DNA from: Anaeromyxobacter paludicola
Lineage (GTDB): Bacteria; Myxococcota; Myxococcia; Myxococcales; Anaeromyxobacteraceae
Assembly (NCBI RefSeq): GCF_023169965.1
Contig: NZ_AP025592.1
Location: 4,424,001-4,488,000, forward strand
Reading direction: 5' to 3'
Length of the DNA: 64,000 nucleotides
The notes under the pieces are model-generated. The model was not told the origin of the DNA, did not search any database, and saw only the letters and a list, made by a program, of their open reading frames with translations. The position numbers were made by a program, and so were the translations under genes. Position 1 is the first letter of the stretch, and the number at the start of each line of letters is the position of its first letter. Of the stretch, positions 1 through 64,000 are shown piece after piece.

Positions 1-18
1 GCGGGATCGGGGGGCGCC

Positions 19-1356
19 GTGAGCTTCCTGCGGGGGCTGCTGGCCGCGCGCTCGCACCTCGCCTTCCTGCTGGGGCTCGCCGCCGCCGTGGCCGTGGTCC
101 GGTTCACCTCCCGCCTCGGGCGCGCCGCCGCGACGCCCGCCCCGCTCGCGGCGGCGGACGCGACCGCGCTGCCCCTGCGCCCCACCGGACCGCTCGCGCC
201 CCGGGAGCGCGCCCTCGCGCGCGCGGCCTGGGACTACCTCGAGCGCGAGACCGACCCGGTCACCGGGCTCGCGCGCTCGGTGGCCGGCTACCCCTCGACC
301 ACGCTCTGGGACCTGGGCTCGCAGCTCATGGGCGTGCTGGCGGCGGAGGACCTGGAGCTCGCCACCCACGCCGAGGCGCGCCGCCGCCTCGACCGGGCGC
401 TGCGATCGCTCGCGGCCCTGCCGCTCTGCGACGGCCGGCTGCCGAACAAGGCCTACGACACCCGCACGCTCGCCATGACCGACTACTCGAACCGGTCCGC
501 GCCGGAGGGGATCGGGTGGTCGGCGCTCGACCTCGGGCGCGTGCTCGTCCCGCTCTCGCTCGTGATCCGGCGCTTCCCGGAGCTCACGCCGCTCGTCGAG
601 CGGGCGACGTCGCGCTGGGACCTCGAGGCGCTGTCGGACGGCGCCGAGCTGCGCGGCGCGACCCGCGGCGCCGACGGCGCCCTGCGGCACTACCAGGAGG
701 GCCGGCTCGGGTACGAGCAGTACGCGGCCCGCGCGCTCCTGCCGTGGGGCGTGGCGGTGGCCGGCGCGCTCGAGTACCGGCACCACCTCTCGACGGCGGA
801 GCTGTACGGCGTGGCGGTCCCGGTGGACGACCGCCGGCCGGAGGACCACGGCGGCACCCACGCCGCGGTGCTCTCCGAGCCCTGGATCCTCACCGGGATC
901 GAGCAGGGCTTCGACGCGGTGGGGCTCGCGCTGGCGCGGCGCGTGCTCGAGGTCCAGGCGCGGCGCGCCGAGGCGACGGGGCGGCTCACGGCCCTCTCGG
1001 AGGACGCGATCGACCGGCCGCCCGGGTTCGCCTACTCGGCGGTGCTCAACGGCGGTCGGGCCTGGACCGCCTTCACTCCCGACGGGGCGCCGGCGCCGCC
1101 GACCTTCTCCACCAAGGCGGCGCTGGGCTGGGGGGTGCTGTTCGCAGGCCACTACCCGGACCGGCTCCTCGACGCGGCCCTCGCGCTGGTGGACCCGGCG
1201 CGCGGGATCCTCGCCGGCCGCTACGACGAGGGGGGCGCGCCGAACCGGGCGCGCTCGCTCAACACCAACGGGGTGGTGCTCGAGGCGCTCGCCTACCGGC
1301 TCCACGGTCCCTTCTCCCGCCGGCCGGCCCGGCTGGCGCGGCAGGTGGCGCGGTGA
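19..1356 (+). CDS. DUF3131 domain protein, membrane-anchored
   Basis: A 445-residue protein with an N-terminal hydrophobic stretch (about residues 13-28), probably an uncleaved anchor or signal. The rest matches the DUF3131 family, a glucoamylase-like putative carbohydrate-active domain, by the blocks PNKAYDT, EGIGWSALDLGR, GRLGYEQYAA and LNTNGVVLEA. The start is GTG at 19, and GTGA there suggests a 4-bp overlap with a gene ending just left of the window. Its stop overlaps the start of the next DUF3131 gene by 4 bp, so the two are translationally coupled paralogs. Neighbouring GH16 and GH3 genes suggest a polysaccharide role. The exact reaction is unknown. Confidence 0.8.
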   Translation: MSFLRGLLAARSHLAFLLGLAAAVAVVRFTSRLGRAAATPAPLAAADATALPLRPTGPLAPRERALARAAWDYLERETDPVTGLARSVAGYPSTTLWDLGSQLMGVLAAEDLELATHAEARRRLDRALRSLAALPLCDGRLPNKAYDTRTLAMTDYSNRSAPEGIGWSALDLGRVLVPLSLVIRRFPELTPLVERATSRWDLEALSDGAELRGATRGADGALRHYQEGRLGYEQYAARALLPWGVAVAGALEYRHHLSTAELYGVAVPVDDRRPEDHGGTHAAVLSEPWILTGIEQGFDAVGLALARRVLEVQARRAEATGRLTALSEDAIDRPPGFAYSAVLNGGRAWTAFTPDGAPAPPTFSTKAALGWGVLFAGHYPDRLLDAALALVDPARGILAGRYDEGGAPNRARSLNTNGVVLEALAYRLHGPFSRRPARLARQVAR

Positions 1357-3320
1357 GGGCGCTCCTCGCCCTGGCGCTGCTCGCGGCCGGGAGCGCGGGC
1401 GCGGCGGCGGCGCAGGACCGCTGCGACGCGCCGGCGCTGCCCTCGGAGGCGCAGCGCGACGACGCGCGCGTCGCCTGGGCCTACTTCCAGCGCAACACCC
1501 AGCGCGCCACCGGCCTCGTGAACGCGGTGGAGGGCTTCCCGAGCACCTCGGTCTGGGACATGGGCTCGTCGCTCTTCGCGATGCTGGCGGCGCAGCGGCT
1601 CGGGCTCCTGCAGGAGGGCGAGCTCGACGCCCGCGCGGGCCAGGTGGTCGCCACGCTGGAGCGGCTGCCGCTCTTCGAGGGCGAGCTCCCGAACAAGGCC
1701 TACGACACCGCGACCGCGCGGATGGCCGACTACGCCAACCGGCCCGCGCCGGAGGGCATCGGCGTGTCGGCGCTCGACCTGGGGCGGCTCCTGGGCGCGC
1801 TCCAGGCCCTCGCCTGCGCCCGGCCCGGGCTCCGGCCCGGGATCGAGCGGGCGCTGGCGCGCTGGCGGCTCTGCCGGCTCGCGGGCGACGGCGAGCTGCA
1901 CGGCCTGGTGCGCGGCCGCGACGGGAAGGTGCAGCGGGTGCAGGAGGGGCGGCTCGGGTACGAGCAGTACGCGGCGGAGCCGCTCGCGGCGCTCGGGCTC
2001 GACGTCGCGCGGGCGCGCCGCTGGGATCGCTTCTCCAGGCAGGAGGAGATCCTGGGCGTGCCGGTGGCGCGCGACGGGCGCGACTTCCGGAAGTTCGGCG
2101 CCGTGGACGCGCTCGTCACCGAGCCCTGGGCGCTCGCCGCCCTGGAGCAGGGGCCCGACCCGGAGCGCGCGCCGCTCCTGCGCCAGGTGTTCGAGGTCCA
2201 GAAGCGGCGCTGGGAGCGGAGCGGCGTCGTGACCGCCGCGAGCGAGGACCACGTGGACCGCGCGCCCTGGTTCGTCTACGACGCCATCTGGGCCGACGGC
2301 GGCGCCTGGCGGACGGTGACGCCCGACGGGAAGGAGGCGCCGGAGCTCCGCGGGCTCTCGGTGAAGGCGGCCTTCGCGCTCGCCGCCCTCTTCCCCGGCG
2401 ACGACTACGCCGAGGTGCTGCGGCGGGCGGTGGCGGACGCCAAGGATCCCGCCCGCGGCTGGTACGCCGGGATCTTCGAGCGGGGCGGGCTCAACCGGTC
2501 GCTCAACGCCAACACCAACGCCGTCATCCTGGAGGCGATCGCCTTCGAGGCCGGCGGGGCGGGGGCGGGCTGCTGCGGCGGCCGGCCGCTGCGCCTGCCG
2601 GCGCGGGCCCGGAGCTGCCCGGCGGTGACCGAGGCCCGGCTCGCCGGCGCGGGCGGCGCCCTCGGCGGCGACGTGGGGCTCGGGCCGAAGCCGCCGCTCT
2701 CGGCGCCGCTCGTCTCCGAGCCGCGGTTCCTGCGGTTCGACGGCACCTTCTTCGCGGGCTGGCGCGGCACCGACGGGCCGACCGCGGGCGGCGTCGCCAC
2801 CGCCTGGATCGGCCGCGCCACCTTCCTGCGGTTCGGGGGCGAGGGCACCCCGCGCTCCGACTACGGCAAGAGCCGGTTCCTCTGGGGCTTCGGCTACGAC
2901 GACTGGCGCGACGACACCTTCTACCTCCACGTGGACAACTGGGGCCCGATCCGGATGGAGGACAGCCTCACCCACTCCGCCGAGGTGAACGCGGGCTACC
3001 GGCTGCCGACCCTCTGCGCCACGCGCTGGCTCTGCGCCTCGCCGGTGGCCGGGGTGACGACGCCGTTCGTCGGCGGCCCGTACCTCAACGCCCGGGTCAA
3101 CGTGACCTTCTGGAAGGACTGGTTCGTGATGGGCGGGCTCGGCTGGACCGTGCCGGGCGTGTTCGAGGGGCCGGTGGGCACGCCCGGCTGGCGCGTCATG
3201 TACGGCCTCGGGCGCTGGAGCTGGAGGCCGGGGAGCTTCTACCTCACCTACTACGACTGGGGTCCGGACTCGCGGAGCGGGAACGGCATCCTGGCGGTCG
3301 GCTTCAACTGGGCGTTCTAG
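1353..3320 (+). CDS. DUF3131 protein with C-terminal barrel-like domain
   Basis: A 655-residue protein starting at GTG 1353, which overlaps the upstream stop (GTGA). It opens with a clear signal peptide ending in an Ala-rich region near residue 21. Residues about 30-400 repeat the DUF3131 blocks of the previous gene (PNKAYDT, EGIGVSALDLGR, GRLGYEQYAA, NANTNAVILEA). Residues about 430-655 form a separate aromatic-rich, beta-strand-like domain ending in GFNWAF, as expected of an outer-membrane barrel with a terminal Phe. The combination suggests a secreted or outer-membrane partner of the first DUF3131 protein. The barrel assignment is inferred from composition and the terminal residue only. 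Confidence 0.75.
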   Translation: MRALLALALLAAGSAGAAAAQDRCDAPALPSEAQRDDARVAWAYFQRNTQRATGLVNAVEGFPSTSVWDMGSSLFAMLAAQRLGLLQEGELDARAGQVVATLERLPLFEGELPNKAYDTATARMADYANRPAPEGIGVSALDLGRLLGALQALACARPGLRPGIERALARWRLCRLAGDGELHGLVRGRDGKVQRVQEGRLGYEQYAAEPLAALGLDVARARRWDRFSRQEEILGVPVARDGRDFRKFGAVDALVTEPWALAALEQGPDPERAPLLRQVFEVQKRRWERSGVVTAASEDHVDRAPWFVYDAIWADGGAWRTVTPDGKEAPELRGLSVKAAFALAALFPGDDYAEVLRRAVADAKDPARGWYAGIFERGGLNRSLNANTNAVILEAIAFEAGGAGAGCCGGRPLRLPARARSCPAVTEARLAGAGGALGGDVGLGPKPPLSAPLVSEPRFLRFDGTFFAGWRGTDGPTAGGVATAWIGRATFLRFGGEGTPRSDYGKSRFLWGFGYDDWRDDTFYLHVDNWGPIRMEDSLTHSAEVNAGYRLPTLCATRWLCASPVAGVTTPFVGGPYLNARVNVTFWKDWFVMGGLGWTVPGVFEGPVGTPGWRVMYGLGRWSWRPGSFYLTYYDWGPDSRSGNGILAVGFNWAF

Positions 3321-3329
3321 GAGGCGGCG

Positions 3330-4256
3330 ATGGGCGGCTGGCGTTCCAGCGTGGTGGCGGTGGCCGGGCTCGCGCTCGCGGCCGGCTGCGGCCTCATGCC
3401 GCCCGAGAAGCAGCAGTCCACCCCCTCGGCGACGCCCACCCCGCCGCCCGTGCCCGGGCCGACGCCGGTCCCGACCCCCACCGGCTCGCCCACGCCCGGT
3501 CCCACCGGCACGCCCATCCCGTCGCCGCTCCCCGGCTACCACCTCGTCTGGCACGACGAGTTCGACGGCGGCGGCCTCGACCCGACGAAGTGGACCGCGG
3601 TCACCGGCCCGCGCCGCGACTCGCAGCGCACCACCGACGCGGTCTCGGTCCACGACGGGATGGTCACGCTCGAGACCTACACGGAGGGCGGGACGCACTA
3701 CACCGGCTTCCTCACCACCGGGACCGCCTTCGCGCCGACCTACGGGTACTTCGAGGCGCGCATCCGCTTCGACGACGCGCCCGGCGAGTGGTGCTCGTTC
3801 TGGCTGCTCTCGCCGGACAACGGCAACCCGCTTGGCGACCCGGCCGTCGCCGGGGCCGAGGTGGACATCGTGGAGCACCGGGTGACGGACCCCAAGGGCT
3901 GGACCGCGCTGCGCGACCTCGTGAAGGAGGAGGTCCACTGGGACGGCTACGGCGCCAGCGAGAAGAGCTCTCCCGAGCACGTCGTGCCGCTCGCCGACGG
4001 GAGCCCGGTGCAGGGGGCCTGGCACACCTACTCGGTGCTCTGGAGCGACCAGGGCTACTGGTTCTACGCCGACGGCGCGCTCCTCCACAGCTTTGCCCAG
4101 GGGCTCTCGAAGCGCGGCGAGCAGGTGATGCTCACCTGCGAGGTCGAGGACGCTTCCTGGGCCGGCTACGTCCCGACCGGCGGCTATGGCGCGCGCGGCG
4201 CGAGCCAGGTGCACATGGACGTGGACTGGGTCCGGGTCTGGGCGGCGGGGCCGTAG
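3330..4256 (+). CDS. GH16-type endo-beta-glucanase-like lipoprotein
   Basis: A 308-residue lipoprotein. The signal sequence ends in lipobox LAAGC, followed by a Pro/Thr-rich linker (about residues 30-65) and a glycoside hydrolase family 16 fold. The family catalytic signature ExDxxE is present as EVDIVE (E177, D179, E182), with upstream blocks WHDEFDG and GYFEARIRF. GH16 enzymes cleave beta-1,3/1,4 glucans or galactans. A good Shine-Dalgarno (AGGAGG) precedes ATG 3330, 9 bp after the DUF3131 stop, so it is in the same operon. It probably acts on the cell surface on an external polysaccharide; the substrate cannot be read from the sequence. Confidence 0.88.
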   Translation: MGGWRSSVVAVAGLALAAGCGLMPPEKQQSTPSATPTPPPVPGPTPVPTPTGSPTPGPTGTPIPSPLPGYHLVWHDEFDGGGLDPTKWTAVTGPRRDSQRTTDAVSVHDGMVTLETYTEGGTHYTGFLTTGTAFAPTYGYFEARIRFDDAPGEWCSFWLLSPDNGNPLGDPAVAGAEVDIVEHRVTDPKGWTALRDLVKEEVHWDGYGASEKSSPEHVVPLADGSPVQGAWHTYSVLWSDQGYWFYADGALLHSFAQGLSKRGEQVMLTCEVEDASWAGYVPTGGYGARGASQVHMDVDWVRVWAAGP

Positions 4257-4276
4257 GGGCGGCGCCCCCTCCCTGG

Positions 4277-4301
4277 CCCTCCCCCGCTTCGCGGGAGAGG
4301 G
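4277..4301. terminator. Hairpin between convergent GH16 and GH3 genes
   Basis: An 11-bp inverted repeat with one mismatch and a TTC loop (CCCTCCCCCGC / GCGGGAGAGGG) lies in the 84-bp gap between convergent genes. There is no T-run. It probably acts as a bidirectional terminator or an intergenic repeat of the REP type; a similar C-rich hairpin occurs at 63263-63298. Confidence 0.5.
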
Positions 4302-4340
4302 GAGCACCTCGCCAGCACCGAGGTCAGCCGGCGACGCGAG

Positions 4341-7205
4341 CTATCGCCGCCGCCGCGCCAGCCCGGCGGCGGCGAGCAGCCCCAGGAGCGAGGCGGCCCC
4401 GCCCGCGCCCCCCGAAGCGCAGCCCCCGTGGCCAGGGCTGGCCGTCGCGGTCACCGGGCCGGCGCCGGGGGTCGGAGTGGGTGTGGGGCCGGGCGCCGTC
4501 ACCGCGCCGCCGATCGCGCCGGTGAGCAGGATCTCCCGCGACGAGCTCCCCACGAAGACCGGCGTGGCGCAGTCGGGCGCCGTCCAGGCGTGCTTCGCCG
4601 CGTCCCAGCGCTCGAGCGCCTCGGGCGCGAGCGGGATGGTGACCTGCTGCGACGCGCCCGGGGCGAGCGCCACCTTGGCGAACCCGGCGAGCCGCTGCGG
4701 CACCGGGTCGGCTTCGCCGGGGCACGGCCCGACGTAGACCTGCGCCACCTCGGCGCCGGCCCGCCCGCCGGTGTTGGCGAGCGTGAACGACACCTGCGCG
4801 GTGCGCCGGCCGCTCCCGTCGGTCGTCGCCGGCCCGACCGCGAGGCCGGAGTAGCCGAAGGTGGTGTAGGAGAGGCCGAAGCCGAACGGGAACAGCGGCG
4901 TCACCCCCTTCGCGTCGTACCAGCGGTAGCCCATGAGCAGCCCCTCCGACCAGGCGACCACCGGGCCCACCGCGTCCGACGCGGCGGGCGGCCCGGCGCC
5001 GACGGGGGTCTGGTCGAGGGCCCGCGGGAAGGTGAGCGGGAGCTTGCCCGACGGGTTCACGTCCCCGAAGAGCACCCGCGCGATCGCCTCGCCCTGGAGC
5101 TGCCCCGGGTACCAGGCCTCGACCACCGCAGGGACCGCGTCGAGCCAGGGCATGGCCACGCCCTGCCCGGTGGTGAGCACCACGACGGTGCGCGGGTTCG
5201 CCGCCGCCACCGTGGCGATGAGCGCGTCCTGCTGCGAGGGGAGGGCGAGGTCGGGGTGGTCGCGCTCCTCGGAGCCGTAGTCGCGCGCCACGACCACCGC
5301 GACGTCGGAGGCGGCCGCGAGCGCCGCCGCGTCGCGCACCGGGGCGAGCACGGTGCCCGGCGGCACCTGCCACCCCAGCTTCACGTCCCCGCCGCGGTCG
5401 GTCGCGACCCCGATGCTGGCCGCGTCGGCCACGTAGTCCACCCGGATCGCGTGGCGCGAGCCGGCGTCGAGCTGCACCGTCGCCGACCTCGACTCGAGCT
5501 CGTGCGTGCCGGAGTGGTCGAGCACGAGCTGGCCGTCGAGCCAGACCCAGCCCTGCCCGCGGTCGGTGAGCGTGAGCGTGTAGGTCCCGCTGGCCGGGGC
5601 GGTGAGCGTGCCGTTCCAGCGCGCCGACACCTTCTGCAGGGCGAAGCTCTCCTCGAGCTGCGGCTCCGAGGAGGCGTTGATGCTCGGGTAGTCGAAGAAG
5701 CCGAGCGAGAGGGCCACCTCGTGGTCCACCCGGATCACCTCGGGGGGCCCCGCGAAGCTCGGGTTGAGCCAGTACTGGCCGCGCAGGCCGCGCGTGCCGT
5801 CGTCGAACCCCTCCGGCGTGAGCACGGAGGAGGGGATCGCCGGCGGCCCCGGCAGGAGGTGGGCCGCGGTGACCGGGTCGCCGCCCGGCGCGAACTTCAC
5901 CTGCACCCCCTGGCCGGCGCGCGCGGCGATCCCGTCGAGCGGGCTCACCGAATAGGTGGGCTCGACGCGCGCGGCGCCGCCGCCCTGGGTGGCCGCGTCG
6001 TTGGCGTCGGCGCCGATGACGGCGACCGACCGCACGCCCGCGCCGAGCGGCAGGAGCCCGCCCGCGTTCTTGAGCAGCACCATCCCCTGCTCGGCGATGG
6101 CCCGCGAGCGCCCGGCGTGGTCGGCGTCGGGCAAGGGGCCCACCTGCACCGGCTGGTCCATGAGGCCGAAGCGGAACATGGAGCGGAGGATCCGGCGCGC
6201 CTTGTCGTCCACCACGTCGCGCGCCACGGTGCCGTCCTGCACCGCCCCGAGCAGCGAGTGGCCGAAGTACTTCTCGAACGCCAGCTCCTGGTCGAGCCCG
6301 GCCTCGGCCGCGAGCCGGGTGCCGTGGATCGAGGCCCAGTCGCTCAGGACGTAGCCCTGGAAGCCCAGGTCGCCCTTGAGGACGTCGGTGAGGAGCGCCC
6401 GGTCCTCGCAGGCGAACTGCCCGTTCACCCGGTTGAACCCGCACATCACGCTGCCGACCGACGCGTCGGCCACCGCCGCCTGGAACGGCCGCAGGTAGAG
6501 CTCGCGCAGCGCCCGCTCGTCCACCTCCGCGTCCACGGTGAAGCGGTCCGTCTCCTGGCCGTAGGCGACGAAGTGCTTGGCGTCGGCCAGCACCGGGTGC
6601 TTCTGGATGGCCTGGATGAGCGGGACGGCCATCCGGGCGGCGAGCAGCGGATCCTCGCCGAAGCCCTCGAAGGTGCGCCCCGCGAGCGGGTCGCGCGCGA
6701 GGTCGAGCGTGGGGCCGAGGAGCACGTTGTGGCCGGTGAGGAAGGCCTCCGCGCCGAGCACGTCGCCCTGGTCGGCGGCCAGGGCCGGGTCGAAGCTCGC
6801 GGCGAGGGCGATGGGGGCGGGGAGCAGGGTCGCCTTCCCGCCGTTCACGTGCTGGTACGGGATGCGGATGCCGGCCGGGCCGTCGGTCATGGTGAGCGCC
6901 GGAATGCCGAGCCGGGCGATCGGCGCGTCGTAGTAGCCGTAGAGCAGGCAGCGCTCGCCGGTCGCGAGGTCGATCTCCTCCTCGAGCGCCATGGCCCGGA
7001 GCAGCGCCTCGGCCCGCGCGTCGGGCGGCTGGCTCGCGTCCTTCCACGGGGTGGACGACGGCGGGCCCTCGTCCGAGCCGAGGCTCGGGCCGGGGCAGTA
7101 CGGCGGCGGCGCGGCGCGGGCGTTCGCCGTGAGCGCTCCGAGCAGGAGCCCGAGGGCCGCCTGGGCGAGCGCTCCGCGTCCTGTCCTCGAGCGGGCGTGG
7201 AGCAT
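4341..7205 (-). CDS. Glycoside hydrolase family 3 beta-glucosidase with PA14 domain
   Basis: A 954-residue exported enzyme. ATG 7205 was chosen because it opens a proper signal peptide; the 15 extra residues of the longer frame do not. It carries the GH3 N-terminal barrel with nucleophile motif VLSDW (D289), a PA14 insert in the middle (GYWVWLDG-type strands, here GWVWLDGQLVLDHSG), the second GH3 domain, and a fibronectin III-like domain. The C-terminus is GGCASG, a hydrophobic stretch and RRRR, resembling MYXO-CTERM sorting tails. It likely releases glucose from oligosaccharides at the cell surface, together with the convergent GH16 enzyme. Confidence 0.92.
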   Translation of the reverse strand: MLHARSRTGRGALAQAALGLLLGALTANARAAPPPYCPGPSLGSDEGPPSSTPWKDASQPPDARAEALLRAMALEEEIDLATGERCLLYGYYDAPIARLGIPALTMTDGPAGIRIPYQHVNGGKATLLPAPIALAASFDPALAADQGDVLGAEAFLTGHNVLLGPTLDLARDPLAGRTFEGFGEDPLLAARMAVPLIQAIQKHPVLADAKHFVAYGQETDRFTVDAEVDERALRELYLRPFQAAVADASVGSVMCGFNRVNGQFACEDRALLTDVLKGDLGFQGYVLSDWASIHGTRLAAEAGLDQELAFEKYFGHSLLGAVQDGTVARDVVDDKARRILRSMFRFGLMDQPVQVGPLPDADHAGRSRAIAEQGMVLLKNAGGLLPLGAGVRSVAVIGADANDAATQGGGAARVEPTYSVSPLDGIAARAGQGVQVKFAPGGDPVTAAHLLPGPPAIPSSVLTPEGFDDGTRGLRGQYWLNPSFAGPPEVIRVDHEVALSLGFFDYPSINASSEPQLEESFALQKVSARWNGTLTAPASGTYTLTLTDRGQGWVWLDGQLVLDHSGTHELESRSATVQLDAGSRHAIRVDYVADAASIGVATDRGGDVKLGWQVPPGTVLAPVRDAAALAAASDVAVVVARDYGSEERDHPDLALPSQQDALIATVAAANPRTVVVLTTGQGVAMPWLDAVPAVVEAWYPGQLQGEAIARVLFGDVNPSGKLPLTFPRALDQTPVGAGPPAASDAVGPVVAWSEGLLMGYRWYDAKGVTPLFPFGFGLSYTTFGYSGLAVGPATTDGSGRRTAQVSFTLANTGGRAGAEVAQVYVGPCPGEADPVPQRLAGFAKVALAPGASQQVTIPLAPEALERWDAAKHAWTAPDCATPVFVGSSSREILLTGAIGGAVTAPGPTPTPTPGAGPVTATASPGHGGCASGGAGGAASLLGLLAAAGLARRRR

Positions 7206-7418
7206 CAGTCGAGCCGTGCGCCGTGTCCCTGGCGGCCTCCCACCCCGCAAGGTAGGGCGAGCGTCGCGCCGGGCAACGAACGGGCGGCTGCTCGCGAGAG
7301 GCCGGCTCGAGCCCGGGCCGGTGAATCCTGGGCCGGTGGCTCAGCGCGTCGCTAGGCTTCCTGGCGCCGGCGGCGTGCGCCGGCCCGCGGGGGGCGCGGT
7401 CACGCCCGGGAGGATCCG

Positions 7419-8435
7419 ATGGCGACGACGAGAGCGTTCGAGGTGCCGAAGCCGGGCGCGCCCTTCACCGGCGTGGATCGTCCGCTGCGGGCGCCGGGCC
7501 CGGGGCAGGTGCGGATCGCGGTGGAGGCGTGCGGGATCTGCCACTCCGACGCCTTCGTGCGCGAGGGCCACTGGCCGGGGCTCGCCTACCCGCGGGTGCC
7601 CGGGCACGAGGTGGTCGGGCGCGTGGAGGCGCTCGGCCCGGGCGTGACCGACTGGCGCGAGGGGCAGCGCGTGGGCGTCGGCTGGCACGGCGGCCACTGC
7701 GGCACCTGCGAGGCCTGCCGGGCGGGCGACTTCCTCCAGTGCGCGCGCGGGCTCGTCTGCGGCTTCACCTACGACGGCGGCTACGCGGAGCACCTCGTGG
7801 CCCCGCAGGAGGCGCTCGCGGCGGTGCCGGACGGGCTCGACCCGGTGGCCGCGGCCCCGCTCCTCTGCGCCGGGGTCACCACCTTCAACTCGCTCCGGAA
7901 CAGCGGCGCCCGCGCCGGCGACCTCGTGGCGGTGCAGGGCATCGGCGGCCTCGGCCACCTCGGGATCCAGTACGCGCGGCAGCTCGGCTTCCGGACCGTG
8001 GCGGTCTCGCGCGGCGCCGACAAGCGGGCCCTGGCGCTGGAGCTCGGGGCGCACGAGTACCTGGACCAGGAGGCCGGCGACGCCGCGCAGGCGCTGCAGG
8101 CGCTGGGGGGCGCCCGGGTGATCCTGGCGACCGCCCCCAACGCGCAGCTCATGTCGGCGCTCGTGCCCGGCCTCGGCCGGAACGGCACGCTGCTCGTGAT
8201 CGGCGCGTCGGCCGACCCGCTGCAGGTCGCGCCGGCGCAGCTCATCGGCCGGCGGCTGCGGATCCAGGGCTGGCCGAGCGGCACGCCCAAGGACTCCGAG
8301 GAGACGCTGGCGTTCAGCCTCCGGAGCGGCGTCGCCTCGCGGAACGAGGTGTTCCCGCTGGCGCAGGCGAACGAGGCCTACGCGCGGATGCTGTCCGGCG
8401 CGGCGCGGTTCCGGGTGGTGCTGAAGGTGCGGTGA
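7419..8435 (+). CDS. Zinc-dependent alcohol dehydrogenase (AdhP-like)
   Basis: A 338-residue medium-chain dehydrogenase. The catalytic zinc site reads CGICHSD and PGHE, the structural zinc loop has four cysteines (CGTCEACRAGDFLQC), and the Rossmann motif is GIGGLGHLG. These fit NAD(P)-dependent oxidation of primary alcohols or reduction of aldehydes. It stands alone, divergent from the GH3 gene across a 213-bp gap and convergent with the MoaD-like gene, so no pathway is implied by context. Confidence 0.9.
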   Translation: MATTRAFEVPKPGAPFTGVDRPLRAPGPGQVRIAVEACGICHSDAFVREGHWPGLAYPRVPGHEVVGRVEALGPGVTDWREGQRVGVGWHGGHCGTCEACRAGDFLQCARGLVCGFTYDGGYAEHLVAPQEALAAVPDGLDPVAAAPLLCAGVTTFNSLRNSGARAGDLVAVQGIGGLGHLGIQYARQLGFRTVAVSRGADKRALALELGAHEYLDQEAGDAAQALQALGGARVILATAPNAQLMSALVPGLGRNGTLLVIGASADPLQVAPAQLIGRRLRIQGWPSGTPKDSEETLAFSLRSGVASRNEVFPLAQANEAYARMLSGAARFRVVLKVR

Positions 8436-8448
8436 CGCCGGCGCGCCG

Positions 8449-8706
8449 TCACCCGCCGCTCAGCGCCTGGACGATCTGCACGTCCTCGCCGGCTCGGAGC
8501 GGCCGGGCGAGGTCGAACACCTGCTCGCCGTCCACGAACACGCGGACGTGCGGCCGGATCCGCCCTTGCTCGTCGATCATGCGGAAGCGGAGGCCGGGGT
8601 AGCGGCGGTCGAGGTCGTCGAGCGCCTGGGAGAGCGTGCTCCCGGACGCCTCCACCTCGCTCGCGCCGGTGTACGACCGGAGCGGCGACGGGATGAGCAC
8701 CTTCAT
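8449..8706 (-). CDS. MoaD/ThiS-family ubiquitin-like sulfur carrier
   Basis: An 85-residue beta-grasp protein ending in Gly-Gly (ALSGG), the hallmark of MoaD/ThiS sulfur carriers that are adenylated and thiocarboxylated at their C-terminus. ATG 8706 overlaps the stop of the BNR-repeat gene by 4 bp, so both are made from one transcript. There are no molybdopterin or thiamine genes beside it, so its acceptor pathway is unknown. The pairing with a BNR-repeat protein is more informative than the family name. Confidence 0.8.
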   Translation of the reverse strand: MKVLIPSPLRSYTGASEVEASGSTLSQALDDLDRRYPGLRFRMIDEQGRIRPHVRVFVDGEQVFDLARPLRAGEDVQIVQALSGG

Positions 8707-9914
8707 CGGACTCCGTCCGCCTCTGCCGCCTCCACGGCGTAGATCTCCGGGAGGTGGCGCGCCAGGCAGGCCCAGCGCCCGCCCTCGTCGCGGCTCGCCC
8801 AGACCTCGCCCGCGGTGGTGCCGAGGTAGAGCCCGACCGGCTCGCCCGCGTCGGCCGCCATCGCCTGGCGCTTCACCGTCCACCAGGCCTGGCGCTCGGG
8901 GAGGCCGCCGTCGAGCCGGCGCCAGGTGCGGCCGGCGTTGCGCGTGACGTAGGCGGCGGGCTTGCCGTCGGGGCTGGTGCGCGGCCAGACCGTGGTCCCG
9001 TCCATCGGGAAGACCCAGGCCGTGTCGGGATCGCGGGGGTGCACCACCAGCGGGAAGCCGATGTCTCCCACCCGCCGCGGCATGTTGCGGCCGATGCGCA
9101 CCCACTCGGTCGAGGGCCGGTCGAGCCGGTAGATGCCGCAGTGGTTCTGCTGGTAGAGCCGGTCCGGGCGCGCCGGGCTGTAGCGGACGCAGTGCGGATC
9201 GTGGAACGAGAGGTTGGCCGGGTCGAAGCCCTCGACCACCTCCATCCCGGCCACCACCGGCGTCCAGCTCTCGCCGCGGTCGAGCGACTCGTGCACGCCG
9301 CCGCTCGACATCCCGAGGTAGAGGTGCGCCGGGTCGCGCGGATCGACCAGGATCGAGTGGAGCTTCGGCCCGTTGGGCGTGCCTCCCTGCGCGCCGCCGG
9401 TCCACTCCGCGTAGCGCGGGTGGTCGTTGAAGCCGGCCACCGGCTCCCAGGTGTCGCCGCCGTCGGCCGACCGGAAGAGCCCCTGGGGCGAGGTGCCGGC
9501 GTACCAGGCGCCGGGCTCGCTCGCGTGGCCGGGCGTGAGCCAGAAGGTGTGGTCCACGACCCGGGCCGGCTCGCCCTCCCGCGCCTTCGGGAACGCCGGC
9601 GGGCGCTTCGCCTCGGCCCAGGTCCGCCCCAGGTCGGTGGAGCGGAAGAGGGTGGGGCCGAGGTGGCCGGTGCGCGTCGCGGCGAGGAGGGTGCGCCGGT
9701 CGCGCGGGTCGAGCACGAGGTGGTGGATGATCTGCCCGAGGAAGTGCGGCCCGCGGACCTCCCAGCGGCGGCGGCTCGGGTCGCCGAGGTAGATCCAGGC
9801 CCCCTTGCGCGTCGCGACGAGGAGCGCCAGCCGCCCGCCGGCGGGTGGGCGGCGGCGGGGCTTCGCGGGGGAGGACGTGCTCCGGGCTCTGGCGGTTCGC
9901 GCGGTGGGCGGCAT
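8703..9914 (-). CDS. BNR/WD40-type repeat protein (sialidase-like propeller)
   Basis: A 403-residue protein without an obvious signal peptide. Asp-box-like repeats (STDLGRTW, SADGGDTW, SLDRGESW, RNAGRTWR, SRDEGGRW) mark a beta-propeller of the sialidase/VPS10/BNR superfamily. Such folds do not by themselves imply sialidase activity. The N-terminus is Pro/Arg-rich and probably disordered. The gene is translationally coupled to the MoaD/ThiS-like gene downstream; function unknown. Confidence 0.78.
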   Translation of the reverse strand: MPPTARTARARSTSSPAKPRRRPPAGGRLALLVATRKGAWIYLGDPSRRRWEVRGPHFLGQIIHHLVLDPRDRRTLLAATRTGHLGPTLFRSTDLGRTWAEAKRPPAFPKAREGEPARVVDHTFWLTPGHASEPGAWYAGTSPQGLFRSADGGDTWEPVAGFNDHPRYAEWTGGAQGGTPNGPKLHSILVDPRDPAHLYLGMSSGGVHESLDRGESWTPVVAGMEVVEGFDPANLSFHDPHCVRYSPARPDRLYQQNHCGIYRLDRPSTEWVRIGRNMPRRVGDIGFPLVVHPRDPDTAWVFPMDGTTVWPRTSPDGKPAAYVTRNAGRTWRRLDGGLPERQAWWTVKRQAMAADAGEPVGLYLGTTAGEVWASRDEGGRWACLARHLPEIYAVEAAEADGVR

Positions 9915-10045
9915 GGCCCCTCCTGCTCGGGGGAGGCTCCGGTCATGTGGCGGTCCCCGGCTCCAGGCAAGCGCGGGAGGGGCGACTCCCCTTCCAGGCA
10001 GGTGGCGGCGAGGCTTCCGGTCCCTCGCGCCGCTAGGAGAAGGGG

Positions 10046-10960
10046 ATGCACGGGCGGCGCACCGCGCGCGACCTGGAGACCGGCGCCGCCGCGCGACCGG
10101 CCGCGCCGGCCCCTGCCGCGGCGCAGGGCTCCGAGCCGCTGCGCATGCTGCGCCGGCGAGGGCTCACGCCGCGCCCGCTGCGGCCGGACCTCCCCTTCGA
10201 CGCCGCGCGCCCGGAGCTCGCCGCGGCCATGGCCGACCGGCTGCGCCACTACGCCTTCCGGCTCTTCCTGCGCGGCGCCATCCTGCGCCCCGGCGGCTTC
10301 GCCCCGACCGAGCCGACCCGCTACCTCGCGGAGCGGCCGGCGCGCGCGCAGGCCGAGGACCTCGTCCGGCTCGGCCTGGCGGAGCGGCTCGACGGCGGGC
10401 GCTACCGGCTCGTCCGGCCGTGCCGCACCTTCGGCGGCACGCTCGAGTGGTGGCTCGGGCGCGAGCTGCGCGAGCGGCTCGCGTTCGAGGTGGAGACCGG
10501 CGTCCGCCTGGGGGCGCCCGGCGTGGGCGGCGACCTCGACGTGGTGGGGGCCGCCGAGGGGCGGCTCCTCTACCTCGAGGCGAAGTCCTCGCCGCCGAAG
10601 CACCTCACCGACGGCGAGGTGATCGCCTTCCTGGCGCGGGTCGAGGCGGTGCGCCCGGACCTGGCGCTCTTCGCGATGGACACGGCGCTCCGGCTCGCGG
10701 ACAAGGTGGTGCCGATGTTCGCGGCGGCGCTCGGCGGCGCGGTCCGGCCGCGCCGGCTCGTGCGGCAGGTCTACGCGCTCGGGCCGCACCTCTACCTCCT
10801 CAACGCGCGGGAGGATCTCGTGGACAACCTCTGCCGGGCGGTCGCGGCCGGCTTCCGCGCGCTCGCGCCGGACCTCCCCGCGCGCGCGCCGGGGCCCGAG
10901 CGGGCGGCGGCGCCGGGCCGTCCCGCCGTCCCGGAGGCGCCCGGGGACCAGGCGGGGTAG
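10046..10960 (+). CDS. Hypothetical protein, possible PD-(D/E)XK nuclease-like fold
   Basis: A 304-residue protein I do not recognise by name. The Ala/Arg-rich first 35 residues look disordered. Around residues 155-180 it has GGDLDVVG followed by LLYLEAKSS, which resembles the D...ExK core of PD-(D/E)XK nucleases. Preceding residues predict a helical, winged-helix-like region. An AGGAG Shine-Dalgarno precedes ATG 10046. It is followed 9 bp later by the esterase-methyltransferase gene, suggesting a two-gene operon. The nuclease idea rests on one motif. Confidence 0.6.
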   Translation: MHGRRTARDLETGAAARPAAPAPAAAQGSEPLRMLRRRGLTPRPLRPDLPFDAARPELAAAMADRLRHYAFRLFLRGAILRPGGFAPTEPTRYLAERPARAQAEDLVRLGLAERLDGGRYRLVRPCRTFGGTLEWWLGRELRERLAFEVETGVRLGAPGVGGDLDVVGAAEGRLLYLEAKSSPPKHLTDGEVIAFLARVEAVRPDLALFAMDTALRLADKVVPMFAAALGGAVRPRRLVRQVYALGPHLYLLNAREDLVDNLCRAVAAGFRALAPDLPARAPGPERAAAPGRPAVPEAPGDQAG

Positions 10961-10969
10961 AACCGGCGC

Positions 10970-12403
10970 ATGGTCCTCGTCCACCGGTCGATCCCGCCGC
11001 GGGTCCCCTCCGAGCGGCCGCCGCTCCTCGTGCTCCTGCACGGGATCGGCGCCGACGAGGAGGACCTCCTGCCGCTGGTCCCGTCGCTCGATCCCCGCTT
11101 CCACGTGGTCTCCGTGCGGGCGCCGCACCTGGCCGAGCCGATGGGCTACCGCTGGTGGGCCATCGACTGGAGCGCCGCCCCGCCGCGCGCCGACCCGGCG
11201 GAGATCGTCGCCAGCCGCGAGCTCCTGGCCCGGTTCCTCGAGGAGGCGGCGGCCGCCTACGGCACGGACCCTGCCCGCACGCAGCTCTTCGGGTTCAGCC
11301 AGGGCGCCATCCTCTCCCTGGCGCTGCTCCTCGCCCGCCCCGACCCCGCGCGCGGCGTGGTGGCCCACTCCGGCCGGCTGGCGCGCCTCCCGGGGCCGGA
11401 GCCGTCGGTCGAGGCGCTCTCCCGCGCGCGAGCGCTCCTCCTGCACGGGACGGAGGACGACGTGGTCCCGGTCGAGCTCGGGCGCAAGGCGGGGGAGGTG
11501 CTCGCGCCGCTGCTGGGGACGCGCCTCGAGCACCGCGAGCTCGCCGGGCTCGGGCACGGCATCTCCCCCGAGAGCCTCGCCCTGGCGGCGCGCTGGCTCA
11601 CCGCGCGGCTCGACGAGGAGGCCGCGGGCGCGCCCGCGGCGGCGGCCGGCGCGGACCACGACCGGGCGCTCTCGGCCGCCTTCGACGACCAGGCGGCGAG
11701 GTTCGAGCGCGCGCCGGTGCAGTCGGATCCGGCGGCCCTGGCGCGCCTCGTCGCCTTCGCCGGCCTGCCCCCCGGCGCGCGCCTGCTCGACGCCGGCTGC
11801 GGCCCGGGGCTCGTGGCCGAGGCCTTCCTCGAGGCCGGTTACGCCGTCGAGGGCGTGGACCTCTCGGCCGACATGGTCGCGCGGGCCCGGGCCCGCTGCG
11901 CCCGCTTCGGCGCGCGGGCCTCCTTCTCGCAGGGCTCGCTCTTCGGGCTCGCGGCGGGGCCCTTCGACGCCGCCGTGTCGCGCTTCGTGCTCCACCACGT
12001 CGAGGATCCGCTCGCGTTCCTCCGCCGCCAGGCGGCGCTCCTGCGGCCCGGCGGCGTCCTCGTGGCCTGCGACCACTCCGGCGACCCCGACCCGGCGGCC
12101 GCCGCCTGGCACCAGGAGATCGAGCGGGCCCGCGACCGGACCCACACCCGCAACCTCCCGCCCGGCGAGCTCGTGGACCTCCTCGCCCGGGCCGGGCTCG
12201 AGGCGCTGTCGCTGCGCGAGGAGCCGTTCGCGCTCGACTTCGACGAGTGGTTCGACCGCGGCTCGCCCGACCGGCCCAAGGCGGCGGTCCGGGCGCGCCT
12301 GCTCGAGGGGCGGTCCCGGAGCTTCGCCCCCGCGCCCCAGCCCGGCGGCGGGATCCGCATCGACTCGCTGCGCGTGCTCGTGCGCGGCGTGAAGCCGGGC
12401 TGA
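10970..12403 (+). CDS. Fusion of a carboxylesterase/phospholipase and a SAM methyltransferase
   Basis: A 477-residue two-domain protein. Residues about 1-215 are an alpha/beta hydrolase of the phospholipase/carboxylesterase (YpfH/Est) type, with LLHGIG oxyanion region, nucleophile elbow GFSQG, and Asp/His near EDDVVPV and GLGHGIS. Residues about 225-477 are a class I methyltransferase with SAM motif LLDAGCGPG and LRPGGVLVACD. The frame is open through a linker (EEAAGAPAAAAGAD), so it is a real fusion rather than two genes. One could imagine hydrolysis and methylation of the same ester or lipid metabolite; no substrate can be seen. Confidence 0.85.
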   Translation: MVLVHRSIPPRVPSERPPLLVLLHGIGADEEDLLPLVPSLDPRFHVVSVRAPHLAEPMGYRWWAIDWSAAPPRADPAEIVASRELLARFLEEAAAAYGTDPARTQLFGFSQGAILSLALLLARPDPARGVVAHSGRLARLPGPEPSVEALSRARALLLHGTEDDVVPVELGRKAGEVLAPLLGTRLEHRELAGLGHGISPESLALAARWLTARLDEEAAGAPAAAAGADHDRALSAAFDDQAARFERAPVQSDPAALARLVAFAGLPPGARLLDAGCGPGLVAEAFLEAGYAVEGVDLSADMVARARARCARFGARASFSQGSLFGLAAGPFDAAVSRFVLHHVEDPLAFLRRQAALLRPGGVLVACDHSGDPDPAAAAWHQEIERARDRTHTRNLPPGELVDLLARAGLEALSLREEPFALDFDEWFDRGSPDRPKAAVRARLLEGRSRSFAPAPQPGGGIRIDSLRVLVRGVKPG

Positions 12404-12471
12404 GGCCCCCGCGCCCGGAGCGGCGCCGGGCGAGCGCGGCCCCGCGCGCCGCCCGGCGGCGAGGGATCGGC

Positions 12472-13941
12472 TCACCCGTCCGCGGCGACCCGCGCCGGCT
12501 GGATGTTCTGGTTCTGGCGGAACAGGTTCTCGGGGTCGTACCGGGCCTTGAGCCTCGCCAGCCGCTCGTAGTTCGGCCCGTACGCGCCGAGGCTGACGCG
12601 CTGCGCCTCGTCCTCCGGCATGAAGTTCACGTACACGCCGCCGGTGGCGTAGGGCGCGAGCCGCGCGAAGAGGTCGCGCGCCCAGCCGACGCAGGTCCGA
12701 TCCTCCGACGGATCGCCCCAGCGCGTGTGGACGTTCACCACGAACGCGACGTCCCGGTGCGGGTAGGCGGTGGCGGTCGGGGCGACGCGGTTCACCGCCC
12801 CGCCGAGCTGCGCGACGAAGACCTCGCACTCCGGGGAGGGGAGCCGGCCGGCCGAGCTGGTGAGCAGCTCGATGCTCGCGTCGCCCAGGTCGAGCAGGTC
12901 GTGCGACTTCCAGTAGTTGCGCCGGCCGGGCGTGAGCAGCGGGTCGAAGGCCTGCTGCCAGGCCGTGAACGGGGCCGGCCCGATCACGTCGGCGATCGGC
13001 TGCCCGAGCGCGCGGAACGGCGCGACGGCCGCCTCGCCCCCCTCCGGCGGGCCGACGTAGCAGACGGCCAGCACCAGCACCTCCTGGCCGTGGACCTCCG
13101 GCGGCAGGAAGGGGAGGGGCGGCGCCTTGCGCATCACCACCCAGCAGGTGAGGTCGTCGGGCGCGCGCCGCGCCGCCTCCCGGTAGCCGCGCAGGACCTG
13201 CTTCGCCGACGAGAACGGGTGGACGACGAGGCCGGCCAGCACCTGCGGCCCGACCGGGTGGAGCCGGTACTCGAACGAGGTGACGACGCCGAAGTTGCCG
13301 CCGCCGCCGCGGAGCGCCCAGAACAGCTCGGCGTTCTCGCGCTCGCTCGCCCGCACCTGCTCGCCGGTCGCGAGCACCACGTCGGCCGAGAGCAGGTTGT
13401 CCACGGTGAGCCCGTGCTTGCGGCTCAGCCACCCGAAGCCGCCGCCCAGGGTGAGCCCGGCGATCCCGGTGGTCGAGTTGATGCCGAGCGGCGTCGCGAG
13501 CCCGTGCGCCTGCGCGGCCTGGTCGAGCTCGCCCAGCACCACGCCCGGCTCCGCCCGCGCGGTCCGGGCCGCGGCGTCGATCCGCACCGCCTTCATCGGC
13601 GTGAGGTCGAGCATGAGCCCGCCCTCGCAGACGGCGTTCCCGGCGATGTGGTGTCCGCCGCCGCGGATGGAGAGCCGCAGGCCGCGGTCGCGCGCGAGCT
13701 CCACCGCCCGCACCACGTCGGCCGCCGCGGCGGCGCGGATGACGGCGCCCGGGCGCCGGTCGATCATGGCGTTCCAGATCGTCCGGGCCTGCTCGTACCC
13801 CGGCTCGCCGGGGAGGCAGACCTCTCCCCGGAGCTCGCGCCGGAGCGTCGCCAGGGTCTCGGGGTCGGGGCGCCAGGCGGCGCCGTGGCCGTCGTCGGGC
13901 GCGGCGCGGCCGGTCTCGGTGGAGGTGCTGGTCTCGATCAC
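12472..13941 (-). CDS. FAD-linked oxidase, berberine-bridge-enzyme-like
   Basis: A 489-residue oxidoreductase. The PCMH-type FAD-binding domain carries RGGGHHIAGN, whose His is the usual covalent FAD ligand, and GLTLGGGFGWLSRKHG. The C-terminus ends in the berberine-bridge block YDPENLFRQNQNI. GTG 13941 was chosen because a strong Shine-Dalgarno (GAGGAGGA) stands 4 bp upstream and the sequence further upstream does not look coding. The enzyme probably oxidises an alcohol or sugar with O2. It is divergent from the sigma-54 activator across 204 bp, which may control it. Confidence 0.87.
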   Translation of the reverse strand: MIETSTSTETGRAAPDDGHGAAWRPDPETLATLRRELRGEVCLPGEPGYEQARTIWNAMIDRRPGAVIRAAAAADVVRAVELARDRGLRLSIRGGGHHIAGNAVCEGGLMLDLTPMKAVRIDAAARTARAEPGVVLGELDQAAQAHGLATPLGINSTTGIAGLTLGGGFGWLSRKHGLTVDNLLSADVVLATGEQVRASERENAELFWALRGGGGNFGVVTSFEYRLHPVGPQVLAGLVVHPFSSAKQVLRGYREAARRAPDDLTCWVVMRKAPPLPFLPPEVHGQEVLVLAVCYVGPPEGGEAAVAPFRALGQPIADVIGPAPFTAWQQAFDPLLTPGRRNYWKSHDLLDLGDASIELLTSSAGRLPSPECEVFVAQLGGAVNRVAPTATAYPHRDVAFVVNVHTRWGDPSEDRTCVGWARDLFARLAPYATGGVYVNFMPEDEAQRVSLGAYGPNYERLARLKARYDPENLFRQNQNIQPARVAADG

Positions 13942-14145
13942 GTGTTCCTCCTCGCCCGCTGGCCGGGGGCCGGTCGTGCGCGGGCAGTGCTCCTCCCTCG
14001 CAGGCGGCGTGCCAGCCCGCGCGATGCGCGGCCGGGCGCGCCCGGCGCGAGCTCGGTGCCGGCCCCGGCCCGGCCGGGCGCGTCGACGGTTCGTCGGCGA
14101 CGAGGGCTCGCGCCGGTTAGGTCGAGTTCTCGTCGCGGAGGCCGG

Positions 14146-16092
<1,947 letters not shown>

Positions 16093-16156
16093 AGCCCGGC
16101 TCTCGGGGGCGCGATGCCTCCAACGAGTGAGTATTTCGGGCTCCCGCCATCACGCC

Positions 16157-16172
16157 TGGTCAACGATTTGCA
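16157..16172 (+). promoter_or_regulatory. Sigma-54 (-24/-12) promoter of multiheme cytochrome
   Basis: TGGTCAACGATTTGCA matches the sigma-54 consensus, with GG (16158-59) and GC (16170-71) exactly 10 bp apart and a full TTGCA at -12. Transcription would start near 16183, giving a leader of about 150 nt. A weak inverted repeat (AGCCCG at 16093, CGGGCT at 16137) lies upstream and might be part of an activator site. Confidence 0.75.
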
Positions 16173-16330
16173 TTTGTGGTGCATGTTCCTCGCGCCCGCG
16201 CCCACCTCGGCCGGGTATGCTCGCCATCTGGCGTGGCGCCGGCGCGAGGGGTCGCGCCGAGACGCCGGCGACCGAGGCGCGGGGGACGGCGCCTCGACCG
16301 GCCGGCGGCGCACGCGAGGGGGGTTCGACA

Positions 16331-19300
16331 TTGGCTTGCGAGAGCTGGCCCGGCCTGCGCCGGGCGTGGAACGGGGCGCGTGGCGGCTCCGCCCTCTGGC
16401 GGAGGGTGGCGCTCGCGCTGGCGCTGCTCGCCGGACCGGGCGCGGCGCGCGCCGGGACGGCCACGGTGGCCGGCGTGCCCAGCGCGACCGGCCGCTGCGG
16501 CGTCCTCACGGTCACGGCGCCGTACTCGGGCGACGACGACCAGAACAACTCGCTCTACTTCTCGACCAGCCCGGCCGGCGCGGCCCAGTGGACGGGGCTG
16601 ACGCAGGCCACCGCGGGCCACCGGGCCTCGCCCTACGTCTTCACCATCCCCGACCTCGCCCTCGGCGCGCTGTACGACGTGAGGCTGTACTTCTTCGATT
16701 CGGGCGGCAGCCCCGGCTACCTCTACGTCACCGGCGTGAGCGGCGGCTCGACCGACTGCACCGCGGCGGGCGCGGTCACGGTGACGCAGGGGCTCGGCGC
16801 CACGCCCTCGCTCGTCGTCTCCGCCAGCTACTCGTCCGACTCGGGCGCGAACAACGGGCTCTCCTACCGGATCCGGACGCCGTCCGGCACCGGCGCCTGG
16901 TCCGGAGCGACCACGCTCGGCCACGCGCCCTCGCCCTACGTGTTCACGGCGTCCGGCCTCGCCTGCGGCGCGAGCCACGACGTCGAGGTGACCTGGCTCG
17001 ACGCCGACGGCGTCGCCGGCGCCGCCTCGCAGCTCGTCACCGCCACGCCGACCCGCTGCAGCGCCGCCGGTGTGGCGAGCGCGGCGCTGCCGTCCTGCAT
17101 CCGGGCCGACGTCGCCGCGCCGGTGTCGTTCGACGCCAACGGCGACGGCGCCACCACCTTCGAGCGCGGCGCCGCGGCCACGGGCCCCTGGGCGCCCGCC
17201 TGTACCGCCACGGGCGCGGGGCCGCGCAGCTGCGCCGACGCGGCGCTGCTCCCGTCCACCTCCTACTGGTACCGCGTCACCACCTCCGATCCCGACGGGG
17301 TGAGCGGCCCGGCCACGCAGGTGATCGGCCCGTACGTCACCACGGCCTGCGATCTCGTCGTCCCCCAGGCGCTCACGGTGACCGTCGGCTCCTGCGCGCT
17401 CGTGACCGCGAAGGCGTCCTTCCTCGGCGACTCCAACGCGACCGGGGCGGTGGCGTTCGAGCGCGCCGGCGCGGCGGCCGGGCCGTTCACGCCGGTCCGC
17501 GGGTGCGGCAGCGTCGCCGGCCCGAGCCCGCGCACCTGCGACGACGTCCTGGTGACGCCCGGGAGCGTCTACTGGTACCGCGCGAGCTTCACCGATCCGG
17601 ACGGCGTGGTCGGGGCGAGCCCGGTCGCCGGGCCGATGGTGGTGCCGCCCTGCGCCGGCGGCGGCGTCCTCACGCTTCGTCCGCACCCGCTCGGCCAGGC
17701 CGGCGCCGTGACTGGCGCCCCGGGATCGAGCAGCGCGGCCGTGGCGCGCTTCGCGCTGGAGGCGACGGTGGGGCAGGTGGAGGTGACGAGCCTGCAGGTG
17801 GCGGCGGACGGGACGGCCGCGCCGCGGCAGGACGTCACCGCGCTGCTGCTCTACCGGGACGCGGACGGGAGCGGGACCCTCTCGGCCGGAGACGCGCTCG
17901 TCGGGACCGCGCTCTGGGATCGCCTGCGCGCGAGGTACGCGCTCCCGGGCTTCTCCGTTCCCGTCGGGACGACGAGCTACGTCCTCGTGGCCGGCGTCGG
18001 CTCGGCCGCGCGACCCGGCGCCACCTTCACCCCCTCGCTCGCGCCCGCGGAGGTCGCGGTCCTCGCGCCGAGCGTGGTCACGCCCGGCGCGGCCGCGCCC
18101 GGCGGCACGCTGCGAGTGACCGGAACGCCGCTGGGGCAGCCGGCCGGGAGCACCGCCGCGAGCACCCACGCGCCCTCGGTCTCGATCCTCAACCCGGGGC
18201 GGGGCGCCGCGACCGGCCGGACCTTCCGGGTACAGGTCCAGGTCCACAGCCCGCTCGCGCTCACCGCCACCTGCGGCGCGGGGGCGCAGCCCTGCGTCGA
18301 GCTCGGCACGGACGGCGCGACCTTCCCCTACCTCCTCGCCCAGAACCCCCGGTACGGCGCCGCCGCCGGGGCGAACGCCGGGGTCTACGAGAAGACGCTC
18401 ACGCTCGCGCCGGGGAGCTACCTCCTCCAGGCGCGCGCGACCAGCGCCGCGGGCACGATCTACTCCGCCCCGATCGACCTGGTGGTGAGCGCGCGCGGCG
18501 GCGACGGCAACCTGCTCGGGCGCGAGAGCTCGAGCCAGCTCTGCGCCGACTGCCACGCGGTGAAGAGCCACGGGAGCCAGAGCACCGCCGATCGCGTCAG
18601 CGGCCTCAGCCGGTACGGCTCCTGGTCCACCAACTGCCGCGACTGCCACGACGTCCACGGGACCAGCAACACCCACCTCCTGCGCGGCGAGATCGCTCCG
18701 CCCCCGGTGAACGGCTACCAGGGGCACCAGCCGGTGAGGTTCGGGGGCCGCGGCGGCTTCGGGCAGGGCGGGAGCGCGGCGACCGGCTCCTACGCCAACC
18801 AGGACGGCAGCGGGCCGTGCCAGGTCTGCCACACCCGCACCAGCCGCTGGACCGCCTCGGGGCCGGTGGACGCCTGGCACCGCGGCGACTGCGCCTTCTG
18901 TCACCCGCACCAGGACGGCTTCCGGGCCAGGCCCTGCGACGACTGCCACGGCGCGCCGCCCGCGACCGGCGCGCACCTCGCCCACTACCGCGACTCCCGC
19001 TCGCCCCCGCTCTCGTTCTACGCCGACACGCGCATCCTCCAGGACTACCTGCCCGGTGGCGGCGCCGGGTACGTGTTCGGCTGCGGCAACTGCCACCCGC
19101 TCGACTTCGCGAAGCACGGGAACGGGCAGGTGGAGGTGGAGCTCCACGACCCCGCGGCGCCAGCCGGGAGCCTCAAGGCGCGCGCCTCGCCGTCGGCGGC
19201 CTACGAGCGGTCCGGCGGGACCTGCAGCGGCGTCTACTGCCACAGCTCCGGGCAGCGGGCGCCCGCGTACGCGGCGACGCCCGGCTGGCGCTCGGGCGCG

Positions 19301-19969
19301 CACCTCGGCTGCAACGGCTGTCACGCCAACCCGCCCCGCTACGCCAGCGGCGGCGCCGGCGCCGACACCGCCAACTCGCACCTGTACCCGACGAGCGGGT
19401 ACCCCGGCGGCCACTTCGGCGGCCTCCCGTCGTGGTCGCACGGCTCGCTCCACGGCCGGCAGGCCACGCACATGGGCGCCTCGCCCATCACCTGCCAGAC
19501 CTGCCACTACGCCACCACCGACCCGGCCGGCGCCGGGCCCTCGGGCTTCTACTGGCTCGACACCACCGGCGACTACACCTGGCCCGGGGACAGCGGCGAT
19601 CCCGCCTGCCCGAGCTGCCACACCGGCGCGGCCGGCAAGCCGCCGCCGGGCGCGGGGCGGGTGCTGCCGCTCCGGCACGTGAACGGGACGCGAGACGTGG
19701 TGCTCGACCCGCGCACGTCGCTGACGGTCGCGACCGGCTTCACCTGGCTGCCGGCCGGCGCCGACCAGCCCAGCCGGCCCTACTGGGAGTCGCCCCGCCA
19801 GCTCTCGACCACGCCGCCGGTGGCGACGACCAACGGCGTGACCCTCTCGCTGGACGTGGCGGCCGGCCGCTACGACCCCGCGGCCAAGACCTGCACCGTC
19901 GCCTGTCACCTCTCGGGCGAGACGGTGCCGTGGGGGCGCAACGCCGGGTGCGGGCACTGCCACTACTAG
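16331..19969 (+). CDS. Large secreted multiheme c-type cytochrome with Fn3-like repeats
   Basis: About 1212 residues if started at TTG 16331, which gives a basic n-region and a signal peptide; GTG 16406 is an alternative. Residues about 35-480 hold four roughly 95-residue fibronectin-III-like repeats (YWYRV/DPDGV blocks), then a Ca-binding-like DADGSG segment. The C-terminal 480 residues carry ten CxxCH heme sites plus CSGVYCH (CX4CH) and CTVACH (CX3CH). The CX4CH site with a following CxxCH resembles the Geobacter CxxxxCH/CxxCH domain. It is probably an extracellular electron carrier. Its sigma-54 promoter lies behind an activator gene. Confidence 0.88.
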   Translation: MACESWPGLRRAWNGARGGSALWRRVALALALLAGPGAARAGTATVAGVPSATGRCGVLTVTAPYSGDDDQNNSLYFSTSPAGAAQWTGLTQATAGHRASPYVFTIPDLALGALYDVRLYFFDSGGSPGYLYVTGVSGGSTDCTAAGAVTVTQGLGATPSLVVSASYSSDSGANNGLSYRIRTPSGTGAWSGATTLGHAPSPYVFTASGLACGASHDVEVTWLDADGVAGAASQLVTATPTRCSAAGVASAALPSCIRADVAAPVSFDANGDGATTFERGAAATGPWAPACTATGAGPRSCADAALLPSTSYWYRVTTSDPDGVSGPATQVIGPYVTTACDLVVPQALTVTVGSCALVTAKASFLGDSNATGAVAFERAGAAAGPFTPVRGCGSVAGPSPRTCDDVLVTPGSVYWYRASFTDPDGVVGASPVAGPMVVPPCAGGGVLTLRPHPLGQAGAVTGAPGSSSAAVARFALEATVGQVEVTSLQVAADGTAAPRQDVTALLLYRDADGSGTLSAGDALVGTALWDRLRARYALPGFSVPVGTTSYVLVAGVGSAARPGATFTPSLAPAEVAVLAPSVVTPGAAAPGGTLRVTGTPLGQPAGSTAASTHAPSVSILNPGRGAATGRTFRVQVQVHSPLALTATCGAGAQPCVELGTDGATFPYLLAQNPRYGAAAGANAGVYEKTLTLAPGSYLLQARATSAAGTIYSAPIDLVVSARGGDGNLLGRESSSQLCADCHAVKSHGSQSTADRVSGLSRYGSWSTNCRDCHDVHGTSNTHLLRGEIAPPPVNGYQGHQPVRFGGRGGFGQGGSAATGSYANQDGSGPCQVCHTRTSRWTASGPVDAWHRGDCAFCHPHQDGFRARPCDDCHGAPPATGAHLAHYRDSRSPPLSFYADTRILQDYLPGGGAGYVFGCGNCHPLDFAKHGNGQVEVELHDPAAPAGSLKARASPSAAYERSGGTCSGVYCHSSGQRAPAYAATPGWRSGAHLGCNGCHANPPRYASGGAGADTANSHLYPTSGYPGGHFGGLPSWSHGSLHGRQATHMGASPITCQTCHYATTDPAGAGPSGFYWLDTTGDYTWPGDSGDPACPSCHTGAAGKPPPGAGRVLPLRHVNGTRDVVLDPRTSLTVATGFTWLPAGADQPSRPYWESPRQLSTTPPVATTNGVTLSLDVAAGRYDPAAKTCTVACHLSGETVPWGRNAGCGHCHY

Positions 19970-20279
19970 GGTGAACGGCCTCCCTCGGCTCAGCGCTCCC
20001 AGCGCTCCCGCTCCCCCGTACGCGCCCGGCCCGGGCTGAGCGGCCGGGCGCCTGCGCTCGCGCCTCCTCCGGATGCGCCAGCGACGACCCGGCCCGCGAG
20101 GTGGCCGACCTCGCCGAGGCCGCCGGGGTGTCGCTCTTGCGAGACCTGGGCGGCCACGCCGGGATCGAGCCGTTCGTGCGGGAGGGGTACGAGCTGGTGA
20201 CGCTCTAGGCCCGGAGAGGACGGCTCCCTGGCGCGCGAGGGTGGGCGGGTGAGCGGGGCGTCCGCGCTGGCCGGGACGA
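19970..20279. other. Gap with a short coding remnant
   Basis: This 310-bp gap between convergent genes contains no complete gene. On the + strand, 20083-20208 reads as a plausible protein C-terminus (see separate entry). I see no clear terminator hairpin or RNA gene. Confidence 0.5.
20083..20208 (+). pseudogene. C-terminal fragment of an unidentified protein
   Basis: The 41 codons to the TAG at 20206 read VADLAEAAGVSLLRDLGG and later EPFVREGYELVTL, which looks like a real protein tail rather than random GC-rich translation. No ATG or ribosome site lies upstream, and the frame cannot be tied to a family. It is probably the remnant of a deleted gene. Confidence 0.3.
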
Positions 20280-21320
20280 TCAGAAGCGGGTGACGACGGT
20301 GACGCCCGAGCCCTCGAAGCGGTCCATGGTCGTGAGCGCCTCGATCGACTCCTCGAGGCCGATGGTCCGCCCGACCAGCTTTCCGGGCGCGAGCTTCCCC
20401 GACGCGATCATCGCCAGCATGGCGTCGTAGCGGTGCGCCTGCATCCCGTGGCTGCCCCGGAGCTCGAGCTCGTACGCGATGACCCTGTCCATCGGGATGG
20501 CCGGCCTGGCCTGCTCCGCGAGCATCAGCCCCACCTGCACGTGACGGCCGCGCCGGCGCAGGTTGCTGATGGAGTCGAAGCAGGTGGCGGGGTGCCCCAG
20601 GGCGTCGATCGAGACGTGGGCGCCGCCCCCGGTCAGCTCGCGGACGCGCTCGACGACGCTCGGGACGGCGGTCGCGTTCACGGTCGCGACGGCCCCGAGG
20701 TCGCGGGCGAGCCGGAGCTTCTCCTCCGAGATGTCCACGGCGACCACGCTGGCGCCGAGCGCGCTCGCGATCTGGACCGCCGAGAGGCCGACCCCGCCGC
20801 AGCCGTGGACCGCCACCCACTCCCCGGCGGTGGTCCGCGCCTGGTCCACCACGGCCCGGAACGAGGTGACGAACCGGCAGCCCAGGCTGGCGGCGGTGGC
20901 GAAGTCGAGGGAGTCGGGCAGCCGCACCAGGTTCACGTCGGCGCGGTGGATCGAGACGTACTCGGCGAAGGAGCCCCAGTGCGTGAAGCCGGGCTGGAAC
21001 TGCGCCTCGCAGACCTGGTGGTTGCCGGTGCGGCACTCCGGGCACTCGCCGCAGCCGCAGACGAACGGGACCGTGACGCGGTCCCCGGCCTTCCACCGCC
21101 GCACCTCCCGGCCGGTCGCCTCGATCACGCCGGCGAGCTCGTGGCCGGGGACGTGCGGGAGGCGGATGTCGGGATCGTGCCCCTTCCAGCCGTGCCAGTC
21201 GCTCCGGCAGACGCCGGTGGCCATGACCCTCACGACGACGCCGTGGGGCTCCGGGACCGGATCCGGGACCTCGGCGAGGCGGGGAGGGGCGGAGAACGCG
21301 TCGTAGATCACTGCTCTCAT
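20280..21320 (-). CDS. Zinc-dependent alcohol dehydrogenase
   Basis: A 346-residue medium-chain dehydrogenase. It shows the catalytic Cys in GVCRSDWHG, His/Glu in PGHE, a four-Cys structural zinc loop ([17 protein letters not shown]) and Rossmann motif [11 protein letters not shown]. Acidic VDIS after the second strand suggests NAD preference. It is only distantly similar to the dehydrogenase at 7419. It is monocistronic and divergent from the DUF488 gene; its substrate is not evident. Confidence 0.9.
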
Positions 21321-21450
21321 GGGTGGCCGGGCTCCTTCGCCCGGAGCTTACCGTGTACCGGTTGTCGGCAGGCGCCCGGATCGTCTACCTAGAGGGGAGA
21401 GCCGCCGCGAGGCCCGCGCCGGCGACGCGCCCGCGAAACAGGGGGGAGCC

Positions 21451-21837
21451 ATGGGAGTTCGCATCGTCCGCCTCGGAACGCCCCGGTCCCCGGGGGAGGG
21501 GCTGCGGATCGGCACCGTGCGCCGGCCGCCGCGCGGGGTGCCGGCGGCGCGCTTCGCGAAGGACGACTGGTACGACGTCTGGTACCCGAACCTCGCCCCC
21601 AGCGTCCCGACCATGAAGCTCGCCCAGGCCGCGCGGACGGAGCGCGACTGGGCGGCGTTCGTGAGGCGGTTCCGCGCGGAGATGGCGCGCCCCGAGGCGA
21701 GCCGCACGCTCGACCTCCTCGCCGCGCTCTCGCGGACCGCCGACTTCGCGGTCGGGTGCTACTGCGCCGACGAGGCCCGCTGCCACCGATCCGTGCTGCG
21801 GGAGCTGCTCGCGGCGCGGGGCGCGAGGGTGGCGTGA
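21451..21837 (+). CDS. DUF488 family protein
   Basis: A 128-residue small protein of the DUF488 (YeaO-like) family, with DDWYDVWYPNLAPS and the C-terminal GCYCADEARCHRSVL block. ATG 21451 follows a GGGGGGAG ribosome site; an earlier in-frame start at 21319 would run through the divergent promoter region. The stop overlaps the next gene by one base (TGATG). Family function is unknown; the conserved Cys/His cluster suggests metal binding. Confidence 0.82.
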   Translation: MGVRIVRLGTPRSPGEGLRIGTVRRPPRGVPAARFAKDDWYDVWYPNLAPSVPTMKLAQAARTERDWAAFVRRFRAEMARPEASRTLDLLAALSRTADFAVGCYCADEARCHRSVLRELLAARGARVA

Positions 21838-22451
21838 TGCCGTCCCCGTCGCCGGAGCGACACCTCCTCCTCGTCCGCCACGGCGAGACCGACTGGAACG
21901 CCTGCGGTCGCTGGCAGGGGCACACCGACGTGCCGCTCAACGCGACGGGCCGGGCGCAGGCGCGGGCGCTCGCGGAGCGGCTGCGCGCCCACCGCGTCCG
22001 CGCCATCGCGTCGAGCGACCTCTGCCGCGCGCGCGGCACGGCCGAGATCGTGGGCGAGGCGCTCGGGCTCGAGGTGGGGCTCGTGGATCCCGACCTGCGC
22101 GAGCGCGCCTACGGCCGCTGGGAGGGGCTCACCCGCGGAGAGTGCGAGGCGAGGTACCCGGAGCACTGGGCGCGCCACGCCTCGGATCCCCGCGTGGCGC
22201 CGCCCGGCGGGGAGTCCATCGAGGACCTGCTCGCGCGCGTGGTCCCGGCGATCCACCGCGCCTGCGAGGCGCTCGACGCGCCGGCCCTGCTCGTCACGCA
22301 CGGGGGCGTGATGCGGGCGTTCCTGTTCGCCGCGCTCGGCGGCGGCGCGCTCCCGGCGCCGCCGGTCGTCCGGAACGGCGCCGTCTGGCGGGTGCACCTC
22401 GTGGACGGCCGCGTCGTCGGGGCGTCGCCGCTGGAGGGCGAGGGGGCCTGA
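21837..22451 (+). CDS. Histidine phosphatase (phosphoglycerate mutase-like)
   Basis: A 204-residue member of the histidine phosphatase superfamily. The phosphohistidine motif LVRHGETDWN, the second Glu region (RERAYGRWEG) and the distal catalytic His (VTHGGVMRAF) are all present. The form is close to alpha-ribazole phosphatase/CobC and broad-specificity phosphatases. It is translationally coupled to the DUF488 gene. Without cobalamin genes nearby I would not call it CobC. Confidence 0.87.
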   Translation: MPSPSPERHLLLVRHGETDWNACGRWQGHTDVPLNATGRAQARALAERLRAHRVRAIASSDLCRARGTAEIVGEALGLEVGLVDPDLRERAYGRWEGLTRGECEARYPEHWARHASDPRVAPPGGESIEDLLARVVPAIHRACEALDAPALLVTHGGVMRAFLFAALGGGALPAPPVVRNGAVWRVHLVDGRVVGASPLEGEGA

Positions 22452-22568
22452 GCTGGACGGCCCGGACGGGTCCGGCGCGTCCCCTGGAATGTTCGCACCT
22501 CGTCCCGCATTCACCTACACGGGCCGGTTCCCGGCCGAGAAGAGACCGAACGCGAGACGGGAGACGAC

Positions 22569-23165
22569 GTGATCGAGGCGAGCGAGATGGAGCACGGGAT
22601 GCAGACGAGCGACCGCGGCCGCGCCGCGGGGACCGCAGGGCGGCGGCCGGGCGCCTCCCTCCCTGGCGGTCAAGAGGAGTTCCCGCTCGACCTGCGCGAG
22701 ACGACGCTCGCCGCCGTGTGCCGCAGCGCCCTCGACGACGTCGCGGCGAGGTTCCCGAACCGCCTCATCGCGTACGCGCCCGATCCCGAGGCCGGCCGCG
22801 AGGGCGCCGGCGAGTGGGACCCGCGCCGCGTCACCTACGCCGTGACCATCCTGCTCGAGGACGCGCTCAAGCGGACCCGCGAGACCGACCTCGTCTCGGT
22901 GCGGTGGCGGGAGCACGAGGGCGTCGTGGCGCTGCGCGTCCAGTACCCGCGCCCGCTCGAGCGGGGCGATCAGCTCGTGACCTGCTTCGAGCACGGCGTG
23001 CAGCCCGACGGCGCGGACGACGCCGTCGGCACCCTGCGCATCCTCGCCGCGCTCCGGATCGCGCGGCAGCACGGCGGCCACCTGGCCCGGGTGCGGACGC
23101 GGGCGGGGACCGCGTACGTCCTCGAGCTGCCGCGAAGGCAGGGTGGGGAGACGTTGCCGGGATAG
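22569..23165 (+). CDS. Orphan histidine-kinase-like ATPase domain protein
   Basis: A 198-residue protein from GTG 22569. After a disordered N-terminus it resembles the catalytic end of a sensor kinase: a helix with ALDDVAARFPNRLI, an N-box-like LLEDALKRT that lacks the usual Asn, beta strands, and a terminal AALRIARQHGG...AGTAYVLELP that mirrors the G2-box end of HATPase domains. There is no phospho-acceptor His domain or sensor. The weak ATP-site motifs suggest a degenerate, regulatory or anti-sigma-like role. Confidence 0.55.
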   Translation: MIEASEMEHGMQTSDRGRAAGTAGRRPGASLPGGQEEFPLDLRETTLAAVCRSALDDVAARFPNRLIAYAPDPEAGREGAGEWDPRRVTYAVTILLEDALKRTRETDLVSVRWREHEGVVALRVQYPRPLERGDQLVTCFEHGVQPDGADDAVGTLRILAALRIARQHGGHLARVRTRAGTAYVLELPRRQGGETLPG

Positions 23166-23233
23166 CCTCACCGGCGCTCGGGATACGTAGAAGTCCCCCA
23201 CTCGCCCGGCGGCGCGCTATCGTGTCCGCCCCC

Positions 23234-24163
23234 ATGCCTTCCCCCCGCCCCGCGCCGCCCTCCGCGCTGCTGCTCTTCACCATTCCCTCGTTCATCTGGG
23301 GGACGACCTGGCTGGTCATCAAGTTCCAGCTCGGCGTGGTAGCGCCCGAGGCGTCGGTGGCCTGGCGCTTCGCGCTCGCGGCGCTCCTCCTCTTCGGCTG
23401 GTGCGCGCTGCGGGGGATCCCGCTCCGCTTCCGGGCGCGCGAGCACCTGCACCTGGCGCTCCTCGGCCTCCTCCTCTTCGGCCTCAACTACGTGCTCGTC
23501 TACCTCGCCGAGGGCTCGCTCACCTCCGGCCTCGTGGCGGTGCTCTTCGCCTTCATCGTCTTCTGGAACCTGCTCGGCGCCCGCGTCTTCTTCGGCACGC
23601 CCGCGCCTCGCGCGGTGGTGGGAGGCGCGGCGCTCGGCGTGATCGGGGTGGGGCTCCTCTTCTTCCCGGAGGTGACGAGCCTGCGAACCGGCGCCGGTCA
23701 GGGGCTCGGGATCGTCTACGCCACGCTCGGCACCATGGTCGCCTCCGGCGGCAACCTCTGGTCGCAGCGGCTCTTCGCTCGCGGCGTCGGCGTGGTCCCG
23801 GGGACCGCCTGGGCCATGGCCTACGCGTCGCTCCAGGTCCTCGCCTGGTGCCTGGTGCGCGGCGTGCCCCTGGCCTTCGACTGGCGCCCCGCGTACGTGC
23901 TGTCGCTCCTCTACCTGGCGCTGCTCGGCTCGGTGGTGGCCTTCATCTCCTACCTCACGCTCCTGCAGCGCATCGGCGCCGGGCGCGCCGGCTACACCGC
24001 GGCGGTGATCCCGGTGGTGGCCATGGTCGCCTCGACCCTCTTCGAGGGTTACCAGTGGAGCGCCGCGGCGGTGGGCGGCCTCGTGCTGGTGCTCGCGGGG
24101 ACGGTGCTCGTGCTGCGGGCCAAGGAGCGGGCCGCGCAGGTGCCGGCCGCCGTGGAGGCTTGA
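23234..24163 (+). CDS. EamA-family (DMT) transporter
   Basis: A 309-residue membrane protein with about ten hydrophobic segments arranged as two EamA halves (first TM FTIPSFIWGTTWLVIKF; second half opening near VYATLGTMVASGGNLWSQ). DMT transporters of this type export metabolites such as amino acids or purines. ATG 23234 is used. It lies 4 bp before the deacetylase gene, so they are likely cotranscribed; the transported molecule might relate to that enzyme, for example a polyamine, but this is speculative. Confidence 0.88.
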   Translation: MPSPRPAPPSALLLFTIPSFIWGTTWLVIKFQLGVVAPEASVAWRFALAALLLFGWCALRGIPLRFRAREHLHLALLGLLLFGLNYVLVYLAEGSLTSGLVAVLFAFIVFWNLLGARVFFGTPAPRAVVGGAALGVIGVGLLFFPEVTSLRTGAGQGLGIVYATLGTMVASGGNLWSQRLFARGVGVVPGTAWAMAYASLQVLAWCLVRGVPLAFDWRPAYVLSLLYLALLGSVVAFISYLTLLQRIGAGRAGYTAAVIPVVAMVASTLFEGYQWSAAAVGGLVLVLAGTVLVLRAKERAAQVPAAVEA

Positions 24164-24167
24164 CGCC

Positions 24168-25202
24168 ATGAGAGTCGTCCATTCCCCGCTGCACGCCCGC
24201 CACCAGGGCGGGAAGGAGCTCCACCGCGGCGAGCTCGTGCCCTGCTTCGAGTCGCCGGCGCGAGCGGAGCTCATCCTCGAGGCGGTGCGGCGCGCCGGGT
24301 TCGAGGTGAGCGAGCCCAGGGCCCTCTCCGCGCAGGAGCTCCTCGGCGTGCACGACGCCGGCTTCGTGGACTTCCTGCGGACCGCGCACGCCGAGTGGCG
24401 CGCCGCCGGCAAGGAGGGGTTCATGATCCCGAGCGCCTTCCCCGCGCGCGGCCTGCGCCAGGACCGCGTGCCAGCGGGCCTCAACGGCAGGATGGGCTTC
24501 TACTGCTTCGACCCGGGGACGCCGATCGTGGAGGGCACCTGGGACGCCGCGCTCGCGGCGGCCGGCTGCGCCGTGACGGCGGCCGAGCTCGTGGCCGAGG
24601 GGGCCCCGAGCGCCTACGCCCTCTGCCGGCCCCCCGGGCACCACGCCGGCCACGCCGTCTACGGCGGCTACTGCTTCCTCAACAACGCCGCGCTGGCGGC
24701 GCAGCGGCTCCGGGAACTCGGCCTCGCCCGGGTGGCGGTGCTCGACGTGGACGCGCACCACGGCAACGGCACCCAGGAGATCTTCTGGGAGCGGGCCGAC
24801 GTGCTCTACGTCTCGCTCCACGGCACGCCCGAGACCGACTACCCGTACTTCCTCGGCTGGGCCGACGAGCGCGGGGCCGGCGCCGGGGAGGGCTTCACCC
24901 GCAACCTCCCCCTGCCGCGCGACGCGCGGTGGCCCGAGTACGCCGCCGCGCTCGAGGAGGCGCTCGAGGCGGTCGGCCGGTTCGGCGCCGGCGCCCTGGT
25001 CGTGTCGCTCGGCGTGGACACCTTCGCCGGCGATCCCATCAGCCCCATCGCGCTCGGGGCCGAGCACTTTCCGCTCCTCGGCGCGCGGCTGGCGTCGCTG
25101 CGGCTGCCGACCGTGATCGTCCAGGAGGGCGGCTACGCGGTGGCCGACATCGGGGGCAACGTCCTGGGGGTGCTGAACGGGTTCGAGCGGGGAGGGGACT
25201 GA
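24168..25202 (+). CDS. Histone-deacetylase-family amidohydrolase
   Basis: A 344-residue zinc hydrolase of the class II HDAC / acetylpolyamine amidohydrolase group. Active-site tandem His is in RPPGHHAG, zinc ligands are in DVDAHHGNGTQ and GVDTFAGDP, and the glycine-rich end reads VIVQEGGYAV. The long N-terminal loop region (FDPGTPI) is typical of acetylpolyamine amidohydrolases (AphA). It probably removes acetyl groups from polyamines or similar small amines, and follows a DMT exporter by 4 bp. Confidence 0.9.
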   Translation: MRVVHSPLHARHQGGKELHRGELVPCFESPARAELILEAVRRAGFEVSEPRALSAQELLGVHDAGFVDFLRTAHAEWRAAGKEGFMIPSAFPARGLRQDRVPAGLNGRMGFYCFDPGTPIVEGTWDAALAAAGCAVTAAELVAEGAPSAYALCRPPGHHAGHAVYGGYCFLNNAALAAQRLRELGLARVAVLDVDAHHGNGTQEIFWERADVLYVSLHGTPETDYPYFLGWADERGAGAGEGFTRNLPLPRDARWPEYAAALEEALEAVGRFGAGALVVSLGVDTFAGDPISPIALGAEHFPLLGARLASLRLPTVIVQEGGYAVADIGGNVLGVLNGFERGGD

Positions 25203-25248
25203 GGCCCTATATCCCGGCAGCACCGGGCACACCCCGAGGAGACCCCCG

Positions 25249-25869
25249 ATGGCCAGGCTCTCGATGACCTCCTTCGTGACCCTCGACGGCGTGATGCAGG
25301 CGCCCGGCGGCCCGAAGGAGGACACCTCGGGCGGCTTCGCGCACGGCGGCTGGTTCATGCCGCTCGCCGATCCGGGCTTCGGCGAGTTCATCGTGGGCGT
25401 CTTCGCGCGCGCCGGGGCCTTCCTCCTGGGGCGCGGGACCTACGAGATCTTCGCCTCGCACTGGCCGCGGATCACCGATCCGGACGACCCGGTGGCGGGC
25501 CCGCTCAACCGGCTCCCCAAGTACGTCGCGTCCCGGACCCTGGCGCGCGCCGGCTGGAGCGGCACGACCCTCGTGCGAGACGCGGCCGCCGACGTCCCGC
25601 GCCTGAAGCGCGAGCTCGGCGCGGGCGAGCTCCAGGTCCACGGGAGCCCCGGCCTCGCCCAGACGCTGCTGCGCGAGGGGCTGGTGGACGAGCTCCACCT
25701 CGTGGTGGCGCCGCTCACGCTCGGCAGCGGCAAGCGGCTCTTCGGGGAGGGCACCGTCCCGGCGGCGTTCGCGCTCGCGGCCTCGCGCACCACGGCGACC
25801 GGCCTCGCGATCCTGACGTATCGGCCCAAGGGGAAGCCGTCGTACGGCGACGCGACGCTGAAGGACTGA
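25249..25869 (+). CDS. Dihydrofolate-reductase-like (RibD C-terminal) protein
   Basis: A 206-residue protein of the RibD-C/DHFR-like family: FVTLDGVMQAPGG near the N-terminus, LLGRGTYEIF, and the late HGSPGLAQTLLREGLVDELHL block that binds NADPH in this fold. These stand-alone proteins are widespread and mostly uncharacterised reductases. A good GAGGAGA site precedes ATG 25249. It is followed 25 bp later by a VOC protein; no substrate is implied. Confidence 0.86.
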   Translation: MARLSMTSFVTLDGVMQAPGGPKEDTSGGFAHGGWFMPLADPGFGEFIVGVFARAGAFLLGRGTYEIFASHWPRITDPDDPVAGPLNRLPKYVASRTLARAGWSGTTLVRDAAADVPRLKRELGAGELQVHGSPGLAQTLLREGLVDELHLVVAPLTLGSGKRLFGEGTVPAAFALAASRTTATGLAILTYRPKGKPSYGDATLKD

Positions 25870-25894
25870 AGCAGGGCAGGGCAGGGGGGACGAC

Positions 25895-26290
25895 ATGATC
25901 GAGCACGTGAGCCTGCGGTGTAGCGATCCGAAGGCGAGCCGCAAGTTCTACGAGCGCGCACTGAAGCCGCTCGGGTACGTCTGCGACCTGAAGTACGGCG
26001 ACGCCTTCGGCTTCAAGGACGAGGCCGGGCGGCACGACTTCTGGGTGACCGCCGGTGAGGCCGGGACGCCGACGCACCTCGCGTTCCTCGCGAGGACGCG
26101 GGCCGCCATCGACCGGTTCCACGCCGCGGCGCTCAAGGCGGGCGGGAAGGACAACGGCGCGCCCGGGCCGCGCGAAGGCTACGCCGCCTACGCGGCGTTC
26201 GCGTTCGATCCCGACGGGAACAACGTCGAGGCGGTCATCTGGGAGCCCGCGACCCGCAAGAGGAAGCGGACGCCTTCGAAGCGGAAGTGA
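25895..26290 (+). CDS. VOC family (glyoxalase-like) protein
   Basis: A 131-residue single-domain VOC protein: MIEHVSLRCSDPKASRKFY opening strand, HLAFLARTRAAIDRFH central block, and FDPDGNNVEAVIW closing strand with the usual Glu. The last ten residues are Lys/Arg-rich. VOC proteins are metal-dependent lyases, dioxygenases or resistance proteins; this one cannot be assigned more closely. It is probably cotranscribed with the DHFR-like gene. Confidence 0.85.
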   Translation: MIEHVSLRCSDPKASRKFYERALKPLGYVCDLKYGDAFGFKDEAGRHDFWVTAGEAGTPTHLAFLARTRAAIDRFHAAALKAGGKDNGAPGPREGYAAYAAFAFDPDGNNVEAVIWEPATRKRKRTPSKRK

Positions 26291-26335
26291 AGGCGCGGCC
26301 CGGGGCGGGCCTCCCCGGGGCGGGCGCCACCCGCC

Positions 26336-27340
26336 TCAGCGGCGCGCCTTGCGCCGCGCGTGCCGGACCTGGATGAGCTCGGCGGTGATGGACATCGCCA
26401 GCTCGGCCGGGGTCTTCGCCCCGAACTTGAGGCCGATGGGCGTGTGGGTGGCCTCGAGCGCAGCCCGCTCCACGCCGGAGGCCTGCGCGAGCTGGAAGAC
26501 CCGCTCGTTCTTCTCGGCGCACCCCATCATGCCCACGTAGTGCGCGCCCGACCGGACGCCGTACAGGAGCGCCTGCGGATCGTGCATGTGACCCCGGGTG
26601 AGCACGCAGACGTAGTCGTCGGCGGTGACGCCGAGGTGGGGGATGGCGTCGAAGCTCTCGATGAGCACGCGGTGGGAGAGCGGGAAGCGCTCCGGGGTGA
26701 GGTAGGCTCGGTCCTGGTCCACCACGATGGTCTCGAAATCGACCCCGTGGGCGAGCCGCTCGAGCTCCACGCTGACCGTCCCCGCGCCCAGGATGAAGAC
26801 CCGGGAGCGGCGGAAGAGCGGGACCGACCGCCACGCCACCCCGGCGTACTGCTGGTCGTGCACCTGGGGGCCGCGGGTCACGTCGAACATCTGGAACCTG
26901 TCGCGCGAGCTCGGGGGGCGCGAGAAGACGAGCTCCGCGTCCTCGCGCTGGCCGGTGGGGTTCAGCACCAGGAAGACCCCGGGCCGCGCGTCGGCGCTGC
27001 CCATCCCCTTGCCGCGCACGCCCACCACGTCGGTGTCCTCGCTGTCGAGGGCCGCGGCGGGATCGGTCACGAGCTTGAAGCCGAGCCAGGCGCGCTCGTC
27101 GGCCTTCATGGCCGCGAGGGCGCGCTCGAGCGTCGGCACATCCTCACGTCCGAGGGAGACCAGCACGGTCCCGAGCGACTCCGGCGTGATCACCGGATCG
27201 TCCGCCAGCGCCGCCGGCGCGAAGCACGGGATCTCCTCCGGGGCGACGGTGGGCGCGCGCCCCTCCCGCAGCGCGACCACCATGCGCTGCAGGACGGCCT
27301 CGAGGCCACCAGTGTTCGGGATGTCGTTGCTCGTGTTCAC
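26336..27340 (-). CDS. XdhC/CoxI family protein
   Basis: A 334-residue protein. The C-terminal half is the XdhC Rossmann domain (VFILGAGTVSVELERLA, VVDQDRAYLTPERFP, VCVLTRGHMHDPQAL, GMMGCAEKNERVF, IGLKFGAKTPAELA). XdhC-like proteins sulfurate and insert the molybdenum cofactor of xanthine-dehydrogenase-family hydroxylases. The N-terminal domain is longer and more divergent than in typical XdhC. No molybdenum hydroxylase gene is in the window, so it may serve one elsewhere. Confidence 0.82.
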   Translation of the reverse strand: MNTSNDIPNTGGLEAVLQRMVVALREGRAPTVAPEEIPCFAPAALADDPVITPESLGTVLVSLGREDVPTLERALAAMKADERAWLGFKLVTDPAAALDSEDTDVVGVRGKGMGSADARPGVFLVLNPTGQREDAELVFSRPPSSRDRFQMFDVTRGPQVHDQQYAGVAWRSVPLFRRSRVFILGAGTVSVELERLAHGVDFETIVVDQDRAYLTPERFPLSHRVLIESFDAIPHLGVTADDYVCVLTRGHMHDPQALLYGVRSGAHYVGMMGCAEKNERVFQLAQASGVERAALEATHTPIGLKFGAKTPAELAMSITAELIQVRHARRKARR

Positions 27341-27457
27341 GGTCGCTGCCCCCTTCGAGATGGTTCGAGCCTACAGGTCCGTGGGCACGAAGTCATCGAT
27401 CCATGCGGACGGGATCACAAGCTCGTCCCGGAGCTCCCAGCGAGAGACGACCGCGCG

Positions 27458-28372
27458 TCACGCGGCAGTCGGCGCGAGCCCGAACGAGACCCCGGTGAGC
27501 TTCTCGCTCTCTTCCCAGAGCCACGCCGCGGTCGAGGGGTCCAGCGCGCGCGCGGAGATCCGCGCCGGGGCGGGCGGTCCGCTCAGCTCGAAGAGGCCTC
27601 GCGGGCCCCAGTAGCTGCCGCTCGCCGCGGAAGGATCGGTCGCTGCCCGGAGCGTCGGGAGCGCACCGTCCGGCGGCTTCATGCCGAAGATCGGGTTGAA
27701 CAGGCGCGCAAGAGACGTGCGCTGCAGATCGGTGGCCGTGTAGCCGGGGTGGGCGGAGGTGACGCGCACCCGAGACCCGGTCGCCGACAGCCGGCGGTGC
27801 AGCTCGAGCGCGAAGAGCTGGTTCGCGAGCTTGCTCTGGCCGTAGGCGGCCCACGGCCGGTAGGGACGGCGCTCCCAGTTCAGGTCGCTCCGGTCGATCC
27901 GGCCGAAGTTCTGCGCAGTGCTGGAGACGACGACGACCCGCGCGCCGGCCGTGCGCAGCACGAGCGGGAGCAGGCGCCCCACCAGCGCGAAGTGGCCGAG
28001 GTGGTTCGTGCCGAGCTGCAGCTCGAAGCCCTGCCTGGTGCGCCCGAGCGGCGGCACCATGATCCCCGCGTTCGCGATGAGGAGGTCGAGCCGCTCGTGC
28101 GAGGCGGCGAAGGTCGCAGCGAAATCCGCCACCGAGCCGAGATCCGACAGGTCGAGGGCGGCGATCGTCGCGCCGCCGCGGGGCCGCTCCTCCGATTGGA
28201 TGAGCTCGAGCGCGGCCCTTCCCTTGTCGAGGTTGCGACAGGCGAGCACCACGCGCGCGCCCTTCAGCGCGAGCATGCGGGCGGTCTCGAGCCCGATGCC
28301 GGTGTTCGCGCCGGTGACGAGGGCGGTGCGACCGGTCTGGTCCGGGATGTCGGCGAAGCTCCAGCGGTTCAT
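27458..28372 (-). CDS. Short-chain dehydrogenase/reductase
   Basis: A 304-residue SDR with TGANTGIG cofactor motif, NAG after the fourth strand, catalytic Ser in VVSST and YGQSK. Its size and SDLNWERRPYRPWAAYGQSK block resemble retinol dehydrogenase/WWOX-like SDRs. ATG 28372 has an AGGAGG site 7 bp upstream. A perfect palindrome at 28393-28406, 21 bp upstream, matches the one before the tetR gene, so this SDR is very likely a target of that repressor. Confidence 0.9.
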   Translation of the reverse strand: MNRWSFADIPDQTGRTALVTGANTGIGLETARMLALKGARVVLACRNLDKGRAALELIQSEERPRGGATIAALDLSDLGSVADFAATFAASHERLDLLIANAGIMVPPLGRTRQGFELQLGTNHLGHFALVGRLLPLVLRTAGARVVVVSSTAQNFGRIDRSDLNWERRPYRPWAAYGQSKLANQLFALELHRRLSATGSRVRVTSAHPGYTATDLQRTSLARLFNPIFGMKPPDGALPTLRAATDPSAASGSYWGPRGLFELSGPPAPARISARALDPSTAAWLWEESEKLTGVSFGLAPTAA

Positions 28373-28392
28373 GTGGTTACCTCCTGGTTGCG

Positions 28393-28406
28393 TGAGTGCG
28401 CACTCA
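28393..28406. promoter_or_regulatory. TetR-type operator upstream of SDR gene
   Basis: TGAGTGCGCACTCA is a perfect 14-bp palindrome in the 55-bp tetR-SDR gap. It shares the form GCGTGAGTRNNYACTCA with the site at 29015-29028, so both probably bind the TetR protein encoded between them. A run of nine T on the minus strand just after the tetR stop (28418-28426) lies beside it. Confidence 0.75.
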
Positions 28407-28427
28407 TTCGTTGCTCGAAAAAAAAAC

Positions 28428-29000
28428 TCACCGGCGGACGGCGTTCCAGAGCATCTCGAACCCTTCCCGGCGGTAGCTCGCGGCACGGGCGGGGTCGCTC
28501 GCGATCATCTGCAGCGTGGCCGTGACCATGGCCTGGAAGACCTGGTGGAGGTAGGGCAGGGAGAGGTCGCGCAGGGTCCCGTCGTCCACCGCCCGCTGCA
28601 CGGCGTCGTCGAGCTCGCGGAAGGGCTCGGCGCCTTGCGCTCTCGATGTGTCGTCCAGGCGATTCGAGAGGAGCAGCCGTTCGAGGGTCCGCAGCTTCTT
28701 CGGGGATCCGGTGCACCACGCGAGGTGGCGATTCCAGAGGTGCTCCAGCTTCTTGGCGATCGAGCCCTGGCGCGGGAGCCCCTGCATGAGCACCTGCGCG
28801 AGCTCGGCCTTGAGCTCGAGATAGAGGGCGTTGACGAGGCCGTCCTTGGAGCGGAAGTAGGTGAAGAGCGAGCCCTCGGCGACGCCCGCCGCCTTCGAGA
28901 TGGCCGCCGTCGGCGTCGCGTCGATCCCGTTCTCGGAGAAGAGGTCGATCGCGGCGTCGAGGAGGGCGCTGCGCTTTTCGTCGCTGAGCGGGCGGGCCAT
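28428..29000 (-). CDS. TetR-family transcriptional repressor
   Basis: About 190 residues from ATG 29000. The N-terminal HTH reads LLDAAIDLFSENGIDATPTAAISKAAGVAEGSLFTYFRSKDGL in segments typical of TetR/AcrR, followed by an all-helical ligand domain. I prefer ATG 29000 to ATG 29033 because a perfect palindrome at 29015-29028 would otherwise sit inside the coding region. The operators before tetR and before the SDR gene imply autorepression plus control of the SDR by a common ligand. Confidence 0.88.
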   Translation of the reverse strand: MARPLSDEKRSALLDAAIDLFSENGIDATPTAAISKAAGVAEGSLFTYFRSKDGLVNALYLELKAELAQVLMQGLPRQGSIAKKLEHLWNRHLAWCTGSPKKLRTLERLLLSNRLDDTSRAQGAEPFRELDDAVQRAVDDGTLRDLSLPYLHQVFQAMVTATLQMIASDPARAASYRREGFEMLWNAVRR

Positions 29001-29014
29001 CGGCGGTCGGTGCG

Positions 29015-29028
29015 TGAGTAGGTACTCA
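29015..29028. promoter_or_regulatory. TetR-type operator upstream of tetR
   Basis: TGAGTAGGTACTCA: 6-bp inverted arms (TGAGTA/TACTCA) around two bases, 14 bp upstream of the preferred ATG of the tetR gene. The flanking GCG is shared with the 28393 site. Confidence 0.72.
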
Positions 29029-29097
29029 GTCATAGTCGGCCACGTCCGGCCGCGCAAGCCCACCGTAGCTGCTGTGAGCGAAGGCGGATGGCACGGC

Positions 29098-30146
29098 TCA
29101 GCGCCGCCGCTCGCGCGAGAGCCGGCGCAGCTCCTTCGACACCGCCTTCCACCGCTCGCGCTCCGCCCGCGCCGCGCCCCCCTCGCGCCGCTTCGCCTGC
29201 CGCGCGAGCTCGAGCGCGAGCTTGCGGTGGCTCTCGACGCGCGCCGGGTCGATGCGGCCGCCCGCGATCGCCTCCCGGACGGCGCACCCCGGCTCGGCCC
29301 CGTGCGAGCAGTCCCGGAACCGGCAGCGCGCCGCGAGCGCGGAGAGGTCCTCGAACGTGGCGTCGAGCCCGCTCGCGTCCCAGAGCCGCAGCTCGCGGAT
29401 CCCCGGACCGTCCACCAGCGCACCGCCGCCGGGGAGCGGGAAGAGCTCGCGGCCCGAGGTCGTGTGGACGCCGCGTTCGTCGGAGGCCCGCACCGGCGCG
29501 GTGCGCTGCGCCGCCCGGCCGAGGAGCGCGTTGGTGAGCGTGGACTTCCCCGCGCCGGAGGGGCCCACGAGGACGCCGGTCCGGCCCGGGCTCAGGCGGG
29601 CCGCGAGCGCGGCGACCCCCTCGCCCGTGAGCCCGGACGCGACCTCGACCGCGGCGGCGGGCGCGGCGGCGCGGGCCAGGTCGAGCGCGCCGGCGAGGTC
29701 CTCGGTCCGGTCGGGCTGGTGAGGACGATCACCGGCTCCGCGCCGCCCGCGTGCACCGCGGCGAGCGTCCGCTCCAGGCGGCGCGGGCTCGGGCCCTCGT
29801 CGAGCCCCTGCACGACGAAGACGACGTCCACGTTGGCGGCGAGCACCTGCTCCGCCGTGGCGCTGCCGGCGACGTTCCGGGAGAGCCAGGTGCGGCGCTC
29901 GAGGACGCGCGTGACGGTGCGATCGGGCCCGGGGGTCGCGACGACGAAGTCGCCCACCACCGGGAGCACGCCCTCGGCGCGCAGCCGGCCCGGGAGGACG
30001 ACCGGGTGGGCGCCGTCCGGGAACAGGACGAGGAGGCCGCGGCCGCGATCCGCGACCGCGCGACCGACGAGGGAGGACTGGAGCTCCTCCAGCGAGAGCT
30101 GGGAAGAGAAGAAGGGACCGAAGCCGATGAGCTCGGGATGGACCAC
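29098..30146 (-). pseudogene. rsgA: rsgA, ribosome small-subunit GTPase, with a frameshift
   Basis: Circularly permuted GTPase that assists 30S maturation. The first frame (from GTG 30146, or ATG 30191) gives an OB-fold N-terminus and runs to VIVLTS at about 29716. The remainder continues only in the neighbouring frame: PDRTEDLAGALDLARA, G1 motif GPSGAGKST, G3 DGPGI, and the zinc site CRFRDCSHGAEPGC. The break is inside the G4 motif (expected TKxD). One missing base in ACCAGCCCGAC (e.g. ACCAAGCCCGAC) would restore a protein of about 349 residues. It is either a true inactivating deletion or a sequencing error; all downstream motifs are intact. Confidence 0.85.
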
Positions 30147-30377
30147 GACGTACCTCGAGAGCGCGAGTGACGAACGGGAACCGCGCCCCACGGTGGGCGG
30201 GGCGGGTTCCGGACGGGCGCGTCACCTGCCGTTCGGCGGGGACACGCGGCGACTCAGGCGCTAGCGGGCACGATCCACGCGTCCCGAATAGCCGGACGGG
30301 GGGGCGCGGGCAAGCGGCGCGTGGGGGTCCCTCGACGGGACGGACATCAACGGCCCGCGAGGCGGACCTGCTCGCCC

Positions 30378-31721
30378 TCACGCCGCGGGCAGCACGACGC
30401 GGAAGAGGCTCCCGCTCCCCGGCGCGCTCTCCACCTCGATGCGCCCGCCGCCCGCGAGGGCCACGGAGCGCGCGATCGCGAGCCCGAGGCCGATGCCGCC
30501 CTCCTGCTTCGAGCGCGCGGGGTCCACGCGATAGAAGCGGTCGAAGATCCGCTCGAGGTGGGCGGCGGCGATCCCCGGGCCGTCGTCCTTCACCTGGAGC
30601 CCCGCCTCGCCCGACGGCAGGAGCGCCGCGCCGACCCGGATGGCGCCCCCGGCCGGCGTGTACTTGATCGCGTTGTCGAGGAGGTTCACGAGCGCCTGAC
30701 GGACGAGCGCCGGATCGCAGCGCGCGGCGACGCCGGCGGGGCAGTCGAGCGTCAGCGCCTGACCCTTCTCCTCGGCGAGGACCCGGAGGTGCTCCACCAC
30801 CCCGCTCGCGAGCGCGCCGAGGTCCACCCGCTCGCGGGTGGCGGGGATCCGGCCCGAGTCGGCCCGGGCCAGCGTGAGCAGCCCCTCCACGAGCGCGGTC
30901 AGCCGGTCCGCCTCCTCGAGCATGCTGCCGATCACCTCGCGGTAGTCCGCGGCGCCGTGCCCTCGCTGGAGGGCCACCTCGCCGACGCTGCGCATCGCGG
31001 TGAGCGGGGTGCGCAGCTCGTGGGACGCGTCGGCGGTGAACCGGCGCTGGCGCTCGAAGGCGTCCTGGATGCGGCCGAGCGTGTCGTTGAACACGCTGGC
31101 GAGCCGGCCGAACTCGTCGCGAGGATCCTCCACCGGCAGTCGGTCGTCGAGGGACTCCGCGCTGATGCGCCGGGCGTGCTTCGCCATCGCGCCCACCGGC
31201 GCGAGCACCCGGCCCGCGAGCACGAGCCCGCCGCCGAGCGCGGCCAGGGCCGCGCACGGGATGCCGAGCGCGAGGATGAGCGCGAGCCGGTCCAGCGCGC
31301 TCCGGGTCGCCGAGTCGTCCACCGCGGCGGAGATCCGCAGCCCGTCCCACGAGCGGGTCGCGACCCGATACGAGCGCCCGTCCGCCGTCCGCCAGGTGGC
31401 CGGCCCCGCGCCGGCGGACGCCGCCGGGTCGAGCTCGAGCCGGCTCCAGCCCGCGGTCCGGTAGAGCACGCGCCCGTCGCGGGTCACCTCGAACAGCTCG
31501 ACCCCGGCCCGGGTCTCCACCTCGATTAGGTCGTAGTCGGCCTGCCGGTAGGTCCGCTCGATGGTCGCCACGTCCCGGGCCAGGCTGGCGTCGAGGTCGC
31601 GGAGGAGCTGCGCGCGGGCGATCAGGAACACGGCCGCGGAGAAGCCGCAGACGATGAGAGTGAGGGCGCCCGCGTGCCAGAGCGCGAGGCGCGTGCGGAC
31701 GCTGCCCGGGCGCAGCTTCAC
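30378..31721 (-). CDS. Sensor histidine kinase
   Basis: A 447-residue kinase with two TM segments (about residues 14-34 and 148-170) enclosing a periplasmic sensor, then HAMP, DHp with SHELRTPL phospho-acceptor His, and an ATPase with NLLDNAIKYT, DDGPGI and GIGLGLAIA. The periplasmic domain of roughly 110 residues is not recognisable. Its start overlaps the response-regulator stop by 4 bp; together they form a classical OmpR-type pair. Located opposite a pentaheme cytochrome gene, it may sense respiratory or metal conditions. Confidence 0.93.
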   Translation of the reverse strand: MKLRPGSVRTRLALWHAGALTLIVCGFSAAVFLIARAQLLRDLDASLARDVATIERTYRQADYDLIEVETRAGVELFEVTRDGRVLYRTAGWSRLELDPAASAGAGPATWRTADGRSYRVATRSWDGLRISAAVDDSATRSALDRLALILALGIPCAALAALGGGLVLAGRVLAPVGAMAKHARRISAESLDDRLPVEDPRDEFGRLASVFNDTLGRIQDAFERQRRFTADASHELRTPLTAMRSVGEVALQRGHGAADYREVIGSMLEEADRLTALVEGLLTLARADSGRIPATRERVDLGALASGVVEHLRVLAEEKGQALTLDCPAGVAARCDPALVRQALVNLLDNAIKYTPAGGAIRVGAALLPSGEAGLQVKDDGPGIAAAHLERIFDRFYRVDPARSKQEGGIGLGLAIARSVALAGGGRIEVESAPGSGSLFRVVLPAA

Positions 31722-32416
31722 GGCTCGCCGCCGAGCAGGAACCCCACCCCGCGGATGGTGTGGACGAGCTTTCGCGGGAACGGGTCGTCCACCTTCCGCC
31801 GCAGCCGCGCGATGGTCACGTCGATCACGTTGTCGAGCGGCGTCGCGCGCGCGGTGACCTTCCAGACGTCGCGCGCCAGCATCTCGCGCGACACCACGCG
31901 GCCCTGGTGCCGGAGCAGGTACTCGAGGATCTCGAACTCCTTCGCCGTGAGCTCGAGCGGCGCGCCGCCGCGGGACGCCGCGCGGCGCAGGGGGTCGAGC
32001 GCGAGGTCGTCGTGGCGGAGCTTCGCGGCCGGGTCCAGCCGCCCGCGGCGGAGCAGCGCCCGGATGCGCGCGAGGAGCTCCGGGAACGCGAACGGCTTCA
32101 CGAGGTAGTCGTCCGCGCCGGCGTCGAGCCCGGCCACGCGGTCCTCCACGGTGTCCTTGGCGGTGAGGACCAGCACCGGCGTCCGCAGGCCGCGCGCGCG
32201 CAGCGCCGCCAGGATCTCGAGGCCGCCGCGGTTCGGGAGCATGAGGTCGAGCAGCACGAGGTCGAACGCCTCGCCGGTGACGAGGAAGAACCCCTCCTCG
32301 CCGGTGGCCGCGACGCGCGTCTCGAAGCGCTCCGCCGCGAGCCCGTCGGCGAGCGCTCGCGCCACCTTGGCCTCGTCCTCCACGATGAGGATCCTGGATC
32401 GGGCGTCGCCGGGCAC
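31718..32416 (-). CDS. OmpR-family response regulator
   Basis: A 232-residue regulator: receiver domain with acidic pair (VEDE), phosphoacceptor Asp in LVLLDLMLP and Lys in LVKPFAF, then a winged-helix trans_reg_C domain (LTAKEFEILEYLLRHQGRVVSRE, DVTIARLRRKVDD). The GTG at 32416 lies only 7 nt below a TATACT -10 box, so the message may be leaderless. Inverted/direct repeats at 32449-32479 are positioned as its binding site for autoregulation and for the divergent cytochrome gene. Confidence 0.93.
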   Translation of the reverse strand: MPGDARSRILIVEDEAKVARALADGLAAERFETRVAATGEEGFFLVTGEAFDLVLLDLMLPNRGGLEILAALRARGLRTPVLVLTAKDTVEDRVAGLDAGADDYLVKPFAFPELLARIRALLRRGRLDPAAKLRHDDLALDPLRRAASRGGAPLELTAKEFEILEYLLRHQGRVVSREMLARDVWKVTARATPLDNVIDVTIARLRRKVDDPFPRKLVHTIRGVGFLLGGEP

Positions 32417-32423
32417 GACGCGA

Positions 32424-32479
32424 AGTATAGCGCGCGCCCCGCGCCCGATCCTGACGGGGGCGTCAGGAAGACGTCAGGA
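32424..32479 (-). promoter_or_regulatory. Response-regulator promoter with repeated OmpR-type site
   Basis: A TATACT -10 (32424-32429, minus strand) puts the transcript start at about 32417, next to the GTG codon. Upstream, TCCTGACG (32449-32456) is followed by CGTCAGGA at 32461-32468 and again at 32472-32479. This makes one perfect 8+4+8 inverted repeat and one direct repeat with an 11-bp period, the spacing typical of OmpR/PhoB-family dimers. It lies between the regulator gene and the divergent cytochrome gene. Confidence 0.65.
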
Positions 32480-32559
32480 CGCGTCCGCGCGAGGTGCGGG
32501 CATGCTCTCGGCCGTCGATCGATGGACGCCACCACTCGCCGAACCCGGAGAGCCCCCGC

Positions 32560-33834
32560 ATGCAACACCGAGCCTTGACCGCCGCCGTGGCCGCGCTCCT
32601 CGCCGCGTCGAGCGCCGCCGCGCAGGCGCCGCAGCAGAAGCCCACCCCGCCGCCGGTCCCCACGCTGGCCGAGAAGATCACGCCGTCGAAGGACTTCCCG
32701 AAGGGCACCGCCACGCCCTCGGCCGAGTGCGGCGCCTGTCACCAGGCGATCCATCGCGAGTACGCGGGCGGCTTCGGGAGCGACATGAGGTACCCCGGCC
32801 AGACGCTCCGCGCGAAGGGCGACCCGGTGCTCCAGCTGCCCGCCGGCACCTCCGTGTCGGCGAGCGCGCACGCCGCGGCCGGCGTCGATCCCTGGCCGGT
32901 CCACGCGCGCGAGGCGGAGGAGGAGGGGAAGAAGTGCAACGTGTGCCACTTCCCGCAGCCGTTCTCGATCCCCGACCGCGCCACCGCCGAGATCGCGAAG
33001 CCCGCGCCGCGCGCCGAGGCGCAGGGCGAGGGCATCACCTGCGCTGCCTGCCACCTCGGGACCGACGGCCGGATCCGCGGTCCGCACGCGGTGCAGGCGC
33101 CGCACCAGACGGTCGCCGACGAGCGGATGCAGAGCTCGGAGATGTGCGCCTACTGCCACGCGATGGGGAAGCGCGTCGCCGGCAAGCAGACGCAGACCTA
33201 CCTCGAGTGGCGTGAGGACTTCTTCAAGCCCGGGCTCGGGAAGCAGCAGTGCCAGGACTGCCACATGCCGCGCACGCTGCGGAAGGTGGCCGAGGACGGG
33301 GCCGGCCCCGTGCGCGCGGTCGCGCGGCACCTCTGGACCGGCGGCCACTCCGGCCAGCGGCTCGGGAGCGCGCTCTCGATGGTGCTCGTCCAGCCGCGGG
33401 CGGACCGGTCCGATGTCGAGCTGCACCTCGTCAACGTCGGCGCCGGTCACTCGGTGCCCACCGGCTCGAACCGGCGTGGCATCTGGCTCGTGGCCCGGGC
33501 GCTCGACGCGAAGGGGGAGCAGGTGGCGTCGCGCGAGTGGCTCATCGCGCCCTGGTACGGCCCGCGCCCCGACGACCGCGCGTTCCTGAAGGAGGACGCG
33601 GCGCGCCCGGACCGGATCGCCGCGACGCAGGCCGACGAGCAGGGACCGCACGAGGCGCCCATCCGCGCCGGCGAGGAGCGGGTGCTCACCTGGGCGCCCG
33701 ACGTCGAGGGCGGCAGCTACACGGTCGAGGCGGTGATGACGTACGACCTGAACCGCTACAACGATCGCGGCTTCCAGGGCGACCAGCGCGAGATCTCTCG
33801 CGCCACCCTCCCGGTCCAGGTGAAGGCGCGCTAG
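32560..33834 (+). CDS. Periplasmic pentaheme cytochrome c (c554-like)
   Basis: A 424-residue exported protein; ATG 32560 opens a signal peptide ending ASSAAAQA. Five CxxCH heme sites are seen (CGACH, CNVCH, CAACH, CAYCH, CQDCH) in the first 250 residues, with extra His as likely distal ligands, then a beta-rich C-terminal domain (NVGAGHSVPTG...RAGEERVL). It is paralogous to the cytochrome at 50593, sharing GLGKQQCQDCHMPRTLRK and AVARHLWTGG. It is divergent from the two-component system and 2 bp upstream of a beta-barrel-like gene. It probably serves anaerobic electron transfer. Confidence 0.9.
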   Translation: MQHRALTAAVAALLAASSAAAQAPQQKPTPPPVPTLAEKITPSKDFPKGTATPSAECGACHQAIHREYAGGFGSDMRYPGQTLRAKGDPVLQLPAGTSVSASAHAAAGVDPWPVHAREAEEEGKKCNVCHFPQPFSIPDRATAEIAKPAPRAEAQGEGITCAACHLGTDGRIRGPHAVQAPHQTVADERMQSSEMCAYCHAMGKRVAGKQTQTYLEWREDFFKPGLGKQQCQDCHMPRTLRKVAEDGAGPVRAVARHLWTGGHSGQRLGSALSMVLVQPRADRSDVELHLVNVGAGHSVPTGSNRRGIWLVARALDAKGEQVASREWLIAPWYGPRPDDRAFLKEDAARPDRIAATQADEQGPHEAPIRAGEERVLTWAPDVEGGSYTVEAVMTYDLNRYNDRGFQGDQREISRATLPVQVKAR

Positions 33835-33836
33835 GG

Positions 33837-34628
33837 ATGAGCGGGGTCTCCGGCCTGTTCCCGCGAGGGCTGCTCCCGGCAGCCCTCGCGGTGGTGGTCC
33901 TCTGCCCGCTCCCCGCGCTCGCCTACCGGCCGTTCGACGGTACCGACGCCGCGGTCGCGGCGAAGGGGGAGGTGGAGCTCGAGCTCGGGCCCGTGGGGTT
34001 CGAGAAGGACGGCCCGAGCCGGACGCTGGTGGCGCCGAGCGCGGTGCTGAACCTCGGGGTCACCGGGCGGGCCGAGCTCGTGCTCGAGGGCCGCCAGGTG
34101 ATCCAGCTCGGCGACCGGATCGACGGGCCTCGCTCCCGGGTGGACGACGTCGCGCTCTCCTTCAAGACCGTGCTGCGGGAGGGGAGCCTGCAGGAGCAGG
34201 CCGGCGTGAGCGTCGCGTCGGAGCTGAGCGCGCTGCTGCCCGCGACGGACGGGGGCGTCGGCGCCGAGCTGGCGGTCATCGCCTCCCGGCGCTGGCCCGA
34301 GCTCACCGTCCACCTGAACGGCGCCGCCACGTGGACGCGCGCGCACCGGCCCGGCCTCGCGGGCGGCGCCATCTTCGAGGTGCACGACGCCTGGGCGCTC
34401 CGCCCGGTTGCGGAGGTGCGCGTGCAGGGCGAGCGCGACGAGCCGACCGTCGTCTCCGGCCTCGCCGGCGCGATCTGGCGCCTGCGGGACGGCGTCTCGC
34501 TCGACGCCGGGCTCCGCGTCGCGCGCGAGGGCGGCGTCTCGGCGACCGAGCTGCGGGCCGGCCTGACCTGGGGGTTCGACGCGGGGCTCGGCCGGTCCCC
34601 CGACGTGGGGCGCGCTCAGTCGAAGTAG
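33837..34628 (+). CDS. Exported beta-barrel-like protein
   Basis: A 263-residue protein with a signal peptide ending near LPALAY, then alternating beta-strand segments (GEVELELGPVGF, ELRAGLTWGFDAGLG) like outer-membrane transporter-family proteins. It starts 2 bp after the pentaheme cytochrome stop, so the two are cotranscribed; a barrel partner could route electrons or substrate across the outer membrane. Its last 13 bp overlap the convergent epimerase gene. A weakly similar protein lies at 39084. Confidence 0.75.
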   Translation: MSGVSGLFPRGLLPAALAVVVLCPLPALAYRPFDGTDAAVAAKGEVELELGPVGFEKDGPSRTLVAPSAVLNLGVTGRAELVLEGRQVIQLGDRIDGPRSRVDDVALSFKTVLREGSLQEQAGVSVASELSALLPATDGGVGAELAVIASRRWPELTVHLNGAATWTRAHRPGLAGGAIFEVHDAWALRPVAEVRVQGERDEPTVVSGLAGAIWRLRDGVSLDAGLRVAREGGVSATELRAGLTWGFDAGLGRSPDVGRAQSK

Positions 34629-35506
34629 TGGCCCGCCTCGAGGTCCTCGACCAACCCGGGGTGGGTCGGCGTCCAGCCCATGCGCTCGCGGGTGAGCGCG
34701 CTCGAGGCCGGCTGGTCGATCGCGAAGAACATCCCGAGCCAGCCGAAGTGGGCCGCCGCGCCGTCGGGCGGGATCGAGACCGCCGGCAGGCCGAGCTTCT
34801 CGCCGATGAGCTCCGCGATGGTGCGGGCCGGCACGCCCTCGTCCGCGACCGCGTGGAGGATCGAGCCCGGGGCGGCCTTCTCGACCGCGAGCACGAAGAG
34901 GCGCGCGGCATCGAGCCGGTGGACCGCGTTCCACCGGTTCGACCCATCGCCGACGTAGCCCGAGGCGCCCTTCGCGCGGGCGATCTCGACGAGCCTCCGC
35001 ACGAAGCCGTGGCGATCGCCGGGGCCGTGGACGGTGGGCGGGAGGCGCAGGATCGACACCCGCACGCCGCGCTCTGCGAGCCCGAGGGCCGCGACCGCCG
35101 TCGCGAAGCGGGGGTGCGTGCCGGGCGCGAAGGGGGTGTCCTCGGTCGCGACCCGGCCCGGCGCCAACCCCGCGGTCCCCGAGGCGATCACGAGGGGCCG
35201 GCCCGAGCCCTCGAGGACCGCGCCCATGGCCTCGATCGCCCGCCGATCCGTCTCGACCGAGGCCGCGAAGTGGTCGAAGTCGTGGATGAACCCCAGGTGG
35301 ACGACGCCCTCGCACTGGGCCGCTCCCGCCCGCAGGCTCTCGAGGTCGTTCAGGTCGCCCCGGTGCACCGCGGCGCCCATCGCCGCCACGCCCTGGGCCG
35401 AGCCGTCGGAGCGGGCGAGCCCCAGGACCTGGTGGCCCGCCGACAGGAGCTGCGGAACCACGGCGGAGCCGATGAACCCGGACGCGCCGGTGACGAAGAC
35501 ACGCAT
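34616..35506 (-). CDS. NAD-dependent epimerase/dehydratase-like SDR
   Basis: A 296-residue extended/atypical SDR: VTGASGFIGSAVVPQL nucleotide motif, HRGDLND, and NRWNAVHRLDAARLFVLA typical of the family. The usual YxxxK is not obvious; the region TAVAALGLAERGV occupies its place. ATG 35506 has a GGGAGG site 6 bp upstream; the longer frame to 35575 would cover both operators. It is divergent from a TetR gene, with two operator-like repeats between them, so it is probably repressed by that TetR. Confidence 0.85.
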   Translation of the reverse strand: MRVFVTGASGFIGSAVVPQLLSAGHQVLGLARSDGSAQGVAAMGAAVHRGDLNDLESLRAGAAQCEGVVHLGFIHDFDHFAASVETDRRAIEAMGAVLEGSGRPLVIASGTAGLAPGRVATEDTPFAPGTHPRFATAVAALGLAERGVRVSILRLPPTVHGPGDRHGFVRRLVEIARAKGASGYVGDGSNRWNAVHRLDAARLFVLAVEKAAPGSILHAVADEGVPARTIAELIGEKLGLPAVSIPPDGAAAHFGWLGMFFAIDQPASSALTRERMGWTPTHPGLVEDLEAGHYFD

Positions 35507-35527
35507 GTGACCTCCCGAAGTGCGGCT

Positions 35528-35577
35528 GATGTCAGTTGCTGTCATCGGTATAACAGGCGATGTCAGGGACTGCAATC
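35528..35577. promoter_or_regulatory. Two tandem TetR-type operators
   Basis: GATGTCAGTTGCTGTCATC (35528-35546) is a 19-bp near-palindrome (GATG.CAG...CTG.CATC) and GATGTCAGGGACTGCAATC (35559-35577) is a second, weaker copy. The two are offset by 31 bp, about three helical turns. They fill the 86-bp gap between divergent SDR and tetR genes and suit a dimer-of-dimers TetR repressor. Confidence 0.65.
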
Positions 35578-35592
35578 AGCTAGGATGACCGC

Positions 35593-36228
35593 ATGGGTCG
35601 ATGGCAGGGAGACGCCCGGGGCCGCCTGGAGCAGGCCGCGATGAACCTCTACCGGGAGCACGGCTTCGCCGAGACCACGGTCGCGGAGATCGCCGCCCGC
35701 GCCGGGCTCACCGAGCGCACCTTCTTCCGCTACTTCGCCGACAAGCGGGAGGTGCTCTTCTGGGGAGCCCCCCTCCTCGAGCGCTCGATCGTGGAGGGCA
35801 TCGCAGCCGCCCCGGCCGACGCTGCGCCGCTCGAGGCCGTGGTCGCCGCGCTCGCCGCCGCCGGCGCGGTCTTCGAGGAGCGGCGCGAGGGGGCGCGCGT
35901 GCGCCACGCGCTCATCCAGGCCAACGCCGAGCTCCGCGAGCGCGAGGTGATGAAGCTCACCTCCCTCGGCGCGGCGATCGCCGCGGCGCTCCGGGCCCGG
36001 GGCGTGCGCGAGCCGGGCGCCAGCCTGACCGCCGAGGCGGGCATCGCCATCTTCAAGGTCGGGTTCGAGCGCTGGCTCGAGGACGCGGGGCGCCGCGACT
36101 TCGCGCACCACCTTCGCGCGGCGCTCGGCGAGCTCCGCGGGGTCGTCGCGGAGCAGGGAGCGGCGGCGCGGCGGGCGCCTCGCACGGCTCGGGCGGCGGG
36201 CCGTGGCCGGCGCAGCCCGGCGTCGTGA
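35593..36228 (+). CDS. TetR-family transcriptional regulator
   Basis: A 211-residue regulator. The HTH domain (LYREHGFAETTVAEIAARAG, LTERTFFRYFADKREVLF) is followed by a helical ligand domain and a basic, disordered tail (RRAPRTARAAGRGRR). The start at ATG 35593 places tandem operators 16-65 bp upstream, fitting autoregulation and control of the divergent SDR. Its ligand is unknown. Confidence 0.9.
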   Translation: MGRWQGDARGRLEQAAMNLYREHGFAETTVAEIAARAGLTERTFFRYFADKREVLFWGAPLLERSIVEGIAAAPADAAPLEAVVAALAAAGAVFEERREGARVRHALIQANAELREREVMKLTSLGAAIAAALRARGVREPGASLTAEAGIAIFKVGFERWLEDAGRRDFAHHLRAALGELRGVVAEQGAAARRAPRTARAAGRGRRSPAS

Positions 36229-36332
36229 CCGCGCCGACGGGCCGGCCTCCCGCCGAGCGCGGGAAGCGGACCCGCGTACGTTTGGCGTGATCGGATTTGT
36301 TGGGCGGCGCCCGCGCTGCCTATCATCGCGGC

Positions 36333-37316
36333 ATGTCGGCACCCGACACGTTCGCGATCTCGCCGCGCGTCTTCGCGCGGGCGGGCATCCCCTCCCTGGA
36401 GCGCCTGTGCGAGCGGGCCGGCGTGGCGCCGTCGGCGGCGTTCCGCACGGACGAGTTCTTCCGCCTCTGGGCGGCGGCGGAGGACCTGATCGGCGACCCG
36501 GCCGCGGGGCTCCGCCTCGGGGCGGAAGGGCTCGCCCGCGGCTACGGGGTGGGCTCGACGGTCGCGCTGCACGCGCCCGACCTCCGCGGCGCCGTCGCGG
36601 CCCTCGCGCGCTACAAGCGGCTGACCTGCCCCGAGCGCGTGGAGCTGGAGCTCGAAGGCGACGACGCGATCGTGCGCTACCGCTGGCTCCAGGCGACGCG
36701 CGAGGTGCCGCGGCTGCTCGTGGACACGACCACCGCCGCGCTGCGCGAGCTGGCGTCGCGCGGGACGGCGGGTCGCGTCCAGCCGGTGCGACTCGAGCTG
36801 GCGCGACGGCCCAGGGATCGCGCGCTCCTGCAGCGCCACTTCGGCTGTCCCGTCGTCTTCGCCGCGCCGCACGACGCGCTGGTGTTCGAGCGCGGCGCGC
36901 TCGACGTGCCGTTCGTGACCGCCGACGGAGGCGCCTTCGCGCGCATCGTCGCGGGGCTCGAGAGGCGGCTCCGCTCCGGGGAGGGGTTCCCCGCCCTGGT
37001 CGGCGAGGTGCGGGTGGCGATCGCCAGGCAGCTCAGCGAAGGGCGCCGGGCCAGCCTCGCGGGCGTGGCGCGCCGGCTCGCGGCCAGCGCAAGGACGCTC
37101 CAGCGCCGGCTCGAGGGAAGCGGGACCAGCTTCCACGAGCAGCTCGCCACCGTGAGGCGCACCACGGCGACGCGGCTGCTCGCCAACACCGAGCTCGACC
37201 CGGTCGCCATCTCGATGCTGCTCGGCTTCGTCGAGCCGAACTCGTTCGCCCGGGCCTTCCGCGCCTGGGAGCGGACCACGCCGCTGCGCTGGCGCGCGCA
37301 GCAGGGCCGGGCCTGA
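36333..37316 (+). CDS. AraC-family regulator with arabinose-binding-like N-terminal domain
   Basis: A 327-residue protein. Residues about 1-200 match the Arabinose_bd-type sensor domain (GLRLGAEGL, YGVGSTVALHAPDLRGAVAALARYKRL, FGCPVVFAAPHDALVF), and residues about 230-325 are an AraC double HTH (LARRLAASARTLQRRLEGSG, ISMLLGFVEPNSFARAFRAW). ATG 36333 is preferred over 36297. It lies 52 bp upstream of the reductase at 37369 on the same strand, which may be its target. Confidence 0.9.
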   Translation: MSAPDTFAISPRVFARAGIPSLERLCERAGVAPSAAFRTDEFFRLWAAAEDLIGDPAAGLRLGAEGLARGYGVGSTVALHAPDLRGAVAALARYKRLTCPERVELELEGDDAIVRYRWLQATREVPRLLVDTTTAALRELASRGTAGRVQPVRLELARRPRDRALLQRHFGCPVVFAAPHDALVFERGALDVPFVTADGGAFARIVAGLERRLRSGEGFPALVGEVRVAIARQLSEGRRASLAGVARRLAASARTLQRRLEGSGTSFHEQLATVRRTTATRLLANTELDPVAISMLLGFVEPNSFARAFRAWERTTPLRWRAQQGRA

Positions 37317-37368
37317 GGACACCCACCCCGAAGCGCCGTCCTCGCGACGTCGAGGACGAGGAGCGAGC

Positions 37369-38469
37369 ATGAGCCACGAAGGAGCCTCCCACGTCACCCC
37401 CGCCCGCGTCCTCGTGACCGGCGGATCCGGGTTCATCGCCGGGCACTGCATCCTGCAGCTGCTCGAGCAGGGCCATCTCGTCCGCACCACCGTGCGAGCC
37501 CTCGCGAAGGAGGGCGCCGTGCGCGCGGTGCTCGACGAGGCGGGCCTGGTGAACGGTGACCACCTCCGCTTCGCCCCGGCGGACCTCACCCGCGACGATG
37601 GCTGGGACGAGGCCGTGGCCGGCATCGACTTCGTGCTCCACGTGGCCTCCCCGGTCCGGCCCGGGCACGTCGAGGACCCGGACGACCTGATCGTCCCCGC
37701 CCGCGAGGGGACGCTGCGCGTGCTGCGGGCGGCGCGCGACGCGGGCGTGAAGCGGGTGGTGCTCACGTCCGCGTTCCATGCCGTGAGCTGGGGGCATCCG
37801 CACGGCGACCACACCTTCGCCGAGGAGGACTGGACCGTCCTCGACGGCCCCGGGGTCGATGCCTACGGCAGGAGCAAGACCCTCGCCGAGCGCGCGGCGT
37901 GGGACTTCATGGCGAGGGAGGGCGGAACGATGGAGCTCGCCACGATGCTCCCCGTCGCCGTGATGGGGCCGGTCATGGGGAGGGACATCTCCGGCGCGAA
38001 CCACATCGTCGCGATGATGCTGGACGGCAAGATGCCCGGGTTCCCGCGCCTGTTCATCCCGATCGTCGACGTGCGAGACGTGGCCGCCGCGCACGTCCTC
38101 GCGATGAAGGCCGCCGGCGCCGCCGGCGAGCGGTTCCTGCTCTCGAACGGGCCGGCGATCGCGATGAAGGAGATCGGCGCGACCATCCGCGCGGAGCTCG
38201 GCGAGGCGGCGAAGCGCGTGCCGACGCGCGCGATCCCGGATCTCGTGGTGCGGCTCGGCGCGCTCTTCTCCGCGCGGTTCCGGGCGATCGCCCCCGATCT
38301 CGGGTACGCGAAGAGGACCTCGAACGAGAAGGCGCGCCGCGTGCTCGGCTGGACGGCGCGCGACCCGCACGAGGCCGTCGTGGCCGCGGCGGAGAGCATC
38401 GTCGCGCAGCGGGCAGCCCCGGGCCTCGCGCGCCAGGCGGGTCCGCCTGGCGGAGACCGGGGGACGTGA
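37369..38469 (+). CDS. Dihydroflavonol-4-reductase-like SDR
   Basis: A 366-residue extended SDR with VTGGSGFIAGHCILQLL, FVLHVASPV, VVLTSAFHAVSWG, and catalytic YGRSK. This arrangement is typical of dihydroflavonol reductase/cinnamyl-CoA-reductase-like enzymes, which reduce carbonyls using NADPH. It follows the AraC regulator gene with a 52-bp gap and is probably controlled by it. The natural substrate in bacteria is generally unknown. Confidence 0.87.
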   Translation: MSHEGASHVTPARVLVTGGSGFIAGHCILQLLEQGHLVRTTVRALAKEGAVRAVLDEAGLVNGDHLRFAPADLTRDDGWDEAVAGIDFVLHVASPVRPGHVEDPDDLIVPAREGTLRVLRAARDAGVKRVVLTSAFHAVSWGHPHGDHTFAEEDWTVLDGPGVDAYGRSKTLAERAAWDFMAREGGTMELATMLPVAVMGPVMGRDISGANHIVAMMLDGKMPGFPRLFIPIVDVRDVAAAHVLAMKAAGAAGERFLLSNGPAIAMKEIGATIRAELGEAAKRVPTRAIPDLVVRLGALFSARFRAIAPDLGYAKRTSNEKARRVLGWTARDPHEAVVAAAESIVAQRAAPGLARQAGPPGGDRGT

Positions 38470-38474
38470 GCGCT

Positions 38475-38948
38475 TCAGCCGCGCCGCGCCGCCTCGATGG
38501 CGGCGACGTCGATCTTCTTCATCGGCATCATCGCCTCGAAGGCGCGCCGCGCCTCCTCGCCCCCGGCCGCGAGCGCCTCGGTCAGGATCCGCGGCGTGAT
38601 CTGCCAGTAGAGGCCCCACCGGTCCTTGCACCAGCCGCACGCGCTCTCCTCGCCGCCGTTGCCGACGATCGCGTTCCAGTAGCGATCGGTCTCCGCCTGA
38701 TCGTCGGTCGCGATCTGGAACGAGAACGCCTGGTCGTGCTCGAACGCGGGCCCGCCGTTCAGGCCGGCGCAGTGCACCCCGACCAGGGTGAACTCGACCA
38801 CCAGCACGTCGCCCCTCTTGCCGCTCGGGTAGTCGCCAGGCGCGCGGACGATTCGACCCATGGCGCTGTCCGGGAAGGTCTGGGTGTAGAAGCGGGCCGC
38901 GGCCTCGGCGTCCTTGTCGTACCAGAGGAAGATCGTGTTCTGGGCCAT
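38475..38948 (-). CDS. PhnB-like VOC protein
   Basis: A 157-residue protein of the PhnB/3-demethylubiquinone methyltransferase-like VOC group: NTIFLWYDKDAEAAARFY, AFSFQIATDDQAETDRYW, and CGWCKDRWGLYWQITPR. Despite the old family name, these proteins are not known methyltransferases. It is convergent with the reductase gene (5-bp gap) and stands alone. Confidence 0.88.
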   Translation of the reverse strand: MAQNTIFLWYDKDAEAAARFYTQTFPDSAMGRIVRAPGDYPSGKRGDVLVVEFTLVGVHCAGLNGGPAFEHDQAFSFQIATDDQAETDRYWNAIVGNGGEESACGWCKDRWGLYWQITPRILTEALAAGGEEARRAFEAMMPMKKIDVAAIEAARRG

Positions 38949-39083
38949 CGGGTCGTCCTCCGTTTCGGCGTGAAGCAGGGGATACCAGACGATGAGGTGC
39001 TAGCCGTGGCGACCGCCCGGCGCACCAGGAAGCGTCCGGCGCCCGCCAGCCGGGGCGCTGCGAGAGGACGGCCGGGGGGCACG

Positions 39084-40013
39084 TCACAGGTCGAGCTGTA
39101 CGCCGGCGGAAGTAGAGAGCTGCGGGCGCTGGTCGCCATCCAGCCGGGACGCGATGGGCGCCGCGGCGCGCAGCCGGAGCGACGCGCGGTCCGTGATGCG
39201 CACGGACGCGCTCACGATCCCGGAGAGGAGCACCCCACCGCTGTTCTCCACGGCGACGCCATCCTGCCGGTCCGCGCTCGCCCACCGCACGTCGAGGCCC
39301 CCGCCCAACGAGAAGCGCTCGCCGACGCGGCGCTGGACCTCGGCGCCGGCGAGGAGGCCGCGTGCGTACTGGTAGCCGTGTGCGTTCACGGTGCGGACGC
39401 GTGCGCTCGCGGACGCGACGAGCTCCCACGGATCCTGCTGGAGTCGGTAGAGCGCGCCCAGGTACGGCCCGTACCCGCCGGTGCCGAGCTGCGCGTGCTC
39501 GTCGAGCCGCACGCCGCCTCGGCGGAGGTCACTCTCGCCGGTGGGCAGGCTCGTGCCAGCGGACAGCGCGAGCGCCTGGGCGCGCGGCACGCCCCAGAGC
39601 GTCGGGTGGGGGACGAAGTCAACCCGGCGCCAGACCGCGACGCGGACGCCCGCCTCGAGGTCGCCCAGGCCGGTCGCGTGGGACGAGACGTTCTCGGCGT
39701 TCCACTCCCGCGAGGCGAACGGCACGGCGAGGACGACGTTCACGCGGTCGAGCAGGCCGTAGCTCGCGGTGAGGCGGAGCGTGCGCTGCCGGACCTCCTC
39801 CAGGTGCCCCATCCCGGCCATCGCGGCGCGTGAGGAGAGCGTCTCCACGTCGAGGCCGACGCGGAGATCGCCTCCGCGGGCGGAGGCGTCGGAGATCGCG
39901 ACGAGCGGGTCCTCGAACACGCAGCAGGATGCGGCGGCGCGCGCGGCCGAGCATGCCACGAGGAAGGCGAGGAGGACGCGCGCCGCCCGGTGGCCGGCGC
40001 GAGCGGAGCGCAT
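39084..40013 (-). CDS. Outer-membrane beta-barrel-like protein
   Basis: A 309-residue exported protein. ATG 40013 gives a signal peptide ending near ARAAAS, followed by CCVFEDP. The body alternates polar and hydrophobic strands (LRLTASYGLLDRVNVVLAVPF, ALALSAGTSLPTGESDLR, FSLGGGLDVRW, ASVRITDRASLRLRAAAPI in shorter blocks), as in transporter-type barrels that report uptake of organic compounds. It starts 2 bp after the ABC substrate-binding gene, making it the last gene of the ABC operon. Inference: an outer-membrane channel for the imported ligand. Confidence 0.75.
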   Translation of the reverse strand: MRSARAGHRAARVLLAFLVACSAARAAASCCVFEDPLVAISDASARGGDLRVGLDVETLSSRAAMAGMGHLEEVRQRTLRLTASYGLLDRVNVVLAVPFASREWNAENVSSHATGLGDLEAGVRVAVWRRVDFVPHPTLWGVPRAQALALSAGTSLPTGESDLRRGGVRLDEHAQLGTGGYGPYLGALYRLQQDPWELVASASARVRTVNAHGYQYARGLLAGAEVQRRVGERFSLGGGLDVRWASADRQDGVAVENSGGVLLSGIVSASVRITDRASLRLRAAAPIASRLDGDQRPQLSTSAGVQLDL

Positions 40014-40015
40014 GG

Positions 40016-40963
40016 TCAGCGCCGCGCGGCGACCGCGTACGGATTGTACGCGTTCGTGTAGACGTCCTTCGCCTGGATCTGGCCCCGCTTCAGCTTGCCC
40101 TCGCGGACGAGGAGGTCGATCCACCACTGCACCTGCGCGTCGCCCGGGACGAGGCCGTGCTCGTAGTACTCCCAGCTCCCGGCGTAGCGCGGATCGAGGC
40201 CGCGGCGCTTCGCGAAGATCTGGCCCGCCTCGTCGTGGTGGGCATTCGTCCAGTCCGCGGCGCGCACCAGCACCTTCACGAACTTGCGGACGATGTCGGG
40301 GTGCGCGGCGAGGAACTTCTCGTTCGTGAAGTACGGCAGCATCCCCGAGAGCCCGTCATCGACGACGGAGTCGTTGAAGAGCTCGCGCGCCTCGCCGGTC
40401 TTCGTGACCTTCTCGTAGAAGGGCGAGTGCACGACGCTCACGTCGATGAGCTTCTGCTTCAGCGCCTGCTCCTGGTTCGGATCCGGGATCACGACGAACT
40501 GCACGTCTCGATCGAGGCCGTTCCGGCGGAGGTGCTCCTTCAGCACGTACTCGGAGCACGCGCCGAAGCTGTTGATGGCGATCTTCTTCCCCTTGAAGTC
40601 CTTCACCGAGCGGATCGGGCTGTCCGGGAGCGCGAGGTACTTCATGTGCGGCCGCTCCGGCGTGGTCCGCGCGCCGGCGGCGACGATCTTCAGCTTCGCG
40701 CCGCCCGCGTTCGCGGTGAGGACGAGCGGCGTGTGCCGGTTCGCGAAGTCCACCGAGCCGGCGGCGACCGCCGGGACGAGCTGGGCGGCGGGGACCTCGC
40801 CGACCCACTGGATCTCGAGCCCCTCCTCCTTGAACCAGCCCTTCTCGTCGGCGACGTAGACCGGGTCGAACCACTGGATGTTGGGGTACTTCACCTTGAA
40901 CGTCTCCGCGGCGGCGAGCGACGGGCCGGCGGCGAGCAGGACGAGCGCGAGCAGCTTGTTCAC
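40016..40963 (-). CDS. ABC transporter substrate-binding protein (NMT1/SsuA/TauA-like)
   Basis: A 315-residue periplasmic binding protein with a signal peptide (cleavage near LAAAE) and the NMT1/SsuA fold: PVYVADEKGWFKEEGLEIQWV, NRHTPLVLTANAGG, VKDFKGKKIAINSFG. Relatives bind aliphatic sulfonates, taurine, nitrate or thiamine precursors. It is separated from the upstream permease gene by two strong hairpins, as is common where the binding protein is needed in excess. The ligand cannot be read from the sequence. Confidence 0.88.
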   Translation of the reverse strand: MNKLLALVLLAAGPSLAAAETFKVKYPNIQWFDPVYVADEKGWFKEEGLEIQWVGEVPAAQLVPAVAAGSVDFANRHTPLVLTANAGGAKLKIVAAGARTTPERPHMKYLALPDSPIRSVKDFKGKKIAINSFGACSEYVLKEHLRRNGLDRDVQFVVIPDPNQEQALKQKLIDVSVVHSPFYEKVTKTGEARELFNDSVVDDGLSGMLPYFTNEKFLAAHPDIVRKFVKVLVRAADWTNAHHDEAGQIFAKRRGLDPRYAGSWEYYEHGLVPGDAQVQWWIDLLVREGKLKRGQIQAKDVYTNAYNPYAVAARR

Positions 40964-40981
40964 GATCCCTCCAGTCTTGTG

Positions 40982-41026
40982 GCGCCTCGGCGGAGGCGCG
41001 TCGAGGCCCGGCGTCGCGCGCCGGGC
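40982..41026 (-). promoter_or_regulatory. Two intercistronic hairpins before the binding-protein gene
   Basis: GCGCCTC/GAGGCGC (40982-40999, loop 4) and GCCCGGCG/CGCCGGGC (41006-41026, loop 5) are perfect stems in the 66-bp gap between permease and binding-protein genes. Without a T-run they more likely stabilise the 5' end of the downstream message or partially terminate than fully stop transcription. Confidence 0.55.
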
Positions 41027-41029
41027 GTG

Positions 41030-41785
41030 TCAGCTCCCGGCGGCGTCGCGCCAGGACGTGGTGTGACGCTCGGCGACCCGGAGCAGGCCGTTCACCGCGA
41101 GCCCGAACGTGGCGAGCGCGACGATGGCGGCGTACATCCGCGGGATCGCGAACGTCTCCTGCGAGTTCAGGACCAGGAAGCCCAGGCCGGCGTTGGCGCC
41201 GATCATCTCGGCCGCCACGAGCACCATGAACGCGTATGCCGCGCCGAGCCGGACCCCGGTGAAGATGGACGGCGCCGCCGCCGGCAGGATGACCTTGCGG
41301 AAGAGGCTCCAGCCACGGGCGCTCATCGAGCGCGCGGACTTCACCAGCACCGGATCGACGCCCTTCACGCCGGCGACGGTGTTCAGCAGCACCGGCCAGA
41401 TCGAGGCCCAGAAGATGATGACGACCTTCGAGAGCTCGCCGATGCCGAAGAAGAGGATGAACACCGGGAAGAGCGCGATCGCCGACACCTGGCGCCCGGC
41501 CTGCAAGGGGCCGTCGAAGGCGTGCTCGAACGTGCGGGACGAGCCGAGCGCGAGGCCCACCGGCACGCCGAGGGCGATCGCGGCGGCGAGCCCGGCGGCG
41601 ATGCGGCGAAGGCTCACGGCGGCGTGCCGGGCGAGCTCGCCGCTCGTCGCGAGGTCACGGAGGACCGCGAGCACCTCGGACGCCGGCGTGAGGAAGCTCG
41701 GGTTCACGATCCCGAGACGGGGGAGCGCCTCCCACAGGGCGAGGACCGCGAGCGCGGCGGACAGGCGGAGGGCGAGCGTCCTCAC
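41030..41785 (-). CDS. ABC transporter permease (SsuC/TauC-like)
   Basis: A 251-residue membrane protein with about six TM segments and the EAA-type loop around SARSMSARGWSLFRKVILPAAAPSIFTGVRLG. GTG 41785 overlaps the ATPase stop (GTGA), indicating coupled translation. It forms the channel of the importer with the binding protein and ATPase on either side. Confidence 0.9.
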   Translation of the reverse strand: MRTLALRLSAALAVLALWEALPRLGIVNPSFLTPASEVLAVLRDLATSGELARHAAVSLRRIAAGLAAAIALGVPVGLALGSSRTFEHAFDGPLQAGRQVSAIALFPVFILFFGIGELSKVVIIFWASIWPVLLNTVAGVKGVDPVLVKSARSMSARGWSLFRKVILPAAAPSIFTGVRLGAAYAFMVLVAAEMIGANAGLGFLVLNSQETFAIPRMYAAIVALATFGLAVNGLLRVAERHTTSWRDAAGS

Positions 41786-42636
41786 GCGAGCCCCCGGCGC
41801 AGGACCCGGTGAAGCGCGCCCAGGATGCCCGGGCGAACGTCGCCCGGCGCGGGCGCGCCCGGGTGGGCGCGCTGCTCCTGGCTCGCGCGGCGCACCTCGT
41901 CGGACAGGCTCACCCAGAGCCGGTGGCGTATCGCGGCGAACTCGGGCGTCCCGCGCACGTCGCGCCCGGCCCGGTCTGGCGGCAGGTCCACGGGGACTAT
42001 CTCCTTGATGCGCCCGGGCCGGGCGGTGAACACCGCGACCCGCTGCGCGAGGAAGACCGCCTCCTCGATGGCGTGCGTCACGAAGACGATCGTCTTGCCT
42101 GTGCGCTCCCAGATCCCGAGGAGCTCGGCCTGGAGCGTCTCGCGCGTCTGCGCGTCGAGGGCCGCGAACGGCTCGTCGAGGAGCAGCACGTCCGGGTCGC
42201 ACGCGAGCGCGCGGGCGATGGCGACGCGCTGCTTCATGCCGCCAGAGAGCTGCGCCGGGTAGCGCTCCGCGAACTCCTCGAGGCCGACGAGCGCGAGGTG
42301 CTCCCGGGCGCGCTGCGCGCGGTCGCGGGCCGGTACGCCGCGGACCTCGAGGCCGAAGGCCACGTTGTCGAGCACCGTGCGCCAGGGGAAGAGGGCGTAG
42401 TCCTGGAAGACGATCGCGCGCTCGAGGCCGGGGCCTTCCACCCGCGCGCCGCTCACCGCGATCGTGCCGTTCACCGGGACGAGCCCGGCGATCGCGTGGA
42501 GGAGCGTCGATTTCCCGCAGCCGCTCGGGCCGAGGAGCGCGAGGAACTCGCCCTTCGCGACCTGGAGATCCACGCGGTCGAGCGCGAGGACGAGGCCGCC
42601 GGAGTACCGCTTCGATGCGTGGGAGATCCGGATCAT
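41782..42636 (-). CDS. ABC transporter ATP-binding protein (SsuB/TauB-like)
   Basis: A 284-residue ATPase with Walker A GPSGCGKST, Q-loop VFQDYALFPW, signature LSGGMKQR, Walker B LLLDEPFAALD and switch His in THAIEEA. The C-terminal 40 residues (HPGAPAPGDVRPGIL...) extend beyond the typical SsuB/TauB end. It starts 11 bp after the Fe-S protein gene and overlaps the permease gene, so importer and Fe-S protein are one operon. Confidence 0.93.
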   Translation of the reverse strand: MIRISHASKRYSGGLVLALDRVDLQVAKGEFLALLGPSGCGKSTLLHAIAGLVPVNGTIAVSGARVEGPGLERAIVFQDYALFPWRTVLDNVAFGLEVRGVPARDRAQRAREHLALVGLEEFAERYPAQLSGGMKQRVAIARALACDPDVLLLDEPFAALDAQTRETLQAELLGIWERTGKTIVFVTHAIEEAVFLAQRVAVFTARPGRIKEIVPVDLPPDRAGRDVRGTPEFAAIRHRLWVSLSDEVRRASQEQRAHPGAPAPGDVRPGILGALHRVLRRGLA

Positions 42637-42647
42637 TCGCGCGGTCC

Positions 42648-43562
42648 TCAGGAGAGGCAGTCGCCGAGCGAGCCGTGGCGCCGGAGGTGGACGAGGCCGG
42701 CGTAGCGCGGATCGCCCGGGTCGGCGGCGAGCGCGGCCCTCTCGCCCAGGTAGTCCTTCGTCTTCAGGCCGCCGAAGACGGCGCGGTCGCGGCCGATCGG
42801 GCAGACCTTGATGCACACGCCGCACGGCCAGCGCTTCTCGTCGCGCAGGACGATGTGGTGACGCGTGCAGGCGTCCTTGTCGAGCTCGGCGAGGAGCGCG
42901 TCCTTGCGCGGTGCGAGCGCGCTGGCGGGGCAGAGCCGGACGCAGACGCCGCAGCCGTTGCAGACGTCCTCGTCGAGAAGCGGGTCACCCGGCAGCGCGA
43001 CGTCGGTGAAGACGGAGGCGAGCCGGAGGCGCGGGCCGTACTCCGGCGTGACGAGGTTGTGCGAGACGCCGAGCGTGCCGAGCCCCGCGTACTTCCCGGC
43101 CATCACGTGGCTGAACGCGCCGAACCGCTCCTTCAGCAGCGCCTCAAGGCTGCCGTAGCCATCGCGCGCGAGGTTCACCGCGCCGTGGCCGCGGTCGAGC
43201 AGCCACACCGAGAGGCGGTAGGCGAGATCGTCGAGCAGCCGGTTCACCGTGTCGTAGAGCTCCTGGTGGTGAATCGACGGTGTCGAGTCCACGAGCGGCA
43301 GGAGCATCGGCGCGCCGAACGTCACGACAGTGCGGGCGCGCGGCCAGATCGCGTCGGGACGGTAGGGCGGAGGGACCTCGCCGGCGTCGGCCCAGCGCGT
43401 CACGGGGGCGAAGCCGATCACGCTCGCGCCGTGAGCGCGAGCGTAGGCCGAGAGCTCCGCCTTCAGCGCGGCGGCGGGGTCGGGTCGCGGTCGGCGACGG
43501 CGAACGGTCGGGCGGGACGCCGCGGCGCGGCGCCCGGTGCCAGGGCGAGCAGTGGAGGGCAT
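42648..43562 (-). CDS. QueG-like/reductive-dehalogenase-like 4Fe-4S protein
   Basis: A 304-residue protein. An N-terminal part of the type found in epoxyqueuosine reductase and related corrinoid reductases (VIGFAPVTRWADAG, LGTLGVSHNLVTPEYGPR) precedes two cluster motifs, CNGCGVCVRLCP and CGVCIKVCP. It lacks the HEAT-repeat end of true QueG and any TAT signal. As first gene of the ABC importer operon it probably reduces or activates the imported compound; a corrinoid partner is plausible but not visible. A perfect palindrome ends 20 bp upstream of its start. Confidence 0.8.
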   Translation of the reverse strand: MPSTARPGTGRRAAASRPTVRRRRPRPDPAAALKAELSAYARAHGASVIGFAPVTRWADAGEVPPPYRPDAIWPRARTVVTFGAPMLLPLVDSTPSIHHQELYDTVNRLLDDLAYRLSVWLLDRGHGAVNLARDGYGSLEALLKERFGAFSHVMAGKYAGLGTLGVSHNLVTPEYGPRLRLASVFTDVALPGDPLLDEDVCNGCGVCVRLCPASALAPRKDALLAELDKDACTRHHIVLRDEKRWPCGVCIKVCPIGRDRAVFGGLKTKDYLGERAALAADPGDPRYAGLVHLRRHGSLGDCLS

Positions 43563-43581
43563 GTTCGAGAAACATCCTGCA

Positions 43582-43601
43582 TGACGGACGAACGTCCGTC
43601 A
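43582..43601. promoter_or_regulatory. Perfect 20-bp palindromic operator
   Basis: TGACGGACGAACGTCCGTCA has 9-bp perfect arms around AA and resembles TetR-family operators. It ends 20 bp upstream of the Fe-S protein start codon, beside a possible TATTGA -10 on the minus strand. No TetR gene adjoins it, so the regulator would be encoded elsewhere. Confidence 0.75.
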
Positions 43602-43738
43602 ATACAGATGGTCGTTTGGAATTAAAGGTCGCGGTCTGGCGGGCTATTGAGGACGGGTGTGACGGCTGTCCGGTAAGCCGGCATGGTGTCCGCGAAAGCA
43701 GATCATCTGCCGGAGGCCGCGCATTCCAGTCCCGTGGC

Positions 43739-43768
43739 TTGACGGACGTCCGTTATAACGGATATGCA
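43739..43768 (+). promoter_or_regulatory. Possible sigma-70 promoter overlapping a palindrome
   Basis: TTGACG (43739) and TATGCA (43763) are 18 bp apart and point to the DUF2325 gene. The spacer contains palindromes ACGGACGTCCGT (43742-43753) and CGTTATAACG. The first shares its core with the operator at 43582, suggesting one regulator controls both directions. Confidence 0.5.
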
Positions 43769-43872
43769 TCCGATGGTCGCGGGACGTGCATGTCCCTGGG
43801 GCTGGAGGTGGGCGCCTCCCCTTGCACCGAGTGACCGGCGCCCGGGGCTTTCTGGACGGCGAGAGGCGAGCG

Positions 43873-44196
43873 ATGCGGATCGGGATCGTTGGCGGACTAC
43901 AGCGCGCAGAGCGCCACCTCGCTCGGGCCGCCGCCGCGCGCGGGCACGAGCTCGAGTTCCACGACGGGCTCGTCCACGGCCGCCGCCGGGCGGCGCTGGC
44001 ATCCCTCGTCGATCGTTGCGACGCGGTGGTGGTCGTCACGGACGTGAACAGTCACGCCGCCGTCGGGCTCGCGCGGCGCTGGCTTCGCGCGCGCGGACGC
44101 GCCCCCGCGCTGCTCGCCCGCCGCTGCGGCCCGGATCGGCTCCTCTCGCTGCTCGCGTCCCTCGACTCGCGAGAGCGGATGGCGAGCGCGCCTTGA
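43873..44196 (+). CDS. DUF2325 domain protein
   Basis: A 107-residue protein: MRIGIVGGLQRAERHLARAA opening strand-helix, HDGLVHGRRRAALASLV, then CDAVVVVTDVNSHAAVGLAR, matching DUF2325 (a small Rossmann-like domain). Family function is unknown. It lies divergent from the Fe-S/ABC operon and shares its operator sequence, so it may be part of the same regulon. Confidence 0.78.
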   Translation: MRIGIVGGLQRAERHLARAAAARGHELEFHDGLVHGRRRAALASLVDRCDAVVVVTDVNSHAAVGLARRWLRARGRAPALLARRCGPDRLLSLLASLDSRERMASAP

Positions 44197-44318
44197 AGAT
44201 CCTCCTCGTCGACGACGCGGGCATGCTCGCGGCGGCCGTGAGCGCGCTGCGGATGGCGGTTGAAAGGCGCCGAGCCACCGGGGACCGCTCCTGGGCCGGC
44301 GCGCGAGCTCCGCAGTAG
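44193..44318 (+). pseudogene. Possible truncated response-regulator receiver
   Basis: From TTG 44193 (overlapping the DUF2325 stop) the frame reads KILLVDDAGMLAAAVSALR, which looks like the first strand and acidic pair of a receiver domain, then degenerates and stops after about 41 codons. The phosphoacceptor region is absent. Most likely a gene remnant; it may not be translated. Confidence 0.3.
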
Positions 44319-44335
44319 CTGGCGTGCTGGCGACG

Positions 44336-45145
44336 TCATCCCAGGAGCGCGGCCCGCATCGAGAGCGAGCCCCAGTCGAACCCCTCGATGGGGAAGCGCA
44401 CCGCGTCGGTCTCCGCGCTCGCCCCGGCGACGTAGAGCAGGGGCAGGAAGTGGTCGGGGGTCGGCGCCGACATCCGCCCCTCGTCCGTGTCGAGGAGGCG
44501 GACGAGGGCGTCGCCGTCGAGGCGCGACAGCGCGGAGGCGATCTCCTCGTCGAACGTGCGGGCCCACTCCGGCGTGGCCGTCTCGCCTCGAGCGTGCGCC
44601 GTGAACGCGTGCCGCAGGTTGTGGACGATGTTCCCGCTGCCGAGCACGAGCACGCCCTCGTCGCGAAGCGGCGCGAGCGCGCGGCCGAGGGCGAGATGCT
44701 CCGCCGGTTCGAGGCGCGCGTCGATGCTGAGCTGGACCACCGGGACGTCGGCCGCCGGCCGGAGATGCACGAGCACGCTCCACGTGCCGTGGTCGAGCCC
44801 CCAGCCCGTGGTGAGCGAGGCTCCGCGCCCGGCGAGGAGGGCCGCCGCGCGCCTCGCGAGCGCGACGTCGCCGGGAGCCGGATACTGGACCTGGTACAAC
44901 GGCTCCGGGAAGCCGCCGAAGTCGTGGATCGTCTCGGGCCGCTCGCCGGCGGTCGTGAAGGTGCCCTCGACGTACCAGTGGGCGGACACCGCGAGGATGG
45001 CCTTCGGCCGCGGCAGCTCCTTCGCGAGCGCGCGGAAGCGCCGGCTCCAGACGTTGTCCTCGATCGCGTTCATCGGCGAGCCGTGTCCGATGAACAGGAC
45101 GGGCATGCGCGCCGGTTCCCCGGGCCTGGTCGAGCGATCCGACAT
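44336..45145 (-). CDS. Extradiol ring-cleavage dioxygenase, YgiD (DODA)-type
   Basis: A 269-residue class III extradiol dioxygenase-like protein with metal-ligand blocks FIGHGSPMNAI, SAHWYV, LDHGTWSVL and LGSGNIVHNL. E. coli YgiD cleaves 4,5-DOPA. The gene is last in the YceI-hemerythrin-SnoaL row, 46 bp after the SnoaL-like gene, and so may belong to the sigma-54 operon driven by the DmpR-like regulator. An aromatic-substrate role would fit that regulator. Confidence 0.88.
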   Translation of the reverse strand: MSDRSTRPGEPARMPVLFIGHGSPMNAIEDNVWSRRFRALAKELPRPKAILAVSAHWYVEGTFTTAGERPETIHDFGGFPEPLYQVQYPAPGDVALARRAAALLAGRGASLTTGWGLDHGTWSVLVHLRPAADVPVVQLSIDARLEPAEHLALGRALAPLRDEGVLVLGSGNIVHNLRHAFTAHARGETATPEWARTFDEEIASALSRLDGDALVRLLDTDEGRMSAPTPDHFLPLLYVAGASAETDAVRFPIEGFDWGSLSMRAALLG

Positions 45146-45191
45146 GTTCGTCCTCCTGCTACGCGAAGGTGGTGCCGCGGCCGATCCGCTG

Positions 45192-45776
45192 CTACTGGGC
45201 CAGGCCGATCTGCTTCATGAACTCCCCGTTGTCCCAGAACAGGTACTCCTCGAACATGATCCCATCCTTGTTCCAGTGGCCGATGGTCGCCATCGGGATG
45301 CGGTAGGCCTTGCCCGTAGGCGGGATGGTCTTCCCGTCGGCGAGGACCATCGGCTTCGTGAAGGTCCCCTCGAGCCAGCCGGTGACGGCCGTCCACTCGC
45401 CGTCCTGGGTGCCGAAGCGCACCGGGTGCTCCTTGATCCGGTTGTCCGGGGCGAAGGTCCACATGTACTTCAGGTCCTCGATGTGCTTCTCGATGCCCTT
45501 GGTCGTGTGACCGTCGGGCCAGTGCACGACCACGTCCTTGGTGTGGCTCCTGTGCAGGTCCTGCCACTGCTGGCCGGTGTAGACGCGGAAGTCGAGGTCG
45601 TCGAAGTTCGCGAGGTTCTTCGCGAGCACGGCGGGGACTCCCTTCGGCTTCGGGGTGGGCTCCCCGACGTTGGTGCCGGGCCACTTGTTCTCCGCGGCGC
45701 GCGCGGGCGCCGCTGCGAGGAGCGCGCCGAGGAGGGCCGCGCCGGTGACGAGCGTGAGGCGGTTCAGCTGGTTCAT
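45192..45776 (-). CDS. Exported SnoaL/NTF2-like protein
   Basis: A 194-residue protein with a signal peptide (cleavage near APARAAE) and an NTF2-like/SnoaL cone fold: LHRSHTKDVVVHWPDG, GWLEGTFTKPM, GHWNKDGIMFEEYLFWDN. Members include polyketide cyclases and many uncharacterised ester cyclases. Its ATG overlaps the hemerythrin stop by 4 bp. Confidence 0.82.
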   Translation of the reverse strand: MNQLNRLTLVTGAALLGALLAAAPARAAENKWPGTNVGEPTPKPKGVPAVLAKNLANFDDLDFRVYTGQQWQDLHRSHTKDVVVHWPDGHTTKGIEKHIEDLKYMWTFAPDNRIKEHPVRFGTQDGEWTAVTGWLEGTFTKPMVLADGKTIPPTGKAYRIPMATIGHWNKDGIMFEEYLFWDNGEFMKQIGLAQ

Positions 45777-46270
45777 GACTTCCTTCCTTTCCTTGTGTGG
45801 GATGCTGCCAGGGCGGCCGACGAGGTCGGCCGTGGTCTCGAGGCTTCGGCGGCGGCGGCGAGGTCGGGCGCGAGCCCGGCGATGCGGTCGCAGCCGAGGG
45901 CCTCCTGGACGGCGGGGAACAGGGTCGCTTCCTCGAAGCGCGCGTGCTCCACGAGCTTCCTCTCCATGGCTGCGAGCGCCTCTGCCCGCGCGGCGCCGCG
46001 CGCCTCCCGGAGCTCGCGAGCGAGGCGCCGGAGCGCCACGTGGTCGCTGAGCGTGAACACGATGGCGGCGTCGGCTTCCGAGAGTCGCCCGGCGAGCTCG
46101 GGGAGGAGGACCTCCTCCTCGGCGCGGCAGTGTGGGAGCACCTCGAGGTCCCAGAGCGCCAGCAGCCTCGAGGTGCGGTCCTCCTGCCCGGCGCTCGCCC
46201 AGCCCGCGACCTCCGCGAGCCAGCGCGCGTGCTCGGCCGAGAGGCGCCGGAGCGGGGGGCAGAGGGTCAT
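45773..46270 (-). CDS. Hemerythrin-domain protein
   Basis: A 165-residue four-helix protein with hemerythrin di-iron ligand pattern: His in AEHARWL, HCRAEEEVLLPEL, SDHVALRRL, and VEHARFEEATLFP. Such HHE domains bind O2 or NO or serve in Fe-S repair. It lies 11 bp after yceI and overlaps the SnoaL-like gene, so it is in the sigma-54 operon. Confidence 0.88.
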   Translation of the reverse strand: MTLCPPLRRLSAEHARWLAEVAGWASAGQEDRTSRLLALWDLEVLPHCRAEEEVLLPELAGRLSEADAAIVFTLSDHVALRRLARELREARGAARAEALAAMERKLVEHARFEEATLFPAVQEALGCDRIAGLAPDLAAAAEASRPRPTSSAALAASHTRKGRKS

Positions 46271-46281
46271 CGGCGGCTCCG

Positions 46282-46830
46282 CTACCCCACCTGCGCGGCG
46301 GCCTGCCGGATGGCCTGCAGCTCGATCTCGACGTCGACGCGGTCCGCGACGAGCACGCCGCCCGTCTCGAGCGCCTGGTTCCAGGTGAGGCCGAAGTCCT
46401 TGCGGTTGAGCGAGGCGGTCGCAGTGAAGCCGACGCGCTGGTTGCCCCACGGGTCCTTGCCCTGGCCCCCGTACTCGACCTCGAGCGGGACCTCGCGGGT
46501 GACGTCGCGGATGGTCAGGTCGCCGATGACGCGCAGGCGCTCGGGCGAGATGGCCTCGACGCGGCGGCTCTTGTAGCGCAGCGCCGGGTACTTCTGGGCG
46601 TCGAGGAAGTCGGGAGAGCGGAGGTGGTTGTCGCGGTCGGCGACTCCGGTGTCGATGCTCGCCGCCTCGATGTCGACCTCGACCGACGAGCGGGCGAGGT
46701 CCGCCGTGTCGAGCGCCAGCTTCGCGTTCCACTTCGCGAAGTGCCCCCGCACCTTCGAGATCACCATGTGCCGCACGGTGAGGTTCACCGAGGAGTGCGC
46801 GCCATCCACCTGCCAGCTCTCGTTCGCCAT
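46282..46830 (-). CDS. YceI-family lipid-binding protein
   Basis: A 182-residue YceI lipocalin-like barrel: WQVDGAHSSVNLTVRHM, GHFAKWNAKLALD, DFLDAQKYPALRYKS, VIGDLTIRDVTREVPLEV. No signal peptide is seen, so this form is likely cytoplasmic. YceI proteins bind isoprenoid or amphiphilic compounds. It is the first gene after a -24/-12 promoter at 46870-46885 and divergent from an XylR/DmpR-like activator. Confidence 0.9.
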   Translation of the reverse strand: MANESWQVDGAHSSVNLTVRHMVISKVRGHFAKWNAKLALDTADLARSSVEVDIEAASIDTGVADRDNHLRSPDFLDAQKYPALRYKSRRVEAISPERLRVIGDLTIRDVTREVPLEVEYGGQGKDPWGNQRVGFTATASLNRKDFGLTWNQALETGGVLVADRVDVEIELQAIRQAAAQVG

Positions 46831-46869
46831 GTTCGTTCTCCAGTGTGGGTTCGTCCTGGCGATGGGGAT

Positions 46870-46885
46870 TGCATCGCGGAGGCCA
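46870..46885 (-). promoter_or_regulatory. Sigma-54 promoter of the yceI operon
   Basis: On the minus strand TGGCCTCCGCGATGCA has GG and GC separated by exactly 10 bp and retains TGGC and TGCA of the -24/-12 consensus. The start point would be near 46860, about 30 nt before the yceI ATG, leaving room for its GGAG ribosome site. Confidence 0.7.
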
Positions 46886-46948
46886 GGTGGCAGCGCCGGG
46901 TAACCTCGCGAAATCACGGCAGACCGCTCGGGGCAGCGCAACGGGAAC

Positions 46949-46982
46949 CAGCTCATTATGATACGGCCCAGCTCAGTTCGAT
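46949..46982. promoter_or_regulatory. Tandem repeats, candidate activator (UAS) sites
   Basis: CAGCTCATTATGAT (46949-46962) and CAGCTCAGTTCGAT (46969-46982) share 10-11 of 14 bases with a 20-bp period, i.e. the same face of the helix. They lie 64-110 bp upstream of the sigma-54 promoter and just before the activator gene, the usual place for enhancer sites of XylR/DmpR proteins. Confidence 0.55.
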
Positions 46983-47013
46983 CAGGCCGGTGAACCGATT
47001 CCTGGAGGAGCGC

Positions 47014-48705
<1,692 letters not shown>

Positions 48706-48742
48706 CGGCGGAGGCGGCTTGCGCCGCCCGCTCAGCGCGGCT

Positions 48743-48841
48743 TCAGGCCGAGCTCGTAAGAGCGCGGCGGAAGTCCTCCGCGGTCAGCGACGTCTCCCAG
48801 TAGCCGGTGGCGCGCGCGACGCCGGTTGCCGTGCCCCGCAC
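48743..48841 (-). pseudogene. Short coding remnant
   Basis: The 32-codon frame from GTG 48841 ends ATGYWETSLTAEDFRRALTSS, which looks like the tail of a real protein, but nothing upstream extends it (TGA lies just before). I cannot name the family. Probably debris at the junction with the lower-GC segment that begins here. Confidence 0.25.
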
Positions 48842-48847
48842 CCCGCC

Positions 48848-50254
48848 TCAGGAGAACTTGCGGATCAGCTGATGCAGACGATCGCAAGCCGCGGGAAGCT
48901 GGTCCTCGACAGCCGTGGCGACGCCGAGAATGAGCCCCGAGCGTTGATTGCCGCCAGGACTGAACCACGTCGAAAGTGGAGAAGGCGCCAACCCATGGGC
49001 GAATGCTTCCCGGGCGATGACGTCATCGCGCGCGCCGTCGGGCAGCGGGAGCAGCTGTGCGAGGCCAGCCGGGTGCGCGGAAAGCCCCTTGGCCTCCAGC
49101 TGCGCACGCAGGGCATCGCTCCGGCCCGCGTACACGCGCTTCATGCGGCGCAGATGTCGCATGTAATGTCCGTCCCGGATGAACTCGGCAGTTGCCAGCT
49201 GCACAGCGGGTCCGGGGGCAGGGGCGAGACACGCTACTGCCTCGGAATACTGCGCAACCAGCGCGGCGGGCACGACGACGAAGCCCAGTCGAAGCGTAGG
49301 GCTGATCGTCTTGCTGAACGAACCGATATGGATGACGCGTCCGGCACTGTCCAGTGATGCCAGGCTGGGGGCAGCACGTCGCTTCAGCTGAAGCTCGCCG
49401 AGGTAGTCATCCTCGATGATCCACGCACTCGTGCGCGTTGCCCATTCGATGAGCTCAATCCTACGAGCGAGCGACAGGGTCCCACCGAGTGGAGCTTGTT
49501 GCCCCGGTGTCACGAGCGCCACGGCGGCATCAGGCGCGTGCTTCAAGCCGTAGGAGACGTCGAGGCCGTCTTCGTCAACGGGGATCGGAACCGGGGAGAT
49601 CTGGGCGATCTCGAGCGCTCTGCGGCTTGGCGGAAACCCCGGATTCTCCACCCAGGCAGTTTGCCCTTCGGGTCTCAGTACCCTGAGCGTGACGCCGAGC
49701 GCGCCGGAGAAGCCTGCCGCGACGAATATCTGGGATGGACGGCACTCGATGCCCCGCGCCAGCGCCAGATGCGCCGCAATCTCGGACTTGAGCTCGAGCT
49801 CGCCGCGAGGATCAGGATAGATCGCGGGAGCGACTACCTCGGCGCGCGCGGCCTGAGCGCGCAGCCGAGCGAAGAGCGCTACCGGGAAGCAGTCGGGTGC
49901 GGGAACGCCATTCTGGAAGATGGCCGGCCCAGAAAGAACATCCTGGTAGAGCGCAGGCAACAGATCTGTTCCTGCAGACGGCTCGGGCCTTGCGCGCTTC
50001 GCGGGACGATGGGCGACCCTGGTGCCGCCCGAGCGTGACGCCGTGATCAGCTGCTCATCGACCAACCGCTCGTAAGCCGTCTTGACGGTGCCCCGTGCCA
50101 CGCCCAGTTGCGCTGCGAGGTCGAGCCAGGAGGGCAGCCTTGCGCCTGGAGCGAGCACGCCGCCGTCGATGGCAGCGGTGATGCCACGGCGGATCTGTTC
50201 CGCCAAAGACGTCTTCGACGCCCGGTCCAACTGCAGATTCAAAGTCTTCGACAT
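48848..50254 (-). CDS. MocR-type GntR regulator with aminotransferase domain
   Basis: A 468-residue PdxR/MocR-like protein: N-terminal GntR winged helix (LPSWLDLAAQLGVARGTVKTAYERL) and a class I aminotransferase-like domain with the PLP lysine in GSFSKTISPTLRLG. These regulators bind PLP and act on neighbouring genes. ATG 50254 is used. Codon use and GC are noticeably lower than around it, as in the divergent cytochrome and AhpD-like genes, suggesting the three arrived together and that it may control them. Confidence 0.9.
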   Translation of the reverse strand: MSKTLNLQLDRASKTSLAEQIRRGITAAIDGGVLAPGARLPSWLDLAAQLGVARGTVKTAYERLVDEQLITASRSGGTRVAHRPAKRARPEPSAGTDLLPALYQDVLSGPAIFQNGVPAPDCFPVALFARLRAQAARAEVVAPAIYPDPRGELELKSEIAAHLALARGIECRPSQIFVAAGFSGALGVTLRVLRPEGQTAWVENPGFPPSRRALEIAQISPVPIPVDEDGLDVSYGLKHAPDAAVALVTPGQQAPLGGTLSLARRIELIEWATRTSAWIIEDDYLGELQLKRRAAPSLASLDSAGRVIHIGSFSKTISPTLRLGFVVVPAALVAQYSEAVACLAPAPGPAVQLATAEFIRDGHYMRHLRRMKRVYAGRSDALRAQLEAKGLSAHPAGLAQLLPLPDGARDDVIAREAFAHGLAPSPLSTWFSPGGNQRSGLILGVATAVEDQLPAACDRLHQLIRKFS

Positions 50255-50592
50255 GTCCCTCGTACACCAACAAGCGGGGATTCTGGCCCGACGTAACGGA
50301 TCGGCATCCTGATCCATCCCAGAGTCACAGCTGGCGGCCGAGCGCGTCTACCTGTGCCCGGCCGCCAACCGTGCGGGAGGGCGTGGGCACGAGCGCTGGA
50401 CACTTCGCCCGCAGCGGGGTGGTCGCACCGGACCCTCGATGCGTGCCTGCTGGTACATCGGGAAGACGCGTTTCTGGTTCTGTTTCGTGAACCTCGATGA
50501 TCGCATAGTCCGACGCGTGCTGGTGAGCACCCGTCGGCTCCGCCGGCGGCCACCGACAGGACACGAAGGTCCCAAACGCAAAGAAGGGAAGG
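50255..50592. promoter_or_regulatory. Divergent promoter region, MocR versus cytochrome
   Basis: A 338-bp gap without a convincing gene. It should hold both promoters. I see only a small palindrome GGTGAGCACC near 50524 and no clear MocR direct repeats. Short frames here read poorly and are not called. Confidence 0.4.
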
Positions 50593-51906
50593 ATGATCGT
50601 TCACATCAGGCTGATCTCCGGCGCGGCCCTGCTCGTCGCGCTTCTTGCAGCGAAGGCCACTCGCGGCAGCACCGCTGGTGGAAGCGCACTCGAGGACCCG
50701 CGCAGCTCGCTGGCGGCGCGCGGCGCCAGGCAGGGCGAGCGGTCGGGCGCGAAGACCGGTGAGCCCGCGCCGGCGGTCACGTTCCCCCTGGGAACCGCGA
50801 CTCCGCCGGAAGCGTGCGGCGAGTGTCACGGTGCCATCTATCGCGAGTACATGTTCGGAGTCGGCGGCGATACGCACGCGGCTCGGCCCTCACCGAGCCC
50901 GGCAGTCACTCCCGGCAAGCCGGCCGATGTCTCCTCTTCCCGCAGCGCCCACGCCGGGAGCGGGTCCCCGATAGCAGGCGTGAGCGCGGAAGCGACCCCC
51001 TCCTGCAACGGCTGTCACTCTCCGAGGTCGTTCGAGATTCCGGGCATGGATCTGGCGGGCAAGGCGCCCCCTCACGCGGGACACGCCACGAAGGGTGCCC
51101 TCACCTGCGCGGGGTGTCACCTCACGAAGGACGGAGGGATTCGAGCCGTGCGCGACGTGAACGCTCCGCACGGAACCGTCGTCGACCCGGCATTGCAGAG
51201 CTCGGCACTGTGCGCCCAGTGCCACGGCTTCTACGAGACGGGTGAGCGCATCGTTGGGAAGGAGATGCAGACCTTCCTGGAGTGGCAGCGGGACTACTTC
51301 CAGCCTGGGCTGGGGAAGCAGCAGTGTCAGGACTGTCACATGCCGCGCACACTGCGTAAGAGAGCCGAGGGCTTCGATGTCCCGCCGCGGGCCGTCGCGC
51401 GGCATCTCTGGACGGGCGGCTGCTCTCGTCAGCGCCACCTGGGGTCGCTGAGCCTGACTGTCGTGCGTGAGCAGGTGGGGTCGCGCAAGCTCTCCTTCCA
51501 TGTGAGCAACATCGGTGCGGGGCACTCGGTGCCGACTGGGATGGCCCGGCGTGCGGTCTATCTGCGCGTGGAAGTGCTGGACATGAAGGGGAATTCCATC
51601 GGCGGCAAGGAATGGATGTTCGCTCCGTTCAAGGGGGATCGCCCCGATGACAAGGCATTTCTCCAGCAGGACGAGAAGCTCGGCGCCGCCGGCGCTGCTC
51701 TGGCTCGGGGCGACGCACAGGGGCCCCATGAGGCCAACATCCGGGCGGGCGAAGAGCGGGTTCTGAACTGGGAACCGGCGCTGGCGCCCGGGAAGTACAC
51801 GGTGAAGGCGCGTCTCTCCTACGCGTTGGACCGATTTGCCGAACGTCCGGCCGTGGACGATCGATCGGTGCTCGCCAAGGAAACCCTTTCCGTCTCGATC
51901 CCGTGA
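50593..51906 (+). CDS. Pentaheme cytochrome c, paralog of the 32560 gene
   Basis: A 437-residue exported protein with signal peptide and five heme sites (CGECH, CNGCH, CAGCH, CAQCH, CQDCH). It shares architecture and long conserved blocks with the protein at 32560 (KQQCQDCHMPRTLRK, RAVARHLWTGG, NIGAGHSVPTG, QGPHEANIRAGEERVLNW). Base composition is less GC-rich than its paralog, implying separate ancestry rather than a recent local duplication. It is divergent from a MocR regulator and upstream of an AhpD-like gene. Confidence 0.9.
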   Translation: MIVHIRLISGAALLVALLAAKATRGSTAGGSALEDPRSSLAARGARQGERSGAKTGEPAPAVTFPLGTATPPEACGECHGAIYREYMFGVGGDTHAARPSPSPAVTPGKPADVSSSRSAHAGSGSPIAGVSAEATPSCNGCHSPRSFEIPGMDLAGKAPPHAGHATKGALTCAGCHLTKDGGIRAVRDVNAPHGTVVDPALQSSALCAQCHGFYETGERIVGKEMQTFLEWQRDYFQPGLGKQQCQDCHMPRTLRKRAEGFDVPPRAVARHLWTGGCSRQRHLGSLSLTVVREQVGSRKLSFHVSNIGAGHSVPTGMARRAVYLRVEVLDMKGNSIGGKEWMFAPFKGDRPDDKAFLQQDEKLGAAGAALARGDAQGPHEANIRAGEERVLNWEPALAPGKYTVKARLSYALDRFAERPAVDDRSVLAKETLSVSIP

Positions 51907-51993
51907 GTCGGCGGGTCCGCGAGCGCATCGTCCACCGCGGTCGCTGTAGCCGGGCGGATGGCTGTACATCACGATGAAATCAGAGGTTCTGAG

Positions 51994-52455
51994 ATGAGCG
52001 AGAGACTGGATTACACGAAGGTTGCGCCGGGCGGAGTGAAGGCGTTCGGCGGTGTCTATGCGTACATCATGCAGTCCGGGCTTCACGAGGGGTTGGTCGA
52101 GCTGGTCTACCTGCGCGTCAGCCAGATCAACGGATGCGCCTTTTGCCTCGACATGCATACCCGCGACCTCGTCAAGAAGGGGATGAGCATCGAGAAGCTG
52201 GCGCTCGTCCAGGCATGGCGTGAGGCCGGCAATCTGTTCAGTGCTCGTGAACAGGCAGCACTGGCATGGGCGGAGTCGGTGACGCGGGTGGCAGAGACTG
52301 GCGTTCCGGATGAAGCCTTCCGGGCTGCCGCCTCCGTCTTCGGTGAGAAGGAGCTGGCCGACCTGACCATGGCAATCAGCCTGATGAATGCGTACAACCG
52401 ACTCGCCATCAGCTTCCGTCGCACACCGGAAGCTGTTCTCGCGGCGAAGCCCTGA
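51994..52455 (+). CDS. Carboxymuconolactone decarboxylase/AhpD-like protein
   Basis: A 153-residue AhpD-fold protein with active-site motif CAFCLDMH (CxxCxxxH), typical of alkylhydroperoxidase-like carboxymuconolactone decarboxylase family members that reduce peroxides using the two cysteines. ATG 51994 follows AGAGG. MocR regulators are often paired with this family, which supports linking it to the gene at 48848. Confidence 0.88.
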   Translation: MSERLDYTKVAPGGVKAFGGVYAYIMQSGLHEGLVELVYLRVSQINGCAFCLDMHTRDLVKKGMSIEKLALVQAWREAGNLFSAREQAALAWAESVTRVAETGVPDEAFRAAASVFGEKELADLTMAISLMNAYNRLAISFRRTPEAVLAAKP

Positions 52456-52520
52456 CGGCCTGGGCCGGACTGGACGCCCGTTGCCTGGGCGAGCGCGTCC
52501 GACAGTCAACGAAGATCTCA

Positions 52521-52667
52521 GAGTGCGAGGAGCTGCTGGCCGGCTTCCCGCGGGTAAATCAGCGCTTCTACTCGCTGGCCCGCCTCTCGCGGCGACTGCG
52601 GCGCTCACCGGTCGGGATGTGGTGGACCCTTCCCTTGAACCTCGCGTACCGATCCCTGCTTCGATGA
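52521..52667 (+). pseudogene. C-terminal fragment of an unidentified enzyme
   Basis: The frame ending at TGA 52665 reads EELLAGFPRVNQRFYSLARL then WWTLPLNLAYRSLLR, which looks like a genuine protein C-terminus; it is faintly reminiscent of the tails of B12-binding radical SAM proteins, though I am not certain. No start or upstream domain remains. It sits at the right edge of the lower-GC segment. Confidence 0.35.
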
Positions 52668-52676
52668 AGGCATCTC

Positions 52677-53246
52677 CTAGAATTGCAACTCGATCCTCCT
52701 GTCAGGGATGAGCCACATGAGCGCCACGATCACGTAGATCGCGTCCGAGATCCGCGCGTGGACGAAGGCCAAGGGTATGGCGACCGCGTACATTGCGGCG
52801 GACAGCTTGCCCTTCAGGTCCCTGCCCACCGCCGCGGCCAGCCGGGAGTCCCTTCCCTGGTCGGCGATGAGCGCCGCCTGCAGGATCACGTACGCGAGCC
52901 CGGACAGGAGCAGCACGACACCGTACGCGGCCGTCGGCAGCGGCGCGAAATGGTTCTCCCCCATCCACCCGGTCACGAAGGGCACCAGCGAGAGCCAGAA
53001 CAGCAGGTGCAGGTTCGCCCACAGGATCTTGCCGTTGATGCGCGACGCTGCGTGAAGCATGTGGTGATGGTTGTTCCAGTAGATCCCGAGCATGACGAAG
53101 CTCAGAGCGTAGGTCAGGAACTCCGGCAGGAGCGGCCGCAGCGCCTCGAGCTCGGCGCCGCGTGGAATCTTGAGCTCGAGGACCATGATCGTGATGAGGA
53201 TGGCGATCACGCCGTCGCTGAACGCCTCGAGCCGACCCTTGTTCAT
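52677..53246 (-). CDS. TMEM175-like (DUF1211) potassium channel family protein
   Basis: A 189-residue membrane protein with the family signature RLEAFSDGVIAILITIMVLE in its first helix and about six TM segments, including YWNNHHHMLHAA. Bacterial TMEM175 homologs form K+-permeable channels. It is divergent from the DUF1223 gene across about 70 bp. Confidence 0.9.
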   Translation of the reverse strand: MNKGRLEAFSDGVIAILITIMVLELKIPRGAELEALRPLLPEFLTYALSFVMLGIYWNNHHHMLHAASRINGKILWANLHLLFWLSLVPFVTGWMGENHFAPLPTAAYGVVLLLSGLAYVILQAALIADQGRDSRLAAAVGRDLKGKLSAAMYAVAIPLAFVHARISDAIYVIVALMWLIPDRRIELQF

Positions 53247-53317
53247 CGGTGCTCCTCTTCGGACCCCCGGGACGAAGGATGCTGTAACGGCGCGCTCCTC
53301 TCCGCGTACTCGACTGT

Positions 53318-54214
53318 ATGCGCGACCTCGGCATGAGCGGCACCCAGACCCGTCCTGCTCCTCGCGCAGGGCGCCTGGCCTGGAAGGGGCTGGTCGCCGC
53401 GGTCGCGGCGTCGCTGGCCGGCACCGTCGGAGCGGCGGACACCACGCGCGTGCCGGTGCTCGTCGAGCTCTTCACCTCGGAAGGGTGCTCGTCCTGTCCG
53501 CCGGCAGACGCTGCCCTGAGCCGCCTGCTTCGCGACCAGCCGATCGCCGGTGTGCGGATCATCGCGCTCTCGGAGCACGTGGACTACTGGGACGGGCTCG
53601 GATGGCGCGATCCCTTCTCTTCCAGGGCCTTCACGCGGCGGCAGGAGGCTTACGCGCGCCGGCTCCCGTCGGGAGGCGTCTACACGCCGCAGCTGGTGAT
53701 CGGCGGTGCGGTCCACCTCGTCGGGAGCAAGGAAGAGGGCGCGCGAGCCGCCATCGAGACCGCCGCGCGCGAGCCGGGGGGCGAAGTGTCGGCGCGCGTC
53801 GTGCCGGGCGCCGGGACGGAGCTGGAGGTGGCGGCGCGCTGGCCGGCCGGAATCCAGGCCCAGGTGCTCGTCGCGCTCGTCCAGGATCGGGCGGTCAGTC
53901 TGGTGGAGCGCGGCGAGAACGCGGGGCGCAGGCTCGAGCACGTCGCCATCGCGCGCGCCGTCTCGGCGGTCGGTTCGGGAAGCGGGTCGTTCTCGGGTCG
54001 CGTCAAGCTCCCCGGAGCGCAGGGTGCCGATCGCGCGGTCATCTTCGTGCAGGAGGGGGACGGCGGGCGTATCCACGGTGTCGCTTCGGTCGAGCTTGGG
54101 GACAGGAAGCAGGGGCGACGGCATGGGTCCGGGGGCTCGCGTCGAGGTAACCTCCTCGCGGATGCGGCGAGAGGCAGACGAGGAGGGCCTCATGGAGGCC
54201 TACGTCGAGGGTGA
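53318..54214 (+). CDS. DUF1223 secreted thioredoxin-fold protein
   Basis: A 298-residue protein with an N-terminal signal/anchor (about residues 20-40, ending VGAAD) and the DUF1223 hallmark VLVELFTSEGCSSCPPADAAL with a CxxC pair, then LSEHVDYWDGLGWRDPFSS and GGVYTPQLVIGG. The fold is thioredoxin-like, so a periplasmic redox role is likely. The start could also be ATG 53333. Its low-complexity tail overlaps the ECF sigma gene by 92 bp if the latter starts at 54123. Confidence 0.83.
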   Translation: MRDLGMSGTQTRPAPRAGRLAWKGLVAAVAASLAGTVGAADTTRVPVLVELFTSEGCSSCPPADAALSRLLRDQPIAGVRIIALSEHVDYWDGLGWRDPFSSRAFTRRQEAYARRLPSGGVYTPQLVIGGAVHLVGSKEEGARAAIETAAREPGGEVSARVVPGAGTELEVAARWPAGIQAQVLVALVQDRAVSLVERGENAGRRLEHVAIARAVSAVGSGSGSFSGRVKLPGAQGADRAVIFVQEGDGGRIHGVASVELGDRKQGRRHGSGGSRRGNLLADAARGRRGGPHGGLRRG

Positions 54215-54722
54215 CGTGGAGGCGTTCGAGCGCCTCTTTCGCTCGCTCGGCCCCTCGATCCATGCGTTCTTCGTGCGCTCGATGGGGCGAGGCACCGTCG
54301 CCGAGGATCTCTTGCAGACGACCTTCCTCAAGATCCACGCGGCCCGCGGCCGCTGGCGCCGCGGAGAGGCGGTGCGCCCGTGGGCCTTCACGATCGCCGC
54401 CCGGGTGCGGGTCGACTGGCTGCGAAGGCACGGGCGCGCCGAGGCGGAGCTGGACGAGGAGGTCGCCAGCGCCCGCGACCCCCGCGAGGATCCGGCCGAC
54501 GCCGCGGCGACGCAGGAGCGTTCGGCGCGGGTCCGCGAGGCGCTCGACGCGCTCCCGGAGCCACAGCGCGTGCTCGTCCACCTGCACCGGTTCGAGGGGA
54601 TGAGCTTCGCGCAGATCGGCGGGGTCCTCGGCATCTCCGAGGGAGCGGCCCGGGTGCGCGCCTTCCGGGCCTATGCGGCCCTGCGGAAGCTGCTCGCATA
54701 CCTGGTCGAGGAGGAGCGATGA
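54123..54722 (+). CDS. ECF-family RNA polymerase sigma factor
   Basis: A 199-residue sigma-70-like factor: region 2 (GDVEAFERLFRSL, EDLLQTTFLKIHAARGRW, VRPWAFTIAARVRVDWLR) and region 4 (LPEPQRVLVHLHRFEGMSF, GISEGAARVRAFRAYAALR). ATG 54123 has an AGGGG site but overlaps the DUF1223 gene; ATG 54162 or 54189 are alternatives closer to the usual ECF start. The downstream anti-sigma-like gene overlaps by 4 bp, so the pair is coexpressed. Confidence 0.9.
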   Translation: MGPGARVEVTSSRMRREADEEGLMEAYVEGDVEAFERLFRSLGPSIHAFFVRSMGRGTVAEDLLQTTFLKIHAARGRWRRGEAVRPWAFTIAARVRVDWLRRHGRAEAELDEEVASARDPREDPADAAATQERSARVREALDALPEPQRVLVHLHRFEGMSFAQIGGVLGISEGAARVRAFRAYAALRKLLAYLVEEER

Positions 54723-55474
54723 GCGCCGAGTGCGATCGCATCCGCGCCGACGCGCCGGGCCTCGCCGCGCTCCTCCCGGACGACCCCGAGCTGGTCTCGG
54801 CGACGTCCCACGCGCGCGGCTGTCCCGGGTGCGAGCGTGCGCTGCGCGAGGCGGGGCGGCTGCAGGTGCTCCTGGCGGAGCTGGAGCCCGAGCCGCTGCC
54901 GGCGGGAGCCCTGGAGCGGGTATCCCGCGAGGTCCGTAACGCGCGCCGGCGCGAGTCGTGGCGGCGCCTCGGCGGGTCCGTCGGGGCGGTCTGCATCTCG
55001 GCTCTGATCTTCGTGGGGTTCGCGCGGACGCGCGCGCAGTCCCCGGCCGACTGGGCGCTCGCGGCCGCGATGTGGGCGCTCGCCCTCGTCGTCGCCCTGG
55101 CGGCGAGCAGGAAGCCGCTGCTCGCCACGGTCATCGCCGTGGCCGCTTCGGGGACCGCCGCGGCCCTCTCCGGAGGGGCGGGCCCGCTCGTTCCATCGAT
55201 CGGGCTCGAGTGCGTCGCGACGGAGCTCGCGTCGGCGGCGGTCGTCGTATTGGCAGCCTGGCTGGTCGCCCGCGGCGGCGCCACGTCGCCGGCGCGCTCC
55301 GCGCTCGTGGTCGCAGCGGCGGCCGGGGCGCTGGCGGGCGACGCGGCGCTCCAGGTGACGTGCGCCGCACATGCGTACACCCCGCACCTGCTGGCCTTTC
55401 ACGTGGGCGGGGTCCTCCTCGCCGTCGCGGTCGCGAGCGTCGTCACGCGAGCGCCGCGCACGGCAAGCGCTTGA
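54719..55474 (+). CDS. Anti-sigma factor: zinc-type N-terminus plus NrsF-like 6-TM domain
   Basis: A 251-residue membrane protein. The N-terminal cytoplasmic part contains HARGCPGC (HxxxCxxC), the zinc-binding anti-sigma signature. The remainder has about six TM helices, with a Cys/His-containing late segment (TCAAHAYTPHLLAFHVGG) like DUF1109/NrsF anti-sigma factors. ATGA overlap with the ECF gene makes it the cognate anti-sigma. The thiol-rich make-up, next to DUF1223 and the methionine sulfoxide reductases, suggests an oxidative or metal signal. Confidence 0.78.
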   Translation: MSAECDRIRADAPGLAALLPDDPELVSATSHARGCPGCERALREAGRLQVLLAELEPEPLPAGALERVSREVRNARRRESWRRLGGSVGAVCISALIFVGFARTRAQSPADWALAAAMWALALVVALAASRKPLLATVIAVAASGTAAALSGGAGPLVPSIGLECVATELASAAVVVLAAWLVARGGATSPARSALVVAAAAGALAGDAALQVTCAAHAYTPHLLAFHVGGVLLAVAVASVVTRAPRTASA

Positions 55475-55481
55475 TGCGCGA

Positions 55482-55949
55482 TCAGCCGGAGAGGACGAGC
55501 TCCGTGGTGATGCCGATGGCGGGTTTCAGGCTGCGGTAGAGCGGGCAGGAGTCGGCGAAGAACCCGTGCACGCGCCGGGCGGTCTCGTGATGCTCCGCCC
55601 CGGCGTGCAACTCCAGTCGCACGTGGATACGCCGGAGCACGAGCACCTTGCCCTCGAGCTCGACCTCGCCGGTCGCCACGCCGACCAGCTTTCCTTCCCC
55701 CGCCGGGATCTGGCGCGCCTCCAGCGCGCCTCCGAAGGTGCCCGTCAGTCAACCGGCCGTCGCAGCGACGACGTAGTCGATCGTCGTCGCGTGCGGATCG
55801 TAGGTCCCGGGCGCCCGCCCATAGTGCTCGGCGATGGCGCCGTGCACCCCGAACGCCACCGGTTCCTTCTCGCCGGGCAGGAATGCGCGCCGGAGCGGAC
55901 CCGCGACCCGCTCGATCCTGGCCTCCGACCTGTAGACCACGTCACCCAT
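55482..55949 (-). CDS. OsmC-family protein with in-frame TGA at the redox Cys (candidate selenoprotein)
   Basis: A 155-codon gene, ATG 55949 (GGGAGGAG site) to 55482, in a single frame except for TGA at 55749-55751 (codon 67). Before it: TTIDYVVAATAG; after it: LTGTFGGALEARQI. This is the helix where OsmC/Ohr proteins carry the peroxidatic cysteine. The second conserved Cys is present (FFADSCPLYRSL, C135). OsmC-like proteins with selenocysteine are a known bacterial selenoprotein family. A hairpin suited to a bacterial SECIS follows the TGA (55712-55730). The alternative is a TGC-to-TGA nonsense mutation. The gene is 17 bp downstream of msrA and is probably cotranscribed. Confidence 0.8.
55712..55730 (-). 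promoter_or_regulatory. Candidate bacterial SECIS hairpin
   Basis: In the mRNA, 18 nt after the UGA, GGCGCGC and GCGCGCC form a perfect 7-bp stem with loop UGGAG, which has G in the second loop position. CGGG (nt 5-8 after UGA) can pair with CCCG beyond the stem as a basal helix. The distance from UGA to loop (26-30 nt) falls in the range described for bacterial SECIS elements. GC-rich DNA makes chance hairpins common, so this is supporting, not decisive. Confidence 0.55.
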
Positions 55950-55966
55950 CTGCTCCTCCCTTGGAT

Positions 55967-56629
55967 TCACGACTTCGCTCGTGGCCGATGAGGCAGCGGG
56001 CATGACCGGGACCCGTGCTTCTCGTCCCACTGCTGGTGGTAGTCCTCGGCGAGCCAGAATGGGCCTGCCGGGGCGATCTCGGTCGTGATCCGGTCCATCA
56101 GCCGCGCCTGCTGCGCGTCGCGGGAGGCGAGCGCCGCGGCCTGCTGCTCGGGGCCGAAGGTGAAGATCGCCGAGCGGTACTGGTGCCCGCGGTCCGGTCC
56201 CTGACGGTCGCCGCTCGTCGGGTCGTGCGTCTCCCAGAAGGCCTCGAGCAGGTTGGCGTAGGTCACCTTGCGCGGGTCGAACTCGACCAGGACCGACTCG
56301 GCGTGGCCGGTCAGGTGGGCGCTCACCGCCTCGTAGCTCGGGTCCCGCTCCTTCCCTCCGGTGTAGCCGACCGCCGTGGCCACCACGCCAGGGACCCTGC
56401 GGAACCGCTCCTCGACGCCCCAGAAGCACCCCTGGGAGAAGATGGCGAGCTCGTTCCCCGCTGCCGCCGCCAGCGGCGTCCCGTGTCCGACGTGCCCCGG
56501 CCGCTTCCCGACGCTCGGATTGCCGATCATGTCGCCTCCCATGCCTTTGGCAGGGCCAGCCAACGCGGGAATCCAGAGCCGCGCCGCGCCGGCGAGCGCG
56601 AGAGCTCCCACCACGAGCGCGGCCTTCAC
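55967..56629 (-). CDS. msrA: Peptide-methionine (S)-S-oxide reductase, exported
   Basis: A 220-residue MsrA with an N-terminal signal/anchor and catalytic GCFWGVEE (Cys, not Sec), followed by [26 protein letters not shown], and [11 protein letters not shown] 56629 overlaps the msrB stop (GTGA). It repairs oxidised methionine in envelope proteins and requires a reductant; the DUF1223 thiol protein nearby is one possible partner. Confidence 0.92.
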
Positions 56630-57216
56630 GGGTGGACCCTCCCGCCCTGGGCGGTCGCCTCGAACAGCCGCGCATACTGCCCGTACCCCTCCTGCGCGAG
56701 CCGCTCCGCGGGGACGAACCGGAGGGCCGCGGAGTTGATGCAGAAGCGCAACCCGGTCGGCGGAGGCCCGTCATCGAAGACGTGGCCGAGGTGGGAGTCG
56801 GCGAGCCGGGAGCGGACCTCCGTTCGCGTCATGAGGAACTGGCGATCGCTCCGGGTGGTGAGCGCGTCAGGCTCGAGCGGGCGAGTGAAGCTCGGCCAGC
56901 CGGTGCCGGAGTCGAACTTGTCGAGGGAGCTGAAGAGCGGCTCGCCCGAGACCACGTCGACGTAGATCCCGGCGCGGTGCTCGTTCCAGTAGGCGTTCCG
57001 GAACGCCGGCTCCGTACCTTCCTGCCGCGTCACCCGGTACTGCTCGGGCGTGAGCCGCTCCCGGAGCTGGGCGTCGGAGGGCTTCACGTAGCTCCGCATG
57101 CTCGTGTGCTCCTGTTCGACGCCCCCCGGCCCGTTCCCGGCTGCGAGGCTGGCGGCGGGCCAGGCCAGCCAGACCACACCAAACCAGACGCCCAGCAGTC
57201 CCTTGCGCTTCCTCAT
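56626..57216 (-). CDS. msrB: Peptide-methionine (R)-S-oxide reductase, exported
   Basis: A 196-residue MsrB with a signal peptide (cleavage near SLAAG). It has the core [28 protein letters not shown], and the catalytic Cys in [11 protein letters not shown]. The structural zinc CxxC pairs of many MsrB are missing, giving the zinc-free form. It is first gene of the msrB-msrA-osmC operon. It handles the R-epimer of methionine sulfoxide in the envelope. Confidence 0.92.
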
Positions 57217-57491
57217 GGTCGTCTCCCGAAATAGCTACTCTGCTAGTTCGGGCGGCGCCGTTCGGCGTTACGCGCTGGACCCGTGCGGGGTCGCGGCGCA
57301 AGGAAGCCTGTCCTGCGGGCGGGCAGGCGAGGGCGTTCCGGCGGCGCAGCGTCCGGCGGCACTGGTTGGCCGAGCGGCGGGTGCAGAGCCTACGGCGAGA
57401 GGCCCCGTCACTGCTTCGCGTGTCGACCTGCTTGCGCCATGTGCGGCGCGTTCAGGTGCTTGCGCGAGTGTACGGACATTGGTGCGCCGAG

Positions 57492-59555
57492 TTACGACGG
57501 AACACGTTTTAGAATTCTACCTTCGAACGACAGGAGCGAGTGCGGAACGCCTTTCAGCATTGGCTCCAGATCAGGCAGTGTCTCGCTTGTAGCTACGAGA
57601 ACCTGCCTGCCGCCTTGAGCCTGCTGCGCCGCGATCTTGAGAAACTCTCCAAGGCTCTCGCTTGCAGTGCTCTGTTGCCGTGGTTCGTCAAAGACGAGAA
57701 GCCTAGGGTAGTTCGTAGTGAACGTGTGGTCTACGGACATCATTCCGAGCAGGTACGCCCAGACCGCTCGAATGGTGTCACTCGCAGAAAAGTCAAATTC
57801 CAGTTCCATCTCTTTTGGCTTTTCGCTGCGAACAAAGTCTAGATCGAAGCCCTCGTGTACAGGACGATATGTTTCGCGGGAAATGTTGAGCGAGCGCGGC
57901 TCCACACTCTTTAGTCCGAACCGTTCGCAGTATTCCACAAACCGCTGTTCCCATAATCCAAGCTTAGCCTGGTCGCGATGAGACAGGGCTTCCTTCGGCA
58001 GCTCGGCGCGAGCGGAAAGAAGGTGTTTGTACTCAGCTACAAGCTCCTCGAATCCTGCGATCAAAATCGACACTTCGTCGATAGCTCGGCGATACCGTGC
58101 AACCCGCTCCTCGATACGGAGCCGCTGTTCGATAGCGGCGACGGAAGGCGATTGTTCGTTGGAGGTCAACGTCGTACGCACCGCGCGTATCTCGGAGCGC
58201 AGCGCATCCGCTCGCTCGCGTATGATCGTGAGCTCACGCTGCTTCCCACGCAGTATGGCTTCCGAATCCGCCGCAACTAACGAAGCAAGCTTTCGCTGTT
58301 CATCAAGGAAGGCGATGTTTTCGGCAAGCGGCATGGATTCATGCTTCAGTACCTGGGGAAGCAGGTCGTCGGAGACCGCCTGCTGGCAAGTGGGACATGA
58401 ATGACCCGACAGTGCGAGGGCCTGCACCGAGCCCAACTTGGACAACTTCAGCGCATCGCGGTTTCGCTGCAACTCCTTGTCTATAGAACTGATGCGAGAA
58501 CGAACCGACTGAAGCTCGGCGGTTTCGGTTTCTACGTCTTCGACGGCGCCGGATGCGACCGCATCAAGTTGGGCGAGCGCATCTTCAAGATCCTTTAGCT
58601 TCGCAGCCAGTGCAGGCGCATCTTCACGAACCGTCGGCACCGGCCCAGCGGCGAGCCGCTGAAGCAGTTCCTCATCGGCTTGGATAACATCGTCCACCCG
58701 CACCCAAGTGTCGTTGCGATGGACTACAAGCGTCGGCAGAGCGGCGGGTGGCCAGGAGGTAGTCGGTTGCGTCGGAAGGCTCTCGACCACAGCTCCGATC
58801 ATGCCTGCGGCTGTTCCAACTTCTCCTGCGGCCTTCTGCCAGCGTGTTACTAGGTCTCTTTCCAGCTCCCGCAACCGTCGCTTCTCAGCGTCAATGCGTT
58901 CAACGTCCAGTTTGAGAAGGAAGTCGACCACGTGTCGCCCCACCTCGCGGATACCGAGGTGCGTGGGGTAGCGAATGGCAAGCGTCCAACCCCGCCGTTG
59001 CTCCACGAACAGCATCGGGAAGATGCATTCCAGGTATAACGGCGACTCTCCGCCCGCATAACGAGCAACACTTGGAAGAGTCCACCCGATGAAGCGGGCC
59101 AGCATGTGATGAAATCCGACGCCTCGAACTGCTGCGCCCTTCTCGCGGACAAAGTAATCCGTCTGGGCGCCGGACGAGCCTGGGACCGTGAGAAGTGGGG
59201 CGTTCCATGTTGAGATGAGATTTAACGACGTAATGCTCTTGACGGGCCGCTTTACTGTTAGGACTTCACCACGCCCGTTCTCGATTTCCAGAAGCACCTC
59301 AGACTCGATGACGGGGTGCTCAGAATGGCCGTCCGAGACTTTGGCGGTCATGGCGTGCGGCAAGGGGACGTCGTGCTTCGGTCCCCACATCCCTTCAAGC
59401 CCAAGGGCATAGATGATGGCTTGCAGGCATGTTGACTTGCCGCTTGTGTTATCGGCACGAAGAATGAACAGTCCGGGAGTGAACGAAATGTCGGTTCCGA
59501 ATACGCCATCCGGCGTAGTCGCCCGCAATCTCAAATGTCGAAGGTGTAGGCTCAT
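57492..59555 (-). CDS. SMC/Rad50-like ABC ATPase of a three-gene system
   Basis: A 687-residue ATPase. A Walker A-like ADNTSGKST (residues 34-42) opens the N-terminal lobe, long coiled coils flank a zinc-hook-like CPTC near residue 385, and Walker B LLVFDEPRQQ lies near residue 622. This is the layout of Rad50-type ATPases, but the protein is shorter, as in ABC ATPases of prokaryotic conflict systems. It overlaps the middle gene by 4 bp (ATGA). It would act as the sensor or DNA-engaging motor; the ABC-3C label is inferred from gene order and component types. Confidence 0.82.
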   Translation of the reverse strand: MSLHLRHLRLRATTPDGVFGTDISFTPGLFILRADNTSGKSTCLQAIIYALGLEGMWGPKHDVPLPHAMTAKVSDGHSEHPVIESEVLLEIENGRGEVLTVKRPVKSITSLNLISTWNAPLLTVPGSSGAQTDYFVREKGAAVRGVGFHHMLARFIGWTLPSVARYAGGESPLYLECIFPMLFVEQRRGWTLAIRYPTHLGIREVGRHVVDFLLKLDVERIDAEKRRLRELERDLVTRWQKAAGEVGTAAGMIGAVVESLPTQPTTSWPPAALPTLVVHRNDTWVRVDDVIQADEELLQRLAAGPVPTVREDAPALAAKLKDLEDALAQLDAVASGAVEDVETETAELQSVRSRISSIDKELQRNRDALKLSKLGSVQALALSGHSCPTCQQAVSDDLLPQVLKHESMPLAENIAFLDEQRKLASLVAADSEAILRGKQRELTIIRERADALRSEIRAVRTTLTSNEQSPSVAAIEQRLRIEERVARYRRAIDEVSILIAGFEELVAEYKHLLSARAELPKEALSHRDQAKLGLWEQRFVEYCERFGLKSVEPRSLNISRETYRPVHEGFDLDFVRSEKPKEMELEFDFSASDTIRAVWAYLLGMMSVDHTFTTNYPRLLVFDEPRQQSTASESLGEFLKIAAQQAQGGRQVLVATSETLPDLEPMLKGVPHSLLSFEGRILKRVPS

Positions 59556-60052
59556 CCTCGCGCCCCTTGGATAAGCAACTCACGCACAAACTTGTCCGTC
59601 ACCGACTTCCCTATTTCATCGAGGAAGGCTCGCTCAGCCGCGAGACAATCGGTGCTGCGGTCGATGTCGCGCGCAAGCTTGCGCCCCTTGTCAGTTATCT
59701 TTACCCGCGCCTCTGACATGCGCTCGACCAACCCCTCGGCGACCGCGTACTCCATCGCGCGGTTCAGTGTCGGGTCGAACCGCACAACCATGTCCTTCGG
59801 GCTCAGTTTGCGGGCTCGAATGGCGCGAAAGCGCTCGCGCGAGTCCTCGCTCCTGACCGCCCAGTTGAGCAGGTGCAGTTGGGGTAAGGAAGCAGCTCCT
59901 CCCCGACAACTCTTCTCGAGGACGAGCAGAGCAAGGCAAATGCGCCAAATCGGCCGGAGGTCCGTGGGCACCGGAGTCGGTCGGCTCCGGAACGTGAACG
60001 GCACCCTGATGCCGGAATCGTCCAGCGAAAATGGAGATGGTCTAGAAGTCAA
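59552..60052 (-). CDS. Small middle component, winged-helix-like
   Basis: A 166-residue protein from TTG 60052. A stretch LPQLHLLNWAVRS followed by AMEYAVAEGLVERMSEARVKITDKGRKLA looks like a winged-helix module, matching the middle component of three-component ABC systems. Its start overlaps the effector gene by 11 bp and its stop overlaps the ATPase start by 4 bp, arguing for a single complex made in fixed ratio. Confidence 0.7.
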   Translation of the reverse strand: MTSRPSPFSLDDSGIRVPFTFRSRPTPVPTDLRPIWRICLALLVLEKSCRGGAASLPQLHLLNWAVRSEDSRERFRAIRARKLSPKDMVVRFDPTLNRAMEYAVAEGLVERMSEARVKITDKGRKLARDIDRSTDCLAAERAFLDEIGKSVTDKFVRELLIQGARG

Positions 60053-60953
60053 GCGGACACCTCATCAGCCAATCAGCGATGGCCTCCCAGGTCAGCGCCT
60101 CGGCCTGATCATGCACAACGTTGCCGACCGAATCATGCAGCTCCGTGAGGAACAGCTCACGTTGTCTCGCGAGGGTCTGGTCGGCGGGAGCGGCGGTAAC
60201 CAAGGTCTCACCCGCCAAAAAAATCTCGCGCCTACGCTTAGCTTCAGCCACTAGCGCATACAGCTCGCTGTAGCGTTCGCGCATTAGCTCTAGAACGTTC
60301 TGTCCAGATAGATAGCGCTTAATCAAGAAGTCGCGGAGCGCAAGTTGCTTCTCGGGCGTGGCCACCGTCGGGAGCTTCTTGATCTTGGTCTCCATATTGT
60401 TGATCAGCCCGACATGTTCTTGGGACCACTTGCCGAGAAACGTTGCTTCAGGCTCCTCGTGAGGAAGATTAAGCTTGAGGGCTCCGGCGCACGCGAGAGC
60501 CGCGGCTTCCTTTGCGAACAGTTCTTCCGTGGCCACGCGAACCGTGAACTGTGGATGCGCATACGGTAGTCCTGCCGCCCGTACTTGGAGCGACTTCGCG
60601 GTGGCGTGTTCAAGTAGCTTCGCGCTTTCGAAGCGCGGTACAAGGAGAATCCAAAACTCTACTGCGACCGAGCCAAGCACATTGGTCAGGCGCTGCTTGT
60701 TGTTGATGAACTTGTTGATGTCGGTCGTGATCTTCCCACGCTGCTTCTGGTAAAGGGCCACGGTGGAGAGCGGCTCCTGCGCAGCGAAGCACTGGTAGGC
60801 GTTCCCGTCTGACGAGAACCCCTCGATGCCGCAGTCGCCCTTGTGGCGGTCCGGAACCGGCTGATATGCGCCGGGTTGATACCGCAAGCTGAGAAGCATC
60901 TGAATCCGCTTCTGCCATGCGGTGCCGTCCCACATCACGAGACCGTTCACCAT
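60042..60953 (-). CDS. Putative effector, nuclease-like N-terminus
   Basis: A 303-residue protein, first gene of the three-gene row. Near the N-terminus HKGDCGIEGF (D40, E44) then AYQCFAAQ resembles the GDxGxDG...QxK pattern of restriction-endonuclease-like folds, though the Lys is replaced. The C-terminal half is helical (LALRDFLIKRYLSGQNVLEL) and unrecognised. It probably supplies the toxic or target-binding activity. The start may be ATG 60935 instead of 60953. Confidence 0.65.
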   Translation of the reverse strand: MVNGLVMWDGTAWQKRIQMLLSLRYQPGAYQPVPDRHKGDCGIEGFSSDGNAYQCFAAQEPLSTVALYQKQRGKITTDINKFINNKQRLTNVLGSVAVEFWILLVPRFESAKLLEHATAKSLQVRAAGLPYAHPQFTVRVATEELFAKEAAALACAGALKLNLPHEEPEATFLGKWSQEHVGLINNMETKIKKLPTVATPEKQLALRDFLIKRYLSGQNVLELMRERYSELYALVAEAKRRREIFLAGETLVTAAPADQTLARQRELFLTELHDSVGNVVHDQAEALTWEAIADWLMRCPLDF

Positions 60954-60981
60954 GTGCGAGCTGTCCCCAAAGAGCTGGTGA

Positions 60982-61003
60982 GCTAAGCGGGCTGCAGCTT
61001 AGC
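60982..61003. promoter_or_regulatory. Inverted repeat upstream of the three-gene system
   Basis: GCTAAGC and GCTTAGC form perfect 7-bp arms around an 8-nt loop that itself contains GCTGCA. It lies 29-50 bp upstream of the effector start codon, where a repressor or autoregulatory site would be expected. Confidence 0.45.
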
Positions 61004-61108
61004 AGGGTATGGGACGACTGACAGTCTGTGATGCGCCATGGGAGTACGGAGCTACCCTCCCGAATAAGAGCCGCTTGATCATGAGTCTGTCGGTGGTACC
61101 TTCCGTCC

Positions 61109-61399
61109 GTGTCACATTACCTTCCGGGACCGGTCAAGCAAAGCGCAGACGGCTATCCCATTTACGTCTTGGAGCAGGACGACGGAACGCACCGCTGGGT
61201 TGTAGTGCGGCCCGACGGAAGCTTCTTCTGCGACGAGAGCGGGCACGTCGCCGCCTCAGGGCCTTCGAACGGTTCCGTCTGGGCGGGGCTCTTGATCGGT
61301 GGGGCACTTGGCGCGCTGCTGGGGCCCTGGGGCGCCGTTGTGGGCGCCACGCTTGGCGCAGGCGCTGGCGAAGTGGCGAAGCGGACGAACGATGCCTGA
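61109..61399 (+). CDS. Small hypothetical protein with glycine-zipper helix
   Basis: A 96-residue protein from GTG 61109. A short N-terminal domain (YPIYVLEQDDGTHRWVVVRP) precedes a glycine-zipper membrane helix (GLLIGGALGALLGPWGAVVG). No family recognised. It overlaps the next gene by 8 bp and is divergent from the three-gene system within the low-GC island. Confidence 0.6.
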   Translation: MSHYLPGPVKQSADGYPIYVLEQDDGTHRWVVVRPDGSFFCDESGHVAASGPSNGSVWAGLLIGGALGALLGPWGAVVGATLGAGAGEVAKRTNDA

Positions 61400-61817
61400 C
61401 CTCCCGGCAAGACTCGGAGAGATGATCGAGGCCTGGATCAGCGTCCGCCTCTTCTCCCTCGTTGCTATCGTCCTGCTCCTTGTCGTGTCACTCCGGCACT
61501 GGTCCCGAACTGGTGGGGACGTGGCGGTTCAGGCTCTGATCGGTCGCGCCGGGATGGCGGTGATCGCTGTAGTTGGGATCGGGCTTTCGCTTCGCTATCT
61601 CGCCTTTTGCCTGCAGGGTGTTCCGGGCCATTCTCTTGAGCAGCTCTCAGATCTTGAGCGCAGCGGGATGCTGGTACTGTTCGCGGCCGCAACCGGCATT
61701 AGCGGTGGCGCCGCGCTCGTAAGCGCCATCGGCATTCGACAGAGGGCTCCGGCACCTCCAGCAGCGTCAACTTCGCTGCCTACTTCCGAGGCCCGGGCCC
61801 TCGATGTAGGCGAGTGA
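61392..61817 (+). CDS. Hypothetical membrane protein
   Basis: A 141-residue protein from ATG 61392 with about three hydrophobic segments (ISVRLFSLVAIVLLLVVSLR, MAVIAVVGIGLSLRYLAF, MLVLFAAATGISGGAALVSA) and a Pro/Ala-rich tail. I do not recognise it. Overlap with the upstream glycine-zipper gene suggests a two-gene unit of island membrane proteins. Confidence 0.6.
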   Translation: MPDLPARLGEMIEAWISVRLFSLVAIVLLLVVSLRHWSRTGGDVAVQALIGRAGMAVIAVVGIGLSLRYLAFCLQGVPGHSLEQLSDLERSGMLVLFAAATGISGGAALVSAIGIRQRAPAPPAASTSLPTSEARALDVGE

Positions 61818-61903
61818 CCCTGCTTCCCAGGGTCGGTGTCGCCGCGCTTCCACACCATGCCTAGCTGGGAATAATTGACGGTCGTCGAAGGGGAGGTGGA
61901 TCT

Positions 61904-62455
61904 ATGGACACCCGTGTGCTGCAGCCGCTCATCTACAAGATGACTCACCCCGGTGATCCTCAGCCCGAGTCCGACGAGTCGGCCTCAGTGCCCGCGTGGG
62001 GCAGGCAGGACTGCATGGGCGAGGTGCGCGATAGGGACTACGACGCTGTGGTCGGTGTCGGGGGCGTAGGCCGAGAGCCGATTTCTCACAGCTTGGACGG
62101 CAAGGTTCTGTGGATCGGGATCGGTCCCAAGTCTTGGACCGGCGGCCGGGGATGGCGCGGCAAGATCGTGACGTTCGATCATTACGTGTGGCTGGGGACG
62201 AAGGGCCCTTCGTTCCTTCAGCTCGCGCCGAACCTTGCCAAGCGAATGCTCGGGGACAACGCGCGTGTTGTTATGTCCCTCTCTTCGGAGGAGAGGAAAG
62301 AGGTCGCAGCCATTCTCCAGATGGCCGTTGACGCTCCGGCGTGCCACCCGCAGTCGGGCGACCAGCCTCAAGCGAACATGGGTTCAGCCAAGGGGCACTG
62401 TGGGTGCAGGGCCGCGGGTTGCGGCACTGATGACGATGCCCCCGCGTGCTCCTAA
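61904..62455 (+). CDS. Hypothetical protein
   Basis: A 183-residue soluble-looking protein with a strong ribosome site (AGGGGAGGTGG) before ATG 61904. Notable blocks are RDYDAVVGVGGVGREPISH and KVLWIGIGPKSW, suggesting a Gly-rich nucleotide- or ligand-binding fold, and a Cys/His-rich tail (GHCGCRAAGCG). No family recognised. It is the last gene of the island before ssrA, which is transcribed towards it. Confidence 0.6.
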   Translation: MDTRVLQPLIYKMTHPGDPQPESDESASVPAWGRQDCMGEVRDRDYDAVVGVGGVGREPISHSLDGKVLWIGIGPKSWTGGRGWRGKIVTFDHYVWLGTKGPSFLQLAPNLAKRMLGDNARVVMSLSSEERKEVAAILQMAVDAPACHPQSGDQPQANMGSAKGHCGCRAAGCGTDDDAPACS

Positions 62456-62507
62456 AACGCGCCCTCACGAAGTTCGTCAGGGACCTGCTCGCGGCCAGAA
62501 AAGAGAA

Positions 62508-62530
62508 AGCCCGCGTTCCCGCGGGCTTTT
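62508..62530 (-). terminator. Rho-independent terminator of ssrA
   Basis: AGCCCGCG and CGCGGGCT form a perfect 8-bp stem with loop TTCC, flanked by TTTT on the right and A-rich sequence on the left (T-rich on the minus strand). It lies 4 nt beyond the tmRNA 3' end and could also stop transcripts from the opposite gene. Confidence 0.85.
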
Positions 62531-62532
62531 GA

Positions 62533-62881
<349 letters not shown>

Positions 62882-62898
62882 ATGACGAACCTGCCCTT

Positions 62899-62926
62899 CA
62901 TGTAACGCCCGGGGGGGACACGTCAA
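62899..62926 (-). promoter_or_regulatory. Putative ssrA promoter
   Basis: On the minus strand TTGACG (62926-62921) and TACATG (62904-62899) are 16 bp apart. The transcript would begin some 10-15 nt before the mature tmRNA 5' end, which RNase P would then cut. Confidence 0.5.
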
Positions 62927-62970
62927 GCGCGGCGAGCGGGTGCCTAAGTTTCAGGGAGGGGGAAGACCGC

Positions 62971-63240
62971 GTGAACCACAAGCGACTCGTCCGCTCGCTC
63001 TGCTTGCTGCTCGGCCTCTCGCTTGCGCTGCCAGCGGCAGGGGGAGACCTGAAGGATTCCGCCGATCAGGCGGAGCACGACACCCGCAAAGCGGTACGGC
63101 AGCACAAGCCAGGGGGCGAGGACCTGGGCGACAGGGTCGAGGACGCGAAGGACTCGGCCGCGTCCCACCGGGACAAGGCCCGGAAGAAGGGGCGGAAGGG
63201 GAAGAGCAAGCTGCGGAAGGACATCCACTCCGAGCGGTAG
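62971..63240 (+). CDS. Small secreted, highly charged protein
   Basis: An 89-residue protein from GTG 62971 with GGGAGGGGG ribosome site. Signal peptide (RSLCLLLGLSLALPAAGG) is followed by a charged, hydrophilic tail rich in Lys, Asp and Arg (RDKARKKGRKGKSKLRKD). No family recognised; it looks like a small periplasmic, possibly nucleic-acid- or polyanion-binding protein. Confidence 0.65.
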   Translation: MNHKRLVRSLCLLLGLSLALPAAGGDLKDSADQAEHDTRKAVRQHKPGGEDLGDRVEDAKDSAASHRDKARKKGRKGKSKLRKDIHSER

Positions 63241-63262
63241 AGGCAGCGGGGACTCCTGGCCG

Positions 63263-63298
63263 CCCCTCCCCAGCCCTCCCTGCCCGAGCGGGGAGGGG
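63263..63298. repeat. C-rich intergenic hairpin
   Basis: CCCCTCCCC and GGGGAGGGG form 9-bp arms, with a nested CCCTCCC/GGGAGGG option. It resembles the hairpin at 4277-4301 in sequence and position (after a gene, between convergent genes), so both may belong to a dispersed REP-like or terminator family. Confidence 0.45.
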
Positions 63299-63432
63299 GT
63301 GGCCGCGAGGGCGCCCGCCGGTCGCGGCTCACCTGCCAAGCCCGCGGCGCACGCGGGAACGGGGAGCACGCGCCCAGGGACGCCAGGTGGGCTCAGCGCC
63401 CGGCGAGGCGTCTGGGGCTCAGCCCCCGGCGC

Positions 63433-64000
63433 CTACACCGCGCTCACGTACCGCTGCCCCTTCTGACCCACCTCGACCTTGAGCAGCCCCTCCTTCTCCA
63501 TCGCCTCGAGGAGGCGGGTGAAGCTCGAGAAGCCGTGCTCGCGCTCGTCGAAGTCGGGCTCCTTGCGGACGATCGCCTCCTTGATGGCCGAGGGGTTCAC
63601 GGGCCCGGTGGCGCGGCCGAGGATCGACGACACGGCCTCGCGGGCGATCTCGGGGATCTCCTGCGGCTTCGCCTTGGGCTGCTCCTTCTTCTCGCCCTGG
63701 CGCCGCTGCCGCTCGGGCGGGCGGAGGTAGACGAACTCGTCGCAGGCCTTCACGAAGAGGGGGCTCGTGGCCTCCTTCACGGCGAGCCCGATGACGTACC
63801 GGCCGTTCTCGCGGAGCTTGTACGCGAGCGGGCAGAAGTCGGAGTCGCCGGAGGCGATGGCGAAGATGTCGATGTGCTCGCGCAGGTAGGCGAGCTCGAG
63901 GGCGTCGATGACGAGCCGCATGTCGGCGCCGTTCTTGCCGGCGCGCGTGGACGGGGGCACCTCGATGAGCTCCACGCCGCGGTCGTGCAGGTTCTGCTTC
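63433..64000 (-). CDS. NYN-domain (LabA/DUF88-like) protein with C-terminal HTH, 5' end outside window
   Basis: The frame runs off the right edge; the visible part is about 189 residues. It contains the PIN-like NYN core (KNGADMRLVIDALELAYL, DIFAIASGDSDFCPLAYKLR, GLAVKEATSPLFVKACDEF) with the Asp residues expected for an RNase, a Lys/Pro-rich linker, and a C-terminal OST-HTH/LOTUS-like domain (GFSSFTRLLEAMEKEGLLKVE). Likely an RNA-processing or RNA-binding nuclease. Confidence 0.87.
   Translation of the reverse strand, partial: KQNLHDRGVELIEVPPSTRAGKNGADMRLVIDALELAYLREHIDIFAIASGDSDFCPLAYKLRENGRYVIGLAVKEATSPLFVKACDEFVYLRPPERQRRQGEKKEQPKAKPQEIPEIAREAVSSILGRATGPVNPSAIKEAIVRKEPDFDEREHGFSSFTRLLEAMEKEGLLKVEVGQKGQRYVSAV

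Follow-up and report, generated by a model that had tools for sequence, protein, structure and literature searches.

The osmC locus

The window, i.e. the whole stretch of 64,000 nt from Anaeromyxobacter paludicola analysed here, carries three adjacent genes on its minus strand in the order msrB-msrA-osmC. The msrB gene (56626–57216; PF01641, E 7.9e-48, and TIGR00357) has a signal-like N-terminus and overlaps by 4 nt with msrA (55967–56629; PF01625, E 3.5e-55, and TIGR00401), which lies directly upstream of osmC (55482–55949), with 17 nt between the msrA stop and the osmC start. The N-termini of both MsrB and MsrA were judged hydrophobic by eye. A likely ribosome-binding site, GGGAGGAG, was read from the sequence just 5′ of the osmC start (55953–55960, minus strand).

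Translated from its ATG at 55949 down to 55482 with TGA read through, osmC gives an OsmC protein of 155 amino acids. With the TGA read as selenocysteine (Sec, U), the product is MGDVVYRSEARIERVAGPLRRAFLPGEKEPVAFGVHGAIAEHYGRAPGTYDPHATTIDYVVAATAG-U-LTGTFGGALEARQIPAGEGKLVGVATGEVELEGKVLVLRRIHVRLELHAGAEHHETARRVHGFFADSCPLYRSLKPAIGITTELVLSG, followed by an ordinary TGA stop codon at 55484–55482. The sole internal TGA is codon 67 (55749–55751, minus strand); it is flanked by the residues VVAATAG and LTGTFGGAL and falls on the site of the peroxidatic Cys, as judged from relatives that carry TGA and from others (L151-L157) that carry Cys here. The product matched Pfam family PF02566 at an E value of 2.4e-10 and 41.2 bits, above the gathering cut-off of 27.5 bits, and the same family was matched by 114 of 114 relatives. 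The original prediction, which gave no strand, was correct as to the position of the gene, its single in-frame TGA with the flanking residues, C135, the hairpin and its spacing of 18 nt. Translation, domain match and the AlphaFold2 model described below strongly support osmC as the gene of an OsmC-type protein, presumably peroxide-fighting, in which the active-site Cys would be replaced by Sec.

Conservation of the UGA codon and Sec machinery

The five orthologues in the family of the window's genome (69–85% identity) each contain one internal TGA, and the codon is kept in all 16 full-length genes, including that of the window, found in 195 genomes of the phylum (58–86% identity). When 84,980 named species genomes (GTDB) were scanned and the best 80 loci taken, TGA was present at the codon-67 site in 80 of 80 (57 + 22 + L111). 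These loci belong to Myxococcota, Acidobacteriota, Gemmatimonadota, Chloroflexota, Poribacteria, Thermodesulfobacteriota, Nitrospirota, Nitrospinota, Tectomicrobia and Actinomycetota. All 33 matches in 396 Chloroflexota genomes had one TGA each, while 396 Actinomycetota genomes yielded 42 matches that contain TGA and 8 that lack a stop. Seven of these eight stop-free homologues (L151-L157; AGCLIGTFGG and similar) have Cys at exactly the codon-67 column, and one has lost it; the Cys forms are more distant than the Sec forms. Hence, the proposed equivalence of codon 67 to a Cys, with exchange of the codon among homologues, was borne out. Since the same codon, always UGA and never UAA or UAG, occurs in well over 100 independent genomes, a sequencing error at the TGA is ruled out.

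Decay of the downstream half, which had been named as a sign against Sec, was likewise not found: in comparison with the nearest orthologue, dN/dS was 0.13 before the UGA, 0.14 after it and 0.13 past the hairpin. Purifying selection, as estimated from these ratios, is equal on both sides of the UGA, with no sign of decay.

The genome of the window consists of one contig of 4.59 Mb and contains SelA (E 2.7e-154), SelB, SelD (E 5e-117) and a tRNA-Sec (75.1 bits; anticodon UCA by ARAGORN), i.e. the machinery that the original prediction proposed to look for. The selD gene (L039, G000:C1:4260864-4261793) has its own in-frame TGA in the motif GAG-U-ACK, so the genome holds at least one other selenoprotein. 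SelA was detected in 32 of the 36 genomes with named Sec-form loci. Among the Actinomycetota it was present in 33 of 36 Sec-form genomes versus one of five Cys-form genomes (Fisher p ~0.002, calculated by hand). As SelA is also common in same-phylum genomes that have no osmC gene (about 26 of 39), the contrast between Sec and Cys forms is the informative one. The Sec-form genomes in which SelA was missing (4/36 named, 3/36 Actinomycetota) are presumably incomplete bins.

The hairpin downstream of the UGA

The putative SECIS element is the hairpin GGCGCGC-UGGAG-GCGCGCC (55730–55712, minus strand), with a perfect 7-bp stem that starts 18 nt past the UGA. Its UGGAG loop (55723–55719) begins 25 nt from the UGA. 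Published limits for bacterial SECIS elements (bSECIS) are a loop of 3–9 nt with a G in the first two positions, an upper stem of 4–16 bp, 16–37 nt from UGA to loop and a minimum free energy of ≤ −7.5 kcal/mol (PMC13188914); with its UGGAG loop, 7 bp, 25 nt and −19 to −20 kcal/mol the osmC hairpin lies within all of them. For the single sequence, the folding z-score of −0.21 is unexceptional for GC-rich DNA, and all 7 pairs arise in 4.4% of synonymous recodings of the window osmC. Because the single-sequence folding energy is uninformative, comparative tests were used instead.

The hairpin or a register-shifted version of it is formed by 115 of 126 distinct homologues, versus 21 ± 4 (maximum 32 in 200 trials) after synonymous recoding of the same set; about 11 of the 126 form neither register cleanly. 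Across 82 distinct genes, the pair identity of fourfold third bases was 0.76–0.88 at codons 74, 75, 76 and 78 and 0.37 ± 0.07 outside them, and third codon positions are frozen solely at the hairpin site. Changes on both sides of the stem were counted ten times, compared with 1.3 ± 1.0 in shuffles (0/500 reached ten): at pair 27-35, nine sequences have A-U for G-C, and at pair 26-36 one has U-A for C-G. Moreover, some Actinomycetota and Chloroflexota have a stem that is displaced by one base and re-formed with its own complementary bases. Comparison with relatives, through which alone this becomes visible, shows the predicted osmC hairpin to be more than chance. Judged by these third-base and pairing patterns, it is an RNA signal.

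A diverged group of the Sec-OsmC subfamily (L187, L188, L159, L160; U-MMGTLA) has kept the UGA. In the two members of this group that were examined, L187 and L188, the common hairpin is not formed; their SECIS is presumably different.

The conserved UGA, the Cys homologues, the conserved hairpin and the Sec machinery jointly support the original prediction that the UGA is read as Sec, and from these comparative data we infer actual Sec incorporation at codon 67.

Fold, active site and proposed mechanism

An AlphaFold2 model of the osmC product, computed with 114 relatives, reached a pLDDT of 95.7. Its best structural matches in the PDB were OsmC and Ohr proteins (TM 0.6–0.75; 11–16% identity), while a single-sequence search of the PDB gave no match for the osmC product. 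In hhalign comparisons against single OsmC sequences the active sites were aligned at low probability, and the family-level Pfam and fold evidence was preferred for this reason. In the model, U67 lies within a long central helix (residues 56–77). Residues R20, Y43, T56, D58, U/C67, T71, G94 and C135 are invariant in the 114 aligned sequences.

In the Ohr of Xylella fastidiosa the active-site residues are Cys61 and Cys125, Arg19 and Glu51, with the peroxidatic Cys in the central helix, and Ohr enzymes require a conserved Arg such as Arg19 in XfOhr (PMC5962072). The predicted fold and the approximate spacing of the redox pair are common to the window OsmC and the Cys-based Ohr/OsmC peroxidases, and the invariant Arg ahead of the pair would be a further shared feature. 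Codon 135 (55545–55547, minus strand) encodes the presumed resolving Cys, which is invariant in the 114 sequences and spaced much as in Ohr, C135 lying 68 residues after Sec67 and Cys125 64 residues after Cys61. Codon 20 (55890–55892, minus strand), invariant in the same set, encodes the presumed catalytic Arg, its equivalence to the Ohr Arg being deduced from the comparison. The window OsmC differs from Ohr in having Sec for the peroxidatic Cys, in its identity of 11–16% and in the catalytic Glu, which has no clear counterpart; the invariant Asp58 is a candidate.

From the fold and the conserved residues we infer a peroxidase function with an Ohr-like cycle. SelB and tRNA-Sec would bind the hairpin just 3′ of the UGA and decode codon 67 as Sec, which would stand in for the peroxidatic Cys of a thiol-type peroxidase with OsmC/Ohr fold. 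Peroxide would oxidise the Sec67 selenolate, C135, the likely resolving residue, would then form an Se-S bond with Sec67, and a thiol reductant would restore the Sec67/C135 pair, with Arg20 probably assisting catalysis. The higher reactivity that had been proposed for the Sec form may apply.

Gene neighbourhood

The link of osmC with MsrB and MsrA, originally proposed as an operon with exported proteins, is real in the genome of the window, but MsrA or MsrB was found beside osmC in 0 of 123 other loci (tblastn, flanks of 1.5–4 kb). A conserved osmC-msrA-msrB operon was therefore rejected, the arrangement being limited to the window among these loci. The neighbours of osmC vary among phyla and are repeatedly redox genes.

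In seven Acidobacteriota loci (L047, L050, L091, L094, L102, L117, L120) a Prx/thioredoxin-like gene is located just upstream of osmC. It contains an in-frame TGA in FFRSADW-U-PFC (UxxC) and is apparently a second selenoprotein; its NCBIfam matches stay below the curated cut-offs. One neighbour in Actinomycetota is a DsbA-like ORF, recognised by sequence only. Within the window, a secreted thioredoxin-like protein (ELFTSEGCSSCPPAD) is encoded at 53318–54214 on the plus strand, and a relative of it occurs near Sec-OsmC in four Acidobacteriota loci. A tmRNA gene (137.6 bits) is situated at 62531–62881 on the minus strand.

Relation to known OsmC-like selenoproteins

OsmC-like selenoproteins with the motif UxxT were first reported from the Sargasso Sea in 2005 (PMC1088965). 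In the GOS data of 2008 this type comprised 5 Sec versus 161 Cys homologues (PMC2398784), and OsmC-like selenoproteins are listed in 2026 (PMC13188914). Hence, the statement of the original prediction that Sec-containing OsmC-like proteins exist in bacteria is true, but the window gene represents another subfamily than the UxxT proteins of these papers. Both types share PF02566, Sec at the site of the peroxidatic Cys and a bacterial SECIS. They differ in the motif, which is U-[LM]-x-G-T with Gly at +3 in the window subfamily (U-L-T-G-T in the window OsmC itself) and has Thr at +3 in the UxxT type, and in composition, the window subfamily being nearly all Sec and the UxxT type mostly Cys.

The NCBIfam model NF041052 (OsmC_like_Se) represents the UxxT type and has a cut-off of 95 bits. 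OsmC genes with U-[LV]-L-T (L197, L199) occur among the genomes examined, and L197 was recognised by the model with 172.9 bits. The window OsmC gave no match at an E value of 0.01, and its 114 relatives gave weak matches only (best E 2.6e-8). A BLAST comparison of the window subfamily with the UxxT type yielded no similarity (E 0.33). By motif, family model and BLAST, the window OsmC is set apart as a subfamily distinct from UxxT. We found no NCBI family model covering this subfamily and no paper describing U-[LM]-x-G-T OsmC proteins, in a literature search of incomplete coverage that extended to texts other than supplementary tables.

At L203 (G210:C47) and L204 (G229:C214) the Sec-OsmC gene is adjoined by a second OsmC gene with an in-frame TGA (GLGA-U-TSMT). 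It resembles the window gene in its OsmC domain and in the TGA at the Cys site. Its sequence G-A-U-T-S-M-T is similar to COG1765/YhfA, and it belongs to another OsmC subfamily. It scored 62.6 bits against NF041052, under the cut-off. The L204 copy also carries a TAG and has perhaps decayed.

Weighing of alternative explanations

We consider it highly probable that osmC encodes a Sec67 protein of the OsmC/Ohr fold, presumably a peroxidase with C135 as resolving residue and help from Arg20, in a mostly-Sec subfamily that extends over at least ten phyla and is distinct from UxxT. A real stop at codon 67, leaving a pseudogene or a truncated product of 66 residues, would fit the use of UGA as a normal stop in this genome, where osmC itself ends with TGA, and the loss of most of osmC from the sibling genome G012. 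The reading is refuted by conservation, and its probability is negligible: the 88 codons past the UGA are conserved over about ten phyla, their dN/dS matching that of the upstream half, no relative has exchanged the UGA for another stop codon, and non-Sec relatives have Cys in this column. Readthrough by itself would also explain the conserved downstream half if a suppressor tRNA inserted Trp, Cys or another residue. This is very improbable given the complete Sec machinery, the conserved UGA-linked hairpin at the bSECIS position, the association of Sec forms with SelA and homologues that have Cys, not Trp.

Identity of the window OsmC with the OsmC-like selenoprotein of earlier reports appears improbable as well. 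The UxxT type has the same Pfam domain, and our comparison was made via NF041052 and L197, not the published sequences; against identity stand the Gly rather than Thr at +3, the behaviour of NF041052, which takes L197 and not the window protein, and the BLAST result. A Sec protein of OsmC fold whose main job is not peroxide reduction, e.g. a seleno-thiol transferase, a sulfur-relay protein or a carrier, is unlikely, yet it carries more weight. It would agree with the low identity to characterised Ohr/OsmC proteins and the lack of a single-sequence match in the PDB, with the unclear Ohr Glu, for which Asp58 is the candidate, and with neighbours that differ between phyla. The fold, the spacing of the Sec/Cys pair and the invariant Arg, however, agree with the Ohr pattern, and the neighbours are redox genes (MsrA/MsrB in the window, the UxxC Prx-like gene in Acidobacteriota, the DsbA-like ORF in Actinomycetota), which argues for the Sec67 peroxidase.

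A mostly-Sec subfamily, gene loss and likely transfer

The larger finding is an OsmC subfamily that is widespread, consists mostly of Sec forms by gene counts and lies outside the family models now in use. Selenoprotein families are for the most part rare Sec versions of common Cys proteins, a pattern on which discovery methods depend (PMC12013277). The OsmC subfamily shows the opposite ratio, with about 90 Sec genes versus 7 Cys genes among about 1,000 genomes sampled from three phyla (195, 396 and 396). We lean towards regarding it as an undescribed, Sec-first subfamily, in which Sec is near-universal and probably long-standing in at least ten phyla, Cys arose mainly where Sec decoding was lost, and the members were overlooked because gene finders end the protein at the UGA and most methods seek homologues with Cys in place of the UGA codon. 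Owing to the reversed ratio, the subfamily is well suited to the question of why bacteria that are mostly aerobic or soil-dwelling retain Sec in a presumed peroxidase, and its natural Sec/Cys pairs could be used as tests of Sec retention. In many Acidobacteriota, Chloroflexota, Actinomycetota and Myxococcota, the osmC gene is probably truncated in, or missing from, existing genome annotations.

The gene can be lost, as seen from a remnant in the same-genus draft genome G012 (L025, 1593–1712), where osmC is reduced to its last 40 codons; msrA and msrB are absent from the contig stretch carrying this remnant. The osmC copy of G053 is cut by a contig end. With no relative among plasmid records (tblastn) or IMG/VR viral contigs, osmC was rejected as a known plasmid or phage gene. 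The phylogeny of 114 proteins, too weakly supported for rooting Sec against Cys or for giving the direction of change, shows groups by phylum, but Thermodesulfobacteriota, Chloroflexota, Gemmatimonadota and others are intermixed, so that some transfer is likely.
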